64,000 bases of DNA from Tilletiopsis washingtonensis (lineage: Eukaryota; Basidiomycota; Exobasidiomycetes; Entylomatales): positions 1 to 64,000 of the forward strand of contig NW_020312000.1 in assembly GCF_003144115.1 (NCBI RefSeq), read 5' to 3'. The notes beneath the pieces were generated by a model. It ran no database searches and was not told the origin of the DNA. It was given only the letters and a program-made list of their open reading frames with translations. The position numbers and the translations under genes are program-made. Positions within the stretch are counted from its first letter, which is position 1. The number at the start of each line of letters is the position of its first letter. This document shows positions 1 through 64,000 of the stretch, in pieces.

Positions 1-95
1 AACCCTAACCCTAACCCTAACCCTAACCCTAACCCTAACCCTAACCCTAACCCTAACCCTAACCCTAACCCTAACCCTAACCCTAACCCTAACCC
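1..95. repeat. Telomere repeat array (CCCTAA)n
   Basis: Fifteen perfect AACCCT hexamers followed by a partial AACCC, ending where unique sequence begins. Read outward this is the canonical TTAGGG telomere, C-rich strand 5' to 3', as expected at a left chromosome end. The array is perfect, so it looks like a true terminus and not a degenerate internal telomeric stretch. The array is probably cut short by assembly, because it starts exactly at base 1. Confidence 0.97.
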
Positions 96-831
96 ACATT
101 GACCACAGTACGCAATCTGACAAGCGTCCCACAGTTGCCGTTGTGCCGGTGCAGCCAGTGGTTCACAAGAATGTGCTCTGCCTCAACTGCCAGTTCAGCA
201 AGAAGGCGGTCAAGACACTTGATGCCGTGCAGCAGCGCAGAAGTGGTTGGCAGGGGCAGGAGGTGATGGCAGGAGCGCTGGCGTGCAATGGGCCGCAGTT
301 GGAGTTGCCGCCGCTGCTGCTGCTGCCTGCCTGCTGCCCGTCCACGGCACTTGACGCAATGCGTTGGCGCGCGCCTGGCACATGAGGAGATCTGTCTGAG
401 CGGACCAATCTTGACCTGCGCACGCCAGCACCAAAAATAAGGCCAGCGCAAGCTGCCACACCCGAGTGGCCCAAGCTGTACAGCTGGGCAAGCCGCAGCA
501 GACAAGCCTATCTGCACTAGAATATGTCTAAGGCTAGCAGTCTGCATGTCAAGACTGCAATTGCCACTGCCCTTCTGCAGGTAATTGTCAACAAGTGCAC
601 GCTACTTTGCTCCTTTGGCGGCAACATGCACTTGCTTGGTGGCCTGCTGTTCTAGTGACAAGTGCCATGTGTTGGTGCAGCAGCTGCTGAGTGCGCAGGC
701 AATAATGCCGGAACGCTTTGACAGGCGTGGGAACGGGCTGCCGCGGGCGAGAGCAACACCGCGCCAAGCGTGCCCCGTGCGCACTCCACCGCCTCCTGCG
801 CGCCGCAGCGCTGCTCCGCACCACCACCACC
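96..831. other. Subtelomeric unique sequence without a gene
   Basis: About 735 bases between the telomere repeats and the first start codon. Short open frames exist on both strands but none resembles a protein or has a splice-consistent continuation. There are no tandem repeats, no helicase-like reading frame and no transposon remnant. The last 100 bases before GNA1 include several CACC-rich stretches that may be leader or promoter. Confidence 0.5.
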
Positions 832-2050
832 ATGTCAGGCACGCTCTCCCTCGCCTTCGACGCCGCGCTCATCCCCGACAGCGTGCACAGCTCCGTGCCG
901 GCGGGCCTCGAGGTGCGTGCGCAGCGCAGATGCGACGGCGGCGTGACTACGGCGCAGCTGCGGCTGGACGGTGCGGCACGGAAGGGGCACCGGCGGCGAG
1001 GCGATGCGTCGCCGCGGCCGCATTGCTGCGCGGCGCCATAGCATGTCCGACCGCTTCAGCCATGGAGCGGCTGCAGGTCCTCTCTGCTGTTGCTGTGCAG
1101 AACACAGATGGGTCGCGGCATGGGCACAGCAGCGCCGCTGCATAGCCGCCGTGAGCGCCGCAGACGCACCGCCGCACACCCCCCTACATGACGACGGTGC
1201 TGACCACGGCGCACAGCTTCGCCCGCTGGCGTCCGGCGACTACGCACGCGGGCATCTCGACGTGCTGCGCGCCCTCACCAGCGTGCCCGACGTCGGCGAG
1301 GCGGCGTGGGAGGGCCGCTTCGCCGAGATGCGCGACGCGCAGCCGCGCGCCTACTACCCGCTCGTGCTCGTCGAGCAGGGCCGCATCGTCGCCACGGGCA
1401 CGCTCTTCCTCGAGCGCAAGTTCATCCGCGCGCTCGGCGCGGCCGGCCACATCGAGGACATTGCCGTCGACAAGAGCCAGCAGGGCAAGGGCCTGGGACG
1501 CGTCATCATTGCCGCGCTGACGGCCGTGAGCGAGGCGGTGGGCGCGTACAAGACAATCCTTGACTGCAGCGAGGAGAACCAGCGTGAGTGGCAGGCGTTT
1601 GCGGAGGGTGGAGAGATGCGAGGTGAAGGGGCAAAGGTTTGTGGGCAGCGCGGAGGGACGTGCGCAGCATGCAGGGTAGTGGGGAGCGTGGAGAAGAGTG
1701 GTGGGCCGCGTGCGGCATGGAGGAGCAGAACGGAGTGAGACAGCGGTGCGGTGGTGCTTTCGATAGATGAATGTCACCTAGAGCAGCAGCAAGATCTGTC
1801 TCCGCGAATGGCTGTGCACAAGCGCTGCGCAACTGCTGCTGACACGGCCGTGCTGCCAGCGTTCTACGTCAAATGCGGGTACGTCTCTCCTTGCTTCTCA
1901 CCGCTCCACACGCTGACTTGGCCTCAGATACAAGCTGGCCGGCGTGGAGATGGTGCGCACTGCCGCTGTTCCGTGTCTGCTGCGCGCTCACGCTATGCAC
2001 CGCAGGCCAAGTACGCAGGAGAGGCCAAGCCGGCGCACGCGGCGCAATGA
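832..2050 (+). CDS. GNA1: Glucosamine-6-phosphate N-acetyltransferase
   Basis: Transfers an acetyl group from acetyl-CoA to glucosamine-6-phosphate on the route to UDP-GlcNAc, chitin and glycans; cytosolic and normally essential in fungi. Exons are 832-912, 1217-1583, 1860-1878, 1928-1952 and 2006-2050, giving 178 residues, the usual GNA1 size. The GNAT core is clear: LRPLASGDY at the start of the domain, HIEDIAVDKSQQGKGLG (acetyl-CoA binding loop), then CSEENQ joined across an intron to PFYVKCGYKLAGV. Two exons are only 19 and 25 nt. Introns 1 (304 nt) and 2 (276 nt) are long for this window; the exon 1 to exon 2 junction is the least certain. This is the gene closest to the telomere. Confidence 0.9.
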
Positions 2051-2422
2051 GGGCGTTGCGTGCAGATGCTCGGCAAATGCAGATCGCTACATGCTGCCTC
2101 GCGCGGAAGCGGTTGCGATTGCGCGCGGCTCGAAGTGAAGGCGAGAGCGACCACCGGTGCGGCTGATCAGCGCCCAGCGGCGCCACGCCGTCATCAGCCC
2201 TGCCCCATTGCAAGCACAGGAGCGTGTCACGCAGGAGCAGCGGAAGGAGTCGATTGCAGCGACGGGTCTATATGTGTGTAAGCAGAAGCAGGTCGTGCGT
2301 GGATGAGAGCCGCAGCGAAGGACACGAGTATGAAACGCAAGCAAAAAAGGCAGGAGACGCGGGCGGTAGGAACTGCGGGCGATGCGGACGACGTGCTTGT
2401 CCACAAATGCGACTCGCACGCC
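2051..2422. other. Convergent intergenic spacer
   Basis: A 372-base gap between the 3' ends of GNA1 and the minus-strand membrane protein gene. I see no gene, repeat or RNA structure; it should hold both 3' untranslated regions. Confidence 0.4.
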
Positions 2423-4477
2423 TCACGCCCAGGCGCCCGGGAAGCTGTCCCGCCGTTCGCGCCGCTCGCCCTCGGCGGCCTCCCAGCGCTCCTCCTCCTC
2501 GCGAATGTCGCCACCCCAGCTGCCCGCGCCGCCGTAGCTGCCCTGCTGCGCCCAGCTGCCGTTGCGCCGCTGCGACGGCGTGCGGCCGAGCGGCGCGCTG
2601 CCCGTCGAGGCGCCGGCCTCGTGGCTGCCCGCCGAGCGGATCGACGAGAGCTTACGCACGAGGCGCCCGAGCGTGCGCACGTACACCGGCGCCGCCTGCT
2701 TCGCCACGCGGCGCGGCGCCCAGAACGCGGCGTCCTCCGAGTCGTCGCCCTCGAGCGCGCTGCTCGAGGCGCGCGCGTGCTGCTTCTGCGGCGGCGGCGG
2801 CGCGAGCGCGCTGCGCTGCGGCGGCAGGTGCATCAGGGTCGGCATGTGCGGCAGCTCGTCGCCGGAGCGGCGGCGCTCGTCCGAGTCGCAGCTGCTGCGC
2901 TTTGGCGAGGCAGGCATGTGGCGGGCGGCGCTGGCGCGGCGCTCCTGCGAGGCGGTGCGCTGGTGCGTGGGCGCAGCGGAGTCGGATGCGTCGCGCTGGT
3001 ACCACGCTGCCGGGCGCTCGGGCAGCGTCTTTTGCTCGGCGACAGGCGGCAGTGGGCGCTCTGGCAGCATCTTGTCCGTCTCATCGTGCTGTTCGGTGCC
3101 GGGCGCTGGCGCCCAGAGGGCATCCCACGCTCTGCCGATAAGGCCGGCAGCCCATCCGCTCTGCTCGCGGGCGTGCCCTGCCTCGCGCGTTGCGGGCGCA
3201 CTGGCATGGGCGTGCGGCTCGGCGTACGACGGCTCCTGCCACGCAAAGCGCTGCAGACGCGGCGACGGCTTGTGCGACGCATAGCTGTCGCGCCAGGTCT
3301 TCTCCTCGCGAGCATCCTCGTCCTCCTCCTCCTCGAGGTAGCGTGCGTTGCGTAGCGTCTCCTGCTCGTACGACCAGCGCATGTCGGGATACGCGCCGGG
3401 CGTGCCCTTTTCGCGCGCCAGGGCCTCCTCCTGCAGCAGGCGGTGCATCTCGGCGCTCTCTTCGGCGTTGGGGTCGACGACGCTGCGCACGTCGAGCGCC
3501 GCATTGTAGCGCCGCAGGCAGACGAGCGCGGCGGCCCAGAGCGCTGCCTGCGCCAGCAGCCGCGCGCCGCCGGCGAGCAGAAAGGCACGCAGCGTGGCCG
3601 AGCCGCCGGCCGCGCACGACGGGCGCGAGGCGGCGTCAGGCGAGAAGGGCGCGGCCGACCACAGCAAGTCCATGTCCCAGTCGCCGAGGCAGCGCTGCGC
3701 CACGTCGCGCAGCGCCGACGTGCCCTGGCGGTGGAAGACGACCAGCATCGCCAGGTTGGCAATCGAGAGCGCGAGCGTGAGGATGAGTCCGACGATGACG
3801 GCGATCCACACGAGCACCGTGCTGCAGGCCCGCTTGCGCGACTGCCGCGGAACGTCAGCATTCGGTGGCACACGGTTCGACGCAGCACTCACAAAGCGCA
3901 GGTACACGAGCAGCGCGGCAACGGCCAGCAGCGCCAGCGCATCGATGCAGACGCAGAGCAGCGCCAGCGTGCGCAGCAGCGGATCCGGAGCTGCCGCGGC
4001 CGCGGGCGCGTCCGAGAGCGGCACGCCGCCGGGCGAGAGCGAGAGAAAGGCGAGCACGTGCTGCACGAGCAAGTACGCCTGGAATGCCTGTGTGCAAGTG
4101 TCAGTCATGCACGCGGCAGCAGCACCACTGGCACGCACCGCACAGCACAGCGCCACGACGCCGGCGACGGTGCGGCGGCGCAGCTTGAGACGCTTGGCGC
4201 CGCGCTCGCGCAGCCGCTCCACCTCACGCTCGACGAGGGCGGCGTTGGGCCCGTGGAGCGCGGCGGGCGTCTGCATGCGCGGCAGCGCCGGGCGCACAGC
4301 GGCGTCGTGCGGCGGCGGCGAGAGCGCGGCGTGCTGCAGCAGCGCATGGAAGGCCGGCAGCGTGCCGGACGCGGCTGCGGGCGCGCCGGCCGTGGGTGAG
4401 GCAGGCGACGTGGGCGACGTGAGCACCTCGCTCGGCGAGAGGGCGCCGGTCAGCGACGGCAGCGGCGCAGGCGCCAT
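2423..4477 (-). CDS. Four-helix membrane protein, family not recognised
   Basis: The frame is open for 684 codons from ATG 4477, but two segments look like introns: 4088-4138 and 3842-3892. Each is exactly 51 nt, phase 0, with a GTGCGT or GTGAGT donor, a CTGAC branch motif and a CAG end, and each interrupts a hydrophobic stretch. Removing them gives about 650 residues. Four transmembrane helices follow a disordered, Ser/Pro/Ala-rich N-terminus of about 110 residues: one each side of a short loop (VVALCCA..., LLRTLALLCVC...), one at STVLVWIAVIVG, one at LLAQAALWAAALV. The C-terminal half is a long polar tail with acidic and Arg-rich patches and a short LEEEEDEDA run. I do not recognise the family; a fungal cell-surface or endomembrane protein is possible. 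Function unknown. Confidence 0.65.
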   Translation of the reverse strand: MAPAPLPSLTGALSPSEVLTSPTSPASPTAGAPAAASGTLPAFHALLQHAALSPPPHDAAVRPALPRMQTPAALHGPNAALVEREVERLRERGAKRLKLRRRTVAGVVALCCAVRASGAAAACMTDTCTQAFQAYLLVQHVLAFLSLSPGGVPLSDAPAAAAAPDPLLRTLALLCVCIDALALLAVAALLVYLRFVSAASNRVPPNADVPRQSRKRACSTVLVWIAVIVGLILTLALSIANLAMLVVFHRQGTSALRDVAQRCLGDWDMDLLWSAAPFSPDAASRPSCAAGGSATLRAFLLAGGARLLAQAALWAAALVCLRRYNAALDVRSVVDPNAEESAEMHRLLQEEALAREKGTPGAYPDMRWSYEQETLRNARYLEEEEDEDAREEKTWRDSYASHKPSPRLQRFAWQEPSYAEPHAHASAPATREAGHAREQSGWAAGLIGRAWDALWAPAPGTEQHDETDKMLPERPLPPVAEQKTLPERPAAWYQRDASDSAAPTHQRTASQERRASAARHMPASPKRSSCDSDERRRSGDELPHMPTLMHLPPQRSALAPPPPQKQHARASSSALEGDDSEDAAFWAPRRVAKQAAPVYVRTLGRLVRKLSSIRSAGSHEAGASTGSAPLGRTPSQRRNGSWAQQGSYGGAGSWGGDIREEEERWEAAEGERRERRDSFPGAWA

Positions 4478-5443
4478 GGCGGCGGCGCGTGAAGGAGACA
4501 GGCGCAGAGAGGCAGGAGGCTGGAGACGGGAGAGAGAAGCAGGAGACGGGCGTGGCGCGGCAGGTCGTGAGGTCGTGAGGTCGTGAGCGGGTCGTGAGGA
4601 GTCGTCAGGTGGTGGTGGTGAGAAGAGAAGGCAGACTGCAGTGCGCGCGCGCCAACATCGCCCGCCGCCTGCTCAGGGGCGCGGCGCGGTGGAGGCAGCG
4701 GCGCGCGCGGCCGATGCGCGTGTTTGCCCCTCTCATCTCGCCGCATCTCGCAGCAGGCGGCACGGGCGCCGGCGCACACATTCGCCTCGCACTCAGCCCA
4801 AGCTCGGGCCACGCTTGCGGCTGCAGAATGAGCAGTGAATTGCACGCCAGGCGTGCGCGAGCCGCTGTCCGCCGGCCATGGTCGCCCCTGAGCGCCGCGC
4901 AGAGGCCGCGCTGACGCTCGCACCGCGCCAAGCCGCCGGGCCCCTGTGCTGCCGCAGCAGGCACATCTTGGCCAAAGGCGCTCGCTGGTGCAGGCCGCAC
5001 ATGAACAGGCGAGTCTCGTGGCTGGACTCAGCCCGAAGAACACAAGGCGGCCCGGTGCGCGCAGAGGCGGCGAGGGCCAGCGCGGCGCCGTGCGCAACCA
5101 ACACATGCACGCGACGCCTTGGGCATCGCGCGCAGGCAGGCAGCTGCAAGCGAAGGCGGCGCGGCGCGCGGTGCACGCGGCAGCGAACTTGGAAGCGCTG
5201 CTCCACACAGCCATCGTCTCTTCTTCACCGTCACCCTCGTCTTGCGCGCATCAGCACACCACTCGTCGGCGCCACGCCGCACTGCAGCCACCGCCGTCGT
5301 CTGCCGCTGCTGCGCCGCTGCCGCACGCCCACCTGCCACTGCTGCGCCGCCCTGCGCCGGCCGTGCCTCGCCGCGCAGCGACCCGGCGTGTTCTGCCGCC
5401 CCTCGCACCTGTGCTGGACAGGCGCCGCACCGCCGCCGCAGGC
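4478..5443. promoter_or_regulatory. Divergent promoter region
   Basis: A 966-base region between the start codons of the minus-strand four-helix protein and the plus-strand unknown gene. Just upstream of 4477 there are short repeats of GTCGTGAG. Open frames here on both strands look like G+C-driven shadows. No defined regulatory element is recognised. Confidence 0.4.
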
Positions 5444-7159
5444 ATGGCCGCGCCGCCGCACCGCGCCGTGCCGCTGGCAGCGCCGGCCGGCAGCGACGCC
5501 GAGGCGCGCCCGGCGTATCTCGTGGCGCCGGCGTCGGCCGCCGTGTCGGACCTGCGCCTCGAGGTGTGTGCGCTGCCGCCTGGCACGTCGCGGCAGCCGT
5601 CGGCGGCCGAGCTGCGGCGCGCGCGCCTCAGCCCGGCGTGGTTCAAGGAGCGCGTGCTGGGCGCCGCCGGCGAGATCGTCGACCGTCTCGTCGATGCGCG
5701 CTCGGCGCAGTGCCGCTGGACGGTGCACCGCCCGGTGCGCGGGTGAGTCGTCGTGTGCGCTGCTGGAAGCGGGCCGGATGGCAGGCACGGCATACACTGC
5801 TGGCTGGGATGAGGTGGCGGGCACGGCATGCGTTGCAGCACGGGCCGAGCTGGCGGGCTCGGCGTGCAGCCTGCGCCGACTGACGGGAATGGCACCTTGC
5901 GGTCCGGGCCGAGATGGCAGGCGCGGCATGCGTTGCGGTCCGGGCCGAGATGGCAGGCACGGCATGCGTGCGGCTCCGCTGGTCGCTTCTCTGATGACTC
6001 TCTGCGCTCTGGGCTGACCCCGTGCCGACTTAGCTGGTACCTGCACCTGCGCTCGCCGTCCTTGCCGGCCGGCTCGGCCATCCCGCTGCGCCCTTCGCGA
6101 CACGCGGCGTCGGACCTCAGCGCCACGCCGCTCACCTTCTCGCTCGGCACGCGCATCGACCGCGGCGCCCTGCAGGCGTGCGTGCCGTTCCTCGACGCCG
6201 AGAGCGAGCAGGCCGGTCGCGCCACGTGGGACGTCGTCGACCTCGGCAAGCCCTCGTCGCCTCACGCAGAGAGCAGCACTCGCAACAATTCGACGCCGAC
6301 AAAGCCAGCGCTTGCGTCTGCGCGCCGAACGCCTTCGTCTGTGCCCGGCGACCGCCAGCACATCCGCCGGCGCTCGGCCGCTGGCAGCGGGACGCACGAT
6401 CCCGCCGCCTCGAATGGGCCGCGACACTCGGGCCTGGCGTCGGCCATCGCCACGCCGCGGCTGGGCACGGCCTTTGAGGAAGAGGCAGACGCACCGCACG
6501 CCGACCGGCCGTACGAGCCGTCGACGCCGCGCAGTGTGCCGCGGCCGCAGTCGGCCGGCGAGGCGGCGGGCGCACGGGAGCGCTCGCCGCGCAGCTGCGC
6601 CTTCGTCATCACCGACGGCGCCGGCGCGCATGCGTCCGGCTGGACGGCCGCCGACGGCGCAGCGCCCGGGCGGCAGGGCGCGGGCGATGCGCGGCTCAGC
6701 TGGGCGCGCTGGGCATGGGGCCTGCTGCCGGCGCCCGTGCGGCCGGCGCTCTCGCTCGACACGAGCAAGACGTTCTCGCTGCGCTGGGTCGACCCGCCGA
6801 GCCGCACAGCGAGCAGCGGCCCGCACGACGCCAGCACTGGCGCGCCGACGGCCTCTGACAGCATCGAGATCCTGCGCTTCGAGGACACGAGCGGCTGGTG
6901 GCTCGGCGCCAAGACGCACGGCGTCCTCACGCTGCAGGAGCAGGCGATGCGCGCGCTGGGCCTCGAGCGCGCCTTCTGGGTCGCCGTGAGTGCTGCGTGG
7001 AATGGTGCGACCGCGGCCTGGCTAACCCTGCGCGGCAGGTGGCGCTTGGCTACCTCGAGTTCCTCGAAGAGCGCGATGTGAGCCGCACCGCCTGTGCTGC
7101 AGCATCACGCTCGTCGCTGATCTCCGTGCCAGGGCTACAACGCAGCGGCCGACGGCTGA
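5444..7159 (+). CDS. Unknown protein with a repeat-filled first intron
   Basis: Exons 5444-5742, 6034-6985, 7039-7077 and 7133-7159 join in phase to give about 438 residues. The ends look conserved: WFKERVLGAAGEIVDRLVD leads across the first junction into GWYLHLRSPSLPAGSAIPL, and the C-terminus carries FEDTSGWWLGAKTHGVLTL and GYLEFLEERD. The middle (roughly residues 170-330) is disordered and rich in Ser, Pro, Arg and Ala. There is no signal peptide or membrane helix. The first intron is 291 nt and contains a 36-bp tandem repeat. The last two exons are 39 and 27 nt and rest on good splice signals only. I do not recognise the family. Confidence 0.6.
5771..5975 (+). repeat. Intronic 36-bp minisatellite
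   Basis: About six tandem copies of a roughly 36-bp unit containing GGGCCGAGATGGCAGGC and GGCATGCGTTGCGG. The last two copies (5906-5941 and 5942-5975) are nearly identical; earlier copies are diverged or partial (5771-5805, 5806-5841, 5842-5880, 5881-5905). The array lies inside the first intron of the unknown gene at 5444-7159. Confidence 0.8.
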
Positions 7160-7381
7160 TCTCCTGTCACGCGCTCTAGACGGGCAGGCCCAGTGCTGGT
7201 CTCCACTGCGCTGCATCTGCCCCTGCCCTTGCATCGATACCCCTCACCTGCACACACACGGCCGATGGATAATGAGCAGTGGTTGGTGTCATTGCTGGCC
7301 TCGCGCAGGACGAGCCGGCGGCGCAGCAGTGCGTCGCCGGCCCGGGCGCGCCGCGCCGGCACGACGGCAGCGCAGGCGCAC

Positions 7382-8050
7382 TTAGGCGGCCGGCTCGGCG
7401 GGCTTGGGCCGCGAGATGACGGCAATGCTGCCTGTGAGGGGGCTGAGGGTGAGCCTCTGCGCAGCGCGGCCGCCGCGCGTGCCTCACGGTGCTGCACGAG
7501 AATGTTGGTCTGCGCCGGCGCCGCGCCGTCCTCGCTCGGCTGGCGCGCGAGGCGGAAGTCGGCGTCGACGAGCACCTGCGTGCTGCGTGTGCGGCACGGC
7601 GGTGAGCAGAGGCCGCAGCGATGCAGCCCGGCGCGCCTCACCCCTTGCCGATGGTGGACAGGCGCTGCACGGCCGACTCGCCGAACGCAAAGATGTTGTG
7701 GTACGACGTGGTGGGCTCGGGCCGCTCTGCAAGAACACGTGCATCAGCCACACTGCTCACCGCACCGCTGCACAGTGCACGCACCGCCGCCCTCCTCGCC
7801 CGGCGGGCCGAGCGGGTCCGTCGTGGCGACGACGTAGCGCACGTAGTCCTTGCCCGCGCGCGTCTGGCGCGTCTCGGGGTCGGCGACGAGGCGGCCGAGG
7901 AGCTGCATGCGTGCCACGTCGGCGCGCGGCGCAGACGTTGAGAGGGCCTGTCAAGCACGCGTGAGCCGGGCTGTGGCATGCGAGGCGCGCACCACTCACG
8001 CGCACGGCAGCGCGGCGCGCCGGCACAGCGGAGCGGAGAGCAGAGAACAT
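7382..8050 (-). CDS. RIM1: Mitochondrial single-stranded DNA-binding protein
   Basis: Binds single-stranded mitochondrial DNA during replication. Five exons (8000-8050, 7785-7947, 7642-7726, 7488-7582, 7382-7431) join with matching phases to a 147-residue protein, typical for Rim1. Exon 1 encodes a 17-residue arginine-rich leader, MFSALRSAVPARRAAVR, with no acidic residue: a mitochondrial presequence. The OB-fold follows: MQLLGRLVADPETRQT, then SYHNIFAFGESAV and KGTQVLVDADFRLA, ending ISRPKPAEPAA. Introns are 52-66 nt. The acceptor before ACGCAGGTG was chosen over the one 7 nt downstream because only it keeps phase. Confidence 0.9.
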
Positions 8051-8835
8051 CGGGCTGACAGGGCGCGGCGCTGCGGGTCAGCGAGCGGTGCAAGCAGGTG
8101 CGGCAGCAGTTGCGCACGCTAAGTGAGAGTGGAGCGAGTGTGGGGCTGGGTGAGCGTGGGCGGCGGCAGGAGTGGAAGCGCGTGGTGGTGAGAGGCAGGC
8201 GTGCGCAGCAGCAGAGAGCTCAGGCGGCGCACGAGCCGCCGCGCCGCGCCCTTGTCGCCGCGCGCGGCACTCGGGCAGTCGGGCGCGGCGCAGTCGCACG
8301 CTGGCACTCTACACGTGCGGCACACGCGACGCGTGCGCGGCGCATGCATGCGGCCAACATCTACGCTCCCACGCCTGCCGGCCGGGGGCAGGCGCCGAGG
8401 CGGTGGAGGAGCAGCGAGGCGAGGCTGCTGTCCTGCCCGGCGGCGGCTGTCATGGTCAGCGATGCAGGGCGGCGCTTGCGTGGCCGTGCTTCTTCCGGGC
8501 GCACCTGCCTAATCGGACTGCTGCTGCTGACGGCGCCCGGCACGCTCGTCGCCGCGCTGCACCCGCTTCGCTCCTCGCCACACCATCCCTGCTCCATCTC
8601 GCCGCTGCGCCGGCCACACCCCTCGTCTGCCTTTCACTTCTGCCTCGCCGCCTGCGCCCCACGCTGGCCGTGCCCGCCGGCATTCTCGCGTCCTTTGTTC
8701 TCCATCCAACCGCCCGACTCTCTGCGCCGCGCATCCTTCGCTGCTCCACCGCGCACCTCTCTCTGCGACACCTGCGCCTCTTCTTCTCTCTGCGACCTCC
8801 ATCCGCCACCGCACCCTTCCATCTCCACCCGCGCC
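8051..8835. promoter_or_regulatory. Divergent RIM1-CDT1 promoter region
   Basis: A 785-base region between two start codons. The last 200 bases before CDT1 are C/T-rich with repeated CTCTCTGCGACACC-like blocks, as often seen near fungal transcription starts. The CDT1 frame stays open far upstream of its ATG, but the upstream part is compositionally unlike the protein and is treated as leader. Confidence 0.45.
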
Positions 8836-11375
8836 ATGCCGCCGCGCCGCCGTGCTGCGGCCAACCCGCGTGCGCCGCCGGCGCTGCCCGGTCTGGCGCA
8901 CGCCTTCACGCCGCGCGCAAAGGCCGCCGGCCCGGCCGCACAGGAGGCGCTGCTCGGCCTCGGCATCAAGGTGCCGGCGGCGCACAAGGGCAAGGGCCGG
9001 GCGGAGGCGGAGACGCAGCCAGCGCGGCACGGCGAGGCGGCGCCGGCGTCGCGGGTGCGCGAGGCGCCAGCGCCGCCGTCCGCCCGCTCCAGCCGCCTCG
9101 CCTCGCGCACGCGCGCAGCGGCGGCCGCTGTGCCAGCACCAGACACGCCGCAGCAGCATGCTGTGCCTGCCGCAGAGGCGTCCTCGCCGCGCAAGCACGG
9201 CCGGCCATCCACGCCGCCGCCGCCGTCCCTGCGGCCCAGCACACCGCCGCCGTCGGCCTCGCGCAACGCCCGTCCGAGCACGCCGCCGCCGTCCGCACGC
9301 GCACAGGCGTCGCCGTCGCTACTCGGCGCGCCGACGCGCTCGCCGCTCGGCGTGCGCACCGATCCCGACTCGGGCAAGATGTTCCTCCTCGTCTCGCCGC
9401 GCGCGGCCGCCAAGCGGCGCCGCGATGCCGAGACGCTGGCGGACCGGCAGCGCGAGCGCCATGCCTGGTCTCACGGCGCCTTCGACGACGACGAGGACGA
9501 GCCGCTGCATGCGGCCGGCAAGCGGCAGAGAGTCTCGTCTGCTGGCGGCTGCCGCAGCCTCCTGACCGCTCCGCCCTCGCAGGAGCAGGTAGTAATGACG
9601 GCCGACGACGACATCATCACGCCGCGAGACGTGCGCGAGCGGTGAGTTGACGCCCCTGGCGCCAGTAGAACGCGCCCATGCTGACGCCGCGCAGACCTCG
9701 AGGACTGCCGCTGGCTCCTGCAGCGCCTCACACGGCTCACTTTATGACACCGTCATCCGGCCCGCGAGCGCTCGTGCGGCCTCGTGCACCTCTGCCGCCT
9801 TCGGCGTTCGCGCCGTCCTCCAGCTTGCCGGCGCCCGCGCTGCTGCCGTTCGGAGCAGCGCCGCACTACCGCTTGGCTGCCACTCTGCCGCTGCCGCCGG
9901 ACTACGCCACGCTGCTCGCGCTGCACTCGGCGCTCGAGCACGCCTTGATCGCACACCTGGCCGTGCAGGGGCCCGGAGGCTCGCTCGCGCCCGCGTCGCC
10001 CATCTCGCCGGCCGGCACGCAAGACCGCACCGTGTCGATGCACTCGCTCCTGCCCTACGCGACGCTCCGGCCGCTGGTAGAGCGAGCGTCCGGGCGGCGC
10101 CTCGGGCCAGGCGAGCTTGCGCGGCTGCTCACGCTCTGGGGCGGGCCCGACGCAGACGATGGCATCGGCCTCACCCTCTCGCGCGTGCGTGCGCTCGACT
10201 CGCGCGGGCGCAAGAGCCAGGACTGGGCCGTCGGCATCCGCGTGCGCCTGCTGCGGCGCCGACGCGAGGTCACGCCTCCGCTCTCGGCCTTCTTTGGCGC
10301 CGTCAAGGCGCCCACGACGCCCGGACGCGGCGGCGGCGACGAGCGAGCGGGCGAGGCCGCGCGCGAGGGCATGAGCGTCGTGGCGCTCTGGAACACGGGC
10401 CTCGAGGCGCGCAAGGCGGCCGTGCGCGAGAAGCTGTTGGGCTGGACGGGCAAGGCGCACGAGGCGTGGCTGGAACAGCAGGGCTTTGCACCGCAGGACG
10501 AGCCTCGCAAGCAGCCGCAGAGCCGGCCGAGCACGCCGGAGCCTAGACCGGTCGTCGAGGGACCTGGCGGTCTGCTCACCCCGGGCGCCACGCGCGAAGG
10601 CGAGGGCAACAAGCGTGCCTCGCGCATCGTGGACCTCGGCTTTGGCACGGAACCGAGCGCGACAGCAGCGGAGAAGAGCGCGTCCGCTGGATGGACACGC
10701 CCAGCTCCGCACGAAGAGCTCGCGGCCTGGCACGCGTCCTTTCCGCTCGAGCTCGTGCCGCCGATTCCCGCCAGCGAGCTGCCAGCACTGCTGCCCAGCA
10801 CTACGATCGTCCAGCCCGCGCCAGCCCGCAAGGTCGCTCAGGATCCGCTGGCGGACGAAGAAGCTGCAAGCGGCAGCACGCTCGTGCCTGGACCCGCGCC
10901 ACCGGTCAAGGCACTCACGCTCGAAGAGCGCATCCGCGCCAAGGAGGCTGCACGCAAGGGCGCCCGGCCAGTCCTGCCGGCGCGCTCACGAGTCGGCGGG
11001 CCGAGTGCTTCCTACGTCAGCGACGCGAAGCGCAGCACGATGGCCGGCTTCAAGCGGCGCTCCACGCTGTCGCGCCTCTCGGCCATCGCCGAGGGCGTGT
11101 ATCTGCTCTTCACCTCTTCGCTCCCGGCGGCCGGCACGTATGGCGGAGCACGCAGCGGTATGCTGCCTCTAGCCGACGTGCTTGGCAGCGTCACCAAGAG
11201 CTCGCCGGTGGCGCTGTCGCGAGCAGAGGCGCGCGAGGCGCTCGACATGCTGCGCGACCTGGCGCCCGGCTTCCTGGGCCTCAGCAGCGTGGGTGGGCGC
11301 GAGTGGGCCTGTCTGGAGGGCCGCGAGCTGCGCGAGGTGCGCGAGAAGATCCGCGAGGAGCTGGCCGCGATATAA
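8836..11375 (+). CDS. CDT1: DNA replication licensing factor Cdt1 (probable)
   Basis: Cdt1 works with ORC and Cdc6 to load the MCM helicase in G1. Two exons, 8836-9641 and 9695-11375, give 828 residues. The N-terminal 290 residues are disordered, basic and dotted with Ser/Thr-Pro sites, including three RPSTPPP copies (near residues 126-160), likely CDK sites. The central domain DYATLLALHSALEHALIAHL followed by LRPLVERASGRRLGPGELAR fits the Cdt1 winged-helix region that resembles the geminin-binding domain. A second winged helix lies near the C-terminus: LPLADVLGSVTKSSPVALSR to EALDMLRDLAPGFL, with a closing helix ELREVREKIREELA. Assignment rests on fold-level pattern recognition. The downstream neighbour ends 70 bases away on the other strand. 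Confidence 0.6.
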
Positions 11376-11445
11376 TACCATTGTTTCGAGAGAGACAGAA
11401 TACAGTGTGACACTGCGCGCCGGTCCGGTGACGTGCGGGAGCCTG

Positions 11446-13022
11446 CTACCACTTGCCCTCTCCAAACTCGCCCGCGCTGCCGGCCGCCTTGGCGGTGCCC
11501 GAGCCGTGCCAGTCGCGGTCGCCGACGCTGCCGACCAGCGTGCTGCCGCTGGTGCCCGACGCAATGCTGCCGGCGTAGCCCGGCGCAGCCGCCTCGGGTG
11601 CAGGTGCGTCGCGTATGAGTGGATCTAGCGCATCGAGCTCCGCCTTGCTGAGATGCCGGGCCAGGCCGTCGATCTCCTTTGACACCTGCAGCAGCGTCTT
11701 CTACTCGTTGGCCAGTGAGCGGACGCACAAGACAGACACCGAGTGCAGACTCACCTTGAGCTTGACGTCGACCTTGGTGATGAGGTCCAGATTCTGCGCG
11801 CTCAGGCTGCTGCTTGCTGGAGCCGAAACGCCGCCGGCCTCATCGAAGTGCCCGGCGAAGAAGCCGCCGGACGCACTGCCTGGGAAGCCCATGCCGCTCG
11901 GCGTCGATGCGCCGGGCAGGCCTGATGCGCCGCCGCTCGGCTGCGAGGTGAAGGAGAGCAGGTGGTGGTAGACCTCGGAGAAGATGTCGAGCAGCGTCAG
12001 GAAGGTCTGCGTGAAGTCCGGAGCGAAGGGCTGTCATGCACGTCAGCACAGGCGTGGTCTCTGAGACCAATGCTGCTCACCACATGGGCGTGCACGATCC
12101 AGCTGCCCTCGCCAGCGCTCTGGCCCAGGACGGAGGCCGACGCATCTGCGCCGGCAGACTCGACTCCGGGGCCGAGCGACGAGGCGCTCGTGAGGCCGCG
12201 CTTGCGCACTGTGCCCGTCTTGAAGAAGTTGCGCTGCGGTGCTGCGCTCAGCTGCAGTCTCGGTGGTACCCGCTCTGTGAGGTCAGTGGTGCAGCACGAC
12301 TTACCACGCCATGTGCGCCCTTGCCGCCGCCGCCGCCGAGGCTGCTGAAGCCCGAGGCCGCCGAATCAGGCATGACGTCGAGCTCAGCCACGACGGCGAG
12401 CACGGCGCGAGCAAAGTCGGGCAGGCTGGAGAGCTCGAGCAGCGGCGCCAGCGAGAGACCGAGCAGAAGCGCGCGCTGCGTGCTGCAGCCAAGCAAGGTG
12501 AGCGGATGGCCAGACCATGCGGCTTTGCGAGGCGCAACGCACCGCTTGCGCATGCGCTCCGGCTCGTAGATGCTCTCGACGTCGCGGCGCGTGAGCCGCA
12601 GCGTGCCGAGCCACACGTTCTTTCTGCACGGCGCAAGGGCGATGAGCACCTGCACAGCACGGCAGCGCATCAGCAACGCACCCCAGCAGCGTGCGCTTGA
12701 GGTACGCGACGGCGGCGATGCGGCGCGCCAGCAGCTCGCGCACGGCGTCGTCGCCGCGCGGCGCCGCCGACGGCGTGAGGCCGGGGCTCGGCAGTGCCGC
12801 GGCGCTGAGGCCCGGGCCCGGCGGGAAGAGGGCGCTGCCGAAGCTGCTCGCCGCCGCGGCAAAGTCGGGCGACGAGGGCGCCGGGGCGCTCGCGGCGCCG
12901 CTGGCTGCCGCGATGGAGCCGGGCGCGAGCTGCGGGTGCGGCGGCGGCGTGGCTGCGGATGCGCCCGCAGGTGCCGGCGCCGACGGCCGGCGCACGAGCG
13001 GGTGCGGCGGCGGCGGAGCCAT
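11446..13022 (-). CDS. Unrecognised protein, six exons
   Basis: Exons 12682-13022, 12543-12623, 12305-12482, 12081-12233, 11755-12030 and 11446-11700 join in phase to 427 residues. After a Pro/Ala-rich N-terminus, three segments look conserved: VAYLKRTLLG-KNVWLGTLRLTRRDVESIY, ALLLGLSLAPLLELSSLPDF, and PFAPDFTQTFLTLLDIFSEVY, then DLITKVDVKLKKTLLQVSKE near the end. These are amphipathic helices, suggesting a helical scaffold and not an enzyme. No membrane helix or signal peptide. The motifs bridge introns cleanly, which supports the gene model, but I cannot name the family. Confidence 0.65.
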
Positions 13023-13609
13023 GGACGGCAGGTGCGGCAGGGTGGAGATGCAGCGGAGACGGAGGATGGCGCAGCGACGCAGCAGCAGCCGCAGCGGCGC
13101 CCAGGCAGCAGCCGCGACGCGACGCTGCAGCCGGCGCTCGCGGCCGTGCGCGGTGCGGCGGGACTGCGCAGCGCTGGGTGCGAGAGCGTGCCGTCCAGCA
13201 GCGGCTGGGGCCTGTGTGCAGCGGCGCAGGCGCGGGGTGGTGAGGGTCAAGAGGCAACGCCGACGCCTCGCGGCGGGCTCAGGAGGCCCGAGCGCAGCGG
13301 CACGCGTGCACGTGACGCGAGCGTGGGAACCGCCTCGCGCCAGGAAAGAAAGCGCCGCCGCCGCGGCCGCGCTCGCGCGAAGCTCGCTGCTCGCCGTCTG
13401 CTGCCCACTGCGAGTGCCTCTCGACGCCCATCCCCCACCCCAGCAACTGCCGCACGCCGCGCCGTTGCATGCCACTGCTGCCGCTGCAGAGTGCCCGTCT
13501 CACCTCGCTCCTCGCTCGCCGCGCCGCCTTTGCTGCGCCGCCGCCGCTGCTCCGTGCCGCGCCGCGCCCGCTGCTCCTCGCCCGCGCCCCTCCGCTCCTC
13601 CGCTCCGCC
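13023..13609. promoter_or_regulatory. Divergent promoter and leader of lysyl-tRNA synthetase
   Basis: A 587-base region between the minus-strand unknown gene and the cytosolic start of lysyl-tRNA synthetase. It contains an in-frame upstream ATG at 13469 that would add a 47-residue mitochondrial-type leader to the synthetase. Confidence 0.5.
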
Positions 13610-15640
13610 ATGTCTGACGCTGCGCCGGCCGCGGCGCCGAAGCTGCTGCTCGACGAGGTGACGGGCGACATGGTCTCGAAGAAGTGAGTGTCCCGCTGTG
13701 CTCACCCGCCGCACGCGCCGACGCCTGGCCCCCCTCGCAGCGAGCTCAAGGCGCGCCAGAAGAAGCGCAGCAAGGACGCCGAGAAGGCCGCAAAGGCCGC
13801 CGCCGCACCCGCGCCCGCCGACAAGCCCGCCGGCGCCGCCAAGGCTGCCGCCAAGGCCGACGACGAGGAGCTGACGCCGTCGCAGTTCTACGAGCGCCGC
13901 GCGCGCGAGATCCTGCGCCTGCGCGAGACGCGCGACCCGGACCCGTACCCGCACAAGTTCCACGTCTCGTCGTCCATCACCGACTTCATCGAGCGCTGGG
14001 AGGGCCAGACCAAGGCCGGCGAGCACATCGAGGGCGAGGTCGTGAGCCTGGCGGGCCGCATCCACAACATGCGCTCCGGCGGCAGCAAGATCCGCTTCTA
14101 CGACCTGCACGGCGAGGGCGTCAAGGTGCAGATCACCGCGCAGATCCAGTGAGTGGTGCCGTGTGCAGTGATGCAGCATGACCCTGAACGGCACGCCCAG
14201 GAACCACACCGACGGCGACTTCTTCGCCGCGCACGACCTGCTGCGCCGCGGCGACATCGTCGGCGTCAAGGGCTTCCCCGGCAAGACGAACAAGGGCGAG
14301 CTCTCCATCTTTCCCTCGTCGATCACGCTCCTGGCGCCGAACCTGCGCATGCTGCCCAAGGCGCCCGCCGGCGCCGCGGCGCGCGGCGGCTTCACGGACC
14401 AGGAGCAGCGCTACCGCAAGCGCTACCTCGACCTGATCATGAACCCGCACGTGCGCGACATCTTTGTCAAGCGCGCCAAGATCATCAACTACGTGCGCCG
14501 CTACCTCGACAACCTCGGCTTCCTCGAGGTCGAGACGCCGATGATGAACATGATTGCCGGCGGCGCCACGGCCAAGCCGTTCGTGACGCACCACAACGAC
14601 CTCAAGCTCGACCTCTTCCTGCGCGTCGCGCCCGAGCTGTACCTCAAGGAGCTCGTCGTCGGCGGCCTGGACCGCGTGTACGAGATTGGGCGCGTGTTCC
14701 GCAACGAGTCCATCGACCAGACGCACAACCCCGAGTTCAGCATCTGCGAGTTCTACATGGCGTACGCCGACATGCACGACCTCATGGAGATGACCGAGAG
14801 CCTCATCTCGGGCCTCGTCAAGAGCGTCACGGGCGGCTACAAGGTCAAGTACCACCCCGACGGCAAGGACGTGCCCGGCGGGCGCGAGTTTGAGATCGAC
14901 TTCAGCACGCCGTGGAAGCGCTTCGACATGATCAAGGAGCTCGAGGCGAAGCTCGGCGTCACGCTGCCCGCCGCCGACACGCTGCACACCGAGGAGGCGC
15001 GCGTCTTCCTCTCCGACCTCGCCGCCAAGCACAACGTCGACTGCAGCGAGCCGCGCACGTGCGCGCGCCTCATCGACAAGCTCGTCGGCGACATCATCGA
15101 GGTGCAGTGCGTGAACCCGAGCTTCATCGTCGGCCACCCGCAGGTCATGTCGCCGCTGGCGAAGCGCCACCGCGACATTCCCGGCCTCTGCGAGCGCTTC
15201 GAGGTCTTTGTCGCCACCAAGGAGATCTGCAACGCCTACACGGAGCTGTGCGTGTGGCGTGCTGCTGCCGCGTGCGCCGCGCCGGACTGACACCACCCCA
15301 TGCAGCAACGACCCCTTCGACCAGCGCGAGCGCTTCGAGGAGCAGACGCGCCAGAAGGACGCCGGCGACGACGAGGCGCAGGGCATCGACCACGTCTTCG
15401 TCGACGCGCTCGAGCACGGCCTGCCGCCGACGGGCGGCTGGGGCATGGGCATCGACCGGCTAGTCATGTTCCTGACGGACTCGAACAGCATCAAGGAGGT
15501 GCTGGTGAGTGCGCTGCAGTGCGGCGTCCTCGCGCTGCTGCTGACGCGTGCCCGCTCTCCAGGCGTTCCCGGCCAACAAGCCGCTGCCGACGCAGGAGGC
15601 TGCGCCGGCCACGGCCGCTACGTCGAGCAGTGCGCAGTGA
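13610..15640 (+). CDS. KRS1: Lysyl-tRNA synthetase, class II
   Basis: Charges tRNA-Lys. Exons 13610-13683, 13741-14148, 14201-15247, 15306-15504 and 15563-15640 give 601 residues from the start at [13 protein letters not shown]. The lysine-rich N-terminal extension ([12 protein letters not shown]) is typical of eukaryotic cytosolic forms. The OB-fold anticodon domain covers about residues 95-205 ([18 protein letters not shown]). Class II motif 2 is [15 protein letters not shown] and motif 3 is [11 protein letters not shown]. The junction [16 protein letters not shown] confirms intron 3. An in-frame ATG at 13469 upstream gives an arginine-rich, acid-free leader, so one gene may serve cytosol and mitochondria. 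Its 3' end faces the Aim6-like gene 91 bases away. Confidence 0.95.
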
Positions 15641-15731
15641 GGTGCTCGGCAGGGCGGGGCAAGGGTGCGCGCCGCGCAGATAGATTAATCGTAAGGCGGT
15701 ATACTAAGAGGAGCAGTCCGTGTGTGCGGGG

Positions 15732-17190
15732 CTAGAAGGCTTTGATCGCCTCTGCGGCAGGGCGAGCGCGTCAGCCACGCACGACGCAGCACAGCGCCGC
15801 GACGCACCAAGATCGTCGGCGTTGATCCAGTCGCTGCCGAGACGCAGCAGCAGCGTGTTGACGCGGTCGCGCGCATAGGACGGCCACACAGCTAGGGCGG
15901 GGTCAGCTGCGTAGCAGCGGGCAGGCACGCTCTACTCACGCGTGTCCCACACCCGCGTCTTGATGCCAAGTGCATGGGCCTCGTCGATGGCGCGCGTCAG
16001 GTTCGCCACCTGCGCGTCGCTCGGCTCCTCGAGGCCCTCCCAGCCGGGCACGAGCGTGGCCAGGTTCGTCGAGGCGACGCCGCACTGAACGCCGTGTCAG
16101 CGCGGCTTCGGCGCGCAGAGCGCAGCACACTCACCAGCGTCGAGTTGTACGCGAAGCTGACGCCGTCGACGACGAATGTCTCGCTCAGCCGGCCGAGCGG
16201 ACAGTCGAGAAAGACGTTGCGCGCCGGCCGCGCCGCCAGGTCCTCGGCACGCGTGTTGCCCGTGCCGATGACGATGAGCGGGCCGGGGCGCAGGCGGCCG
16301 TCGGCGTAGTCGCTGAGGTAGCCGTCGGCGTGCAGCGGCACCAGCGCCTCCTCGACGGCACGCAGCGTCGCGGCGCCGTCGGTCTTGAGGTCGACGAGCA
16401 GCTGCAGCGGCGCCGCGTTGCCGGGCCCCGCCGTGTAGAAGCCGTTCCAGGCGCGCGGCGCGCCCTGCTGCAGCGGCGCAAAGAAGCGCGCGTCGCTCGA
16501 GTCGCTGTAGCGCGCGTTGGCGGCGTTGGCCTGCTCGAGCGCAGCGCGCAGCGGCGCCAGCGTGAGGCGCGCAAAGGTGCGTGCGCGCGAGAGCGAGTAG
16601 GGGTCGTGGCCGACGAAAAGCTCGCGCGTGCGCGGGTGCAGCCAGACGTCGCTCTCGACGCTGCGCACGCCGCGCGCGAGGGCGTCGAGCACGGGCACGC
16701 CGCGCCAGTAGTCGTTGTGCGAGTGCACGGGCAGCGGCTGCACGTCGCGCGACCAGTCGGCGGCGTGGCGCAGCAGCGCCGCATCGATGCCGCCCAGCGG
16801 CTGCGGCGTCGCGAGCTCGGCGGGCGCGGCGGGCACGAGGCGCAGCGCCGCGACCTGCACGGCGGCGAGCAGCGGAGCGAGGAGCGCAGCGGCAGGGCGC
16901 ATGGCGGCGTGGGCGGCGCGCGTGTGCAGCGGCGGTGCGGCGGTGACGAGGATGCTGGTGATGAGGAGCAGAAGCAGCAGCGCCGGGCGCGGGCAGAGTG
17001 CGGCCCAGCCGCGGCGGCGCAGCGGACGGCGCACCGAGCGCGGCGTGGGCGACGGCGTGGCGGAGCGCAGCGGCGCATCGGGCGCCGTGCGGCCGCGACT
17101 CGCAGCCGCAGCCGCGGCGGCGTGCGGGTGCAGGTGCAGTGCCGCGCCGGGCCGCACCTTTCGCTCGTCGTCGTCGTCGTCGTGCAGCAT
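15732..17190 (-). CDS. AIM6: Aim6-like PLC-type phosphodiesterase
   Basis: Four exons (16135-17190, 15940-16084, 15808-15891, 15732-15751) give 434 residues. A cytosolic acidic/basic N-terminus precedes one signal-anchor helix (about residues 69-86, [13 protein letters not shown]). The catalytic region starts [16 protein letters not shown] (His about 156) with [10 protein letters not shown] and ELFVGHDP, the pattern of Aim6 (altered inheritance of mitochondria 6) and glycerophosphodiester-phosphodiesterase-like proteins. The C-terminus, [19 protein letters not shown] then [14 protein letters not shown], is recovered only by joining the 84-nt and 20-nt exons. Substrate unknown. [15 protein letters not shown] could be an internal alternative start with a signal peptide. 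Confidence 0.85.
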
Positions 17191-17350
17191 CGGGGCCGCG
17201 GGGTGATGGGGGGCAGAGGCGAGCGGCGAACGTGCTCCCGGCGCCAGAATGCCGGCAGCGGCGCGCTTAGCCTCCTGCGCGCGCGTGACTTTGCGTGGGA
17301 GCAGCGCGCGCGCAGCCCGAGTCCGCTGCTCCGCACCATCTCCACCCACA

Positions 17351-19141
17351 ATGCTCGCGGCAGTCCGCGCGCGCCTGGCGCTCGCCCGCCAGAGTCCGGC
17401 CGGCCGGCGTGCGCTGCACTCGGTGCGCGTGCACGCCGCCGGGCGCACGGCCGAGCGCCGCGTGCCCACGCCCCTCGTCCTCCTCGCCGTGCCGCACTGG
17501 GACGCCGGCTGGCCGCAGCGTGCGCGCGACGCCGCCGCCGCGCTGCACGCCCTGCCGCCGTCCGAGCTTGCGGCGCACGCGCAGCGCCAGCTCGAGCTCA
17601 AGGTGCCCGCGGCGCGCAGCCGCGTCGTGCGTGTGCCCGCCGAGGCGCCGCCGCACGCCCCGCCGCCGCCGCCGCCCGGCGCCTTCGACGCCGCGTGGGC
17701 CGCGTCCTTTGCGCGCCACGGCTTCGACGTCGTCGACGTCGAGCTCGACCTCGCGCTCGTGCCCAGGCCCGCGCCCGGCCTCCGTGTGCACGAGTGGTGC
17801 GCCGCCGGTGAGTGGGTGCGCCCTGCGCCGTGTGCCCGGCGGCTGACGTGCTCCCGCGCCGCAGAGCTGCAGTACATCGTCAAGCAGCTCGGCCTGCCGC
17901 CCGTCCTCCTCGCAGCGCGTGAGGCGGCGTGTCTGGCGGCGCAGACGTACGTCTCCAGCCACGGCGTCGCCGGCCTCGTGCTCGTCGCGCCCCCACTCAG
18001 TCTGGCGCGTGCAGAGGCCGACGGCCTGCTGGGCGACGTCGGCGGCAGCGCGCTCGACGAGTTCGACTTTGAGCCGACATTCCCGATCCGCGTGGCATGG
18101 GAGCACGAGGTCTCTGCGGCAGACGAGCTGCACTGGCTCGAGGAGGTCGAGCAGGACTATCTGGACGCCGGCGAGGAGCTGAAGCGCGCGCACTGGCCCA
18201 ACTCGGACAAGGGCGCGCTGCGCGCCGTGTACTGGACGGAGGACGAGACGAGTCTGTGAGTAAGTACCCGCTGTGTCTTGGTGCCGCAGCCGTGCACTGC
18301 TGACGCGGGGGGTCGACACGCCAGCGCAGACCCAGACCCGGGCCGCCGCAAGGAGCAGAAGGGGCCCACTCGCCGGCAGCTATACGAGCGCGCGCGGCTG
18401 GCGACCACGCCCGAGCACCACGAGTGGCGCGAGGCGCGCCTCAAAGCCATCGCCAAGGGCCTCAAGCCGCCCGTCTTTGACCCGCCGGCGTGGTACGATC
18501 CCGAGCTGTACGTGTGCGGCTCGGGCACGCGTGTGCCGCTGAGCGTGCCGGCCGCGTCGCTCAAGGAGACGTTTGTGCGCTCGTCGGGGCCCGGCGGGCA
18601 GCACGTCAACAAGGTCAGCACGGCCGTGTCGCTGCTGCACGTGCCCAGCGGCGAGCGCATCACGATGGAGGCCGAGCGCAGCCAGGCGCGCAACCGCGCC
18701 CTGGCGCTGCGCAAGATGAGCCGCCACCTCGAGGAGCTGCTCTGGCTCGACGACTCGATCCTCGCCAAGGGCCAGGAGTCGGCGCGCGTCAAGAAGCGCA
18801 TGAAGCACAAGAAGCAGGTCAAGCGCGAGCGCGAGCAGCACGCCGCGCTCAACGCTGCCCGGCACGCCGAGGGGCTGCCGCCGATCGCCGACCCACACTT
18901 CACTGCCCTGAGCAAGCTGCTGCCGCCCAGCGAGGATGCGTTTGACGACGACAACGACGATGACGACGACGATGAGGAAGACAGCCCGTGGCGCCGGACC
19001 CAGCAGCGCCGCGATGCACACGAGCTGCGCGAGCACGTGCGGCTGCAGCGCAAGGGCGACTACGCCGACTTCCGCGCCAGACGCAGGGCAACAAAGCAAT
19101 GGCGCCGCATCAGCGCCAATGGTAAGGCGATGGAGTCTTGA
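17351..19141 (+). CDS. Hydrolase-like / RF-1 (GGQ) domain fusion
   Basis: Exons 17351-17807, 17865-18255 and 18325-19141 give 554 residues. The N-terminus MLAAVRARLALARQSPAGRR looks mitochondrial. Residues about 40-300 resemble an alpha/beta-hydrolase, but the nucleophile-elbow position reads LLAAREAACLAA with no GxSxG serine. After the second intron the chain enters an RF-1 domain with SSGPGGQHVNKVSTAVSLL, the GGQ peptidyl-tRNA hydrolysis loop, and a Lys/Arg-rich helix, as in mitochondrial ribosome-rescue factors of the MTRFR/ICT1 type. Without the 69-nt intron the first part would stop at 18257-18259 inside GTGAGTAAGT, and the second part would lack room for a promoter. The acidic run near 18950 is low complexity. 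A GTAAGG at 19123 could start a further intron, extending the C-terminus to 19373. Confidence 0.75.
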
Positions 19142-19605
19142 AGCTAGGACATGCATCTCAACCAGGCGCTACGCCTACTCCGGCTTGGCTGCCTCGCGCG
19201 CCAGACCAGCGCCCCTGCCGCGTCGGCAACCTCGCGGCACACAAGCGCCCTCACCGCGGGCACGAGCTGCCCGGCGCAGCGCTTTTGGCTGCGAGCGGCG
19301 CCATGTGCTCGCATTGATGACGGACCAGGCGCCCCGAGTGTCGCGCTGTGCGCACCTGCGCCCTCGCCGATGACTCTCGCTCTCTCGAGACGCAGCGTCG
19401 CCAAAACAACCAGCCGTGCGCCTGACCGGCTGCCCGAGCGGGCCGCGCAATGGACACCCACATCATCCCGGCCCGCATCCCCATCAATGTCACGCTCTCC
19501 ACTTCTCTCGACGACGCGCCGTCGCTTGCCGTTGCAGACACGTCGCATTTGCGCCGCCCTCCAGACGCTGACCCAGGCCCGTATCTCTACGCGCCTCACC
19601 TCGCG
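19142..19605. other. Convergent spacer between the RF-1 gene and LUC7
   Basis: A 464-base gap. If a possible donor at 19123 is used, an alternative C-terminal tail of the RF-1 gene would occupy 19169-19373 in a basic frame of no recognisable similarity. Otherwise nothing is seen. Confidence 0.35.
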
Positions 19606-20908
19606 CTACCGCCGATAGCCGCCGCGGTCGCGGTCTCTGTCGTCGCGGTAGCCCGATGAACGCGGCGGCGGCGACCGTTCCCTGCGGCACGGCGTGTCAG
19701 CTGCAGGCCGAGCACAGAGGCCAAGAGGCAACGATGCATGCAAGCGCCGCGGCCACTCCTCGTCGGCACAACTCACCGTCTCCGATCCCGATCCATGCCT
19801 GGTCCGGCCGGCGGGCCCCTCCGCGCGTAGCCCGAGTCGGCGGGCGGCGCATAGTCGGCGTGGTGCTGCGGCGGTGGCCGGTAGCCATAGCCGCCGGCCT
19901 GTGGCGGCGGCGGGGCGCCGTAGCCACCGCCGCCCGGCGGGCCGCCGTGCCCGTTCATCGGCGGCGGCGCGCCGTTGGAGCGCTGTGCCGCCAGCGCCAG
20001 GCGCGGGTCCTTGCCCGCCGCGCGGCGCTCGTCGAAGGCCGTGATGACCTCGCGCAGCTTGAGGTAGCCCAGGTGCATCTGCGCGGCGCATGCGTCAGTG
20101 ATATGCCAGCGATGCGCCCGTCTCTCTCACTCACGCGGCCGCCGAAGTGGTCCGCGAGACGCCGGTCGGAGTCGAGGATGGAGAGGTAGGCGCCGCACAC
20201 GTCGCACACGCGCAGCTTCTGGTGGCCCGACGCGCCGGCCGAGTCGCTGAGCACCTGCAGCTCGCGCTCGCGGTCGGCCTTCTCCTGCTTGAGCGCCTCG
20301 ACCTTTTGCAGCTCGGCGAGCGACTCGTCGATCTGGCCCGCCTCGCCGAGGCGCTCCACCTCCTTCTCCGCCGCCGCGACGGCCGCGTCGACGTCCTGGA
20401 TGTCGCGCAGCAGCGTCGTGAACTTGGCCGTCTCCTCGGGCGAGATGTCGATGCGGCGCTTGTTGGCGGCGATCTTGCGGTCGATGTCGGCCATGAAGGT
20501 GCGGATCGAGTCCTCGTGCTCGACCTCGAAGGCGGGAAAGGCCTCGCCCTTGGCGACGGCGGCGTCGTACTCGTCCTTGAGGCGTGCAGTATGCGACTTG
20601 GGACATGTGCCGAGGTCGACTTTCTGCAGGGAAAGAGCGCAGCGGATTCCGGTCAGCCGGCCTGCCACAGCGCAGCGCACACACACGGCCCACGCACCGT
20701 GTTGCTGAACAGATCGTGCGGGCACGTGCCGCAGAGGAAGTTGCGGCACACCTTGTCGTCGGTGAAGTGCAGCGTCGTCGTCGCCGTGCCCATCGCTGTG
20801 CGGAGCGCGAGGTCAGTCGGCGGCAGCGGGGCAGCACGCGCGCGGCGCACCCTCGGGGCCCATGAGCTTCTCGAGCTGCATGCGCTGCACCTCGGCTTTG
20901 CGGCCCAT
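19606..20908 (-). CDS. LUC7: U1 snRNP protein Luc7
   Basis: Helps U1 snRNP choose 5' splice sites. Five exons (20851-20908, 20698-20795, 20135-20623, 19777-20078, 19606-19681) give 340 residues. The start MGRKAEVQRMQLEKLMGPE is the family N-terminus. The first zinc finger is CRNFLCGTCPHDLFSNT joined to KVDLGTCPKSH; the second is CDVCGAYLSILDSDRRLADH joined across an intron to GRMHLGYL. A coiled coil lies between them. The C-terminus is rich in Gly, Pro and Tyr and ends, after a 95-nt intron, in an Arg/Ser/Asp tail (RSSGYRDDRDRDRGGYRR). Every intron phase matches. Confidence 0.93.
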
Positions 20909-21890
20909 TGTGAGAGAGGCGCGGCGGCGCGGCGCAGAGGGGGGAGAGAGGTGGTGGAGGTGGGCGAGAGAAGTGAAGCTCGAAGGTCTCGCGCGCCTCG
21001 TCGCCGTCTGCCGCCCAGCGCTGCCCCGCGGCGCGCACGTGACGCGCCCCGCCCGCCGCTCCTCGTCGCCGACCAGCTCCCCTCCTCGGCCCGCCGACAC
21101 GGCCGCCGCCTCTCGCTCGGTACTGCCGCAGGTTGCGTCCAATATTCTGAGCCGCACCTTGGTGCTACCTCAGCGTCGCTCGAGGCCCGCATCGCCAGCT
21201 CCGCAACTCGCACGGAGCGTGTGTTGGCCGGGATGGAGCATCTCTTCAGCCCAAATGCCCCAGCCTCGATATCTCCGATGTCCAGAGCGCGTTTCTGCTC
21301 GTTGCAGGTGAATGATGCAGCCTTAGTGTTCAGAGTCAAGGTGCTAGCGCTGCTCAGTGTGAGCGCGGCATCAAAGAGCACGGGACCGCATGGCTTGCGC
21401 TGCGCCGTGTGCCGCACGACCCAGTCAGCCCAGGAGTAGTCGGCACAGCGCCGCCGAGCGAGGCTGCTGTCGAGCACGGGCGCACGAGCCAGACGCAGAC
21501 GCAGAGGCGTCTCTGACGCCTGCAGCCTGGCCTGTGCGTCGAAGATGGCGTGAGGATGCGAGCCCAATCGATCAGCAGCGCATGCAAGCGGGCGCGCTGA
21601 TGCTGCGATGCTGCCTGCTGCATCGCCATGTGCGGCGCTCCCACGCGCCTGTCAGGCTAAAGTCCGGACCCCGCGCGGCTGATCGGCGTCTGATGCCGCT
21701 CGGGCGCCGGGCGCGGCGGTGTCTGTGTGCTGCGGTGTGGCGCCATCAAGCAGCAGCTGCTGCGTCCGTGCGCTTGCACCCTGCGAAGCGAGCGGCATCT
21801 TGCCTTGCCTTGCGCTGCTGCCTCGCTCCACATCGGGCCCCGCTGCCCGCCTCGCCCTCTCGCTCCCTCACACCACCACCGCCGCCCGCC
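20909..21890. promoter_or_regulatory. Divergent LUC7-EGT1 promoter region
   Basis: A 982-base region between start codons. No open frame in it shows family resemblance. The last 60 bases before EGT1 are C-rich (CCTCACACCACCACCG), typical of leaders here. No regulatory motif identified. Confidence 0.4.
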
Positions 21891-24800
21891 ATGACACCCA
21901 CCGCCACCAGCACCGCTGCATCGCCGCCGCGCAGCGCACTCCCGCCGCTCGTGCAGCTCTACTCGCATGCCGCGGCACCCGGCGGCGGCGACGGCGACGC
22001 CGAGCTGCGCGCCGCCATCGTCGCCGGCCTGCGTGCGCAGCCGCAGCTCACGACGCCCGGCCGCACCGACGCCGACCGCGCATACGCCTTCCGCCGGTGC
22101 GTGTGCAGCTGCCGCCGCCGCGAGTCATGCCCCTGCCCTGTTGCTGACCACGTGCACGCAGCACCATGCCCACGACCGTCATGTACAGCGAGAAGGGCCT
22201 GCAGCTCTACGATCGGGTAAGCGCCGGCCGCTCAGGGGCCCTGCCGCGCCGTGCCAGCGCATCGAGCTCACGCAGCAGCACAGCTCGTCGAGGAGCCCGA
22301 GTACTACCTCTGGAGCGCCGAGCTCGAGATTCTCTCCACATACGCACCCGAGATCGCGCTGCGGGCCTTTGGCCACGCCACGCCAGGCACGAGCAAGCTC
22401 TGCTCGCGCTACACGCAGCCCAAGGGCCTGGCCGCAGCCGCCTCGCAGCCGCCGCCGGACGAGCCGCAGCACGAGCAGGAGCGCAACGGTCGCAAGAACG
22501 GCTATCCGCTGCCGCTGGTCCGCGCCAAGGAAAAGTGGGGCGACCAGCGCGTGGGCAAGCACAATGGCGGCGTGAATGGCGAAGAGGGCCTGGACGGCAA
22601 GCGCACCGTCGGGTGCGCGTCACTCGTCGAGCTCGGCGCTGGCTCATTGCGCAAGGTAAGCGTCTTGCCGCCGTGGCATACCCTCAGCGCTCATGCAACT
22701 TGGTGCAGACGGCACACCTCGTGCGTGCGCTGCAGCACCTGCCCGAGAGTGCCGAGGCCGGCAAGCCGGCGGTGCAGTACTATGCGCTCGACCTGGACCG
22801 CGCGGAGCTCGTGCGCACGCTCGAGGACCTGCACCGCCAGGAGGCGGCAGCCGACGGCCCTGACACGGCGCAGTGGACTGTGTGCGGCGGCAAGGTCGGC
22901 ATCAACGGCATGCACGCGACGTACGACCAAGGTGCGTGGACCACGAGCCAGTCCCGACGCGAGAAGCTGACCCTGCTGCAGGCCTGGCGCACATCGGCGC
23001 TGGCGGCCTGCCCAGCGACGGACCGCGCTGCCTGCTCTGGCTCGGCTCGAGCATCGGCAACTTCGACCGTCGCGGCGCGGCAGACTTCCTCAAAGATGCG
23101 GCTCAGTCCGCGCTGCGTCCGGGCGACACGATGCTCATCTCGATTGACCGGCGCAACAAGCCTGAGGAGGTGGCGGCTGCGTACAACGACGCCAACGGCA
23201 AGACGCGCGAGTTCATCCTCGAGGGCCTCCGCCACGCCGACCAGGTGCTCGGCGGAGGCGTCCTCGACGTGAGCAAGTTCGAGTATCACGACCGTTACAA
23301 TGCCATCGAGGTGAGGGCCCTTGGCGCCAAGAAGCGCTTCCGGGATGCTGACCATCTCCCAGGGCCGACACGAGTCGTACTATCGCTCGACTGTCGCGCA
23401 GCGCATCGAGGTGCCCGGCGAGGAGCCGACTGAGATAGACGCCGGCGAGCTGATCCACTGCGAGAGCTCGTACAAGTTCAGCGAGCGCGAGACGCTCGAC
23501 ACGTTCGACTATGCCGGCCTGCGCGTCGTGCAGCGCTGGACGGACAAGGCGCAGCGCTACGACGTCTGGCTCGTCGAGCGTCCGGCGGTGCACTTTCTCA
23601 GCACGCAGCCGACGGGCCTCATCAAGGAGCCCACGCTGCAGGCGTCATCGTGGGGCCTGCCGACACGCGAGGACTGGACGCGCACGTGGAAGGCGTGGGA
23701 CATCGTCACGCTCACGATGATCCCCAGCGAGATGCTGCACGAGAAGCCGATCGACCTCCGTCGTGAGTGCGGTGCGGCTTTCTTGCCGTCGCAGTGTGCT
23801 GAGCTGTCCTGCAGACAAGTGCATCTTCTACATCGGCCATATCCCTGCAGTGAGTGCCGGTGCTAGCAACATGCCCAGACAGCCGCTGACATTGCGTGTC
23901 CAGTTCCTTGACCTCACGCTGAGCCGCAACCTCAACGAGCCGCACACGCACGAGCCATACTCGCTCATCTTCGAGCGCGGCGTCGACCCGCACATGGACG
24001 ACGGCGAGGAGGAGGGCAGCCCGGCGGCGCCCGCCAATGTCGACACCATCGAGATCAACGGCAAGCAGGTCTACTGCCACGCGCACAGCAAGGTGCCCGA
24101 CAAGGACGAGGACTGGCCGACGCTGCAGGAGCTCCTGTGAGGCCATCGCTGGCTTGCTGCCGCCAAATTGCTGACTGCATGCCCTGCGCAGCGCGTACAA
24201 GGCCAAGGTGGTGGCGCGCGTCGATGCGATCTACGATGACATTGCCTCCGGCCGGCGCACGCTCGACCGACGCCTGGCACGCACACTGTGGATGACGCTG
24301 GAGCACAAGGCGCTGCACATGGAGACGCTGCTGTACATGCTGCTGCAGAGCGACAAGACGCTGCCGCCCGCCGGCTTCATGCCGCCCGACTGGGCCACGC
24401 TGCAGCGCGACTGGGACGCCGCCGATGCGCGCCAGGGCGGCCAGCGCGCTCGCGAGCAGCTGGTGTCATTCGGGCCCGCACGAGTCGTGCTGGGACATGT
24501 CGACGACGATGCGAAGGACTTCGACGTGAAGGCTAGCCGCGCGTCCAGCGACGTTGCTGATCTCAACGAGCAGCTCGGTCGGCCAGAGTTCGGCTGGGAC
24601 AACGAGACGCAGCGACCAGCCACCCAGTGCGATGCCTTCGCCATCTCGGCCGCGCCGATCTCGAATGGCCAGTACCTCGCCTTCCTCCAGGCGACTCGCT
24701 CCTCCGCCGTGCCCGCATCGTGGGTGCTGCCCGCCGGTGCAGACGTGGACGAGGCCCGCGTGCGCACGCTGTACGGCGCGGTGCAGATGAGCGTGGCGCA

Positions 24801-25336
24801 TCTGTGGCCCGTGCAGGCCTCGGGCAAGGAGCTGGCGGCGTACTGCGCCTGGAAGGGCGGCCGCCTGCCGACGCACGTCGAGCTGCGGCGCTTCCTCGAT
24901 GCCTCGTCAGGAGAGCACGGCGGCGCCAACTGCACCGACCGCCCGGGCGCAAACGTCGGCTTCCGCAACTGGACGCCCGTGCCGGCGCAGCTGCCGCGCA
25001 CCGACCACGATGGCGACACGCTGCCGGGACACAACGGCGGCGTGTGGGAGTGGACGTCGAGCAAGTTCGACGGCTACGACGGCTTCCGTCCCAGCGCCCT
25101 GTACCCCGCCTACAGCGCCGTGCGTGCCGTTTCTGCCTGTCGTCTGCGCCTCACTGACACGTTTGCCACAGGACTTCTTCGACGGCAAGCACAACGTCCT
25201 GCTCGGCGGCAGCTGGGCGACGACGCCGAGCATCGCCGGCCGCCGCACCGTCGTCAACACGTATCAGTTCGCCTACCCCTACGTCTTTGCGGGCGCGCGT
25301 GTCGTGTTCGACCAGGCGCCGAACGGCGCCGCATGA
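21891..25336 (+). CDS. EGT1: Ergothioneine biosynthesis protein 1 (Egt1)
   Basis: Makes ergothioneine, a thiol antioxidant: one half trimethylates histidine to hercynine, the other joins hercynine to cysteine as a sulfoxide. Ten exons (21891-22096, 22162-22216, 22284-22655, 22709-22931, 22982-23310, 23363-23762, 23815-23849, 23904-24136, 24192-25119, 25172-25336) give 981 residues. The EgtD-like methyltransferase half has SLVELGAGSLRKTAHL, CLLWLGSSIGNFDR and FEYHDRYNAIEGRHESYY. The EgtB-like half has the DinB-type iron site, with HEY-like spacing in LEHKALHMETLLYML, and an FGE-sulfatase domain with WKGGRLPTHVELRR, NGGVWEWTSSKFDGY and LLGGSWATTP. The fused layout is the known fungal form. Exon 7 is only 35 nt. 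Confidence 0.95.
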
Positions 25337-25928
25337 TGCTCTGCCGCACCGGAAGAGGCGCACGCCGGGCTCTGCCCTTCGCCGGCCGCCGGCGCTTTGC
25401 TGCTACCACATCGCCCTTGCTATACACCGTCCGCACTACCCTTGCCTGCTCTTCGCCCTCGCGCTGCGTCTCGCTCCGCGGCAATCGATGCTTTCGCGCT
25501 GTCACTCATGTCGGCGGGATCGGCTCCATTGCTCGGGCCCTTGGCGTGTAGGCAAGACCCTCATCGCGCACCTGTGGCCCCGGCTCGCGCATGCAGTCTC
25601 TGCCACAAGCCAGCTCCCGTGCTGCACATCGCTTGCCCGCTGGTGGCTCGAGACACACTCACTGGCTGGACCGCCGCTCGAGCCGTCATTGTCTTGCTGC
25701 GCCGCTCGCCGTCGCTTGCACAGCCTTGACGCGCAAGGAGAGCAGGTCAGAGGCACAGCAGGCAAGAAAGACTCACGACGCACTCAAGCCGTGTCGCGCG
25801 CGTGGGGGACACGAAAGTCAGATTGCTATGTAGACGACCGCCGACTCTCACTCTCTGCTCATCTGCTGCGCTTCCTGCCGCCCTGCACGCACGCCCGTCC
25901 CATCTCCCCCGGCAGGTCCCTGACCGAC
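25337..25928. other. Convergent EGT1-BuGZ spacer
   Basis: A 592-base gap between two stop codons. Several open frames exist on both strands but none is supported. I see no repeat and no RNA gene. Confidence 0.35.
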
Positions 25929-27199
25929 TCAGCGTGTGAAGCCAGGCGGCAAGCCCTGCCCGAAGCCCGGCGGCGGACCACCGAACTGCGGCGGCGTGCC
26001 GTAGCCCGCAGGGCTGCCGAAGCCCGGCGGCGGCATGCCCGGCGGCGGCACGGCGAAGCCCGGCGGAGGACTGGCTGCGAAGCCGGGCGGCGGCGAGGCA
26101 AAGCCTGCTGCTGCTGCTGGTGAGGCAAAGCCCGGCGGCGGGCCAGAGAAGCCGGGCGGCGGTGCGGCGAAGCCAGGTGGCGGGAAGGCGGGCGACGCAG
26201 CGGACGGGTATGCCACAGCGGCGGGCGCTGGCGCCGCCGCTGCTGGCTTGACGTCGGGCGCCGAGGAGGGACCCGCGGGCGGGAAGCGGTACTTGGGCTG
26301 CAGCGCCAGCTTCTCCTCAGGCGAGAGCGTCTCGTCGACGTACACCATGCGGCTCTTTGCGCCGGACGCAAGCGCGGCGGTGTGCGGGTGCGGCTTGGCG
26401 GGCGCCGGTGCAGGCGCAGCGGCGGCCGCGGCGGGAGGCGGGAAGGACGGCGGCGGTCCGGAGTACGTAGCATACGGCGAGAAGCTGCGGCGGCGAGTGT
26501 TAGCATGCAGCTTCACACATACGATCAAGAGAGGCACGCACGGAGGAGCAAAGCCGGGCGGCGGTCCCGCGTAGTTCATCGGCGGCGCGAACTGCGTCGG
26601 CATCGCCGGCGGTGCCACGGGCGGCGGCACCGCGGCGGGCGCCGCCGACTTGCCGCTCATGAGCGCCTTGTGCGCCTCAAGCTGTGCCTTGAGCTGCTCG
26701 GCGCTCAGCGCCACCTTCTCGACCTTCTGGCGCTTGGCGCTCGGCTGGCCGCCGGCGCCGCCGCCGCCCTGCGCGGCGCCCGCCCCGCGGCGGCTCTGCC
26801 ACTCGGCCAGGTCGGCGGGCGGGATGCCGACCATGCCGTAGATCTCAATGTCGAACGACTCGCGGCCGGGCAGCGCATTCTCGATCCTGCGAGGAGGGCG
26901 TCAGTGTGCGGACGTGCAGCATCCACGCGCGGCCACGCACTTGCCCGGCTCGGCCTTGTGCACCTGCGCCAGGTGCACGGTGAGGCCGCCGGCGGTGTTG
27001 AGGCGGCGCGGGCACTGCGGGCAGCGGTAGTGCTTGGCCTTCTGGTGCTGCAGCAGCACCTTTTCGTCCTCGAACTCGCGGCTGCGCGGCGGGGCGAGTG
27101 TGAGGGGCGTGTGTGCGTGCGGCGCCTGGCCGCGCGGGCGACTCACTCGCAGTACCAGCACCAGGCGTCGAGCACGGGCGCCTTCTTCTTCTTGGCCAT
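25929..27199 (-). CDS. BuGZ/ZNF207-like C2H2 zinc-finger protein
   Basis: Four exons (27147-27199, 26941-27081, 26542-26886, 25929-26484) give 364 residues. The N-terminus is the ZNF207 signature: MAKKKKAPVLDAWCWYC, DREFEDEKVLLQHQKAKHY, CPQCPRRLNTAGGLTVH, then IENALPGRESFDIEIYGM. Two C2H2 fingers are intact. Animal BuGZ binds Bub3 and microtubules and phase-separates through a proline-rich, aromatic tail; here the tail carries about a dozen PPPGF-type repeats. A possible conserved helix is SRMVYVDETLSPEEKLALQ. Whether it binds Bub3 is inference. The third intron (57 nt, stop-free) reads through in frame, so unspliced RNA would also give a full-length frame. Confidence 0.88.
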
Positions 27200-27587
27200 G
27201 GCTGCGTGTGGGGTGCGGCGATGCGCGGGGTGCGGGCTGCGGTGGCTGTGCGCGGCGGTGTCGAGGAGGTGGTGGAGCGCCGCTGAGCCGGAGCGGGGCA
27301 GAGGCAGCAGCTGCTGGCCATGGGCCTGGCGCCTGGCGCGGCAGCGTCGCTCTGCCGTGCGAGAGGCCAATGGCGCGCTCACTGCCCGCCTGCCGCCACA
27401 CTACAATAACGGCGCGCGCCGGCGCGGGTTTGTATTCCGCGCCCACGCCCGTCATATTGCTCGGCTGCTCAAAAAAAGTTGCGCGCGCCGTGCAGGTGGC
27501 CGGCCCATCGGGATCTTCGCACGCGCGCGCCTGCCGCTGCCTCTTCCACCCCACCACACTCCACTCCCGTCGGGCCCACTCCACAGC
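27200..27587. promoter_or_regulatory. Divergent BuGZ-ERB1 promoter region
   Basis: A 388-base region between two start codons. It contains CACTACAATAACGG near 27400 and an A-run (CAAAAAAAGTT) near 27475, unusual in this G+C-rich window. No motif is named with confidence. Confidence 0.4.
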
Positions 27588-30243
27588 ATGCCGCCACGCG
27601 CACACGCAGGGCCCTCGAGCGCCGTGCCGAAGCGCAAGCGCGCCTCGGCTGCCGGTGCCGACGCCGCCAGCGACGCGCCCGTGGACAGCGTCGCAGCCAC
27701 CGTCGCCGGCGCGGCTGCCGATGCGCAGCTCGAGCTCAGCAGCGACGACGAGGCAGGCGTGAGCGGCGACGACGAGGCGGACGACGACGACGAGGAGGCA
27801 GACGCGTTCCCGGAGATCGACGATGCCAGCAGTGCGGCGGGCAGCGAGGGCCCAGAGAGCGCAGAGAGCGACGAGAGCGAGCGCTACGACTCGGAGGACA
27901 TTGACAACTGGGACGAGGACGAGGAGGACGGTGAGTTCCGGCGGCTCTGCAGCAGGCGCGTCTGCAGCCACTGACGCGGTGCGGCAGCGCTCGCCGACGA
28001 GCTTGCGGCCGACTCGGAGACGGAGACGAGCGTGGCGCAGAAGCTCGACTACCTCGTCGCGCGGCACACCGTCAAGCCCGACGAGTCGGCGCCGACGTAC
28101 AACAAGCTCGGCCTCTCGACGCTCGAGGCGGCGCCCGCGCACTTTGACGCACGCACACGGCATGCCGACGGCGCTGCGCGCGGCATCTTCCAGGTGTCCG
28201 AGGTGACGGGCAAGGCGAAGCGCGTCTACCCCGCCATCGAGGCCGACTACGACTCGGACAGCAGCACCGAGGACGCGCCGAACCGCGTCGGCAACGTGCC
28301 GATGGAGTGGTACGACGACCTGCCGCACATTGGCTACGACGTCGAGGGCCGCAAGGTGATGCGCCCGGCGACCAAGGACGAGCTCGACAAGTTCCTCGCC
28401 ACCGTCGAGGACCCCGACGCGTGGATGTCGGCGCAGGACCGCCTCACGGGGCAGGACGTCAAGCTCACCGACGAGGAGCTCGACATCATCCGGCGCCTGC
28501 AGAATGCCGAGATTCCCGACGGCGCCTACGACCCGTACGCGCCGTGGGACGACTGGTACACGGGCAAGGGCAAGGAGCTCGTCATGCCGCTCTCCAACCG
28601 GCCCGAGCCCAAGAGTCGCTTCGTGCCGTCGAAGTGGGAGCACAAGAAGGTAAGACGCAGCGCTGAGGGTGCTCCGAGAGCTTCGCTGATCTCTTGTCTC
28701 GCAGGTGATGAAGATTGTGCGCGCCATCCGGCAAGGACGCATCACGCCGCGGGCGCCAGCTGCCGCCCGTCCCGAGTTCTACAACATCTGGAACGACTCG
28801 GACCAGCCGCGTGCGCCGCATGCGATGCACATGCCTGCGCCGAAGGAGGCGCTGCCGGGGCACGGCGAATCGTACAACCCGCCGGCCGAGTATCTCTTCT
28901 CCACCGACGAGCGCGCCGCCTGGGAGGAGGCCGAGGCGTCGGAGCGCAAGACGAACTACATGCCCGCCAAGCACGGCGCGCTGCGTCTGGTGCCGGCGTA
29001 CCAGCAGTCGCTCAAGGAGCGCTTCGAGCGCTGCCTCGACCTCTACATGGCGCCGCGCGTGCTGCGCAAGCGCCTCGACATTCCCGACGCAGAGGCGCTG
29101 CTTCCCAAGCTGCCGGCGCCGCGCGAGCTGCGGCCATTCCCGAGCACGGCCGCCGTCGTGTACGCTCACCCGCGCGCAACGCGCGTGCGCTGCCTCGGCA
29201 TCGATCCGAGCGGCGCTTGGCTTGCGACGGGCGCCGAGGACGGTCGCGTGCGGTTGTGGGATCTCGCGCTGGGCCGCTGCGCTGCCGTGTGGGACCTCTG
29301 GGCCGGCGCTCCGGCCGCGGACCGGACGCCGGTGTATGCGCTGGAGTGGTCGCCGAACCGGGCACACGCCATCATCGCCGCCGTCACGACGGAGAAGCTG
29401 GTGCTTATTGCGCCGGCTCAGTGCAGCGCGGGCGAGGGAGGCGCCACTGCGTCGCCCAGCTTCCTCTTTGCCACTGCCGGCTACACGCCCGAGGGCGCGG
29501 CCAACACGGCGGGCAAGGCGCCGCCGGCCAAGTGGACGCGTCCCTCGGACGGACAGCGCGCACTGGGCGTCGCGAGCATCGTCGCGCTGCCTGGCACGGC
29601 CAAGAGCGTTGCATGGCACTCCAAGGGCGACTACATTGCCACGGTCGCGCCCGACGCACGCTCGGGCGCCGCCGTGCTGATCCACCAGATCTCACGGCAA
29701 CGCACGCAGGCGCCGTTCAGCCGGGCAGGCAAGGGCAGCGCCGTGCAGGCCGTGCTCTTCCACCCGCTGCGCCCGCATCTCTTCGTCGCCACGCAGCGCC
29801 TCGTGCGGGTGTACGACCTCTCCGCGCAGTCCCTGCTGCGCACTCTGCAGCCCGGCGTGCGGTACATCTCGGGCCTCTCGGTGCACCCGCGCGGCGAGCA
29901 CCTGCTCGTGGCGTCGTACGACCGGCGTCTCGTGTGGTTCGACCTCGAGCTCTCGGCGCGGCCGTACAAGACGCTGCGCTACCACGCCCGCGCGCTGCGC
30001 GCCGTTGCGTTCCACGCCTCCTATCCGCTCTTCGCGAGTGTCTCCGACGACGGCGAGGCGCACGTGCTGCACGGCAGCGTGTACAACGACCTCGCCACGC
30101 CGCCGCTCCTGGTGCCGCTCAAGGTGCTGCGCGGGCACCGCGTCGAGCAGGGCTTGGGCATCCTCGATGCCAAGTGGCACCCCAGCCAGCCGTGGCTGCT
30201 GACCGCTGGCGCGGACGGCGATGCTCGCCTCTGGACGCCGTAG
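27588..30243 (+). CDS. ERB1: Ribosome biogenesis protein Erb1 (BOP1)
   Basis: Part of the Nop7-Erb1-Ytm1 (PeBoW) complex needed for 27S pre-rRNA processing and 60S assembly in the nucleolus. Exons 27588-27930, 27988-28649 and 28705-30243 give 847 residues. An acidic N-terminus (DDEADDDDEEADAFPEID) precedes the BOP1NT domain: VGNVPMEWYDDLPHIGYDV, DPYAPWDDWYTG, and the junction WEHKK|VMKIVRAIRQGRI. The C-terminal half is a WD40 propeller (CLGIDPSGAWLATGAEDGR, ending LLTAGADGDARLW). Its stop codon lies 32 bases from that of GPC1 on the opposite strand. Confidence 0.95.
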
Positions 30244-30275
30244 TTCTTGACCTCTCGCGTAATACTCATGGCATT

Positions 30276-32833
30276 CTAGATATCCTTCTTCTCCTCGTCC
30301 TTCTCCAGCTGCGCCTCCTGCGCCGCATCCTCGGCGTCGGGCGTCGCGTCAGGATCGAGGAGCTGCGCCATCTCCTGCGCCGTCTGCACTTCGCGCTGCA
30401 GCTTGATGAGATCGCGCTCGAAGCGGCGGAAGGTCACCTCGACGAGGTACGAGGCGCCGTTCCAGATGGACAGCGTCAGCAGACCGAGTCTGTAGCGGCG
30501 AAAGGTACAGGTCAACAAAGCGCCGAGCCGCGGCGCCAGCAGGACGCACAGGAAGGTGGCCGAGGCAGTGGCGGACTGGTAGAAGAGCAGCGGCGCAGGA
30601 AGCGTGCAGACGATGGTGTACACGAACTGTGGCACGAGGATGTGAGCAAAGCCGCTGGGCGGTCCGAGGCAGGCGAGGCGAAGGGGTGCGTGCAAGAGCG
30701 TGCGACAGCTCACCTGCAGCAGCATGAAGGCCCACTCTCTCCTCGGCTCGCTCGCCTTCGACAGCAGGTTTGCGACGGCGCCCTTGCCCGACGAGAGCGT
30801 CGAGTAGGACTGTGGGCCGCGCAAGAAGCGGAGGTCAGTGGAGGGAAGAGCGAATCGCGAGCGCGCGGGAAGCGGCGCACGTTGATGCGTTCGCCAGACT
30901 TGACCTTGGCTGCCTTGCGAAGGACGATGAACTGCGTGATCCGTGTCAGCGTCGCACTAGCTCGGGCGCCGATTCACGCACCTCGTAGTACAGGCCCTGC
31001 CACACGATGTAGACGCCGAGGTTCATCCAGAAGCTCGTGTAGCCGTCAAGCCGGTCGAGGCCCTTGAGCGCTGGGTACGTCTGCTCTGCATTGGGAATGT
31101 AGTGCCTGTGCGAATTATCAGTGCGGCGGATGGCAGTGCAGACAAGCAGGCGCACCGGATGGTCATAAAGACAAGCGGCGGGAAGATGTGGATGAAGAGC
31201 GAGGCCATCTTCTCGATGTCCATCGGCACGAGCGAGTTGCGCCACGTGGCGATGCTGAACGCCAGGGGCCCGTGCGCGGCGCAGTAGCAGACGGTGAAGA
31301 GGAACTTGGAGCTGGGAAAGACCCAGAGATAGAGCAGGTTGAGGACGCTGGGTGATTCAGAGAGCTGTGTCAGCTGACAGACGGTACAGGTGCGCAAACG
31401 GGTCTCACTTTGCATAGTAGCCTGGGGCGGGGAGGCAGAGTGAGTCAGCAGCAGATGAGCGCATCAGAGCACAGAGGCGCTCACAAAAGTCGAACCTGTG
31501 CAGCGCCGATCGTATCAGCGACGGTCTCGCACTTCTCGCCATTGCAGCTTACAGGAAGTAGTGCCACTTCCTCCGCGTGTACGTCCACACGCGCAGCGGC
31601 AGAAAGTAGAGCGTCTGCACGCTGTACAGCAGCGGGATCCAGTGCGGGCGCAGCGCAAAGATGAGCGACGTGATGACGAGGTTCATGACGCCGACGACGA
31701 AGCAGATCTTGTCGCGCAGGCGCACCGTCTTGGCGTCGGCCCAGCGCGTGCGCAGCTTGTCGACGCGCTGGACGACCTGTGTGTGCAGTGTGAGAAGATG
31801 CGCGGTGAGAGCAGACGCCGAAATGCGGAAAAGGGATCCCGACGTGGAGAGCGGCCTCTCTCTACCCTGAAGTACGCCAGTCCTAGCCCTAGCGGGCAGA
31901 CACAGCAAGAGCGAGCAGAAAGTGGCGCATGCGGGGCCGCTCGTTGAGAGCCGCACAAGCAAGCGCAAGGCTGAGGGCCCGGCGCGCCAAGCATGCAGCG
32001 ATCAATACGCGTGATGCTAGACGTTGCGCTCGTTCTCTCTGCTGCTCCTCGCGCCCGGCCTCGACCGTCATCGCCAGCTGTGCCTACTTTGACAGCCTTC
32101 CATCCGCACACTCACACGTCCGCGCACCCGCCGCAGCTCCTCCTGCAGGCCGTGCATCTCCTCGTCGCTGCCCACGCGCCCATCGCTGCTGGCGCGCACG
32201 CGGCGGCGCAGCTCCTCGACGCGCGCCTTGCGCCGCAGGTCGGCGCCGACCTTGCGCAGCTTGCGGTTCGCGAGGTCGAGGCGCGGCGCAAAGTAGCTGC
32301 AGGCAGAAGGTGTAAGGAGAGCAGCGAAGGCGGGCGACGCGACGCAGCGAGAGCGCAACGACGAGGTGCGACGAGCCTGCAGCTGCGCCTCTGCGGCGAA
32401 CGAGAGGCCCGCAAGGTGCCTCAGAAGAGAAGTGCTACAGGCGCTTGGACAGCACCCTTGCTGCAAAAGAGCATGGCAGCGCGGTGATGTGTTGTGTGCT
32501 TCCCGCCAAAAGCACAGCCGCTGCGGTGCATCATCCGCCATGCTCGCGCTGCGTCAGAGGCGGCCGGCACCTCACTCGGCCCTGCCTCGCGCCACCGACG
32601 CGCTGCCACGCAGCAGACGCCCGCCGCCGCGCCACTCACGTCTCGAACAGATCGCCGAGCGGCATGGCGGCGCTGGGCGTCATGGCGGCGGTGATGTCGA
32701 CGCCGTCGAGCTCGAGCGACGAGCGGCGCGACGAGCGCGTCGAGTGCGAGGCCGACGAGGCATAGCCGCCGCCGCCGCTGTCGGAGTAGTCGCTGATGGT
32801 GCTGTTGGAGCGCGAGAGCGGCGGCGCGGACAT
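30276..32833 (-). CDS. GPC1: Glycerophosphocholine acyltransferase Gpc1
   Basis: Reacylates glycerophosphocholine to lysophosphatidylcholine (DUF2838 family, ER, several membrane helices). Eleven exons: 32640-32833, 32116-32296, 31553-31776, 31485-31495, 31409-31421, 31156-31347, 30982-31105, 30881-30931, 30714-30809, 30550-30626 and 30276-30489, giving 458 residues. Family landmarks: FAPRLDLANRKL, LRVWTYTRRKWHYFL, FDFCYYANVLNLLYLWVFP, GPLAFSIATWRNSLV, SLFIHIFPPLVF, YIVWQGLYYEFIVLRK, SIWNGASYLVEV. The FDFCYYAN motif requires two consecutive microexons of 11 and 13 nt. Introns 1 and 2 are long (343 and 339 nt). A Ser-rich N-terminus precedes the first helix and an acidic coiled tail ends the protein. 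Confidence 0.93.
31409..31421 (-). other. GPC1: 13-nt microexon of GPC1
   Basis: The minus-strand bases GCTACTATGCAAA lie between a CCCCAG acceptor and a GTGAGA donor. They encode the rest of Cys, then Y-Y-A and two bases of Asn in the DUF2838 motif. The exon is separated from the 11-nt exon by a 63-nt intron. Confidence 0.85.
31485..31495 (-). other. GPC1: 11-nt microexon of GPC1
   Basis: The minus-strand bases GTTCGACTTTT lie between a CACAG acceptor and a GTGAGC donor. With flanking phases they encode F-D-F and one base of the following Cys, completing the family motif LFDFCYYAN. Leaving the exon out breaks the frame. Confidence 0.85.
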
Positions 32834-33243
32834 GGCGGGCGGGAGCGCGGCGGCGGGTGTGGTGGTTGCGACGCTGGATGCGCGTGGAGGGCAGCGCAAG
32901 CAGCAGGCGCACGGCGGCAGAGGCGAGGTGACGTCGCGCCCCGAGGTTGATGTGCGGCGGCGCGCGTGGCGTGGGAACAGGGCGCGCCGTGCCCGATGAG
33001 GCATCTGGCAGTGGGGGCGCCATCACGCCGTCGCATGCGCTGCGTTCTGCACTTGCCGCTTGCAGCTCGCCGCACAACGCAACACGGCGGAGGAAGCTGC
33101 GCTCTATACGCTGCTGCTGGCGCTGATTAGCGCTGTGGTGTAGGAATGCGTGCGCTGCGGGCGCGGCTGCTTGCCTCTGCTCCACCACACCGCCCGCCTC
33201 CAGCACGCCCGCCGCCGCCTCGCCGCGTCGCAGCGTCGCCGCT
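32834..33243. promoter_or_regulatory. Divergent GPC1/F-box-like promoter region
   Basis: A 410-base region between start codons, with C-rich blocks (CCGCCTCCAGCACGCCC) just before the plus-strand gene. No specific element recognised. Confidence 0.35.
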
Positions 33244-34647
33244 ATGTCCGCCACTGCGCCCTCACCGCCTTCCACCGCCGCCGCGTCCGCCTCGTCCGTC
33301 GTCTCTGCAGTCTCGTGCGCCTCCGTCGCGCCAGCACCCGACGCACCGGCTGCGGCGCTGCGCCTGCCGCTGCCGCCTTCCGCCTCGGCCCCAGCGTCAC
33401 TCGCCTGGACGGCGCCGCGGCTGCCCGTCGAGCTGCGCCTGCTCATCGTCGCGCATGCTCTCAACGCCCTCCTTGCCATGCCCTGGCCGCGTCCGGGCGG
33501 CGCGCTGGCGCTGGCTCTTGTCGAGCGAGCCACCGTTTGGCCAGTGCTCTGCGTGCTGCTGCGTGCGCCGCGCCTGGCCAGCGAGGCTGCCGTGCGCAAT
33601 CTCGACGCTCAGATGCGCGCCGAGCCCTTCCTCAGCGCTGCTCACCGCACTCGCCGTCTGCTCGTCAGTCGCTTCGACACCTATCCGGTGTTTGATACAC
33701 ACCTCGACCGCTTAGAGCTCAGTCTGGCAGACGTCGAGCTGGCCGACGACGCGCTCCTGGCCTCGCTGCTCGCACGCTTCCCACATCTCGCCTCGCTCAC
33801 GGTCTTCGACTCGCCGCGAGCGCTGGAGCACCACTGGCCACCGGCTCTGAGCGCGCTCACCTGCCTGTGCATCAATCTCGATAGTGAGCAACCTGGCTCC
33901 CCATCGGCGCTTCTCGCTGGCGAAACGTCTCTGCGCCGCCTGACGCTCCTCGGGCCGGGCCTGCACTTGTCGTGGCCGCTGTGCCAGCGCATCGCCGCGC
34001 AACCTATGTTGCAGGAACTTGTGCTGTTTCTGCCGGGAGGCCCAGTAGACGATTTCGACCCCGCATTTCTGTGGGACAGCGCGACGCTCCGCAAGGTCAC
34101 CATCGTAGTGCCTGTCCGCTCGGCCGTTCCCGACTCGAGTATTGTGTGGATCGAGTTGATGTTGAGACGGCTCAGGATTCAAGGGCAGCAGCTGGAGATC
34201 TGCTTCGTCGTCTGCCGCCTTTCGGTATCGCGCGAGAACACGCGCGGCCGACACGTCGATGAAGAGCTGGGTCAGGCGCTCACGCAGGAGCGCGAGGACC
34301 TCTCCGAGCGGCTGCGACGAGTGACCGGTGTGGATCCAGCCACGGACATGTCCACCTGGGAGGCCGATGAGCGCTCGATCTTCGAGTGGACCCTGGCATG
34401 CTGTGCCGACGGCCTGCGCTTCTTCGCTCCGACGTCAAACGCTTGCGACGGGCGAATTTTTACTGCTGATCCGTGGTGCGCCGGTCTTGACCACGGCCGG
34501 CTCGAGGCGCCTGCGCAGCCCTTCATTCTCGAGCTCGACGGCGATGACTGTGATGCCGACGCGGCGACGCGCGCCGCACATGCGCAAAAGATAGACGACC
34601 ATTTCGAAATGATTTGCGAGGTGCAGCAGTGGGTGGTGCCGGAGTGA
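33244..34647 (+). CDS. F-box-like / LRR-like protein, tandem copy 1
   Basis: An intronless 467-residue protein. A low-complexity Ser/Ala/Pro leader (about 55 residues) precedes an F-box-like helix, APRLPVELRLLIVAHALNAL, then leucine-rich irregular repeats such as ARFPHLASLTVFDSP, LRRLTLLGPGLHL and MLQELVLFLPGGP. The end is IDDHFEMICEVQQWVVPE. It is clearly related to the next gene (shared RRLTLLGP, LLIVA, AAQP-LxE-xLFLP, SATLRKVTIV). F-box proteins usually recruit substrates to SCF ubiquitin ligases, but the F-box here is weak, so function is inference. Absence of introns contrasts with almost every other gene in the window. Confidence 0.7.
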   Translation: MSATAPSPPSTAAASASSVVSAVSCASVAPAPDAPAAALRLPLPPSASAPASLAWTAPRLPVELRLLIVAHALNALLAMPWPRPGGALALALVERATVWPVLCVLLRAPRLASEAAVRNLDAQMRAEPFLSAAHRTRRLLVSRFDTYPVFDTHLDRLELSLADVELADDALLASLLARFPHLASLTVFDSPRALEHHWPPALSALTCLCINLDSEQPGSPSALLAGETSLRRLTLLGPGLHLSWPLCQRIAAQPMLQELVLFLPGGPVDDFDPAFLWDSATLRKVTIVVPVRSAVPDSSIVWIELMLRRLRIQGQQLEICFVVCRLSVSRENTRGRHVDEELGQALTQEREDLSERLRRVTGVDPATDMSTWEADERSIFEWTLACCADGLRFFAPTSNACDGRIFTADPWCAGLDHGRLEAPAQPFILELDGDDCDADAATRAAHAQKIDDHFEMICEVQQWVVPE

Positions 34648-35034
34648 GGGTAGCGGGACAGGGGCGCGGATGGGGAGGGCTGAGACGGGAAGACGACGTG
34701 CGAGAAACCCCCCTGCACCGGCACGGCCGCAACACATCCGCACTTGTGCAGTCGCCTCAAGCAGGACTGAATGGCTATACTTCTAACGTGCCGAGCCGAA
34801 GAGAGAGTGGTGTGCAGCAAAGCGAGGCACGAGGCATTGGGTGTCCAGACAGATGGCAGCGGGCGTTGCTGGTGCCGCCTCACTGCGCGCGTTCAACGGA
34901 GGCGCGGCGTGGGAGCGGGTCTTGCGCGCGTCGGCGCCTCCACACCGCGCAGCGGCACGCTCTGGGGCCTCGCTCCCGACCACCACACCCCTGCGCCCTG
35001 ATCTTCCCTGCGCGGCGCGGCCTGGCCAAGCGCG
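34648..35034. other. Spacer between the tandem F-box-like genes
   Basis: A 387-base gap holding the terminator of the first copy and the promoter of the second. No extra frame with similarity to either copy is seen, so no third broken copy lies here. Confidence 0.35.
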
Positions 35035-36501
35035 ATGCAGGCGCTGCGCTCCTTCTTTGCGCCGCCAGCATCTGCGCCCCTGCCGGCTGCTGACCAGGCC
35101 AAGCCGCGGCGACGCACGGCGCTGGTGCAGCACATCGAGGTCATCGGCGGCGCAGCCGCGAGCGGCCCCGGGTCCTCGGCACCGCTGCCACCTCGCTTGC
35201 AGTCTGCCGTGTCTGCCGCAGCCACGCCGCTTGTGCTGTCGCCGCCGCGTCTGCCGGCGGAGCTGCGCCTGCTCATCGTCGCCGCCGCCCTCGCCGAGCT
35301 CCTCGCGGCGCCGCCCTCGCCTGCGCGCCACCACGCCATCCTCTCGCTGGCCCTCGCCGAGCGGGCCGCCCTGGCTCTCGTGCTCTCGACACTGCTACGC
35401 ACGCCACATCTGCGTGGTACCGGCGCAGTCGAAGGCTTGGAGCGAGTTATGCGCAAGGCAATCTATCGAGAGGCCGCCCGCGGCACACGCCGGCTCGTCG
35501 TCTCTTCGGCGCAGCAGCAGGCCGCGCATGGCGGCGACCGCCATGCCGGCCTGTTCGCTGCCTCCTCGTCCGCCCAAGCGTTTGCGTCGCAGATCGCTGC
35601 GCCGCTCGCCAGTCTCCTCGGCCAGCTCGTCGCGCTGCAGAGCCTCGTGCTCGCTGCGCCGCCGCGCGCGCTTCTGACGCATGTCCCTCCGTCCCTGGCG
35701 GAGCTGACGTGCACGGGCAGCGTGTACGGCTCCGACGTGCTGCCACTGCTCTTCTCGCGACCGACGCCGCTGCGCCGCCTCACACTGCTCGGGCCGCGCC
35801 TCTACCTGCCAGCCGCCACTCTCCGCCTGCTGGCGGCACAGCCGCAGCTGGCTGAGGTAACGCTCTTCCTGCCGCGCCGAGACGTCGACGTGGGCGTGCT
35901 GCTGCAGAGCGCCTCGCTGCGCAGCGTGACGATCGTCGCGCACGAGACGAAGGGCACGACGGGCTATCGAGGCGGTCTCGAGGGCAGACTGCAGACGCTG
36001 ACAAGGCGAAAAGGAGCGGGCGCGGTGCAAGTGCGTCTCGTCACTGTCCGCTCGGCTGTCGGCAGGCGCTTGCAGCAACAGGCGGCACAAGGCTCAGCTA
36101 GCGCTGGCCGAACGCGCGACGCGCAAGCATCTGTGGCGCTGAACGCCCCGCAGCACGCAGATCCAAGTCTGCAGGCGCTCGAGGAGTGGTTCTTCGCGCG
36201 CTGTGCGCAAGGCCTGTCCAGCTTCGACTCGTGCGATGCAGAGGCACCCGAGGCGCGCGAGTCTGAACTCGTGTACGAGGAACGAGAGCAAGCGCAGGTG
36301 ATCGACGCGCGCTTCGGCGTTCAGTGCGAGGTGCTGCAGTGGGATCTGGAGGAGGACGATGAGGCGGCGCCGCCGGAGCCACAAGAGAGTGCGACGCAAC
36401 CGCCGAGGCTGCCGCCAGAACGGATGGAGGCGCTCGACCTGGGCAGCAGCGACGAGGAGCAACTAGACGACGAGGCGCACGATTACGACTATTTGGAATG
36501 A
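35035..36501 (+). CDS. F-box-like / LRR-like protein, tandem copy 2
   Basis: An intronless 488-residue paralogue of the preceding gene in the same orientation. F-box-like segment: PPRLPAELRLLIVAAALAEL. Repeats include LRRLTLLGPRLYLPAATLRL, QLAEVTLFLPRRDVDVG and SASLRSVTIVAHE. The copy differs at the N-terminus (MQALRSFFAPPASAP) and carries an acidic C-terminal tail (SSDEEQLDDEAHDYDYLE) missing from copy 1. ARFGVQCEVLQW matches the end of copy 1. Divergence is high, so the duplication is old. Role unknown; an SCF adaptor is possible. Confidence 0.7.
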   Translation: MQALRSFFAPPASAPLPAADQAKPRRRTALVQHIEVIGGAAASGPGSSAPLPPRLQSAVSAAATPLVLSPPRLPAELRLLIVAAALAELLAAPPSPARHHAILSLALAERAALALVLSTLLRTPHLRGTGAVEGLERVMRKAIYREAARGTRRLVVSSAQQQAAHGGDRHAGLFAASSSAQAFASQIAAPLASLLGQLVALQSLVLAAPPRALLTHVPPSLAELTCTGSVYGSDVLPLLFSRPTPLRRLTLLGPRLYLPAATLRLLAAQPQLAEVTLFLPRRDVDVGVLLQSASLRSVTIVAHETKGTTGYRGGLEGRLQTLTRRKGAGAVQVRLVTVRSAVGRRLQQQAAQGSASAGRTRDAQASVALNAPQHADPSLQALEEWFFARCAQGLSSFDSCDAEAPEARESELVYEEREQAQVIDARFGVQCEVLQWDLEEDDEAAPPEPQESATQPPRLPPERMEALDLGSSDEEQLDDEAHDYDYLE

Positions 36502-36738
36502 ACTACATTCACCTGGCCCGGCCGGAGAGCAGCTGGCGGTGTGTGCTGGTGTTGTGCACGACCGGCACGGAAGACTCGTTCCATGTCGGGCCAGCCCCAC
36601 GCTCACCACAGATGCTGGAGGCAGCGAGCATCTATTAATGCCGGGCTAGGCCCGGCGCCCACAGCACAGCGGACGTCGAATCGCTGCGGCAAGCCCAGTC
36701 CTGGCAGCAAGCGGGCCGGCCGCCCAGCAGGGCGCCCA

Positions 36739-37566
36739 TCAAGCCAGCAGGCGCTTCTCCTTCTCGGCCTTCTTGGCTGCCAGCGCCTCGAGCTTCTCCT
36801 CCTTGGTGGCATCGTACGCGACGGTCAGTTGGCTAGGTGAGAGTCAGCAACTGCAGCGGCCGCTGTGCAGGCTCTGCTCTGACACGCACTTGAACGGGTT
36901 GTCCGGGTGCTTCTTGAACTCGTCGTGCAGCTCGTTCTCGTACTGGTTGTTGCGCAGACCCGGGCGCTCGGCCTTGATGCGCGGCATCTCGCGTTCCTTG
37001 AAGGCCTCAAACGCCGCCTGCGAGGGGTGTCAGTACAGCGAGGGCGCATCGCCGCGGTGCTCACCTTGTAGCGCCGCTCCGGGTGCCGCTCGATGGCGCC
37101 GGCCTTGGAGCCGACGGCGGCCTTGTCGGTGCGCTCCGTGGCCAGCGACATGCTACGGGCGGCGTCAGTCTCACAGCCTCTGCCGCCTCCTCAGCCGCAC
37201 TCACGCGTCGATCATGTCGTCGATGTTGTCGGCGCCGAAGCTCTTGACCGCGTCGTCGAGTCCGGTGCCCGGCGGCGGCACGTAGGCCTTCTCCTTCTGC
37301 ACGGCCTTCTTGCTCTCCTTCTTGAGCGGCTTGCTCGGCAGGCTGGCCTCCTCCTCGGCGAGCAGGCGCTCCTTCTCGGCCTTCTTGCGCGCCGCCTCGG
37401 CCGCCTTTTCGGCCTTGGCGTCGGCGGCCGACTTGCCCTTTGCGCCCTTGTCCCACGCAGCGGCCTCGGCGGCCTCGGCGGCGGCGGCCTCGGCAGCGGC
37501 CTTGGACGCGGCGGCCTCGGCCTTCTGTGCAGCGCCGCCCTTGGCCTTGCCGCCCTTTGGTGGCAT
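36739..37566 (-). CDS. CCDC124/Lso2-like ribosome-associated protein
   Basis: Four exons (37205-37566, 37065-37152, 36890-37017, 36739-36832) give 223 residues. The N-terminus MPPKGGKAKGGAAQKAEA and a long Ala/Lys/Glu coiled coil are followed by DDMIDAMSLATERTDKAAV, ERHPERRYKAAFEAFKERE, MPRIKAERPGLRNNQYENEL and NPFNQLTVAYDATKEEKL. This is the CCDC124 (DUF1014) pattern; the family binds idle 80S ribosomes near the tRNA sites (yeast Lso2). Two conserved motifs are split by introns whose phases match. Divergently transcribed from TIM17. Confidence 0.88.
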
Positions 37567-37881
37567 GGTGCGTGTGTGGTGCGGTGGTGGTGGTGGAAGT
37601 GGAGGGCGAAGCGTGGAGAAGGCAGCGTCGGGGCGGTGCGCGGGCGCGTCACGTGCCACGGCCTGCGATTTCTGGCTGAGCCTGGCTGAGCCGCGGCTCG
37701 CGCGCGCGCGCTTTGGTCCTTTGTCAAGGCGCCGCCGTCCTGCTTCCTGGCCACCGTCACCTGCCACCCGCTCCTCTCTTGCAACTCTTGCGCCTGCTGC
37801 AGCTCGTGTCTCTCACACACCCGCCGCCCACCACCTTCGCTCGCCGCACCCCGCTGCCCCCGCGCCCCCGCCCGCGCCGCC
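37567..37881. promoter_or_regulatory. Divergent CCDC124-TIM17 promoter
   Basis: A 315-base shared upstream region with a C-rich stretch directly before the TIM17 ATG. A direct duplication GGCTGAGCCTGGCTGAGCC lies near 37674-37692. No named element. Confidence 0.4.
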
Positions 37882-39077
37882 ATGGCGCACGCCGATCACA
37901 CGCGCGACCCGTGCCCCTATGTCATCCTCAACGACTTTGGCGGCGCCTTTGCCATGGGCGCCGTCGGCGGCACCATCTGGCACGGCATCAAGGGCAGCCG
38001 CAACAGCCCGCGCGTGAGTGGCGCGCGGACAGCGAGCAGGTGCGGGAGAGCTGTGCCTGCGCAAGTGGCGCCAGGCAGCAGCAGCCGGCGACGAGGGCAG
38101 GATGCGAGCAGCAATGGTGCTTGGGCAGCGCAGGCAGCGTGCAGAGCACATGCTTTGGCACATTCGGAAGGGCACCTCTCGCAGTCGCATTCGAGAGCCT
38201 TGTGCGCTCGGGCTTGCGCTCGTGCATGAGCTGCCGCGGCCGGCCAAGCTATCCTCGTCTGCGCCGCGCAGCGCGCGCAGCGCATACCGCGCCGGGCGCG
38301 GGCCGGTGTTGAGCTTGATCGCCTCTGCTTGACAACGTCTGACCCACCGCTCTGCCTTGCCGCACAATGCTGACTTCTCCTGCACCAGGGCTACCGGCTG
38401 CCGGGCGCCATGGCCGCCATCAAGGCGCGCGCGCCGGTCCTCGGCGGCAACTTTGGCGTCTGGGGCGGCATGTTCAGCACGTACGACTGCACTGTCAAGG
38501 GCATCCGGCAGAAGGAGGACGCGTGGAACGCCATCATCGCCGGCTTCATGACGGGCGGCAGTCTGGCAATCCGCTGTGAGTCGCGGCACGGACGTAGCCG
38601 GTGGTGAATGCAGGCGGCGGTGCGGAGTTCCGGAAGGCTAGCGCCTGAGGCTCTGTGCCGCCTTGCGGTTCGTGGCTTTGCGACTTTTCCTGCAGCCGAT
38701 GGCGGCGAAGCGCCTCATCCCGGTCGCCCAATGCCCAGCCCTGTGCCACGCTGACGCAGACCTTTGCAGCTGGGCCGAAGACGGCGGTCGGCTCGGGCAT
38801 CATGTGCGGCATCTTGTTGGGCGTGTTCGAAGGTGCGTATGCGGTGCGCGACGCACCTTTGCGGCGCCGGGCTGACGTGCGCGGCGTCAGGTGTGGGTGT
38901 CTTGATGCAGCGGTTCATGGCCGAGGGGAACAAGCCCGTCGCTCCGATCATGTGAGTGCGCGCGGGAGCTGCGCTGCCTCCCGGTGCTGACCGCCGCTCA
39001 GTCCGGACGCACAAACAATGCCTGGCGGCGGCGCCGTGTCCGCCGGGCCAGCAGTCGGCGTGCCGGCGCCGGCATGA
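37882..39077 (+). CDS. TIM17: Mitochondrial import translocase subunit Tim17
   Basis: Core subunit of the TIM23 presequence translocase in the inner membrane. Exons 37882-38013, 38389-38575, 38770-38832, 38891-38951 and 39002-39077 give 172 residues. Signature: [40 protein letters not shown], then [51 protein letters not shown]. Helices 3 and 4 follow ([20 protein letters not shown]). The tail is [19 protein letters not shown]. Intron 1 is 375 nt and intron 2 is 194 nt, the rest 50-58 nt. Confidence 0.94.
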
Positions 39078-39365
39078 GCCGCCGCTCGCGCACCTCTTCC
39101 CTCCGCCGCCTCAGCCACCACTCGCACCTCTGGACCTTGGCTCCTCAGCTCCACCACCACTCCTCCGCGTCTCGCAGTGTTTGCGTCACGGCGCATCTCG
39201 TTTGCGTCCGTGCGCACCTGCACCAGCGCCTGTATTTGATCGAAAGCCGCGCGGCACGATGCCGTGCGCACCCACCGCAACACAGCTTGCTAGACCAGGT
39301 GATACATTGGCAGAGGGTGACGCGCCATAGAAGTACAGAGCAGAGAGAGGCGGGCCGCACGCGAT

Positions 39366-40854
39366 CTACGGAATGCTGGGATGCCGCGCCGGGTCGAGGT
39401 GGTACACGATGCCCTGCCAGGCGCGTGAGCCGGGCGTCGCTGCGCGCCGCAGTGCCACTCACGTTGTTGCTCGTCTTGACGACGTGCTTGGCGGCCACGA
39501 GCGCGATGAGCGTCTTGTTGATGCGCGCCTGTGTCATCTCGGGCGGCGCCAGCATGTCGGCGACTGCAGGCGAGCGTGAGAGAGGGAAGAGCAAGCGAGA
39601 CACAGGCGACTCACTGCGCACGCCGTCGTCGCCGCCGGCCATCAGCGCCAGGAGCACATTCTCCGCGAGCGCCCGTGGTTTCTGCGCACAGCGTCAGCCG
39701 TCGCACTGCCAGGCCTCCGCACGCGGGCACGCACCGGGTCTGCGCCGCGGTACTCGAGCGGCAGCGTGTCGATGATCTGTGCGGCGGCCTCGGTGCGCTT
39801 CTTGCGCAGCGCCAGCGAGATCTTGCCCTTGGGCGCCGCCTTCTTGGCGCCGGCGGGCGCCGCTGCGGCCGGCCGCGCACCTGCCGCGGCGGGCTTCTTG
39901 AGCGCCGGCTTGAGTGCCGGTGCGGCCTTGGGCGTCGGCGGCCCAAACGAGACGTCGTCGGAGGTCATGTACGTCTGGTCGCCGACGTTGCCGCCGTCGT
40001 CGGGCGGCGACGAGTAGCCGGCTGCCGTCGAGGCGCCGGGGCCGCCCGACGTGCGCAGGGCCGAGCGGGCCAGGAGCTCGGACTGCAGCTTGGCTGTGTG
40101 TGTGTCAGAGGGGTCTGCAGTGCGGCTCGCGCGCGACTCACCGCCGCGCTCGCCTGCGCGCTCAAAGTTGTCCTCGGCCGGTGCCTGCAGTGCAGATGTA
40201 AGCCGTGCGGACCAGTGGAGCGAGCATTGCGGCGCGACGCAGAGCACAGCCCGGCAGCATCTTCGCCGCCCTGCGCGGCACAGCAACACATGGCGGGGGC
40301 TCTTTGCGCGGCTCTTCGGCGAACATCGCAGGCTGCAGCTCGGCGCTCCATCCTGGTGCACGCAACGACCCCCGCGACGGTACGTCGCGAGCTACCATTC
40401 CGAGGATCATCGCGACGCAGCAGCTCTCCCTCGGAGTGCGGGTGCTAAGCCCGCCGCGTACTGCAGCGCTGCCTCCTCGCTGGGCGCCGTTCTGGCTGGA
40501 GCCTCCCTCTCTCGCCGCACGCCCTATCGCACTCCTGTCACGTCGCCGCACGCCCGCACTCACCTCGGCCCACTCGGTGCAGAACGCGTTCATGCGCAGC
40601 CCGTAGAGGAACATGCTGAAGCTCTCGTCGAAGGTGCGCAGCGCCGCCGCGATGCCCGACACCGCCTCGAGGTTGGCCTGCAGCACGGCCGTCTCGTCGC
40701 CGAGGTCGGCGAGCGCGGCGTCGAGGAACGCCAGCGGCGTGGCGCCGGCGCTGCGTGCAGTCGGGGCCGAGCCGGCGCCGGAGCGCGAGAGGCGCAGCGA
40801 CGAGATGCTGCCGCGCGACACGCGTCGCAGCGGCGTGGTGGGGCGCGACGCCAT
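39366..40854 (-). CDS. DAM1: DASH complex subunit Dam1
   Basis: Couples kinetochores to microtubule ends as part of the fungal DASH ring. Exons 40564-40854, 40142-40184, 39735-40093, 39615-39681, 39463-39563 and 39366-39413 give 302 residues. The family N-terminus is plain: TPLRRVSRGSISSLRLS, ADLGDETAVLQANLEAVSGI, ESFSMFLYGLRMNAFCTEW. The middle is Lys/Ala/Pro-rich. The C-terminus (IIDTLPLEYRG, ADMLAPPEMTQARINKTLIA, GIVYHLDPARH) forms a small helical, winged-helix-like region assembled from four exons. Intron 1 is 379 nt. An in-frame ATG at 40953 would add a repeat-encoded leader; I prefer 40854 because family similarity begins there. Confidence 0.87.
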
Positions 40855-40864
40855 GGCTGAGTGA

Positions 40865-40957
40865 AATGCCAAGCGCAGCGACGGTGAGAATGCCAAGCGC
40901 GGCGACGGTGAGAGTGCCGAGTGTGACGGTAAGAGCGAGAGTGCCAAGCGCAACGAG
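40865..40957 (-). repeat. 24-bp tandem repeat just upstream of DAM1
   Basis: Two near-perfect 24-bp units, AATGCCAAGCGC(A/G)GCGACGGTGAG, at 40865-40888 and 40889-40912, followed by a diverged 27-bp unit and a partial unit to 40957. The array starts ten bases upstream of the DAM1 start codon, within its leader. Being a multiple of 3, it keeps the upstream frame open (F-S-P-S-x-R-L-A type repeats). Confidence 0.8.
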
Positions 40958-41108
40958 GTGGTGGTGAGAGCGCAAGCGCCTCACGCGTCGGCAGGGCGCG
41001 GCGCGTGTTTGGTGTTGGCCGCGGCGAGCAATCGGTGAAAGCCGCGGGGACACGCATCTCTCCTGTGCATGATTCACATACGTTTCTGTGGTCTGCTCTA
41101 ACGTCGAG

Positions 41109-41195
41109 TCCCGATTAGTACAGTGGTCAGTATACCCGCTTTTCATTGCAAGCGTTTTGTCGCGGGCGGCACGGGTTCGATTCCCGTATCGGGAA
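41109..41195 (+). tRNA. tRNA-Glu (anticodon TTC) with a 15-nt intron
   Basis: The cloverleaf is complete. Acceptor stem TCCCGAT pairs with ATCGGGA (41188-41194) with discriminator A41195. D arm GTAC/GTAT, anticodon stem CCCGC (41135-41139) with GCGGG (41162-41166), variable loop CGGC, T arm ACGGG-TTCGATT-CCCGT. With the intron at the canonical place after base 37 (41146-41160), the loop is T-T-TTC-A-C, giving anticodon TTC for glutamate. A GTC triplet at the 3' end of the insert could suggest Asp but would not leave a 7-base loop. Confidence 0.88.
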
Positions 41196-41197
41196 TC

Positions 41198-41202
41198 TTT
41201 TT
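41198..41202 (+). terminator. RNA polymerase III terminator of tRNA-Glu
   Basis: A run of five T begins three bases after the mature 3' end of the tRNA, the standard Pol III stop signal. Confidence 0.8.
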
Positions 41203-41867
41203 GCTCTCTGCCTGCTTGACTTATGCCCCCCTTTTTGCACACCGCCTGTGCCGCTCTCCCTCGTGCCGCTACTGGCGCTGACCGCCGGGAGGGTGTGCTG
41301 CTCGGACCGCTGGACCCTAGAAGACATGGGAACGTGCAGTATGTGGCGCACGAGCTAGTGTGAGCGGCCGCTGTCGCAGACGAGAGCGCGCTGTAGCCAC
41401 TGATCGGTGCTCGCTCGCTCCCAGACGCAGGGGCGCTCACCTGATGGGCGCCATGCGAGCGAGAGACGTTCTGAGCACTTCCGCCCGCGATGCTTCTTAC
41501 ATACCCTGCGTGAGAGGGCACGTTTCTGTGTGAGCGGGCGGCGGGCTCTACGCGCATCCAAGATTTAGACGTGATGAGGACGACATCTTAAGCGGACTGC
41601 GCTCAGCTGTGCTACTGACAGGCAGCAAGCAACGAGACACACGCCGAAGCGGTAAAGCTCAGGCCTGGGCATCAGCAGCGGCTGCCCGCTCGCGCTGTCA
41701 ACCAAGCAGAACACGGCGGCTCCGCACGTCTCCCTCCCCCTCCCGGGCGGACTGTGCGCGCAAGATGAAGAGACACTCCTGCGGCGCTGTGCTGAGACTG
41801 ATGTGATTCCGCACCCGACATTCCTGCACAGCTTCGTGTGCCCAGCGCCCCGTGCCCTGCTGCACGC
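41203..41867. other. Spacer downstream of the tRNA gene
   Basis: A 665-base region up to the stop codon of the TspO-like gene. Reading frames here are short and unlike known proteins. It is somewhat lower in G+C than its surroundings. No second tRNA or other RNA is evident. Confidence 0.35.
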
Positions 41868-42910
41868 CTAGTCCTTCTTCTTGAGGTTCTCGAACATGCG
41901 CTTGCCCGAGTTGTTCCTGAGGCAGACAGACGGGTCAGACAGAGCGCGCTGCCGAGGACTCGAGAAGGAGCTCACCACCAGAGCGAGCCGTTGAGGTACG
42001 TGGCGTACGTGGTCCATGCTGCCAGCTCGAGTCAGCACAGGTCTGGGCTGCCGATGCTGCGGTGCGACTCACCGACGTACGGCAGCACGTACCAGCTGGC
42101 CTCGCGCGACACCTCGGTGCGCAGCAGCCAGAACCAGTAGCCGACCGTGCCCGTAAGCGCGGTGAGGTCGATGAATGCAGCGCCAAGGTAGCCTGAGAGC
42201 GGCGTGTGAGAAACGGTCCGGGCGACGCACGAGCGCGCGACGCACCTCCGCCGAAGCACAGAGGCGTCCACAGCCTGCAGAGGGTCAGCAAGAGCCGCTA
42301 GATGAGCCTGGCCAGGACGCACTGGTTCTGCGCGGAGAGGTGAGCAGGACTCGCAGCAAATGCAGAGCACGTGAACGCACCAGAGCAAGCTGCGCATAGT
42401 ACAGCTTGAGCGCGAGGTACGCGCGGTTGCGGCCCAGGCCCGGCGGCGTGCGGTCCAGCGCCTTGACGGTCAGGAAGCTCGCCCAGCCCATGCACGCGTA
42501 CAGCGCCGGCCACACGACGCCAAACGACCACGCGGGCGGGTCGAGCGCCGGCTTCTGCAGCGACTTGTACCACTGTGTGCGCGCAGCACGGCGTCAGCTG
42601 GGTGAAGGGCAGTGCTGCCCGGTGCAGAGATCGTGGCAGCGAGGGCGAGGCGCGCAGCGCCCCTGGCTTGCACTACGGAAGGCTCTGCCCAGCATGTCCA
42701 AGCAGTCGGCACAGGACAGCCAATGCCGCACACCGTGTGCCAGCACCGGCCAGCACTGCGCCCGCCGCTGCGGCGCACACTCACCGTGCCGCGCGGGCCG
42801 TGCTGGGCGTTGCGCGTGAGCAGGCCCGTCGCGAAGCTAGCCGCGAGCGGCAGGCCGACGGCGAAGATGGGCGAGCGCGGCAGGTCGACGAGCAGCGGCG
42901 GGAGCGACAT
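41868..42910 (-). CDS. TspO/MBR family (translocator-like) membrane protein
   Basis: Five-helix TspO family, which binds porphyrins and sterol-like ligands; cellular role in fungi is unsettled. Seven exons (42785-42910, 42381-42572, 42323-42327, 42246-42274, 42073-42192, 41976-42018, 41868-41916) give 187 residues. Motifs: WYKSLQKPALDPPAWSFGVV and WPALYACMGWAS, then LKLYYAQLALNQLWTPLCF, GAAFIDLTALTGTVGYWFWL and PYVAWTTYATYLNGSLWW. The conserved Asn in ALNQLW is supplied by a 5-nt exon. The tail ends FENLKKKD. Intron 1 is 212 nt. Confidence 0.9.
42323..42327 (-). other. 5-nt microexon of the TspO-like gene
   Basis: The minus-strand bases AACCA lie between CGCGCAG and GTGCGTCC. They encode Asn and two bases of Gln in ALNQLWTPL, the invariant TspO N-x-x-W motif. 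The flanking introns are 53 and 48 nt. Skipping the exon shifts the frame and destroys the motif. Confidence 0.85.
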
Positions 42911-43529
42911 GGCGGCGGACGAGGGGATGGTGAGGGCGGGAGGCAGAGCAACACGCGGTGCGCACCAAAGGCAGCAGCTCGAGAGGCTCCATGCAGGGCC
43001 GGCGCCGGCGCCGATCGCGCTCGGCGCTCGGCCCGGGCGAGCGCGGCCGCCGCGCGGCCGGCCGGCAGCGTGACGTCGCTCTCGCAGCTCTCGCAGCGTC
43101 TGCCGCACAAGCGTCCGGGTGCTGCCAGCGTCGGCTTCAGTGCTGCAGCAGCTGGCCGTCGCATCTGCCAAGGGTTCAATATTCGTGGCTGGCGCGGATG
43201 CACCGAGCAGAGCTCCGGCGCTAGGTGTCGTGAGTGACAACAAGACAAGCCAGAGAGGCTGCACGTGTGGAGTCAGGACGATGCGGACGTGCGCCGCTTT
43301 CAGCGTCCCGCTTCGCGCTTGGCTGGCGCGCGCCCCGCATTCGTGCCTGACCGGCGACGCAACACTCTGACTGCTCCCGTGCCTGGTGCGTCGCACACAG
43401 AGTGCCGCTCCCGCATTCAACGTCTGGCCGCCGCCAGTCTTCTCGCCCACCACACCTTCGCTTCTCGCCGCCGTCCCCGTGCTTAGCTCCACCAACTCTT
43501 TCTCCTTCACCTGCGCGCGCCTCTCCGCA
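42911..43529. promoter_or_regulatory. Divergent TspO/EFR3 promoter region
   Basis: A 619-base region between start codons. The last 100 bases before EFR3 are C/T-rich (CTCCACCAACTCTTTCTCC). Nothing else is recognised. Confidence 0.35.
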
Positions 43530-46505
43530 ATGTGCGTGCCCAAGGCCAACCACCGGCGCCTCATCGACGAGTGCTACCCGCCGCCGAAGCAGCTCGCCGC
43601 CGCCGCACCCGACTTCAAGCCCAACAGCAACGAGCTCAGCCGCCTCGCCTACTACGCCAATGCCAAGCCGGCCAAGCTCACAAAGGTGCTCACCGTGCTG
43701 CAGGCCAAGGCGACGGCGAGCGCCCGCGGCCTCGGCGGCAGCGGCGCCGCGGCGGACAAGAGCAAGGCGTGAGTAAGAGTGCGGCGTCGGCGGCGGAGAG
43801 TGCCTGCTGGGCGGTGCACCGGCATCCAGCGTTCTGCCGCTGTGTGTGCTTGGTCTGACCCTTGTCTGCCACAGCGGCCTCATGATCACCCTCGGCGTGC
43901 TCAAGCAGCTCATTCTCGACTGCCGCTCGCACCTCTCCTACTTTGCGCCTGCGGCTCAGGCCATCATTTCGACCGCGCTCGATGCGGCAGCGAAGCCCAC
44001 GGCCGCCGGCCACCGCGACCTCGACGTCTCTGCACGCGCTGCGAGCACGTTCTATGCGCTGGCCAACTACCTGGACAAGGAGAGTTCTGCATCTGATGCG
44101 CGCTACGCGGGCCTGCTTCGCAGCTTCGCATCCATCGCCACCGAGGGCGGGCGCGACGAGGAAGAGCAGACACGGTGAGCGCAATACTTGCGGCTTATCC
44201 TGCTCTCAACTCACATCTTCACAGAGCGCGTCTGATCGGACTGGGTGCCATCGCTGGCGCCGTTGGCTCCGACGCCCTGTACTCGACTGCCTTTGCGAAG
44301 CAGGTCGGCACAATCGTGCCCGCCCTGCTGGCCAACGTGACGGAAAAGGCCGCAGTCGACCTTGCCTTCCTGCGCGCGGAGAGCGCCAAGGCAGCCGACG
44401 GCACGCAGCTGTTCGCCGAGTACGCAAGCAAGCGCCGCCCGGTCGGCGTCCGCCGCGCACCCAGCCTGTCCGCCGCGGCAGGCGGCGAGAAGGCGCCCGG
44501 GCCGCGTGACGCTGCCAGCGCCGCGATGGGCACGATGCAGAGCCTGCTCCACCACGGCGACGCCAGCCACGTGCAGGCCAGCATCGCGTGCGTAGTGTCC
44601 CACCTCGACGCCAGCGGCGCGTGGCGCTCGGCGGCATGGTGCGCGTGGCTCGCCGAGGCGCTGGCCAGCTGGACTGCGCAGCCGTACCGCTTCGTGGTGC
44701 TGACGTTCTTCGTCGAGCACCTCGTGGAGGCCGAGACATCGGCGCAGCCAAAGAAGGCAGACACGCTCGTGCTCATGATCTCGACGCTCCTGCGCAGCAA
44801 GCTGAGCCTCATCGGGCTAAGCACCTCGGACACGATTTCGAACCTGCTCGGCCTCGCGGTGCGCCGCACGCACGCGGCGCCAGACGACGAGCTTCTGCCG
44901 GCGCTGATCGACTGTGTCGGTGCGCTCGGCGCGCACACATACTACGCCGATCAGGCAAACGACTGCGCCGACGAGATCTGTGCTCGCATCTCGGCGCTGC
45001 TGCTGCCCGACACCGATGTCGCGGAGGCGGCCAAGACCTCGTTCGGCAACGCTTCGCGGCGTCCCATCAAGACGGGCGACCGCGCCCGCGATGAGAGCCT
45101 GCGCGTGCTGCTGTGCTGCCTGGCCTCGCTCATCGACTCGGCGAATGTGCCCAGCCGCAAGAGCGGGGCAGGAGCGAGCGCGCGCCCGCGCATGTCGCCC
45201 GACACGATGGCGCCGACCTGCGCCCTGCTCGCCTCGCCGAACCCGCGCGTGCGCCTGACGTACCACCAAACCGTGCTCTTCTTCCTGCAGCGCGAGGCGG
45301 GACCGGCCTCGGACACCCTGCCGTCTGCCGGCGTTGCGCAGCAAAAGGAAGCGACGGCGTTCCTCCACGCCTGGGCCGCCGGAGCATTCGTCCTCGCCCT
45401 CGCGCGCGGCCTGTCTATGCCCCAGGGCGCGAGCGAGACGCCGCTGTCTGCGCTGCCCATCCTCGACCGCAGCAACGCCGAAGGCGTGCGTGGCCCTGCG
45501 CCCGAGACGGCGGCGCAGCCGGTAGACTACGCAGGGCTCACTGCCGCAGCAGACGCCATGGCGCGCTACTTGCCCGTGCCCGCGACGCTGGGCTTGGTAC
45601 CCGGCCTGCTCGCTCTGGATCGCGCGGCCGGCAGCCGCCTCAGCCCGCAAGGCGTCGAGGGCCAGAGGCTCTCGGCCGCGCGCGCCTTCGTCGCGGCGAC
45701 CCTGGCAACAATGGCGGAGGTCTGGGAGTCCTCTTCGCTTGCGCGCTCTGCAAAGGCAGTGAGTGATATCTGCGCGTTCCGTCAAGTGCGCCTGTATCTG
45801 ACCTCTCGTCTTAGTCGCTTGAGGCCCACAACATCCTCACCTCGTTCCCTGCTGCCATGCCGGAGCTCGACGCAGCGCACGACTTTGTGCCCTTCCCGGG
45901 CGGCAGTGCCGGAGCCGCGTCCGAGCGCGGCCTGGACGCGCGCACTGTTGCGCAGGCCCTGGCGCAGAGCAGCAAGCTGCAGCGCGAAACCAGCCTCAGC
46001 GAGGAAGAGCTGCAGAACTGGCTGCTGCGCGATTGGAGCGTGCAGATTGCCGTCGACGACTGTGAGTTGTGCTGGGCACGGCGCGTCTTCGTGTGCTGAC
46101 GCTGGGCCATCAGCGCTCATTGGCGCGTCGCCCTTCCGCTCGTCGCTGGACGGCGCTGCGGCGCGGCCTTTCGCTGGCGAGCGCGCGGACGGCGGCAGCG
46201 ACAGCGAGGCTGACATCGGCGCTCCCCGCGGCGTCGGCGTCGACGACTTCAGAGAAGCGCTTGGCAGCCGCTCGTACGCCAGCAAGCGCCGGACAAATGG
46301 CGAGCTCGGCCACGGCGCGCCGAACGGCAGCAGCAGCGACCCACGAGCCGAGCGGCGCACGAGCCGGCGTGTGAGCCGCAAGGAGGCCAGCGTCCCCGCC
46401 GCGGGCGTGCCGGCGCTGCTCGACGACCTGCACGTCGGTGTCGCCGAGGAGAGCGGCGCCGATGGTGAGCAGCGCCCCACGCTCGTGGCGCCTGCGCTGT
46501 CCTGA
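43530..46505 (+). CDS. EFR3: Plasma-membrane scaffold Efr3
   Basis: Anchors the Stt4 phosphatidylinositol 4-kinase complex at the plasma membrane. Exons 43530-43768, 43875-44174, 44225-45758, 45815-46061 and 46114-46505 give 903 residues. The N-terminus MCVPKANHRRLIDECYPPP has the early cysteine and basic patch used for membrane attachment, followed by the family motif SRLAYYANAKPAKLTKV. The rest is an all-helical HEAT/ARM-like solenoid (LIDCVGALGAHTYYADQAND, LTYHQTVLFFLQREAG). The C-terminus is polar with Arg/Ser clusters (RRTSRRVSRKEAS). Introns are 50-106 nt. Confidence 0.9.
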
Positions 46506-46859
46506 GAGGGCTGCCCCTGCCCCCATGCCCCCATGCCTATCTACACTCCTTTGCTGCCCTGTGCTTCTCCCGTGCGACATACCTCTGCAACTATTTTTTG
46601 TGCTGCCTCCGGACCAGGTGTGCTGATTCGTGGCTTGCAAGGGCAGGGCACCGGCGGGAAGATGCGCGACTCGGCGAGCGGCGACGCTCGGGCCGCGCGC
46701 AAGGGCCGGCCATGGCGGATGCCGCGGGACTGCTGCCCGCGCGCGCGGCGAGCGGCGCGCGTCGCTTCGTGTGTGTGTGTGCGTGCGCATGCCGCCCCGC
46801 GCTTCTCTCCTCTCCACCACAGCCGCCGCCAGCAACGCTCGTCTCCCCTGGCTCTGGCC
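46506..46859. promoter_or_regulatory. EFR3-MED22 intergenic region
   Basis: A 354-base region between two plus-strand genes, so it holds the EFR3 3' end and the MED22 promoter. A short GTGTGTGTGTGCGTGCG run lies near 46770. No other element recognised. Confidence 0.35.
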
Positions 46860-47811
46860 ATGTCTATGTCGCCAGAGCCACGCGCATCCGGCGCCGGCGT
46901 GGCGCAGGCTGCCTCTGCCACTGCACATCTCGACAGCGTGGCAGAGCAGGCGAACCGGACCATCGACACGGAGGTGCAGGCGCTCATCGATGCCTTCAAG
47001 AGCATCGTGGCGCTCGCAGCGGTGAGCAGGGTCCGTCCAGCGCGCGACTGCCCCGCTCACCTCGCAGTGGCTCGCAGGTGCGCGACAAGGATGCGTACAC
47101 TGCTGCGCAGGGGGCACTTGAGGCTGAGGCACGGGCGCACGTCATGGTGAGTGGCGCACACGCACACGGTCAGGTGTGCCGCACGATACGCTGCATGCGG
47201 CTCGGCTCTCACTTGGCGGACAGATGGCACAGGCTGTGATCGGCTCGTTGGGCACAGCTCCAGGCATATAGTGCGCCGTTGCCGCGCTGCGGCGTCCATC
47301 TAGGCTCGGCGAGCTCGCACTCGTTGCTAACGCTGGCCCTCTCTAGGTGCGAGCGGCGCAGTCGTTGACGCTTTTGTCGCACGCGCTCAAGCTCTCGCTG
47401 CTGCTCTCCCTCGAGCCAGTCGACTCTCAGCAGGGCGAGGACCGTGGTAGCCGCACCACGCTCAACCAAGAGGCTCTCGAGCTCATCGCGCGGGCGAGGC
47501 ACGAGCGGGCTGAGTGTCTGCGGCTGCTGCAGGCGTGCGGAGTCGGCACTGCGCCCGTCGAGGGCGCCGCCTTGGCTGCCGCGGCTCCCGGCGCTGCAAC
47601 CGACCCGGTCCGGGAGGAGGCACAGGACCTCCTGACCACCCCACCGCTTGAGCAGCTCATCTCTGGCGCCGGCTCTCTTGCGGATGCTACTCAGAGCATG
47701 CCGATCGGCACTGCCGCGCCGCCAGCACAGCCGTTCGCTCCCGAGTCAGCTGTACCGTCAGAGCAAGAGGAGGAGGACGAGGAGATGGAGGAGGTCCCTG
47801 TCGGTACCTAA
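46860..47811 (+). CDS. MED22: Mediator subunit 22-like protein
   Basis: Head-module subunit of the RNA polymerase II Mediator (yeast Srb6). Three exons, 46860-47021, 47078-47146 and 47347-47811, give 231 residues. The core is a two-helix pattern: ANRTIDTEVQALIDAFKSIV, then VRDKDAYTAAQGALEAEARA and VRAAQSLTLLSHALKLSLLL, which fits Med22 helices. The C-terminal 100 residues are disordered and acidic (SEQEEEDEEMEEV). The last intron (200 nt) ends with a good branch site, TGCTAAC. The call rests on helix pattern and length only. It is one of only two genes that follow a neighbour on the same strand. Confidence 0.6.
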
Positions 47812-48875
47812 TGTCATCTGTCGCAGAGCCTGACCGTGTGAGCGGCGTCGCGAGCGGTGCGGCGCGCTGCAAGCGGGCGCTTGACGGGGATCGGCTGTAG
47901 CCTAGTCAAGGCGGCCATGGCACCTGCAAAGCAGGCCAAGGCCAATGCGGAAGCGCTCCGACGACTGGGCGGCGCCGTCGCCTGCGGCACGCACGTCTAG
48001 TAAGGATAGGCGGATGTCGCCCACGCCAAGCCTGTGCAGCATCTGTCACGCACACACAGGTGCAGCACGCCTCTGCAGCCCATCGTCTGCGTCGTCACGG
48101 CGGCGCCAGACTGCTCGCAGGTGCTCATGTATGCGCCGTAGGTCCCGCAAGTCTGTGGCTTGGCTGCGTGCCCCTGCGAGGCATGTATAGCGAGTGCAGG
48201 TCCTCTGTGTCTGCTCGCCCAGCTTCAGCGGCTGTGTAGCGCAAGTGCCGCATCGCCAACTTTCACAATTGACAACGGCGCACAGCCGCGTGATAGCACA
48301 AATACGAATGCTGTGTGCCGCGGCAGCGCGTTGCCAATATCTGCAGCAGGATGCGCGGGCGCGGGAGTTTTCGCTGATCCAGCCGTGCGCGAGCTGCCCG
48401 CGCACAGCTACAGCTGCCTATGCTGGACACCAGCTAGCTCAAGGCGGTAGACAGGATGCTGCGCGAGGCACAGACGGCCGACAGTTCACTAGGCACTTGT
48501 GACGCTGAGAAGCGGGACGATGCGCAGCCAGGATGCTGGATGGCGAGCTGTGCCTACCACCAGAGCGGTCCGTTGACGCCGAGCATACAGTCGCGACGGC
48601 GAGAGTGAGCTGCACTGCAGAGCGAGAGCGCTCTGCAGTAGCGAAACGCAACCGCGTGCAGTGCGGGCTTCACACAGACAGCGAGCGGTGGAGACAGCGC
48701 AGATGAGGCCGCAGGGCCATGTGCTCCCGCCCTCTGGATCAGTCTAGACGGTGACATTGCCGCACACAGACACGCCGACGCCCTGCCAGCCTGCAGAACC
48801 GAGCGCTGCGGACAGCTCCTCCCTCCCAATGCATCGCACTGACGCCGCGAGCACGCATGCGTTCGACGCTCGCGA
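47812..48875. other. 1-kb convergent gap without a recognisable gene
   Basis: The largest gap between convergent genes in the window (1,064 bases). Open frames on both strands stay under about 180 codons and show no family motif or splice-consistent continuation. No tRNA fold is seen. A non-coding RNA gene is possible but unsupported. Confidence 0.35.
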
Positions 48876-49521
48876 TCACTCCTCCGCCTCGGCGGCTGCC
48901 CGTGGATCGTCGGTGTTGACGAGGATGCCGCAGATGAAGTACTTGTTCTTGAAGTGCCTGAGCGCAATGGGACGATGAGCAGGTGCTTGGCAGCGTGCTT
49001 GGCCTGCCGCAGACTCACTGGTACCACTCTCGCATGTTTGTCCTGTCCACCGTCGTCAGCAGGCTGCAGGGGCACACTGCTTGACCGGCAGCCACTCACC
49101 GCTCAGCCGGTGTCAGGTCCTGCAGGTCGTCGATGCGGGCGTCCAGCGGCGCCAGCATCTCCATCTCGAAGCTCTGCTTCGCCATGCCGCGGCTCGCGTC
49201 GCGGCCGGCGAAGTTGCCGTAGGGGCCCGAGGGCCCGTAGAAGTTGGCGCCGCGGCTGACGTCGAACACGCTGCCGTCGATGGCGAGCAGGATGCGGGCG
49301 TCGGCAGCAGTGCCGTCAAAGGGCGCGAGCGTGTGTGGCGTGAAGACGCGCCATTCGACCTTGTGGGGGTGCGAGGCCGGCAGCGAGAGATACGACGACG
49401 GCGACGCGCGCGCCGCGGACAGCGTCGGCGTGCGCGCGAGGAAGGGGCGCACGAGGTTGCGTGCGAGGTAGAGGAGGATGGCCGAAAGCGCCAGGTTGAG
49501 TGGATTGGCGAGGGCGGACAT
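48876..49521 (-). CDS. DAP1: Heme-binding damage response protein Dap1 (PGRMC family)
   Basis: A membrane-anchored cytochrome b5-like heme protein that supports cytochrome P450 Erg11 in sterol synthesis. Exons 49100-49521, 49019-49042 and 48876-48957 give 175 residues. One N-terminal helix (LNLALSAILLYLARNLV) precedes the heme domain: LLAIDGSVFDVSRGANFYGP, GPYGNFAGRDASRGMAKQSF, MLAPLDARIDDLQDLTPAER, then TNMREWYQHFKNKYFICGIL. The Tyr residues of the heme site are present. The middle exon is only 24 nt (TNMREWY). Confidence 0.93.
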
Positions 49522-49734
49522 CGCTGCGGACCTGAGGAGGAGGAGGCTGTGGAGGTGAGGAAGAACGCGGCAAGCCGGCTTCCCCGCACGGACACGGCCG
49601 CGGCGGCGGCACTCAGCAAGAGAGACAAATGCAGGCACGTGCCGCGCCGGCGCCGCGAGAAATGTGCACAGCCGCAGAGTAGCTTGCTCCGTCCTGCCTT
49701 CCCACCTCCACCCTCGCGCCCGCCTCGCACCCAC

Positions 49735-51662
49735 ATGGCCCGCAACAAGAGCAAGTCGCGGCAGGCGGCCCTGGGCCTGCACTCCTCCAACGGCGCGGCG
49801 CCATCGGGCTCCAAGAAGCGCGCACTGCCGCCGCTGCCGAGTGCCAAGCGCGCGCGCCAGGAGGTCGGCGAGGTGCAGGAGCGCGCCAGGGAGGTCAAGG
49901 CGGGCGCCACCAACGAGCTCGAGCTCGGCCACGAGGTGCTCGCACAGCAGGCCGAGGAGGCGCAGAGCGGCATCGACGGCGAGGAGCAGGAGCTGCCCGG
50001 CGGCGTGCTCGTCGAGGAGCTCGAGACGACGACCGAGACGCTGCTGCGCCTCGTCGGCTGCGCCGACCGCATCGCGGGCCGGGACTTTCGAGCGTTCCGT
50101 GTAGGTGCCCTTTCCGCGCGCGCCGGACCTCTCGCTCGGGCTCATCCATACTCTGCAGAGCGCACTGCACCAGTTCCACACGGCTCACTCTCTCGCCACT
50201 GGACTCTCCACCTCGCTGCCCTCGCGCATCTCCTCCGCGCTGGGCTCTGGCAGATGGCTAGATGCGCGCGTGGCTCTTGTCGAGATGCGCCTGCGCGGAC
50301 AGAAGCCCAGGCTTGGAGCACTGCAGCGCTGGGTGAGAGAGTGCGACGCCGCCGCGGGCGGAAAGCAGGAGGGAGAGGAAGAGGAGGTCTGGAAGACACT
50401 CGAGGAGATCATGCGCACAGTCGACCCCTCCGTCGACCGCCAGACTGGAGAAGAGGAGATCGTGCAGAACAGGAAAGGCGTGCGGCGCATGAAAGAGTGG
50501 GGCAGCAAGAAGGCTAGGGAGCAGCGAGACCTCTGGGAGGAGCTTCAGAACGGGTCCTTGCTGTGTGAGTCTGCCGCGGCTCACGCTTGCCCGTGCATCG
50601 CTCACTCCCTGGCAGCCAACGAGAGCCTGGAGGAGCTCCGCGCGCCGTTTCAGGTCCTCGAGACCGTGCCGGGCGCCGCGCGCAAGCCGCCGAACGCTTA
50701 TCCGTGCATCCTCTACCACTCGCCCGTTCAACATCCTCTCATCTCCCTGCCCACTCCTGCCGAGCCGGCGACTGGCGCTCCGCATCCTTTCGTTCCGGGC
50801 CTCAGCCTGCTCGAGAACGTGCTCTCGCCGACCGAGGCGCACACGATCATCAAGATGGCCGAGGCCAGGGGCCTCGAGCCCGACGAGCCGCTCGGCAGGG
50901 AAGGCGGAGCCAGCACGCTTGCGCACAACCTCGTCTGGTGCGTCAACGCGCCGCCGGCCCCAATGCAGTCTGAGTGCACCCTTGCTCATCTGCTCTCGCT
51001 CAGGATTATTCCCGAAGACTATCACTCGGCATTCTATGCGCGCATTGCCCACCTGCTGCCGGCAGAGCTGGCGGGCAGCAAGCTCGCGGGGATCAACAGG
51101 CGGTGGCGCATCTACAGGTGCGTGTTTCCTCGCTCCACCGCGGACTCGTCGTGCAAGCGACGGTCACGCTGACACCAGAGCTTTGCTGCACCGACTCCGA
51201 TCATTCCTCAGATACCGCCCAGGCGCGCTCTACCGGCCGCATGTGGATGGTGCCTGGCCCGCATCTTCGGTGTCCTACCCGGCATCGGGCGCGTCTGGCG
51301 CCGCCAGCTACGTGTACGACTCGGACCCGCTGCTGTACAGCCGGCTCACCCTGCTCCTCTATTTGAAGTAGGTGCCCGCACATGCGCTGTCGTGAGGCAT
51401 GCCTGACCAGCCCTGCTCCTCATCCAGCGACGGCTTCACCGGCGGGCACACGACCTACTTCCTCCCAGCCACCGACACCCAGGGCGTGCTGGCATATCCG
51501 CTGCGCCCGACAACAGGCGGCGCGGCCGTATTCCCGCACGGCAACGCCGACGGCAGTCTCCTGCACGAAGGCAGCGGCGTCGGCCAGGGCGCGAAGTGGG
51601 TCGTGCGGACGGAGGTCCTCTACGCTGTCGGGCGTGATGGCCGAGGCGGGGCGGACAAGTGA
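49735..51662 (+). CDS. 2-oxoglutarate/Fe(II)-dependent oxygenase
   Basis: Six exons (49735-50100, 50159-50564, 50616-50937, 51004-51117, 51212-51367, 51428-51662) give 532 residues. The basic N-terminus (RNKSKSRQ, SGSKKRALPPLPSAKRARQ) looks like a nuclear signal, followed by an all-helical region containing RDFRAFRSALHQFHTAHSLA. The C-terminal 180 residues are a prolyl-hydroxylase-type fold: NRRWRIYRYRPGALYRPHVD (H-x-D iron ligands), NDGFTGGHTTYFLP, AVFPHG and SLLHEGSGVGQGAKWVVRTE (third His and the Arg that binds 2-oxoglutarate). Substrate unknown. Introns 2 (51 nt) and 3 (66 nt) are stop-free multiples of three, so the frame reads through them. Confidence 0.8.
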
Positions 51663-51824
51663 GCCTGCTGAGCCGCGCAGACCTCTGCGCGGTGATGGTT
51701 CCTTCTGTGCGTCGTGGCGATGGTGAAATTGAGATCGTGGTACAAATACAAAGCCCGAGCCCGGGCCTGAGTGGTGATGTGTGCTCTGCGCACAGGTCCC
51801 GTGGTGCGCCGCGTGGCTACGCAG

Positions 51825-52802
51825 CTACGGCTCGTCGGCCGCCTCGCGCCGGAAGTACATGTCGATCGCGCCGCTGAACGCCGCAAAGGCGCCGCCGCCG
51901 AAGAGCATGGCTTTTGGCCCAGACGTCCGTGCCAGGATCGCGCCGGCAACGAAGCCAGCCGCGATGGGGTTGGTCAGGTCGTTCTTGGCGCGGTACTGTG
52001 GGGGCATCAGTGATCAGCGCAGGTCGGGGGCCACGAGATGCAAAGAGAGCACAGCTCGATTGCGCTGACATGTCGCAGAGACGTTGAGCAGCGCCACATG
52101 CCAGTCTGCTTTGGGGCCAGGAGGAGCATTCCCGCAGCTCTATAGCTGCAAGCTCGGGGAGGCCTGCTCGCCGCACGCGTGGGGACCTTGGAACACCTCA
52201 CAGCGCAGGTACCCGCGACCGCAGCAGGCCATAGGGATCCCCGCGCGAGACAGCTGCAGCTCGAGCGCCAGCTCTAGCGGCAACAGCGATGGCCGGAACA
52301 GCGTCGCTGCTCAGCACCACAATGAAGCAGCACCTCCCTCTGCGCCGACGTGATCCGCTTGTACCGCCACACTCACGCCTTCAATGCAGCACTCGATGCC
52401 CGAGTAGAGGGCGCCGACCTTGCCGAAGCCCTTGGCACTGCGGTACATGCCCTTGCCCGTCTCCTTGAAGAAGAGCTTCGTCTGCTGGCTCGTCGTGAGC
52501 TCGGGTGGCGGCGGCGCGCCGGGCGTGCGCGCCGCGAGCTCGGCGGCCATCTGGTTCGACTTGCGCAGCGGGTCGTCGATGGCGAACGAGGAGCTGAGCA
52601 GCGAGAAGAAGCCGCCGAGCGCGAAGCCGGCCGTGCCGGAGAGGACGACCTTGACGGGACACGACTCCATGGCCGACGATGCAAACTTGGTCCACTTTGC
52701 CATCTGCATGGCCTGGTCGCGCTCCTCGGGCGACGCGCCCTCGAGCTGCGGCTCCTGCCCGGGCAGGTAGACGGGCGCCAAGAGCGACTTGTAGACGGAC
52801 AT
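51825..52802 (-). CDS. TIM22: Mitochondrial carrier translocase subunit Tim22
   Basis: Channel subunit of the TIM22 complex, which inserts carriers into the inner membrane. Two exons (52377-52802 and 51825-51995) separated by a 381-nt intron give 198 residues. Features: [20 protein letters not shown] with the conserved Cys, [35 protein letters not shown], then [20 protein letters not shown] and the closing helix. The intron splits the conserved CCIEG|YRAKND segment in phase. Divergent from arginyl-tRNA synthetase. Confidence 0.94.
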
Positions 52803-53202
52803 GCAGGGCGAGGCGGGGGCGGCTGGGGTGGAGAGGCAGGCCGGACAGGGTGCGCGCGGCGCGACCTTTGTGCCTCCCGAGGCTGAGGCGCGCCGGCGGT
52901 GCGGGAGTCGGTTGCGCCCGCGCCCGCGCCCGCGCCCAGGCAAAAATCCTAGCGCGCGCCGCCGACCCGTACGGGAGCGCCGGCCCAAAAGCCAGCCTGT
53001 GCCTCTCTCTCACCTCGAGCCCAGGCTTGCCTGCTTCCACCACCAACCTGGCACCTTCTCCGCTCCACAGCCACCTGTCCACAGCCAGCACAGGGCCTTC
53101 GCCATCCTGTTCGCCCGCACCCTTCTTCGTCCCGCTCGACAGCTCGTCGCACGGCCCACCCTCGTCGTACCCCGCCACGTCGCGCGCGTCCCGCTGCGCA
53201 CC
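52803..53202. promoter_or_regulatory. Divergent TIM22-ArgRS region with an in-frame leader
   Basis: A 400-base region between two start codons. Its last 100 bases are open in the ArgRS frame and encode an arginine-rich, acid-free segment from about 53104 (LFARTLLRPARQLVARPTLV). No ATG starts it. Further upstream there is a C/G-only alternation (CGCCCGCGCCCGCGCCC) near 52920. Confidence 0.5.
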
Positions 53203-55360
53203 ATGGCCACCGCGCCGAGCAGCTCGCCGCAGGGCATCCACACGGCCTCGTTCAAGGGCATACATGCCGCACTGAACCTGCCGGCGCTGCCGTCGCACCC
53301 GTCGGCCGACCCGGCGCGGCATCCGCTCGACGCCTTCCTGCTCGCGGCCGCCGAGCAGGTCGCCGCCGCGCTCGACATCGACTTCGACAAGGCGTGGCAG
53401 GGCACGCAGCTGCACTCCAAGGGCGCAGACATCATCGTCACCGTGCCGCGCTTCCGTCTGCCCGGCAAGCCCGCAGACGTGGCGCAGAAGGTGGTTGATG
53501 CGGTGAGTGCAGGCCGTGGTGTGATAGCTTGCGCCGCGCCTGCCGCTGCGCTCGTCCGGTCTTAATTGTGCGGCTGCTGGCCGGCCTTCCAGCCTGCTGA
53601 ACTTCGTGTCCCCATCAGTTCAAGCCCAATGCCTACCTCGAGTCGGCGACGAACGAGAAGGGCTTCGTGTGGATCACCTGCCACACCCCGACACTCACTG
53701 CGCTCACGCTCGGCACGATCCACGAGCTCTCGCGCGGCCGCTCGAGCGGCTCGTGGGCCGGCGAGGATCTGGCGGAGAGCTCAGGGCTGTACGGCACGAA
53801 CGCGTCGGGCGCAGGCAAGCAGATGATCGTCGAGTTCTCCAGTCCCAACATCGCCAAGCCATTCCACGCCGGACACCTGCGCAGCACCATCATCGGCGCC
53901 TTCATCGCCAACCTGTACGAAGCCAACGGCTGGAAGGTCGAGCGGTGGAACTACCTCGGCGACTGGGGCAAGCAGTTCGGTGAGTTCTGCGCTTGCGATC
54001 TGGCTGCAGCGATGCTCAGGCTGTGCGCTCTCGTCAGGTCTCCTGGCCGTGGGATGGGAGAAGTACGGCGACGAGGCGCTGCTGAAGGAGGACGCTGTCA
54101 AGCACCTGTACGACGTGTACGTGCACATCAACAAGACGGCCGAGGCAGAGCCAGAGATCCACGACGCTGCGCGTGCCTACTTCAAGGCCATGGAGGACGA
54201 CGACGAGCACGCGCTCGGCCTCTGGAAGAAGTTCCGCGACCTCTCGATTGAGAAGTACAAGGAGACGTATGCCCGTCTCAACGTTCACTTCGACGTGTAC
54301 TCGGGCGAGTCGCAGGTGTCCAAGCAGAACATCGCCACCGCCCTGGAGCACATTCGCGCCTCCGACTACGTCGAGAAGGCCGAGAACGGCGCGCTGCTGA
54401 TCGATCTGAGCAAGTACAAGCTCGAGAAGGCGGTCATCGAGCGCAAGGACGGCACGCCGCTCTACATCACCCGCGACATTGGCGAGGCCAAGCAGCGCTG
54501 GGACCGCTTCGTGGAGCAGCGCGGCGACGGCCTGGGCTTCGACAAGATGATCTACGTTGTCGCCTCGCAGCAGGACCTGCATCTGGCGCAGTTCTTCAAG
54601 GTGCTCGAGCTCATCGGCTACGAGTGGGCGCAGCCCGCGGCGCAGCGCCTGCTGCACATCAACTTCGGCATGGTGCTTGGCATGTCGACGCGCAAGGGCA
54701 CGGCCGTTTTCCTCGAGCACATTCTCGATGAGGCCAAGGAGAACATGCACAACGTCATGCGCTCCAACGAGGACAAGTACGCGCAGGTCGAGAACCCCGA
54801 GCTCACGGCCGACGTGCTCGGCATGACGGCCGTCAAGGTGCAGGACATGGGCGCCAAGCGCATCAACAACTACCAGTTTGACTGGAGCCGCATGCTGTCG
54901 TTCGAGGGCGACACGGGCCCGTACATGCAGTACAACCACGTGCGGCTGTGCTCCGTCGAGCGCCGCGTGGCTGACCTGGACGGCGTCGCGCTCCCCGCCG
55001 TGCTCGACCCGTCCTCGCTGCGCCTGGAACTGCTCGCCGAGCCCAAGGCGCGCGAGGTCATCATGCTCCTGGCCGCGTGGCCGGAGACGGTGCGGGCCAA
55101 CCTCAAGGATCTGCAGCCGTCGACGATTGTGCACTTCTGCTTCCGTCTCTGCCACGCGCTCAGCAGTGCGTGGGAGATCCTCATCGTCCGCAAGCAGGAG
55201 AAGGACCTGGCTCTCGCGCGTCTGTTCCTCTTCCGCTGCTCGAAGGACGTGCTCAGCGCAGCCATGCGCCTGCTCACCATCCAGCGTAAGTCTATAGCGG
55301 GGTCTCGCGCAGGACAAGCGCTGACGTCGATTCTGCCCTGCAGCGCTGCAGCGCATGTAG
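53203..55360 (+). CDS. Arginyl-tRNA synthetase, class I
   Basis: Charges tRNA-Arg. Exons 53203-53502, 53619-53979, 54038-55285 and 55344-55360 give 641 residues from the ATG in [13 protein letters not shown]. The HIGH-type motif is [20 protein letters not shown]; the KMSKS equivalent is [10 protein letters not shown]; the DALR anticodon domain includes [20 protein letters not shown]. The last exon is 17 nt and supplies the conserved end PLQRM. The junction [15 protein letters not shown] confirms intron 2. The reading frame continues upstream with a mitochondrial-type leader but no nearby ATG. Confidence 0.95.
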
Positions 55361-55613
55361 ACGCGTCGATGGGCACGCAGTGCGCGGACCTGGGCTGGAG
55401 CATCGGGCCATCTGCCGTTCTCGCCCCGATGACCGCGGCTGGATCAGCGATAAAAACGTATGGATTTAGCTCACGACGCTTGGCGCTCGGAGCATGCAAG
55501 GCGTAATGGACATGATGTGGCGGCACGAGCGGCCGGACGAAGGCAATCTCGCCCGAGTCAGCTCGTTCCGCGAGTGACGGCGACGGTCGCTCTGGCACGC
55601 GTGTGCTGGCCGA

Positions 55614-56642
55614 TCAGTTCGCCTTGGCGCGCTTCGGCACGTTCTTGACTGCGCGCTGGCTCGCAGCAGCGCCCTTGGGCAGCGGCAGGCCGGCGCCAGA
55701 GATCTGCAGTGCTGTTGAGAGGGTCGTGTCAGCCCTGCCATCACTTCTCGATTGCTGGAAGCAGGGGCTCAGGATAGAGGCCGGCCACATGCACTCACCA
55801 GAGCTGATTGCAGCCCACGACTCGTACATGAGCCTGCGCAGCGCAAGGATGTCGTGAGCAGTGTGCTATCGCGGCGAAGACGCCAGACTGACCATCCAGG
55901 AATGAAGACCCAGGCGAGATTCATGAACACTGCCGGGGAGGTGGATCAGTGTCAGGGCGCGTAGCCCTTTGCGACGCAGCCAGACGAGGCCGACGCGCGA
56001 AACGCACCAAGCTCGATCCAGAAGTGCACGAAGCCCGATCCCGCCAGGTTCTTGTTGCCCGTCGTCCACTCGGGCAGGAACGTCATGCCGCCGCCGTAGA
56101 TCTCGCTTGAGGAGGGTCAGAAAGAGCCGCTGCGGGTGCCGGTCGCGTCACTCACCCAGTGCAGAGCACAATGACCCAGTAGTGGTACCTGCGATTGCAC
56201 GATCAGCAAGCGCACCTCCCGTCTGCGCCCACGGGCACGCAGCCACTCACGCTGGCGAGTTGCGCGAGATGAGCCAGACACAGTAGGCGGCGATGGGCCC
56301 GGCGCCGAGCACGGTGAGGATCTCAATAGCGACGACCGTCGGATCGTCGGTGGCCCAGCGCGCGTCGGCCTTGGCATAGTCCATCCACAGCTTGGCGAGC
56401 GGCGAGTAGTGCACGGCGTTCTTGACGCCGCCGTCGTAGAGCGAGTGGAAGAGGAAGCTGGCCTCGAGGGTGAGGTGGCAGATGGCGTCGAAGGAGAGCC
56501 AGATGGCGATGAAGCGCATCTTGCCCGACGCGCCCGTGCCGTGCAGCGCATAGTTGCCGAGGCCGATGCCGAGGGCGACGAGGAAGGCGACGAAGAGGTT
56601 GGCGACGAGCGACGTGCCGTCGGCGACGGGCGCAGACGACAT
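55614..56642 (-). CDS. EBP-type sterol delta8-delta7 isomerase (EXPERA domain)
   Basis: Likely moves the sterol B-ring double bond from C8 to C7 in the ER. Six exons (56251-56642, 56156-56188, 56008-56105, 55893-55929, 55799-55833, 55614-55711) give 230 residues. It matches animal and plant EBP, not the fungal Erg2 fold: FDAICHLTLEASFLFHSLYD with the His and Glu of the active site, LAKLWMDYAKADARW, VVAIEILTVLGAGPIAAYCV (second Glu), YHYWVIVLCTGEIYGGGMTF, VHFWIELVFMNLAWVFIPG. Four exons are only 33-98 nt. One donor is GTCAGT and one acceptor ends AAG, both weaker than usual, yet they are needed for continuity. Confidence 0.88.
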
Positions 56643-58999
56643 GCTGGGCGGGCGGTGAGGTTGCGATGCTCAGGAGCGGCGGGGAGAGGCGAGGTCGGCA
56701 GCGCGGCCTGTGCGTGCAGCTGGCAGAGTGTGTGCGGCAAGGGATGCTCGTGGTGGGAGGAGTGCGCCGCGTGGATGGAGGACAAGCGCTCGCGCCGCTG
56801 ATGAGGGAGGAGCTCGGGCCGCGAACAAAGTGGCCTGAGCGCACGCCGCGGCGCCGCGCCGCGAGAAGGCCGACTCCCGGTCGCGCCGCGGCCTCCTCGA
56901 TCATCTCTCCCCATCGCGCAGCCAATTCTTATTTGTCGCTGGCCGACGGCGGTATGCTGCTAGGAAGAAGGAAGCGGGCAGGCGGCAGGCAGCGTCAAGC
57001 AACAGCCCAGTAATATCATGTCAGTACCTGCACGGGTTGGCTGGGCCGGCGGCCTCGGCGATGCAGCTGGCGACGGCGCTTGAGCGCTCCGGCGTGCGCT
57101 CCTCAAAACGCGGCCCTCAGCCTGCTGCCGTTGCCCGCACGATTCAACTAAGACTTAGGAGGGATCCGTGAGCTCAAAATCGCCGGCATGTGTTGTCGCT
57201 GCGTTCCCACCGTCTGGCGAGTTGTTTGGAGTCCGTCCGGGTGCAGCAGCATCGCAGTCAAAAAGGTCGTGACGAGGGACTCAGGCTCGAACTAGACTTC
57301 TTGTGCTGCAGACACAGGAATGTCTGCAGCTCTGCTCCGCACCTGCGCTGGCACGGCCGCTGCTGCATCTCTGCTTGACCGACAGCTTGCGTTGTCGTGT
57401 CCTTTTGGGCTGCGCGCATACGCATCTCAAGTGCCAGCGGGCTACGAGGCACGCAGGCGGGAGCCTCCCCGCAGCCTCAAGCTGCTGCGGCACGCGGACG
57501 GCGCCGTGCCCCACATGCAGCGGGAGCCTGGCGGGATGCAGCGCTTGCGGTGGTCCCACGCCAGCGCAGCCCGGCCAGCACCCCCACGGCGCCACGAAGG
57601 CAGCCCTACAGCAGCCTGCAGCAGACCCTCGCTGCCCTTGCCTGAGGCCGCTTCTGCACCGCAAGCCGAGCGCTGCTTGCTGTGCCGGGAAGTCGGGCAG
57701 CAAGGCTAGCGTGGCTGGGCTGCGGAGTGTGGTGCGCGGGATGCGGTCGCTCGCGTGAGCGGGACGCCGCACCGCAGCAGCGGCAGCTGCGACACGGCAG
57801 CGGCAGCCGGCAGTCGCAGCGCTGCAGCGTCGCAGCGTGCAGGCGTGAAGGCCCATATCAGCGGCTCACACAGCTCGCCAACAAGCTCTTGCTAGCCGCC
57901 TCTCTGCACCTGGCAGTGGTGCTGCATCTGCACCCGCGAGCGCTCCGAGGGCTGCGCTGAGAGGGTGCGCCGTGGTGCAGCGCTGCGCTCGGCTTCTGGC
58001 GCCCTGGGCAGGCGGGCTAATCCTTGGGCCCGGCGGAGTCTGCGGCCGCGTCTGGGGCCGCGCCAGATGCATGCGCATGTGCTTCCCTGCGCCGGTCCGC
58101 GTGCCGGCGAGCGGCCAGACCCTCGTGCTCGCTGCGGTACCTGCCTCTCGCGTCTGCACGGTGGCTGCACCGGTGTATGCTGGCGCGCCGACCACTGCGG
58201 CTGGCAAGCGCGCCGCTCTTCTTGCCGAGCACTTGAGACTGCGCCCTGGCGCAGCTGCATCTGGCTGGGTGCTGAGCTGGCAGAGCATGGCGCTGGCCAG
58301 GCTACCGCGCCAGCATCATGCAGCGTGGTCGCCTGCGCTGCTGCTTGGCGGAGCACAGCATGCCGCTGGCACGGCCTCTCACTCGAGGGACCCGCTCCTG
58401 CACGCTGCGGCCCGCTTGCCAGCGCAGCACCCCGGCCTCTATGCGTTTGCCCGCGGTGGGGTGCTGGCCGGATGTGCAAGACGCTGCGTTGCTGGTGGAT
58501 GCAAGCACCCTGCAGCTGCATTCCCCTCCACGGTCCGTCGGCGTTGATGCTGATGCTGCGTCTGTGGGGCTGCGCTCCCGTACGCGGCTCCCGTACGACT
58601 CTTACTGGGTCCCACACGCTGCGCTCTGAGCTGGCGGCTGCCCGCTGGCGGCTGACCGCAGAGACGCCGCCGCAGCGCAGGCCGGCGGCATGGTGCGGGG
58701 ACCTGGAAGGTGCAGCTGCAGCTGCAGGCCGAGGCAGCATGCAGAGGCAGCGAGGGCCCGCGCAGCGCCAGGGATGCGCAGGCGAGGTCCTCTCTCTCCG
58801 CGGTCTGAGTCGGAGTGCGGCGCTGAGGCGTGGCGCGCTCTGCACGCGCGGCGGACGACGGTGGGGCGGCGCTGCGTTTTGCCTGCATCTGCGACGCGGT
58901 GCCGCCTTCTGCCTGTACTCCGCCCGCCTCACCTCCCTCCTCCGCTGCGCTGCCCGGCGTTTGCGCCGCCGCTGCACCTGCTCTGCATCCTCGCTCGCC
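56643..58999. promoter_or_regulatory. Long divergent region upstream of ERT1
   Basis: The largest gene-free stretch (2,357 bases) lies between the EBP-type gene and ERT1. Frames are open on both strands from about 57300 onward, but the translations are Cys/Ala/Arg/Gln-rich and match no family, as expected from GCTGC/GCAGC-biased DNA. It probably contains a long regulated promoter and 5' leader for ERT1. No second gene or repeat array is supported. Confidence 0.45.
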
Positions 59000-61900
59000 A
59001 TGGCGATGGATGCGCCTCGCCGCTCACCGCCCTCGCGGCCGCCGCCGCCAGCTTCGCTTCCTTCCACCACCCCCTCCAGCGCCGCCGTGTCCCGTCCACC
59101 TGCCACGCCGGCCGGCACGATGACGCCGTCCGCCGCCTCGACCTCTGCGCCGGCGCCTGCCGCAGCCGCACCTCTACGTTCCGACATCAAGCCGCCGCCG
59201 GCGCCCGCCGCAGCAGCCACAGCCCTGCAGAGCGCTGCGGCGCGGCCAGCCGTCGTCAAGCCGCGGCCCACCTCCATTGCGGCGCCCGCTGCGCCCTCAC
59301 GGCCGCTGGGCAGCGAGCCGCGCCCGCCGCTGCCGGCCGCCGCCGCCTCGTCGGCCGCAAAGCCTGGCCTTGTACGCACGCCCTCGCACACCGCAGCGTC
59401 CACGCTGCAGGCGCTGGCGTCGGCCGCCTCCTCGGCGCCGCAGGCCCGGCCCGTCGCGCCGGCAGCAAAGCCCTCGCCATCTGCAGCTGCCGGTCCGTCG
59501 AACGCAGCGCGGCTACCGGCTGCAGCAGGCGCAGCGCCCGCGAAGAAGCTGGCCGCCGGAGAGGCCGCCACAGATCGACCGCGTCCGCTCGGTGCGGTCG
59601 TTGGCGCTGCGGGCCACAACGCAGTTGCAAGCGGCTCGGCGCTCAAGAATAGGCCGGCCGGCGCTGCGCTGCCGAGCGCGCCGCGGCCAGCGATTGTGCC
59701 AGGCGCAACTGCAGCGCCCGTCAAGGCGGCACAGGCACCCAAGCCCTCGCCAGCCTCTGAAAAAGCCCTGGCAGACAAGGCGACCGCCAAGGCCGAGAAG
59801 GCCGAGAAACGCAGAAAGGCGAATCGGGCGTGCAGCGCGTGCCAGAAGGCGCACCTGACATGTGACGACGGTGAGTGTCGCGCCTGTCGGGGCTCATGGC
59901 ACGCAGATGATCTGCTGCTGCGTCGAGATGCGGGTCCATCGCAGCCGCTCACGTCCCTTTCCCTTCTAGCGCGCCCTTGTCAGCGCTGCGTGAAGAAGGG
60001 ACTGCAGGACTCGTGCACAGACGGCGCCCGCAAAAAGGCCAAGTACCTGCTCGACGAGGAGGAGGTCTGTGAGTCTTGGCGTTGGGCGCCCGTCCGCGAG
60101 CCGAGCGCTGATGCATTCGGTGCGACCCTCTAGTGGCCCTGAAGCGAGAGAAGGAGGAGCGGAAGAAGGTCAAGACGGAGCGCCGCTCTGTCCTGCCGCC
60201 GAATGGGCCAATGCGCTCAGACAGCCACACATCGGGCACAGTCAACATCATGCCCGATGGAGTCGCCGGCGGGGACGAGGTGGAGGAGGAGATGCATTCG
60301 GAATGGGGAACTGAGAGCGCTTTCGATCAGCGTGAGTGGTGCCTGCGCAGCGAGTCCACGGAGCGCGCTCTCACACCGCCAGCAGAGAGCGTCATTTCGC
60401 ACATGCCTGCGGGAATGTTTGGAAGCACTGCAGACGCCGCAACCGGAATGGCGAGCGGCGCCGGCGAGCAATCGCCTGACTACTTCGCCGGCATGAGCGC
60501 GTATTCGCCTGGCATTGGCGACGGTGTCAATGGCTCTGGCTCGGCTTTTGGCTCCGATCCGTACGGCGGCGGTACGGGAGACGTCTATCAGGGCCCGATC
60601 GAGTTCGGCTCAGAGACCACAAGTCTGGAGTACAGCTTCCTCAGCTCGATGCTGCACAGCATCGATCCGCACCTGCTGCGGGCAACGCCAGACACGGATG
60701 CGACCTCGAACACGAACAGCGGACCGAGCGCAAATTTGCCTCACTTGCAGATGGGCAACGACAGCCTGCCAGGCTGGCGTTGGGAGGGCGAGGTGCCGGC
60801 GTGGCAGGCCGGCTATGCGGAACCGCAAAGCATGCCGCTGCAGCACGCCACGGGCCACCAACAGACGCCGCAGCAACAGCAGCACCTGCAACAGCAGCAC
60901 CAGGCAATGCCGCCGCCGCAACAGCCTTACTCGAGCAGCGTGCAGCTTCATGCGCCGCACTTGTACAGCAGCAGCAGCTCCGTCTCACGACCCGCAACTG
61001 TGGGATACGGCAGCGAAGGAGGCGGCGTGCGCACGATCCACGCCATGGAAGGCGCGGTCCGGCATGCTTCGACCTCGAGCGGCGCAGGCGGCTCGAGCGA
61101 AGGCGGCTACGGCGCGTTGGAGGTGCCCTCGCCCGCCGGCAGCGTGCCCAGCTCCGCAGCTGCAACGCTGGCACCAGAGCCGATGCTAGGCAGTCCGTCG
61201 AGCCCGCACGATGTCGCCGCTGTGCGCAAGACGATGGACCAAGATGCAGTGTGGAAGGAGCGGGTCAAGCACGTGTACTCGGATCGCTGCAAGCCCTTCC
61301 CCTACACCGAGGGCTACCATTTCCTGCTCAAGCACGTCACGGCGAAGTGAGTGCTCCTGCGCCTGCGATGCCAGACTGCGCCCTGACACGCCCTGTCGCA
61401 GATTCGAGAAGCAGGAAGTGCTCCGCATCGTGCGCGCCCTCGCAATCTTCCGGCCCAGTCTCATCGCACTGCAGATGCCGCTGACCGAGGACGACGAGGT
61501 CTTCGTTGAGCGATGCATCTTGCGCACCGTCCTGGTGCGTACATCCCTCATCCTGCTTCCAGCCCGCGCTGACACCGCTCGCCCCTGCAGGAGCTCGAGA
61601 AGCTCATCTCATTCTCGGGCACGCCGACGGTCGTCTGGCGCCGCACGTGCGAGATCGCCGTCGTCGGCATGGAGTTCTGCATGCTCACGCAGCGCACGCG
61701 CGAGAGTTTGCTCGGCAAGTACATCTACGAGGTGAGCCGGCGCCGCCTCGAATGTCGACGAGTGGCCACTGACCGCTGCATTGCGCTGCGCGTCCTATCT
61801 GCAGTTCCTGGATAAGGCGAGCACGCTCGAGTACTGGGAGGCGTTTGCGCTGCACGCCTTCGAGGCGTCTGCGCAGAGCATCATGATGCCCGTCTCGCTC

Positions 61901-62067
61901 GTGGGCGGCAGCGGCAATCTCGTCAAGTGCGCCGCGTGCTTCAGCATCAAGCGCGATGTCTTCGACCTCGTGAGTTCTTGGCGTCGCAGTGCCGTCGGCT
62001 GGCGTGGCTGACCGACCCGTGCCCACAGCCGTCGCTCGTCGTGGCCAACTTCCTGCCCATTCTGTAG
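59000..62067 (+). CDS. ERT1: Zn2Cys6 transcription factor Ert1 (gluconeogenesis regulator)
   Basis: Activates gluconeogenic genes on non-fermentable carbon (Ert1/AcuK family). Exons 59000-59870, 59970-60068, 60134-61346, 61402-61534, 61591-61731, 61805-61969 and 62029-62067 give about 886 residues. The zinc cluster spans the first intron: Cys 278, 281, 288, 294, 297 and 306, with spacing 2-6-5-2-8. The first 270 residues are Ala/Pro-rich. A glutamine-rich stretch lies near residues 565-585. The conserved PAS-like end is [59 protein letters not shown] and [14 protein letters not shown], joined over four introns in phase. A possible extra intron (60332-60382 or 60385) is stop-free and undecided. 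Confidence 0.93.
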
Positions 62068-62285
62068 CCGCACCGCAGCTGCTCTTCTCTTGCGGCGCAC
62101 GGATCCTCATCCTCCTGGTTCTGTCCCTCTCGCACTACATCGTCTCCACGACTCCCTCTGGACTCCCTCCGCCTGCTTTCCGCCTGCACGCCGTCGCCTA
62201 GCCCGCTGCCTCCTCTCATGTAATCTCACCGTCACCGCACGCTCATCCATCACATTTGCTTCCGCTCCTGCGTGCACTCGGCCTC

Positions 62286-63746
62286 CTACACCTGGTTCGC
62301 CAGCGGGCTCGGGCCCTTTTCCCGCGAGGGGCTCTTCTGCGGCAGGCCGCCTTCTGTTGACGGCACCGGCAGCGGCGCGAAGAAGTTGGCCGGCGACGGC
62401 GGGTCGGGCTTGGTGTACGAGCTCGTCGGGCCGGGCCCGCTGCTGCTGGCGCCGGCGCCGCCCTGCCGTTGTGCGAGCGAGCGGTAGGGCTGCGTGGTGT
62501 CGAAGCCGTGGTCAAAGAGCGACGAGATCGACTCGCCAAAGTGCGACCGGCGGATCGCTTCGGAAAGCATCCCAGAAATGTCCATCTGGGCGAGGCGTGA
62601 GCAAGGCGGTCAGGTCTGCGGCGCGCATGGTGCTGCTCACCTCCTCAATCTTCGGGCACAGCGCGCGATTCGCGGCCTGCGGCAGCGTGTTCGTCACGAC
62701 GATCTTCTCCAACCGCGAGGCATTCAGCCTGGTCGTTGCCGGCGTGCTGAAGAGGCCGTGCGTGACAATGGCCAGGACGCGCTCGGCGCCGCTCTCTGCC
62801 AGGCGCTGGGCGGCAAGGTCCAGCGTGCCGCACGTGTCGGCCATGTCGTCGACGAGGATGGCAACCTTGCCCTGCACGTCGCCGACCAGCACCATGCGCG
62901 AGACCTCGTTGGCCTTCTTGCGCTCCTTGTGGAAGAGCGCAAAGTCGACCTCCAGCCGGTCGGCCAGCGACGTGGCGCGCTTCGCTCCTCCTGCGTCCGG
63001 AGACACAATGACGACCTTCGTGCAGTCCACGTACTCGCGGATCCACTGCAGTGCGGTCGGCTCCGCGTAGAGCTGCGAAGATTGTGAGCACCGCGAAGAC
63101 ATGGATTGCACATCAGCAACTTACGCTGGGACCGACGTGAAAAGGCACGAGAAGACCAGCGGTCAGGAGGCGCAGACAGAGAGCTATGCGGCCCCACTCA
63201 CTTGTCGACGGGCACATTGAAGAAGCCCTGGATCTGCGACGCGTGCAGGTCCATCGTCTACGCCGAGCACGGGCATCAGTGTTGGCTGCACCAGGTCGCT
63301 CGTGGCTATGCGCTCTTCGCTGCTCTGAAGCGCCTCGCTAGCTCTGCTTCCCGCTCTCGCCGCCAGGGCAGCCTCTCTCTGCACCCCTCATGCCGCACTG
63401 CCTGCTCACAATGACGTGGTCGCAGCCGGCGTTCTCGATCATGTTGGCAATAAGCTTGGCGGTGATGGGCGCGCGGCTCTTGTCCTTCTTGTCCTGGCGC
63501 GCGTAGAAGAAGTGCGGGATGACGGCGGTGATGCGCTTGGCGCTCGCCGTCTTGCAGGCGTGGATCATGATGAGCAGCTCCATGAGCGACGTGTTGGGCG
63601 ACGCCGCCGAGCCCGATGGCGTCGGCGACACGCACGACGTGTTGATGATGTAGACGTCGTGCTCGCGCACCGACTCGGCAATGCGCACAATCGACTCGCC
63701 CGCATCGTTGCGCGTCACCGTCGCACGGCCGAGCGGCTGTCCAAGG
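62286..63746 (-). CDS. Ribose-phosphate pyrophosphokinase, 5'-partial
   Basis: Makes PRPP from ribose-5-phosphate and ATP for nucleotide synthesis. Visible exons are 63410-63746, 63202-63257, the single base 63125, 62641-63072 and 62286-62585, 375 codons including the stop. Motifs: [83 protein letters not shown], the PRPP loop [15 protein letters not shown], and [19 protein letters not shown] family-unusual insert, [17 protein letters not shown], sits after YIIN. The C-terminal 70 residues are Pro/Ser-rich. The N-terminal exon (with the SGNSHPEL-type region) lies beyond 64000. Confidence 0.93.
63125..63125 (-). other. Single-nucleotide microexon of the pyrophosphokinase gene
   Basis: One base (C on the minus strand) is flanked by a good acceptor (CGGTCCCAG) and a perfect donor (GTAAGT). 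The preceding exon ends GAC AA and the next begins CTC TAC, so only the extra C gives Asn in the family motif VDNLYAEP and keeps the frame. The introns on each side (63126-63201 and 63073-63124) have normal sizes of 76 and 52 nt and CTGAC or CTGAT branch motifs. Confidence 0.8.
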
Positions 63747-64000
63747 CTGCAGCAGAGCGTCAGGCTGAGCAGCAGGGTGTAGACCAGCTTGCAGCACAGC
63801 TCTGCGGCAGACACCTCTGCGTCCTACGCTGCTCGCAGCGCAGCTCCACGACAGAGGCTTGCGTGCAGCGGGTAGCTGTGACGCAGCTCTGCAGCAGAGG
63901 CCTGCGCGCCCTCTCGCAGCACAGGCCGAGCTGGAGCTTGCACTGCGGCTGACGTGCCTTGCGCCGTACGGCAGCGCACCGCCCGCAGCTCAGTGCGCTT
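63747..64000 (-). other. Presumed long intron of the pyrophosphokinase gene
   Basis: The last 254 bases contain no recognisable pyrophosphokinase N-terminal coding sequence. The CTGCTGCAG at 63747-63755 (minus strand) acts as an acceptor, so this stretch is best read as an intron whose donor lies outside the window. Confidence 0.55.

What the first reader, a model, noticed from the sequence alone, without database searches (positions are those of the whole stretch)
63073..63201. A one-nucleotide exon in the ribose-phosphate pyrophosphokinase gene
Sequence shows: the exon at 63202-63257 ends in phase 2 (GAC AA) at GTGAGT, while the exon at 62641-63072 must start in phase 0 (CTC TAC GCG). In between stands CCCAG-C-GTAAGT. 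Inserting that single C gives VDNLYAEP, the near-invariant family motif; direct joining gives a frameshift. Established knowledge: single-nucleotide exons are known but very rare, with one case described in plants. A fungal case in a core metabolic gene would be new to me. Recursive splicing at the CAG-C-GTAAGT site is an alternative mechanism with the same product.
Basis: partly seen in the sequence, partly recalled or inferred. Interest (0 to 1): 0.85.

Follow-up and report, generated by a model that had tools for sequence, protein, structure and literature searches.

The report
One-letter exon in fungal PRPP synthetase
A basic metabolic gene of the yeast-like fungus Tilletiopsis washingtonensis contains an exon only one DNA letter long, and gene models and transcript-like sequences from mushrooms and related fungi suggest that the same tiny exon is old, widespread and missed by many annotations.

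Summary
Observation confirmed. On the minus strand the PRPP synthetase gene of Tilletiopsis washingtonensis has exon 3 (63257-63202, ends GAC AA), a 76-nt GT-AG intron, a single C (63125), a 52-nt GT-AG intron, and exon 4 (63072-62641). With the C the gene encodes 400 aa with VDNLYAEP; without it the frame breaks. No single intron with any termini gives VPVDNLYAEP; the only two-intron solution found that does uses this C. The deposited model instead drops V-D-N.

Two extensions. (1) At this place 93 of 137 genome-derived models deviate from VDN, against 1 of 103 transcript-like sequences. Most deviation types follow from one layout, GACAA|GTRNGT...AG|C|GT...AG|CTC, in Agaricomycetes, Tremellomycetes and Ustilaginomycotina; this rests on protein letters, since no DNA of relatives could be read. 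(2) The same genome holds further candidates: Rieske protein and thiolase (well supported), FIT protein (likely), COQ5 (probable), one unconfirmed.

One-nucleotide exons are known (plant APC11 and VPS55; Fusarium CYP621A, 2026), so this is a new member of a known kind, apparently old and not alone. No RNA of this species was available.

The parts
63410..63746 (-). exon 2 of the PRPP synthetase gene (exon 1, 64120-64044, lies just beyond the window)
   Evidence: open frame and homology
63202..63257 (-). exon 3, encodes [18 protein letters not shown] and ends AA (phase 2)
63126..63201 (-). intron upstream of the 1-nt exon, 76 nt, GTGAGT...CCCAG
63162..63166 (-). branch-point-like CTGAC, its A 37 nt from the end of the 76-nt intron
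63125..63125 (-). one-nucleotide exon C, third base of Asn-157
63073..63124 (-). intron downstream of the 1-nt exon, 52 nt, GTAAGT...CGCAG; CTGAT and CTCAC as possible branch sites
62641..63072 (-). exon 4, starts CTC TAC (phase 0)
62286..62585 (-). exon 5 with the stop codon
63204..63209 (-). donor GTCGAC implied by the deposited model P0001, which lacks V-D-N

Best explanation
The C at 63125 is a one-nucleotide exon. Two ordinary short GT-AG introns (76 and 52 nt) flank it, each recognised across the intron. Because the factors at the AG and at the GT would overlap on a single nucleotide, the introns are most likely removed one after the other: removing the first joins AA to C and leaves GACAAC|GTAAGT as donor for the second, or the reverse. 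The mRNA then reads GAC AAC CTC TAC and the product is a normal PRPP synthetase. Shown: sequence, frame logic, uniqueness of the solution, and the contrast of gene models and transcript-like sequences in relatives. Inferred: the splicing itself in this species, the order of steps, constitutive use, and that relatives share the same C exon.
For: Frame and exhaustive enumeration; consensus splice sites and branch-like motifs; intron-free paralogue with the predicted junction; the 400-aa product scores higher than the deposited 397-aa model (NF002320 372.9 against 355.8 bits, TIGR01251 353.2 against 339.2) and aligns without a gap through VDNLYAEP to human PRPS1; 93 of 137 genome-derived models deviate from VDN but only 1 of 103 transcript-like sequences; in the first 201 proteins residue N157 deviates in 67 of 106 models against a median of 1 over 187 conserved columns; four deviating models are 100% identical outside the site to a transcript-like sequence reading VDN.
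Against: No RNA of this species was available: the cluster of P0001 lists only ncbi, uniref and nr sources. The deposited model uses another, open solution. A bare AG-Y-GT in an intron of this size is not rare by chance. DNA of relatives could not be read, so their 1-nt exon is inferred from protein letters; 44 of 137 models read VDN and may lack one or both introns; P0217 (VDKHCC) is not explained.
Confidence: 0.95

Rival explanations
1. One 137-nt intron runs from the donor GTCGAC (63209) to 63073 and the protein lacks V-D-N, as in the deposited model.
For: P0001 has exactly this product and the frame is open; 20 of 137 genome-derived models of relatives show the same loss.
Against: The donor GTCGAC differs from the five donors of this gene, which are all GTGAGY or GTAAGT; it leaves the good donor GTGAGT unused; V-D-N is present in 102 of 103 transcript-like relatives, the other reading VDS; the product scores lower. 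The lost residues correspond by my count to V142-D143-N144 of human PRPS1, where V142L and N144S are reported changes (PMC7403961, passages).
Confidence: 0.02
2. Recursive splicing: the CAG-C-GTAAGT site is a ratchet point and intron 1 is always removed first, with the same product.
For: Perfect GTAAGT after the C; the donor is rebuilt as GACAAC|GTAAGT after the first step (inference).
Against: A strict recursive site leaves no nucleotide between AG and GT; here a C is kept. Nothing in the sequence fixes the order, and the reverse order is equally possible.
Confidence: 0.35
3. One intron with unusual ends, or a stwintron (an intron that splits a splice element of another), so that no 1-nt exon is needed.
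For: Stwintrons are described in ascomycetes (search listing only). For four of the five other candidates in this genome a one-intron GT..CA or TG..AG reading would give the same residue.
Against: For PRPP synthetase no one-intron solution with any termini gives VPVDNLYAEP. Neither intron interrupts a splice element of the other.
Confidence: 0.01
4. Assembly error or pseudogene: a base is missing from the sequence at an exon border.
For: Only one assembly was seen.
Against: The gene is otherwise intact over 400 codons; the same place is disturbed in many independent genome annotations while transcript-like sequences are regular; similar 1-nt exons are needed in other genes of this genome.
Confidence: 0.01

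Closest known systems
1-nt exon of APC11 in land plants (PMC4674806, part 1 of 3 read; PMC8831610, passages)
   Same: One nucleotide between two introns, needed for the frame, missed by annotation; lost together with the introns in some lineages.
   Different: Plant gene; shown by cDNA and mutated reporter constructs. Ours is a basidiomycete gene and rests on sequence comparison.
1-nt exon of VPS55 in land plants (PMC8831610, passages)
   Same: Conserved over a long time, with a GTRAGT donor behind it.
   Different: Has isoforms and paralogues with and without the exon; no isoforms are known here.
1-nt exon of cytochrome P450 CYP621A in Fusarium (PMC12940212, parts 1 and 2 of 3 read)
   Same: Fungal, inside a conserved motif, nearly all deposited transcript models wrong there, found by frame logic and supported by reads.
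   Different: One genus of ascomycetes and a rarely expressed P450; here a core metabolic enzyme in another phylum, with signs of conservation across two subphyla.
Stwintrons (search listing)
   Same: Two consecutive splicing reactions within one short stretch.
   Different: As the abstracts put it, an internal intron splits a splice element of the external one; here neither intron splits the other and one nucleotide stays in the mRNA.
Single-base exon of mitochondrial cox1 in placozoans (PMC5436844, search listing)
   Same: Exon of one base.
   Different: Mitochondrial gene, not a nuclear spliceosomal one (recalled).

Membership tests
single-nucleotide exon of a spliceosomal gene | one nucleotide flanked by AG and GT of two introns with ordinary splice signals | tested here: met
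single-nucleotide exon of a spliceosomal gene | the nucleotide is needed for the frame and no other solution restores the conserved protein | tested here: met
single-nucleotide exon of a spliceosomal gene | presence of the nucleotide in the mRNA of this species | not testable with these tools
   no transcript of T. washingtonensis was found; transcript-like sequences of relatives read VDN in 102 of 103
single-nucleotide exon of a spliceosomal gene | conserved in relatives | tested here: inconclusive
   protein-level signatures agree; DNA of relatives not available
recursive splice site (zero-nucleotide exon) | AG directly followed by GT, nothing kept in the mRNA | tested here: not met
   a C lies between AG and GT
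stwintron | an internal intron interrupts donor, branch point or acceptor of an external intron | tested here: not met
   both introns have complete ends of their own
ribose-phosphate pyrophosphokinase | full-length family match of the spliced product | tested here: met
   TIGR01251 E 9.1e-106 over residues 8-326; human PRPS1 chains E 5e-122

The most novel reading that the evidence does not exclude
The C exon of PRPP synthetase was already present in the common ancestor of Agaricomycotina and Ustilaginomycotina and has been kept since in many lineages, and it is one of a recurrent class in these fungi: this genome alone carries several more (Rieske protein, thiolase, FIT protein, probably COQ5) that pipelines would be expected to miss or distort.
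Probability: 0.75. Interest if true: 0.75.

Novelty: new member of a known kind. Interest (0 to 1): 0.67.

Why it matters
It carries the smallest possible exon from two plant genes and one ascomycete P450 to a core enzyme in another fungal phylum, with signs of long conservation and of several such exons in one genome. That makes it testable how a spliceosome that pairs sites across short introns handles a one-nucleotide exon, and how such exons arise and last. There is also a practical fault: 93 of 137 genome-derived models examined deviate at a place where 102 of 103 transcript-like sequences agree. The error signatures described here could serve to look for other 1-nt exons from protein databases alone.

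Tried and rejected
Searches for PRPP synthetase DNA of relatives: exact patterns in viral contigs (nothing) and genome contigs (nothing; four bacterial records, not used). Motif counts in the own genome are on the whole not enriched over the reversed-pattern control (6 against 5; 48: 0 against 0; 52: 16 against 11; 53: 18 against 20; 62: 8 against 16; 63: 10 against 2; 64: 61 against 33), so a motif match alone proves nothing and only frame and homology decide. The 52 loci went through a frame script and 12 of the first 34 were printed in detail. PRPP synthetase, Rieske, COQ5, thiolase, FIT and L039 stood out; L035 is better read as an 8-nt exon and L049 as a 22-nt exon; L056 is unclear; I judged the rest by eye to be ordinary exon ends or unresolved. 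L017 was read from the matched letters only. L039 has long open frames on both sides but no Pfam match and stays unconfirmed. COQ5 is only probable: its last residues are not covered by the alignments, and reading on into intron 2 would end the protein after WKG. Literature searches for a basidiomycete case listed none that I recognised as such; the library holds open-licence papers only.

Rejected explanations: weak-donor single intron, unusual single intron or stwintron, assembly error or pseudogene (see rivals).

Full report
WHAT IS THERE. The window is positions 1-64000 of a 963,047-base contig of an 18.7-Mb genome in 32 contigs. The best protein hit, P0001, on a contig of the same length, is named Tilletiopsis washingtonensis (Basidiomycota, Ustilaginomycotina, Exobasidiomycetes, Entylomatales). 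On the minus strand lies a complete PRPP synthetase gene with exons 64120-64044, 63746-63410, 63257-63202, 63125, 63072-62641 and 62585-62286, and introns of 297, 152, 76, 52 and 55 nt with donors GTGAGT, GTGAGC, GTGAGT, GTAAGT and GTGAGC. With the C at 63125 the frame is 400 codons and carries VDNLYAEP; without it the frame shifts.

IS IT FORCED BY THE SEQUENCE? Between exon 3 and exon 4 a script found 22 single GT/GC-AG introns of at least 35 nt that keep an open frame through exon 4; none gives VPVDNLYAEP. With any termini (introns of at least 30 nt) there is still no one-intron solution. Of two-intron GT-AG solutions with an inner exon of 1-30 nt two are open; both use the C at 63125; one restores VDNLYAEP, the other also removes LYAE. 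The C is the only AG-N-GT in the 129 nt. In 20,000 shuffles of the intron interior, with both halves at least 45 nt, any AG-N-GT occurred in 1,562, AG-Y-GT in 1,274, YAG-Y-GTRNGY in 49 and YAG-Y-GTRRGT in 5. CTGAC lies 37 nt before the end of the first intron; CTGAT (40 nt) and CTCAC (12 nt) before the end of the second. The family search found two PRPP synthetase loci in the genome; the other has no intron here and reads GTCGACAACCTC.

WHAT THE DEPOSITED MODEL DOES. P0001 is 397 aa and lacks exactly V-D-N, which fits the donor GTCGAC at 63209. It scores lower than the 400-aa version: 355.8 against 372.9 bits for NF002320, 339.2 against 353.2 for TIGR01251. By my count on the alignment these residues are V142, D143 and N144 of human PRPS1; a review mentions V142L as possibly touching the allosteric and ATP sites and lists N144S in relapsed leukaemia (PMC7403961, passages).

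THE SAME PLACE IS DISTURBED IN RELATIVES. Three protein searches (the best 120 of about 7,990 hits each) gave 256 different proteins. I sorted them by source: 137 genome-derived models (rows with ncbi or nr; four of these clusters, P0102, P0112, P0208 and P0211, also hold lgn contigs; two rows are named as animals and one as a fern), 16 from other contigs over 2.5 kb, and 103 from short contigs (one, P0055, without contig data), which I call transcript-like. That label is inference: for the 102 with a length, the non-coding remainder has a median of 216.5 nt, and 19 have less than 129 nt; all 19 read VDN. Between FFxVP and LYxEP the 137 models read VDN 44, VDK 34, nothing 20, VDKW 10, VDKY 7, VDKC 4, other 18; the 103 read VDN 102 and VDS 1; the 16 read VDN 16. 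Fisher's test gives 5e-31, but rows are related and not independent. Control on the first 201 proteins: residue N157 deviates in 67 of 106 models and 1 of 81 transcript-like sequences; among 187 columns with one residue in at least 95% of the transcript-like set the next worst has 24 and the median is 1; inserts after residue 157 occur in 28 models and in none of the 81.

ONE LAYOUT EXPLAINS MOST OF THE ERRORS. Suppose the gene reads GACAA|GTRNGT ... AG|C|GTRAGT ... AG|CTC. Slipping the first donor by four bases reads AAG TRN: K, then only Y, C, W or a stop; all 21 models with one extra residue after K have Y, C or W. Taking the C as a mismatch puts a G from GT or AG in its place: K, 34 models. 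A GTNGAY donor drops V-D-N: 20. Running the 1-nt exon upstream into intron 1 makes the last codon AG plus C or T, a Ser before LYAEP: 8 (P0129, P0135, P0142, P0219, P0221, P0226, P0228, P0234). Running it downstream reads C GTN AGY, N-V-S: 3 (P0145, P0165, P0197). Running exon 4 upstream makes its last codon NAG, here Q: 2 (P0025, P0150). Joining directly gives the frameshift N-C: 2 (P0239, P0251). Remaining are P0041 (exon skipped), P0132 (VDKCYAEP) and P0217 (VDKHCC); I have no good account of the last. These add up to the 93. The classes were drawn up after seeing the strings, and the codons are inferred from protein letters. Kwoniella shandongensis appears once without V-D-N (P0218, needs AG|CTN) and once with Ser before L (P0221); an exon between two acceptors satisfies both. 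Affected are Tilletiopsis, Tilletia and one Malassezia; Tremellomycetes such as Cryptococcus, Kwoniella, Naematelia, Naganishia, Papiliotrema and Phaffia; and many Agaricomycetes (names; groups partly recalled, partly). Against a universal exon: 44 models read VDN, among them many Ustilaginales and Malassezia; whether they lack introns here or are annotated correctly could not be seen.

TRANSCRIPTS AGAINST MODELS. Outside the site four deviating models are 100% identical to a transcript-like sequence that reads VDN: Pleurotus ostreatus PC15 P0164 (VDK) to P0095, 317 residues; Postia placenta P0127 (VDK) to P0131, 317; Leucocoprinus leucothites P0135 to P0122, 317; Cryptococcus neoformans P0217 to P0207, 325 (which printed the 45 closest of 93). 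The contigs are unnamed; common species is inferred from identity.

NOT ALONE IN THIS GENOME. Motif scans, none of which is clearly enriched over its control except (10 against 2, where no convincing case came up), were followed by frame analysis of 52 loci. Rieske protein (C17:360048-360114:-, L018): CTTGG|GTGAGT...CCGCAG-C-GTAAGT...CTGCAG|TGTGTG restores CTHLGCVPIG and aligns without a gap there to solved Rieske proteins. Thiolase (C11:341139, L027): a G restores PMGITAEN and aligns through the junction with 4c2j (Ala at that residue) and 8k1c (Gly), with a one-residue gap a little upstream. FIT-family protein (C8:555536, L023): a T; the Pfam FIT match, residues 65-164, spans the junction at residue 140 by my count. 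COQ5 (C18:61120, L019): a G gives WKGMKL-stop; probable only. L039 (C5:562275): a G; no Pfam match. In these five the 1-nt exon is the only two-intron GT-AG solution found; for FIT there is no one-intron alternative, for the other four an unusual one-intron reading such as GT..CA or TG..AG exists. The stretch between the outer exons is 117-139 nt in the five and 129 nt in PRPP synthetase. Sixty-one further motif sites were not followed.

HOW IT MOST LIKELY WORKS. Two short introns, each recognised across the intron, removed one after the other, with the C carried as an exon end between the steps. Skipping the C would join the outer sites and shift the frame. Order and efficiency are not shown.

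PLACE AMONG KNOWN THINGS. One-nucleotide exons are established in plant APC11 (PMC4674806, part 1 of 3) and VPS55 (PMC8831610, passages) and in Fusarium CYP621A (PMC12940212, parts 1 and 2 of 3), whose authors call theirs the first in a fungal gene. New here are the gene, the phylum and the apparent age; the kind is not new.

Noticed in passing
L018, minus strand (G000:C17:360048-360114): Rieske iron-sulphur protein gene with a C as 1-nt exon inside the CTHLGC motif.
   Followed up: yes
L027 (G000:C11:341139-341188): Thiolase gene with a G as 1-nt exon in PMGITAEN.
   Followed up: yes
L023, minus strand (G000:C8:555536-555580): FIT-family gene with a T as 1-nt exon; no one-intron alternative.
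   Followed up: partly
L019 (G000:C18:61120-61197): COQ5 gene with a probable G as 1-nt exon before the last four codons.
   Followed up: partly
L039 (G000:C5:562275-562303): Unidentified gene with a possible G as 1-nt exon between two long open frames; no Pfam match.
   Followed up: partly
L035 (G000:C25:72347-72388) and L049 (G000:C13:532224-532271): Sites better read as exons of 8 nt (TCGTCAGC) and 22 nt; microexons may be common in this genome.
   Followed up: no
P0217, Cryptococcus neoformans: Model reads VDKHCC before LYAEP, not explained by the layout that fits the other models.
   Followed up: no
P0130 (short contig, 1139 bases): The one transcript-like sequence without Asn: VDSLYAEP.
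   Followed up: no
P0038: Protein named as from the fern Adiantum nelumboides is 86% identical to the query and looks like a fungal contaminant of that genome.
   Followed up: no
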